A stretch of DNA of 7,898 nucleotides from JALSIF01 sp026981635 [NCBI: bacterium] (GTDB taxonomy: Bacteria > 4484-113 > JALSIF01). Position 1 is the first letter of the stretch; each line of letters begins with the position of its first letter. The stretch spans positions 1-7,898 of the forward strand of contig JALSIF010000309.1 in the NCBI GenBank assembly GCA_026981635.1. Direction: 5' to 3'. The notes under the pieces are model-generated. The model had not been told where the DNA came from. It searched no databases and was given only the letters and a program-made list of their open reading frames with translations. Made by a program: the position numbers and the translations under genes. Shown piece after piece: positions 1 to 7,898 of the stretch.

Positions 1-650
1 TTCTCCAGGGTGGTGCCGGCAAAGACTTGGTCGCCCGGTTCCTTCTCCCTTGGAACTGCCTCGCCGGTGAGGGCGGCCTCGCTAACTAGACCACTACCCC
101 TAACAACCCTACCGTCCAAGGGAATGTGTTCACCTGCGATCACTTGGATCAACGTACCGGGTGAGACCTCCGCACTGGGGACCATCAGAGCTTCTCCCCC
201 CGGAGTAATCACTCTCGCCTGATCAGGCTTGAGGGCTAGCAGGGCAGAAAGGCGCAGGTTCGCTCGCTTGACCGCGAAGCTCTCCAGAAACTCAGCAAAT
301 TCAAAAAGTACCACCACTACGACGGCCTCGGTCCAGGCACCAATAAACATTGCTCCGGCTACTGCCACAGTCATCAGGGAGAGGATGCTGGGGCGAAGCT
401 TTATGAGTCCCCTGACTCCCCGGGGGTAGATGTCCCAACCGGCGATAAGAGCAGACAGCAGGTAAAGGGGAAGCACCCACAAGTCTTCTGCTCCCCATTT
501 GACAGCCAGCTCTGCGGCTGCGAGAAAGACAATTGAGACCACTAACCGCCAGAACATCGGCCGGGAAGTGAGCTCCCTTATGAAGCCCAGTTCGTCCCCG
601 GGCTGCTGTTGGTTGTCCAACGTGCAAGCGCCACCACAATCACTTCCCAA
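1..650 (-). CDS. cadA: P1B-2-like heavy-metal (Zn/Cd/Pb) ATPase, N-terminal part, cut by the window edge
   Basis: Inner-membrane efflux pump for divalent soft metals, by family. The first 216 residues are visible: membrane segments near 35-52, 57-72, 90-104 and 106-122, then the actuator domain with TGEAVP at 195-200. The segment GAWTEAVVVVLF around 104-116, followed by AEFLE, resembles the ZntA/CadA subgroup rather than the copper one. The phosphorylation DKTGT and the metal-site CPC lie beyond the edge and cannot be checked. I chose a TTG start at 650-648: GGAGGTGG (664-657) sits six bases upstream, and the start overlaps the end of the repressor gene by 11 bases, indicating translational coupling. 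With this start there is no ferredoxin-like HMA domain (no GMxCxxC); only a short C5-G-G-A-C9 motif precedes the membrane part. An internal TTG (codon 11) is a weaker alternative. GC (about 53% in two hand-counted lines) is well below that of the repressor gene. The subgroup call is likely, not proven. Confidence 0.85.
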   Translation of the reverse strand, partial: MGSDCGGACTLDNQQQPGDELGFIRELTSRPMFWRLVVSIVFLAAAELAVKWGAEDLWVLPLYLLSALIAGWDIYPRGVRGLIKLRPSILSLMTVAVAGAMFIGAWTEAVVVVVLFEFAEFLESFAVKRANLRLSALLALKPDQARVITPGGEALMVPSAEVSPGTLIQVIAGEHIPLDGRVVRGSGLVSEAALTGEAVPREKEPGDQVFAGTTLE

Positions 651-1014
651 GGGAGGCCACCTCCATCCCAGGGAGAGCACATTCCCTGGCCTTCTCCAGC
701 AGGCCCCTGAGGATGGGGCAGGCCAGGCGGTAGTAGACCACGTTGCCGTGGCGGCGAGAACGTACCAGCCTTGCCTTGCGCAGGTAGCGCAGGTGGTGGC
801 TGGTGGCGGAGGGCGAGATGCCGGCCACCGAGGCCAGGTCGCATACGCAGAGTTCGCCGGTGATCAGGGCCATGAGGATGCGGAGGCGGCTGGGGTCGGC
901 CAGGGCCTGGAAGCGGTCGGCCAGCTCCAGTACCTCCAGCTCACCCGGCAGAGCCCGGCGGGCCCGCTCCACCGCCTCGGGGTGTTGGTGGGTGATGGTG
1001 CAGCGGTCTTCCAT
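640..1014 (-). CDS. ArsR/SmtB-family metal-sensing repressor, CadC/CmtR-like
   Basis: A 124-residue winged-helix repressor expected to bind its operator as a dimer and release it when metal binds. The core is typical: ALADPSRLRIL (37-47), the metal-box ELCVCDLA (54-61, C56 and C58), then the recognition helix SPSATSHHLRYL (67-78) and the wing HGNVVYYRL (89-97). C5 in the N-terminal tail together with the CxC pair matches the arrangement of the CadC site for Cd/Pb/Zn; C99 and C112 are additional cysteines. The gene starts at ATG 1014, with no Shine-Dalgarno sequence before it and the promoter -10 box ending only seven bases upstream, so the message is probably leaderless. It is the first gene of an operon with the metal ATPase, whose start it overlaps. 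GC is high (about 65-73% in hand-counted lines), unlike the ATPase downstream. Family assignment is firm; the exact inducing metal is inferred. Confidence 0.93.
   Translation of the reverse strand: MEDRCTITHQHPEAVERARRALPGELEVLELADRFQALADPSRLRILMALITGELCVCDLASVAGISPSATSHHLRYLRKARLVRSRRHGNVVYYRLACPILRGLLEKARECALPGMEVASLGK
657..664 (-). promoter_or_regulatory. Ribosome binding site fixing the TTG start of the metal ATPase
   Basis: GGAGGTGG on the minus strand, six bases before TTG 650-648, lies inside the last codons of the repressor gene. No ATG or GTG in the ATPase frame lies between the repressor stop region and the first membrane segment except Met32, which sits right at that segment, so this site decides the start. 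Confidence 0.6.
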
Positions 1015-1021
1015 AGGTGAG

Positions 1022-1050
1022 AGTATATGAGCAACTGCTCATATAGTCAA
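1022..1050 (-). promoter_or_regulatory. Sigma-70-type promoter of the repressor-ATPase operon
   Basis: On the minus strand TTGACT (1050-1045) and TATACT (1027-1022) are separated by exactly 17 bases; each matches the consensus at five of six positions. The predicted start of transcription, about seven bases past the -10 box, falls at about 1015, immediately before the repressor ATG at 1014, so little or no 5' leader is expected. Confidence 0.8.
1024..1045. promoter_or_regulatory. ArsR/SmtB-type operator palindrome
   Basis: TATATGAGCA (1024-1033) and TGCTCATATA (1036-1045) are perfect 10-base arms around a two-base centre. The layout and the TGAGCA-N2-TGCTCA core resemble the 12-2-12 operators of SmtB/CadC-type repressors. 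It fills the spacer between the -35 and -10 boxes of the repressor promoter, so bound repressor would block RNA polymerase: a classical autoregulated metal switch. Confidence 0.85.
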
Positions 1051-1094
1051 GTGGACAGAGAGGGGGAACGGAGAGGGTTGGGTTAGGTGATATC

Positions 1095-1111
1095 ATACCC
1101 CCAACGGGTAT
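1095..1111 (+). promoter_or_regulatory. Candidate CsoR/RcnR-type operator upstream of copA
   Basis: ATACCC (1095-1100) and GGGTAT (1106-1111) form an inverted repeat with a five-base centre, 37 bases before the copA start. The G/C-tract flanked by ATA/TAT resembles operators of the CsoR/RcnR copper- and nickel-sensor family. It is unrelated in sequence to the ArsR operator 50 bases away. I could not assign convincing -35 and -10 boxes for copA; TATATC at 1109-1114 is the best -10 candidate and would overlap this site. No CsoR gene is in the window. Confidence 0.45.
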
Positions 1112-1147
1112 ATCCCCTAGTACAACTCCACGTGCGGAGGTCTGATC

Positions 1148-4100
1148 ATGAGCAGTGAGGAAGGCCAGATCCAGGTGATTGATCCGGTCTGCGGGATGAA
1201 GGTTGACCCGGCCAAGGCGGCGGGCAGCTTTGAGTACAGGGGGAAGACCTACTACTTCTGTTCGGAGCACTGCCTAAGCAAGTTCAAGGCTAACCCGGAG
1301 GCATTCACCCAGGAGGAGGGAGAGGAGGAGCCCTCCATCGGTGGGCATATCCACCGTCACCATGACTCTGAGGAGAAGGAGCACCACTGTGGGTGCTGCC
1401 ATGGGGGCCACTCCCACCACTCCCACGACGGAAAGGAGTCCTCCCACCACCATTCCCACCCCCAAGCCCACGCTGCCGCTGCGGTGGGAACCCAGACTGG
1501 GGAAATAAAGGACCCGGTCTGTGGGATGACGGTTGATCCACAGAGGGCAGCGGGAAGCTTTGAATATGGCGGCAGGACCTACTACTTCTGCTCCGAGCAC
1601 TGCCTTGCCAAGTTCAAGGCCGACCCGGAAAGCTTCGTTGGGGTGGCCGCAGAGCCGGAAGAAGTGAAGGATCCGGTCTGTGGGATGACCATCAGCCCCG
1701 AGCAGGCAGCCGGCAGTGTGGAGCACAACGGAAAGCTCTATTACTTTTGCTCGGAGCACTGCCTGCACAAGTTCAGGGAGAACCCGGCAAAGTACGTCGG
1801 GGAGGAGGCTGAGCTTAAGGACCCGGTTTGCGGGATGAAGGTGGACCCGGAGGGTGCGGCAGGCAGTTTTGAATACAACGGGAAGACCTACTACTTCTGC
1901 TCCGAGCACTGCCTTGCCAAGTTCAAGGCCGACCCGGAAAGCTACCTAAAGCCCAAGGAGGCAGAGAGCTACTACTGCCCCGAGTGCGAGCACGAGCAGC
2001 CCGACCCTGGCTACTGCGTCCAGTGCGGGATTGAGCTGGTGCCCAAGGTGGAGTTTGTCCCCGGCGCCGAAGAGGGCGAGGTGGAGTACTTCTGCCCCAT
2101 GCACCCCGAAGTGGTGAGTGATAAGCCGGGGGAGTGCCCCAAGTGCGGCATGGCCCTGGAACCCCGCATCATCAGTGGTGAGGTACCCAAGGGAAGCCCC
2201 GAGCTGGCCGCATTAGCCAAGGACATGTGGTTCTCCATCATTCTGGCTATACCGATTGTTATTCTTGCCATGGGAGATTACTTCCCCGCTTTCTCCGATA
2301 GGTTTCTACCTATCAGCACCAAGCTCAACTATTGGCTTCAGTTCATCTTCATGACCCCGATCATGTTCGGCCCCGCTAGGCGCTTCTACCGCAACGCCTG
2401 GCAGGCATGGAAGGGCAGCCGCACCACCAACATGTTCACCCTGATCACCATCGGAATCGTGGCTGCCTATGTCTATAGCGTCATCGCCCTGCTCTTCCCG
2501 GGGCTCTTTCCACCCGAATTTAAGAAAAACGGGATGGTTGAGCCCTACTTTGAGACCGCCGCGGTGATCACCGCCCTGATCTTTGTGGGCGTTTATCTGG
2601 AGGCCTATGCACGTTACGCCACCAACGACGCCATCCGCAAGCTGATCGGGCTTGCCCCCAAGACGGCGCGGGTGGTCCGCAACGGTGAGGAGGTGGACAT
2701 CCCGGTAAGTGAAGTCAAGGTAGGCGACATAGTGGTGGTGCGGCCGGGGGAGAAGATCCCGGTGGACGGGGTGATCATTGAGGGTGAGAGCCAGGTGGAC
2801 GAGAGCATGGTGACCGGCGAGCCCATCCCGGTGGATAAGGAGCCGGGAGATGAGGTGATCGGCGCCACCATCAACAAGGCAGGCACCTTCAAGTTCCGCG
2901 CCACCAAGGTGGGCCGGGAGACGGTGCTGGCCCAGATCATCCAGCTGGTCCAGGAGGCCCAGGCTAGCCGTCCCCCCATCCAGAAGTTGGTGGACCGGGT
3001 ATCAAGCTACTTCGTCCCCGCGGTGATCGTCATTGCCATCATCAGCTTCTTCGCCTGGCTCTTTTGGGGGCCTAGTCCCTCCCTCAACTACGCCCTGGTC
3101 GCCTTCGTCTCGGTGCTCATCATCGCCTGCCCATGCGCCCTGGGCATCGCCACCCCGTCGGCCATCATGATCGGAACTGGAAAAGGGGCCCTGAGCGGCA
3201 TCCTCATCCGTAACGCCGAGGCGCTGGAGAAGCTGGGCAAGGTTGATGCGGTGGTGATGGACAAGACCGGCACCCTCACCAAGGGCGAGCCGGCGGTGAG
3301 CGAGGTGATCCTGGTTGACGGCGACGAGGCTGAGGTGATGGGTCTGGTGGGGGCTGTGGAGCGGGGCTCCGAGCACCCCCTGGCCGAGGCCATCGTTGAC
3401 TATGTGAAGGAGAAGGGCTACCCGGAGAGGCAGGCCACCGGCTTTGAGGCCATCTCGGGAAAGGGTGCGGTGGCTGAGGTGGAGGGCCACAAGGTGGCGG
3501 TGGGCAACCTGAAGCTGATGAGCGAGCTGGGGATTGATATCGCTCCCCTGAGAGACAAGCTTGAGCGGCTCACCTCCCGCGGTGCCACCCCGGTCTTCAT
3601 CTCCATTGACGGGAAACTCAATGGGCTGATTGCCATTGAGGACCAGCTAAAGGAGAGCAGCATCCCGGCGGTGCGGGAGCTTCACCAGATGGGCATCAAG
3701 GTGATCATGCTCACCGGCGACGACCGCCGCACCGCCAAGGCCATCGCCGAGAAGGTGGGGATTGACGAGGTGATCGCCGAGGTGCTACCGGCGGAGAAGG
3801 CGGCCAAGGTAAAGGAGCTCCAGCAGCGGGGTCTCAGGGTGGCCATGGTGGGCGACGGGATCAACGACGCCCCCGCCCTGATGCAGGCCGATGTGGGCAT
3901 CGCCATGGGTTCGGGAACCGACGTGGCCATCGAATCGGCCGGAGTTACCCTGATGCACAGCGACCCCATGGGGGTGGTAAAGGCGATCAAGCTCAGCCGG
4001 GCCACCATGGTAAATATCAAGCAGAACCTGTTTTGGGCTTTCTTCTACAACACCCTGGGCGTACCGCTGGCGGCAGGGGTGCTCTATCCCTTCATCGGCC

Positions 4101-4195
4101 TGGTGATCAGCCCGGTGTTTGCCGCCGCAGCGATGGGCTTCAGCTCGGTGAGCGTGGTCCTCAACGCCTCCCGATTGAAGTGGGTCAAGGTGTAG
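1148..4195 (+). CDS. copA: Cu(I) P1B-1 ATPase with four N-terminal YHS domains and a His-rich insert
   Basis: Copper efflux ATPase of the inner membrane, 1015 residues, about 200 longer than a typical CopA. The N-terminal array is, in order: YHS1 (10-54; C15, C38, C42), a His/Cys-rich insert (67-108; 16 His, 3 Cys), YHS2 (120-164), YHS3 (173-216), YHS4 (223-267), a CPEC...CVQC zinc-knuckle-like pair (277-293) and a CPMHP...CPKCGM heavy-metal-binding domain (313-338). No HMA GMxCxxC domain is present. The pump core is complete: TM1-4 at about 358-376, 393-411, 429-450 and 468-487; TGEP (556-559); TM6 with CPC (661-663); DKTGT (D705); SEHP (H743); GDGINDAP (902-909); YN in TM7 (967-968); MGFSS in TM8 (996-1000). 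CPC plus YN plus MxxSS is the Cu(I) signature. The start is well supported by GGAGG (1136-1140) seven bases before ATG. It is transcribed away from the ArsR operon and convergent with the metallopeptidase, 28 bases away. Copper specificity is strongly inferred; the role of the four YHS domains (metal capture, sensing or delivery) is unknown. Confidence 0.95.
1576..1634 (+). repeat. 59-base perfect direct repeat in copA, copy 1 (YHS2)
   Basis: Bases 1576-1634 are identical to 1885-1943, with an offset of 309 bases (103 codons). This copy encodes the C-terminal half of YHS2, from the TYYFCSEHC motif through the KADPES stretch. Identity at every third codon position points to recent duplication or gene conversion rather than protein selection alone. 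Confidence 0.9.
1885..1943 (+). repeat. 59-base perfect direct repeat in copA, copy 2 (YHS4)
   Basis: Second copy of the repeat at 1576-1634, here in the C-terminal half of YHS4. Being in phase, recombination between the two copies would remove or add exactly 103 codons, changing the number of YHS domains without breaking the frame. Confidence 0.9.
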
Positions 4196-4223
4196 GAATT
4201 GGAAGGTTAAGGCAGGTTCATCC

Positions 4224-5411
4224 TCACCTGAAGCTGCGCCTGGCCTCAAGAAGGAGGTTGAGGGCTACCACCAGCCACGCCTCCACCTCGTTTAGGCGCC
4301 CGAGTCTGTATCTGTGGTGATGGGCGGATATCAGGCTGTCAATCTGAAAGCCTGGGTAGCTCCCCACTCGCCAGCGGTCGGCGTTAATAAGGACGAAGTC
4401 GCCCCCGTAGTGGCTAAAGAGCTGGTAGCCCTGATAGACCTCAGACTGGGTGTATGCTTCCCGGTAGAAGGCGTCCTCAGCGAAAAACAGCCTCGCCTCA
4501 TCCATCGGGGTGAGCAGGTGGCGAAGGGCAGTTAGGCTTATGGCGTTGGCCAAGCTTTCTTCCACCACCCGCTCAAAGTATTCCTTTCCTGTTTTCCAGC
4601 GAGGGGGAAAGGAGGGCCAGGGTCTCCTTGCCCTGAAATCCATCATGCCATGGCCAAGCTCATGGGACAGGGTCGCAACCAGGTTGAAGAGGAAGCCCCA
4701 CAATAGTCTTCTTGCAAGCACTAAATTTCTCCCCCTGAGCCTCCAGATTACGGGTGTACGGTGATATTTAATCTGTAGTATCCTCCAAGGAAGGATCCGC
4801 CAAATTCCCCAGAGATTCATGGCCGAAGCCGCGCTGGGCGGGAACTTGAGGAACCTCTGCGGGCAGAGTAAGATGAGTGGATCGAAGTAGTCAAAGTCTT
4901 TGTGGCCCTTGGGCAGGTAAAGTCCCCAGGCTGCTAGCCACCAGGTCGGCTTTTTCTTTGGCTCCCTCTTTTCCCCAGCCTCTTCCCAGCCTCCGCCCCT
5001 TACCTGAGTTTCATCCAGTGGGATCCACTCTTCCTCGGGAAGCTCGCGCAGATCTTCCGGGGTTTCAATGAAGGGGGGAGGTGATGGCTTTATGGGACGC
5101 TGGGCCTCCGCAAGCCGGGTGAATATGGACATGAGAAATGGGAAAAGCTCCTCGGGGTCAATCCCCTCCCACCTTTCAACCTCATCAAGGATGCTGTCCA
5201 GAACCTCTCGGGGTACGTACTTGAGTTTGGCTGGGGGATAGATTGAATCAATGGTTCTCGGTGAAACTGTGATAACTGGAATACGGCTCCAGACACTCCT
5301 GAGACCCCGTGATGTGGCAGCCTTGCATAGTGTAGTTATGTCATCACTAAATCTAAAACCAGAGTCCCAGTCGGTGATTGTGTAGGGCCTAAGCTTCTTG
5401 CTGGACTGCAT
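4224..5411 (-). CDS. Putative HELGH zinc metallopeptidase of unknown family
   Basis: A 395-residue protein I cannot name. HELGH at 250-254 is a HExxH zinc-peptidase site, and EESLANA at 284-290 about 30 residues later would supply the third zinc ligand (E284 or E285), a gluzincin-like layout reminiscent of ImmA/IrrE-type HExxH...E(x)AN proteins. The N-terminal 100 residues have no recognisable domain. Residues 104-155 are a Pro/Glu/Lys-rich, probably disordered linker. Residues 156-245 are rich in Trp, Leu and Arg, with a hydrophobic stretch directly before HELGH. HHHRYRLGR occurs near the C-terminus. There is no signal peptide, so it is probably cytoplasmic or membrane-associated. The start is supported by GGAGG (5421-5417) five bases before ATG. 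It stands alone: convergent with copA and divergent from the acetyltransferase. GC is lower than its neighbours (about 45-47% in two hand-counted lines), suggesting separate ancestry. No immunity or phage-repressor partner is adjacent. A catalytic role is inferred only from the motif. Confidence 0.85.
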   Translation of the reverse strand: MQSSKKLRPYTITDWDSGFRFSDDITTLCKAATSRGLRSVWSRIPVITVSPRTIDSIYPPAKLKYVPREVLDSILDEVERWEGIDPEELFPFLMSIFTRLAEAQRPIKPSPPPFIETPEDLRELPEEEWIPLDETQVRGGGWEEAGEKREPKKKPTWWLAAWGLYLPKGHKDFDYFDPLILLCPQRFLKFPPSAASAMNLWGIWRILPWRILQIKYHRTPVIWRLRGRNLVLARRLLWGFLFNLVATLSHELGHGMMDFRARRPWPSFPPRWKTGKEYFERVVEESLANAISLTALRHLLTPMDEARLFFAEDAFYREAYTQSEVYQGYQLFSHYGGDFVLINADRWRVGSYPGFQIDSLISAHHHRYRLGRLNEVEAWLVVALNLLLEARRSFR

Positions 5412-5435
5412 CTATTCCTCCACTAGCAAAGATTC

Positions 5436-5453
5436 CCGCTCGGTATAGAGCGG
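5436..5453. repeat. Short inverted repeat in the divergent spacer
   Basis: CCGCTC (5436-5441) and GAGCGG (5448-5453) flank GGTATA. It lies 25 bases before the metallopeptidase start and could be an operator or a 5' leader hairpin. There is no T-run beside it, so it is not a standard terminator. A near copy of one arm, TTCCGCTC, recurs at 5493-5500. Function is unknown. Confidence 0.4.
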
Positions 5454-5542
5454 ATAGAGATATGATACACCGCCGGTCGGGAAAATGTTTTATTCCGCTC
5501 TCCCGGGATTGGGGCGACTTTTCTGATCACCCCTTCCTCAGC

Positions 5543-5548
5543 TAAAAT
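5543..5548 (+). promoter_or_regulatory. Candidate -10 box of a leaderless acetyltransferase message
   Basis: TAAAAT ends seven bases before the A of the acetyltransferase ATG (5555), and there is no purine-rich ribosome binding site between them or just upstream. This is the spacing expected if transcription starts at the start codon. No good -35 box is seen 16-18 bases upstream, so the call is tentative. Confidence 0.45.
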
Positions 5549-5554
5549 CAGCCC

Positions 5555-6106
5555 ATGCCGGTTTTGGTGGGGGAGCGGGTGCACATCAGGCCCCACCGGC
5601 GGGAAGAGCTGGCCAAACTGGTCAAGCTCAGAAACCGGGGGGTCAACCAGTGGGGCTGGCGGCGCCGCTTCTACAGCCTGGAGGAGATTGAGGCCGAGTT
5701 TGAGCGAAACGGCCTCATTGACCCGGAGCGCCATGTGGTCCTGGCCATCGTGGACAAGAACACCCAGGACTACCTAGGGGCGGTGGAGTACTTCAACATC
5801 AACTGGTTTGACGCCACCGTCTCCCTCTCCATGTACCTGCTGGGGGAGGACCGGCTGGGCAAGGGGATCGGCAGCGAGGCCACCCGGCTCATCGTCTCCC
5901 ACCTGATGGGCGACTTCCCCTTCGTGCGCATTGAGGCGGAGACCACCCCCGACAACCAGGCCGCCCGGCGGGTGCTGGAGAAGAACGGCTTCAAGCTGGA
6001 GGGGACCAAGCGGATGGCCGCCTGGGCAGAGGGCAGGTGGTGTGATCTTTGCCTCTACGCCCTCACCCGCCCCGACTGGGAGAGGCTGCGGGAGGGCGAG
6101 GAGTAG
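5555..6106 (+). CDS. GNAT-family N-acetyltransferase, RimJ/RimL type
   Basis: A 183-residue acetyl-CoA-dependent acetyltransferase, likely cytoplasmic, single domain, normal length for the family. It opens with VGERVHIRPHRREEL (5-19), the usual first strand and helix. The acetyl-CoA pyrophosphate loop is RLGKGIGSEA (about 100-109), and TPDNQAARRVLEKNGFKLEG (about 130-149) is the characteristic motif B region. Substrate cannot be told: members acetylate ribosomal-protein N-termini, other proteins, antibiotics or small amines. The ATG is favoured because the family start aligns there; no Shine-Dalgarno site is present and TAAAAT lies just upstream, so translation may be leaderless. It is transcribed away from the metallopeptidase, and its stop (TAG 6104-6106) directly abuts the stop of the convergent phage-type gene. 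Family confident, substrate unknown. Confidence 0.93.
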   Translation: MPVLVGERVHIRPHRREELAKLVKLRNRGVNQWGWRRRFYSLEEIEAEFERNGLIDPERHVVLAIVDKNTQDYLGAVEYFNINWFDATVSLSMYLLGEDRLGKGIGSEATRLIVSHLMGDFPFVRIEAETTPDNQAARRVLEKNGFKLEGTKRMAAWAEGRWCDLCLYALTRPDWERLREGEE

Positions 6107-6403
6107 CTATCTTTCTAGCCCATTTCCCTGATCTGATGGTGGTGTGACAAGCGGTGGCTCTCCCCTGAGCAGGTCGAGGATCTCCCGGTGCTCGCGGGAG
6201 AGGCGCTCCAGGTGGAGGGTGAGAAGCTCTGCCACCAGCCGGTCATCGCTCTCAAGCTTTTTCTGCAGGAAGCTCTGGTAGCGGGCCTCAAGCTCTCCCC
6301 GCTGGCGCTGGCGCAGGGTGAGGGTACGGGCCAGGGCGAAACTGAGCGGGATGAGCAGTGCCTCCACCGCCGCAATCAGTCTGAGCAGCTCAGCTTCGCT
6401 CAA
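6107..6403 (-). CDS. Small membrane protein with coiled coil, holin-like candidate
   Basis: A 98-residue protein without a recognised family. Residues 5-29 are a likely single membrane helix (Leu/Ala/Ile-rich, ending before RQRQR). Residues 35-80 are strongly charged and helical with heptad-like Leu spacing, suggesting a coiled coil, and the last 18 residues are Pro/Gly-rich. A short N-terminal anchor followed by a charged coiled coil is the design of BhlA/UviB-type holins and some tail accessory proteins, which fits its place as the last gene of a phage-type run; this is inference from layout only. The start is TTG (6403-6401), six bases after the stop of the preceding gene, with only a weak upstream GCAGGG, so it probably depends on translational coupling. 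Its stop abuts that of the acetyltransferase gene. Confidence 0.6.
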   Translation of the reverse strand: MSEAELLRLIAAVEALLIPLSFALARTLTLRQRQRGELEARYQSFLQKKLESDDRLVAELLTLHLERLSREHREILDLLRGEPPLVTPPSDQGNGLER

Positions 6404-6409
6404 GGGGGA

Positions 6410-6712
6410 TCAGCCCTGCTCTGGCGCCCCAGATGGAGGGCCGGCCGGGTCGGTCACTTTGCTCAGCCGCTCGGGCTGGCTCATTAGCACCGTCTCAATG
6501 AGCAGGTTTAGGAGCACGGTGCTGATCTCGCCGGGGTAGAGCCGGCGGAAGCGGCGCTGGACCTCCCGTCGGGCCACCTCGCCGCTGAGGCCCTCCTGTT
6601 CAACCTCCCTCACCAGTTTGGAGAGAAGCAATGCCTCGCGCCAGAAGAGCTCGGTGAGCAGCGAGAGGCTGAACCTTATGAGATGCCTGGAAAGCTTGCC
6701 CAAAAGACTCAC
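6410..6712 (-). CDS. Small helical protein, possibly related to LLH-type phage holins
   Basis: A 100-residue protein, mostly helical. The N-terminal 35 residues are amphipathic to hydrophobic but interrupted by Arg and Glu, so a true membrane helix is doubtful. The middle, VEQEGLSGEVARREVQRRF, followed by a segment with LLNLLIETVL, resembles the soluble half of LLH-type phage holins (EQxGLxGEEK... LIEAAV); I rate this as a hint only. The C-terminus is Pro/Gly-rich. GTG start (6712-6710) with an excellent AGGAGGTGA (6727-6719) six bases upstream makes the gene call strong despite its size. It lies 42 bases after the tail-fibre-like gene and is followed six bases later by the small membrane-protein gene, so all are probably one transcript. 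Confidence 0.72.
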   Translation of the reverse strand: MSLLGKLSRHLIRFSLSLLTELFWREALLLSKLVREVEQEGLSGEVARREVQRRFRRLYPGEISTVLLNLLIETVLMSQPERLSKVTDPAGPPSGAPEQG

Positions 6713-6718
6713 TTCAAA

Positions 6719-6727
6719 TCACCTCCT
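6719..6727 (-). promoter_or_regulatory. Strong ribosome binding site deciding a GTG start
   Basis: AGGAGGTGA on the minus strand matches the 16S tail over nine bases and lies six bases before GTG 6712-6710. It settles the start of the 100-residue gene, which has no ATG near its N-terminus. Confidence 0.85.
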
Positions 6728-6754
6728 CGGTTGATGTCAGATCTGCCCATGACC

Positions 6755-7474
6755 TCAGGCGGAAAGCTCCAGCCAGGGCAGGTCTCCCCCTGCCGCCCCC
6801 GGCGAGAGGCTCAGGCTCTGGGGCAGGGGCTGGCCTGAGGGGTGGGCCTGGATGAGGTGGGCGAGGGCGGCCACTCCACCGGCCAGGGAGTAGGTGTGAA
6901 AGGAGGCAGCAAGGGGGGCGAGCAGGCGGAAGGCCAGGTAGATCGCCCCCTGGGAAAGCTCCGGTGCGCCAGTCAGGGGGAACCGGTAGGTATCCCCGCC
7001 CTCAGCCTGGGCTGTGCTGCCGTCAAGGCTGAGGCTGGCCAGAAGGTCGGCCTGGCTGGCTCCCCGGGGCAGGTAGAGGCCCACTTCGGAAAACTCCACC
7101 GCTGGCGGCGCCTGGTCCAGGGCTAGGCGGATGGCGCGGGGAATGAGGCGGCCGGGGAGGTGGAGCAGGGCGAGGTAGAGCTGGTCGGTGATGAGGGGAG
7201 CGGTGCCGCTGGGCAGGGGAGTTGCGGCAAGGTAGATGACGGGGGCGGTGAGGGTGACGGTGCCGCCGCCGGCGGAAACCGCGATGCCTCCCTGGCCCTC
7301 CATGGTCACCCTGCCGCTGGCCTCGCCGCCGGCAAGATCTGAGATCACCCTCACCCCGTCCAGGCCCAGGCCGCCGGTGTTCTCCGGTGGAGCGGGGCCG
7401 GCCCCCGGCTGAGCCACCCTCACTCCCGCCTGCACCTGCCGGCGGGAAAGAAACCTCTTAAGCTCCTCCATCAC
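6755..7474 (-). CDS. Probable phage tail-fibre/tail-associated protein
   Basis: A 239-residue protein, Gly/Ala/Leu-rich and predicted beta-rich. Residues 34-75 carry GLGLDGVRVI... and GGIAVSAGGGTVTL (62-75), a pattern common in phage tail fibres and baseplate-attached spikes. Residues 110-210 look like a jelly-roll-type module (VGLYLP, SLDG, YRFPLTGAPELSQGAIYLAFRLL, SFHTYSLAGG), as in receptor-binding tail tips. The assignment rests on these patterns and on position directly downstream of a hub-like gene. The start is GTG (7474-7472), overlapping the upstream stop by four bases with GGAGGGG (7489-7483) eight bases before it; the ATG one codon later is possible. High GC, like the other three genes of the run. 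Confidence 0.7.
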   Translation of the reverse strand: MMEELKRFLSRRQVQAGVRVAQPGAGPAPPENTGGLGLDGVRVISDLAGGEASGRVTMEGQGGIAVSAGGGTVTLTAPVIYLAATPLPSGTAPLITDQLYLALLHLPGRLIPRAIRLALDQAPPAVEFSEVGLYLPRGASQADLLASLSLDGSTAQAEGGDTYRFPLTGAPELSQGAIYLAFRLLAPLAASFHTYSLAGGVAALAHLIQAHPSGQPLPQSLSLSPGAAGGDLPWLELSA

Positions 7475-7898
7475 GGGTCAAACCCCTCCACCGTGGTGAG
7501 CCTTCCCTCCACCTCGGTCTGCCAGGCGCGGTGGACCACCGCGGTGACCAGCACCAGGTAGTCCTTCCCACTTATGGGATGGGTGATCTGGACCGTCATC
7601 CCCGGCCTCACCACCGGGTCAAAGGCAAAGCTTGCCCTCACCCTCACCCTGGGCATGGTGGAGCTGTCCCGAAGGCTTGCCGCCCGGGCCACCGCCGCCG
7701 CACTGCCCAGCTCGGTTCCACGATCCTCCACCTTGACCAGCGGGCCCACCAGGCTAAGGCGTCCTAGGGTGCTCGGTGCGTAGCCGGGGGCGCTGGGGTC
7801 GCTGGGCTGGAGGGTGGCCACCGCCTCCTTGTGGCCGTCGGGGATAACCGTAAGCTCCCCCAGCCCCAGGGCCAGGCTGTCCTCCCCCGGACTGTCAA
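7471..7898 (-). CDS. Probable phage tail baseplate-hub/late-control-like protein, C-terminal part, cut by the window edge
   Basis: The frame is open without a stop from 7898 down to TGA 7473-7471, giving at least 141 residues. The visible part ends with VRVRASFAFDPVVRPGMTVQI, then SGKDYLVLVTAVVHRAW and TTVEGFDP. A PGMTVxI strand followed by a G-x-x-YLVxxVxH strand is typical of the C-terminal domain of phage tail hub proteins (gpD/XkdQ-type), which form the barrel under the tail tube. GTG at 7821 is an internal codon, not a likely start, since coding sequence continues upstream (LTVIPDGHKEAVATL). It overlaps the fibre-like gene by four bases, a tight operon. The phage-type role is inferred from sequence style, not from a definitive motif. 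Confidence 0.65.
   Translation of the reverse strand, partial: DSPGEDSLALGLGELTVIPDGHKEAVATLQPSDPSAPGYAPSTLGRLSLVGPLVKVEDRGTELGSAAAVARAASLRDSSTMPRVRVRASFAFDPVVRPGMTVQITHPISGKDYLVLVTAVVHRAWQTEVEGRLTTVEGFDP

What the first reader, a model, noticed from the sequence alone, without database searches (positions are those of the whole stretch)
1148..2170. Copper ATPase with four YHS domains, a His-rich insert and two more Cys modules
The N-terminal 340 residues of CopA hold four YHS units (Cys 15/38/42, 125/148/152, 178/201/205, 228/251/255), a 42-residue insert with 16 His and 3 Cys, a CxxC...CxxC knuckle and a CPMHP-type domain, while the usual HMA ferredoxin-fold domains are absent. One YHS or one CPMHP domain on a P1B ATPase is familiar; four YHS plus the His/Cys insert on one pump is not an arrangement I know. 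It could be a high-capacity copper sponge, a sensor that gates the pump, or a way to strip copper from several donors.
Basis: partly seen in the sequence, partly recalled or inferred. Interest (0 to 1): 0.7.

Follow-up and report, generated by a model that had tools for sequence, protein, structure and literature searches.

The report
Copper pump with six metal modules
This is a bacterial copper-export pump whose front end has been expanded to four copper-binding "YHS" beads, a histidine-rich loop and two more small metal-binding units; it is an extreme version of a known pump type rather than a new kind of machine, and it would be a good natural test of why some pumps carry many such units.

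Summary
Plasmid SilP has YHS-His-HMBD; two YHS are in print for Rhizobiales; at least 9 of 148 Nitrospirota genomes sampled have three; a zetaproteobacterium has four. The "knuckle" is best read as a diverged first HMBD. Against the Legionella CopA domain solved by NMR it has lost both copper-binding methionines and gained a four-Cys site; the second HMBD keeps the copper site. So the N-terminus is six small modules on a flexible string, most likely a copper sensor and buffer that holds the pump back until copper is high. That is inferred from Legionella CopA and ATP7B; nothing was measured. The four YHS resemble one another more than any other sampled YHS. The core lies outside the main YHS/HMBD clade, but its exact place is unresolved. 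Verdict: a real, rare, extreme variant of a known kind.

The parts
1148..4195 (+). CopA-type P1B-1 Cu+-ATPase, 1015 aa; GGAGG at 1136-1140 before the ATG
   Evidence: TIGR01511 619.9 bits, cut-off 397; best solved relative 3rfu, Legionella CopA, 783 bits
1175..1312 (+). YHS 1; ligands D12, C15, C38, C42
   Evidence: (67.6 bits)
1346..1471 (+). His/Cys loop, residues 67-108 (16 His, 3 Cys); predicted disordered (residues 60-115 pLDDT under 50)
   Evidence: no Pfam match
1505..1642 (+). YHS 2; D122, C125, C148, C152
   Evidence: (68.0 bits)
1664..1804 (+). YHS 3; D175, C178, C201, C205
   Evidence: (69.4 bits)
1817..1954 (+). YHS 4; D225, C228, C251, C255; shares a 59-nt identical run with YHS 2
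   Evidence: (70.3 bits)
1973..2044 (+). four-Cys knuckle (C277, C280, C290, C293), read as a diverged first HMBD with both copper-site Met replaced (E279, I295) and His replaced by C280
2087..2164 (+). HMBD (CPMHP...CPKCGM), copper-site residues M318, C333, M335 kept
2213..4195 (+). membrane and catalytic core: M429, E485, D616 (copper entry), TGE 556-558, C661-P-C663, D705KTGT, H743-P, Y967-N968...P973, M996xxS999S1000
1095..1111 (.). CsoR-type box ATACCC-CCAAC-GGGTAT between arsR and copA (likeness to CsoR boxes recalled, binding not tested)
   Evidence: 9 places in own genome, 0 for the reversed control; four matches to the CsoR family PF02583
1024..1045 (.). perfect 10-2-10 palindrome lying between the -35-like and -10-like hexamers of a promoter-like site before arsR
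   Evidence: 0 of 200 shuffles
640..1014 (-). ArsR/SmtB-family metalloregulator, divergent from copA; probably serves the pump fragment behind it
   Evidence: NF033788 98.1 bits, cut-off 55
1..620 (-). end-truncated second P1B ATPase (runs off the contig); start not determined, right end approximate
   Evidence: (12-329, 38% identity)

Best explanation
The protein is a Cu+-exporting P1B-1 ATPase whose cytosolic N-terminus has been enlarged into six small metal modules on a flexible string: YHS1, disordered His/Cys loop, YHS2, YHS3, YHS4, a Cys4-type HMBD and a copper-type HMBD next to the first membrane helix. Proposed working: at low copper the empty N-terminus lies against the soluble domains and slows turnover. 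As copper rises, the D/Cys3 sites of the YHS units, the His/Cys loop and finally the Met-Cys-Met site of the membrane-proximal HMBD load; the string comes away and the pump runs. The extra YHS units would raise the buffering capacity and shift or sharpen the copper threshold. The Cys4 HMBD no longer carries the copper ligands and most likely holds zinc as a rigid spacer. Shown here: the modules, their intact putative ligands, the intact transport-pathway motifs, that the four YHS are more like one another than like any other of the sampled YHS (in-gene duplication, or duplication plus gene conversion), predicted fold of each bead and disorder of the loop. Inferred from relatives: copper binding by YHS, autoinhibition, its release by copper, zinc in the knuckle.
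For: Four YHS over the curated cut-off, each with the Asp plus three Cys that PMC4626032 proposes as the metal site (passages; there the YHS domain of an M. phlei cyclase confers activation by copper); all 16 ligands present. Copper-pump signatures intact. Closest solved relative is Legionella CopA: HMBD sequence match to 8ovl/3rfu and fold match to 8ovl, TM 0.81 by target length, rmsd 1.0, E 0.007. For that domain PMC11970713 reports a trigonal M44/C59/M61 site, a flexible tail held responsible for autoinhibition, about 70% activity loss when the CXXC is mutated, and no effect of the free domain on the truncated pump (abstract and passages). The window keeps all three ligands in HMBD2 (M318, C333, M335); the equivalents in the knuckle are E279, C293, I295. 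Structure prediction: 256 of 345 residues at pLDDT 70 or more, the four YHS with the same strand-strand-helix pattern, pTM 0.37 (no fixed arrangement of the beads), loop 60-115 below 50. For ATP7B-type pumps PMC10973460 argues that distal MBDs may be autoinhibitory and speculates that more of them raise copper sensitivity (passages).
Against: No binding, transport or regulation was measured here; PMC4626032 (2015) states that copper binding to YHS/TRASH had not been demonstrated in these transporters. Legionella CopA has no YHS, so the autoinhibition model is carried over from a shorter N-terminus. PMC11970713 also cites an earlier report that Legionella CopA lost almost all activity when the MBD was removed, and PMC4179477 reports that T. 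maritima CopA needs its N-terminal domain for turnover (passages); those data favour activation rather than simple inhibition. The structure prediction gives no relative placement of beads and core. Many bacterial pumps work with fewer modules, so the extra YHS could be near neutral.
Confidence: 0.5

Rival explanations
1. Sponge only: the YHS string and His loop are a passive high-capacity copper store tethered to the pump, with no effect on the catalytic cycle.
For: Sixteen putative YHS ligands, 16 His and 3 extra Cys in one tail; module counts vary freely among relatives (1 to 4 YHS; at least 26 changes of YHS number on a 106-row tree), and a Moraxella plasmid pump has instead repeated an HMBD-His unit four times, as if bulk capacity matters rather than exact layout.
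Against: The Legionella CopA work gives the tail and MBD a regulatory role; the proximal HMBD keeps its copper site while the distal units vary.
Confidence: 0.25
2. Built-in chaperone: the YHS units pass copper by hand-over to the entry site and replace a CopZ-type chaperone.
For: The window's assembly has only two HMA matches, in a second pump and in a MerT-like protein (both identities read by eye), so no stand-alone CopZ was seen; assembly 85% complete.
Against: Genomes with three- or four-YHS pumps often do have small HMA frames: of ten such genomes searched, G010, G011, G012, G014, G368, G109 and G070 have one of 150 aa or less; G015, G286 and G218 do not. Isolated Legionella MBD core did not alter the activity of the truncated pump (PMC11970713).
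Confidence: 0.12
3. Broader metal sensing: the pump answers to zinc, cadmium or silver as well as copper, the Cys4 knuckle being a separate zinc sensor.
For: Cys4 knuckle with both copper Met lost; neighbouring divergent ArsR-type regulator and second P1B pump; SilP, annotated as a silver pump, is a relative.
Against: Transport-site motifs are those of Cu+ pumps; the box nearest copA is CsoR-like while the palindrome sits in the promoter-like site before arsR itself; Cys4 zinc knuckles are usually structural (established knowledge, recalled).
Confidence: 0.08
4. Neutral drift: tandem YHS copies come and go by recombination with little functional effect.
For: YHS 2 and 4 share 59 identical nucleotides; Rhodanobacter YHS 1 and 2 are 96% identical; copy number changes often.
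Against: All 16 putative ligands are intact in copies that otherwise differ at 9-18 of 46 residues, which argues for selection on the metal site.
Confidence: 0.05

Closest known systems
Legionella pneumophila CopA (3rfu; N-terminal domain 8ovl)
   Same: Cu+ P1B-1 core (783 bits), His-rich flexible N-terminal stretch, membrane-proximal HMBD with the Met-Cys-Met site
   Different: no YHS in the aligned chain, one HMBD; window core lies outside the clade of YHS/HMBD pumps sampled (Legionella CopA itself was not a row of the trees)
SilP, silver pump of enterobacterial plasmids (locus L039)
   Same: YHS, then His-rich stretch, then HMBD, then P1B-1 core
   Different: one YHS, one HMBD; window has four YHS and a Cys4 HMBD
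Rhizobiales P1B-1b pumps (PMC5552934, passages)
   Same: His-rich segment and two TRASH/YHS copies before a CPKC motif; grouped there with Lpg1024 and SilP
   Different: two YHS instead of four; His-rich segment before both YHS rather than between YHS1 and YHS2; rhizobial two-YHS cores fall in the clade that leaves the window out
Zetaproteobacterium SZUA-26 pump (locus L044, genome G012)
   Same: four YHS over the Pfam cut-off plus two HMBDs in one 947-aa open frame
   Different: its YHS are only 46-47% alike within the protein and nearer to those of relatives; first HMBD is CPMC with both Met kept; no long His loop between YHS1 and YHS2; core inside the YHS/HMBD clade
Nitrospirota three-YHS pumps (L042, L134, L136, L138-L141, L201)
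   Same: tandem YHS plus two HMBDs, first HMBD a CPMC (CxxC...CxxC) variant
   Different: three YHS; Met/Pro-rich linkers in those printed; both Met kept in HMBD1
Human ATP7A/ATP7B
   Same: six N-terminal metal modules on a P1B-1 core (six MBDs per PMC10973460, passages)
   Different: ATP7 modules are HMA ferredoxin folds; here four YHS and two HMBD-type units, so any likeness is convergent

Membership tests
P1B-1 Cu+-ATPase (CopA) | CPC in the ion-binding helix, YN(x)4P, MxxSS, DKTGT, TGE, HP | tested here: met
   C661-P-C663, Y967-N968-P973, M996xxS999S1000, D705KTGT, TGE 556-558, H743-P; TIGR01511 over cut-off
P1B-1 Cu+-ATPase (CopA) | ATP-dependent Cu+ export | not testable with these tools
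   no assay possible
YHS domain (PF04945) | curated score cut-off, Asp plus three Cys | tested here: met
   four hits of 67.6-70.3 bits, cut-off 30.3; ligands in all four
HMBD (PF19335), residues 314-339 | curated score cut-off; CPMHP...CxxCGM | tested here: met
   54.0 bits, cut-off 23.6; 8ovl match
HMBD (PF19335), knuckle 276-299 | curated score cut-off | tested here: not met
   17.4 bits, cut-off 23.6, though it covers model positions 2-28 of 28; zinc ribbons score alike (DZR 18.2, Zn_Ribbon_1 17.7) but cover only part of their models or of the knuckle. So: diverged HMBD by position, alignment (58 against a shuffle maximum of 48 in 2000) and predicted strand pattern, not a formal member
P1B-1b of PMC5552934 | poly-His start followed by two YHS, 160 aa before the CPKC motif | tested here: not met
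   four YHS, His stretch between YHS1 and YHS2, over 300 aa before the CPKC at 330-333
P1B-1a/1b core clade | core grouping with SilP-type and rhizobial pumps | tested here: inconclusive
   a 100/100 branch holds 23 YHS- or HMBD-bearing cores and leaves the window out, but the window as their sister is not rejected (p-AU 0.228)
HMA-type CopA (ferredoxin-fold MBD) | N-terminal HMA domain (PF00403) | tested here: not met
   no PF00403 in the protein; own-genome HMA matches lie elsewhere
ArsR/SmtB regulator (640-1014) | NCBIfam NF033788 cut-off | tested here: met
   98.1 bits, cut-off 55

The most novel reading that the evidence does not exclude
A bacterial counterpart of the six-module regulatory tail of ATP7A/B, built from unrelated folds: four YHS sensors and two HMBDs in which the first HMBD has been rebuilt from a Met-Cys-Met copper site into a Cys4 zinc site. 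The pump would then read copper on the YHS units and the proximal HMBD while zinc occupancy of the knuckle sets the geometry, so that YHS copy number works as an evolvable dial for the copper threshold.
Probability: 0.2. Interest if true: 0.65.

Novelty: new variant of a known kind. Interest (0 to 1): 0.42.

Why it matters
The role of metal-binding domains on copper pumps is still disputed, and PMC10973460 and PMC11970713 both say that prokaryotic pumps have one or two (passages). Here is a family in which the number of one small module runs from one to at least four on the same type of pump, with some very recent duplications. That is a natural series for asking whether more modules mean a lower threshold, a steeper response or simply more storage. 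The knuckle adds a concrete, testable case of a copper site turned into a likely zinc site within the same fold.

Tried and rejected
Rejected: (1) four YHS as an assembly artefact: each copy has its own sequence, the only long exact repeat is 59 nt between YHS2 and YHS4. (2) The knuckle as an unrelated zinc ribbon: DZR and Zn_Ribbon_1 score about as high as HMBD but over part of the stretch or of their model, and relatives show CPMC HMBDs at the same place; kept as a small doubt because HMBD is below its cut-off. (3) YHS as a general substitute for CopZ: seven of ten three/four-YHS genomes searched have a small HMA frame. (4) Independent capture of the whole N-terminus by an HMA-type core: suggested by the trees but not established. 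My first AU test (p 0.003) held together a badly chosen set that left out the Moraxella row lying inside the clade; with the right set p was 0.228, so I make no such claim. (5) RNA element: no Rfam match at gathering threshold in the window.

Led nowhere: viral-contig scan with the single protein found no relative, with alignment A1 two loci that I did not study further; Pfam and PHROGs gave no family over a cut-off for ORFs 6107-6403, 6410-6712, 6755-7474 and 7471-7821, and for 4224-5411 no Pfam family and one weak PHROG (E 0.011). One search failed on a file name and was rerun. Fold search against the viral library and VIA-align were not run.

The Nitrospirota sample (148, including the seed genome G010) had its match listing cut. 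Of 164 Pseudomonadota genomes with a match (398 searched, including the seed G012) I read YHS counts in 42: 30 best loci and 12 further genomes among the fetched regions. Only the Zetaproteobacteria sample (61 genomes, including the seed) was listed in full. The names Nitrospirota, Pseudomonadota and Zetaproteobacteria for these samples rest on the record titles of the seed loci; the genomes themselves are unnamed. Before the 106-row tree I dropped duplicates, cores under 520 residues, frames whose DKTG lay before residue 380, and cores without a CPC in place.

Full report
What is there. The window is a whole contig (G000:C309) of a fragmented 1.745-Mb genome, 317 contigs, 85% complete, alone in its genus in the collection. 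The ORF at 1148-4195 encodes a 1,015-residue protein with E1-E2 ATPase and hydrolase domains, TIGR01511 (copper-translocating P-type ATPase) over its cut-off and Legionella CopA as best solved relative. The Cu+ transport motifs are intact: CPC 661-663, YN 967-968 with P973, M996xxSS; so are the residues aligned with Legionella M148, E205 and D337 (window M429, E485, D616). That these three form the copper entry region is recalled, with related passages in PMC9433437, which itself doubts a direct role of the Glu and Asp.

The N-terminus. Pfam finds four YHS over the cut-off and one HMBD, no HMA. All four YHS keep the Asp and three Cys that PMC4626032 proposes to bind copper (passages). They are 28-37 of 46 residues identical to each other, YHS2 and YHS4 share an identical 59-nt run, and in a set of 141 YHS domains from fetched loci each of the four has its best match inside this protein. 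So they multiplied, or were kept alike, within this gene. That is not general: across the multi-YHS proteins of that set 20 of 97 domains, the window's four included, have their best match in the same protein. The 'knuckle' (277-293) aligns with the HMBD that follows it (score 58; 2,000 shuffles mean 15.9, maximum 48), is matched by the HMBD model over its full length though below the cut-off (17.4 against 23.6 bits), and has the same predicted strand pattern as the HMBD. Of 47 distinct pairs of tandem HMBDs printed, the first unit has CPMH in 23, CPMC in 14 and CPMD in 10, while the second has CPMHP in 45 and CPMDP in two (L048, L096). The CPMC form is itself a CxxC...CxxC knuckle. The window's version has CPE and CGI where all of those have CPM and CGM. 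Caution: the pairs were found with an HMM that favours CPM...CGM; a pattern search without that bias, over the same loci, found CPMC forms and the window only.

Meaning of the knuckle. In the NMR structure of the Legionella domain the metal is held by M44, C59 and M61, while C42, C56, C59 and H45 line up with the ligands of zinc domains (PMC11970713, abstract and passages). In the window HMBD2 keeps M318, C333 and M335. In the knuckle the equivalents are E279, C293 and I295, and H45 has become C280. The simplest reading is that the first HMBD has given up the copper site and completed the Cys4 site. That it holds zinc is inference.

Structure. AlphaFold2 on residues 1-345 with 45 sequences gives mean pLDDT 81.3, 206 residues at 90 or more, pTM 0.37 and a stretch 60-115 below 50: confident beads, no fixed mutual arrangement, disordered His loop. 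Foldseek against the PDB gave no match at E 0.001 or better; first is the Legionella HMBD (8ovl; E 0.007, TM 0.81 by target, rmsd 1.0), then weak ones that include YHS-like parts of toluene 4-monooxygenase (5tdv, 30 columns, rmsd 0.9, E 0.28) and a TRASH domain (2das, E 0.16).

How unusual. Plasmids: 3,291 of 72,556 records match the N-terminus; the 60 listed best places all span under 540 bases, less than four tandem YHS need, so none listed has four. SilP on an enterobacterial plasmid is YHS-His-HMBD-pump; a Tardiphaga and a Rhizobium leguminosarum plasmid pump have two YHS. Genomes: of the 80 best loci, YHS-bearing ORFs with the DKTG motif number 72: one with four, four with three, 29 with two, 38 with one; a further 21 YHS-bearing ORFs lacked the motif, being cut off or not ATPases. 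The four-YHS case, from a record titled Zetaproteobacteria, and the three-YHS cases were confirmed with Pfam's own model. Around the Nitrospira seed at least nine of 148 sampled genomes have three YHS in one long frame (eight from the cut listing, one more); the DKTG motif was seen in eight of the nine, and none of the listed frames had four. In the Zetaproteobacteria sample 38 of 61 genomes have a YHS hit; one (the seed) has four in a frame and four have three, one of these a 441-aa fragment. In the window's own phylum nine other genomes are held: G008 has a pump with two YHS and two HMBDs, G007 a split pump with one YHS, and two frames without the DKTG motif (in G007 and G004) carry two YHS-like units. 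So four is rare (two cases seen), three is uncommon but recurrent, and one or two are common.

Descent of the core. In a 106-row quick tree the window core falls outside the 99 YHS/HMBD cores; in a 31-row careful tree a 100/100 branch unites 23 YHS- or HMBD-bearing cores without it, and the window groups weakly (87/71; 80 with a mixture model) with five pumps whose N-termini look HMA- or cupredoxin-like by eye. The window as sister to the 23 is not rejected (p-AU 0.228). Either it is the deepest member of the type or a separate pump lineage with the same modules. The state 'three or more YHS' needs at least eight changes on the 106-row tree, so expansion probably happened repeatedly.

Setting. 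Divergent from copA is an ArsR-family gene (640-1014) followed by the cut-off start of another P1B pump. A perfect palindrome at 1024-1045 lies between the hexamers of a promoter-like site before arsR. Nearer to copA, at 1095-1111, is ATACCC-N5-GGGTAT, found at nine places in this genome and at none when the pattern is read backwards. The genome has four matches to the CsoR family. The likeness to CsoR boxes is recalled, not tested. If right, copA is switched on by copper through CsoR while ArsR serves the other pump.

Literature. I searched the open PMC library five times for YHS or SilP together with copper pumps and twice more for Legionella CopA. The listings and passages I saw mention at most two YHS on a pump (PMC5552934). 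PMC11082258 says that three of ten metagenomic CopA-like proteins put into an E. coli copA mutant have a predicted YHS domain (two passages). I cannot say that four-YHS pumps are absent from print, only that these searches did not show one.

Judgement. The finding is real and correctly described. It is an extreme member of a known, under-studied kind of copper pump. The best-supported working is a long copper-sensing and buffering tail that restrains the pump at low copper, with a zinc-like first HMBD as a structural link. The regulatory step is inferred from Legionella CopA and ATP7B and could be settled with ordinary deletions and metal titrations.

Noticed in passing
L211:658-3495 (Moraxella osloensis plasmid): A copper pump with four HMBDs, three of them scoring identically (41.3 bits) at a 73-residue period with a His-rich linker: the same kind of N-terminal module expansion reached with a different module.
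   Followed up: partly
L050:4465-5262 (Rhodanobacter thiooxydans): YHS1 and YHS2 are 96% identical with near-identical CCG/His-rich linkers: a very recent duplication of a YHS-plus-His unit.
   Followed up: partly
tandem-HMBD loci: In pairs of HMBDs the His of the first unit is His, Cys or Asp (23, 14 and 10 of 47 pairs) while the membrane-proximal unit is CPMHP in 45 of 47, suggesting different jobs for the two.
   Followed up: partly
window 1095-1111 and eight other places in G000 (L222-L229): ATACCC-N5-GGGTAT boxes, nine in 1.7 Mb against none for the reversed pattern; one (L225, site at 1599) lies between a Met-rich secreted-looking protein and a divergent gene.
   Followed up: partly
window 1-1045: arsR next to a truncated second P1B pump with a perfect 10-2-10 palindrome inside the promoter-like site before arsR; looks like a self-regulated metal-export unit back to back with copA.
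   Followed up: partly
window 4224-5411 (-): 395-aa protein with an HELGHG metallopeptidase-like motif (read by eye), no Pfam match and one weak PHROG (E 0.011).
   Followed up: no
window 6107-7821 (-): Four ORFs in a row without Pfam or PHROG match.
   Followed up: no
L017 and L012 (G007:C11): In a relative of the same class the YHS-HMBD copper pump lies in two adjacent open frames (516 and 465 aa), apparently interrupted.
   Followed up: no
L153 (G000:C24): A MerT-like membrane protein fused to an HMA domain (read by eye); with a second pump on C293 it holds the only HMA matches in this assembly.
   Followed up: partly
L109:3214 (Pseudarthrobacter enclensis): Three YHS copies in a 640-aa frame without the DKTG motif.
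   Followed up: no
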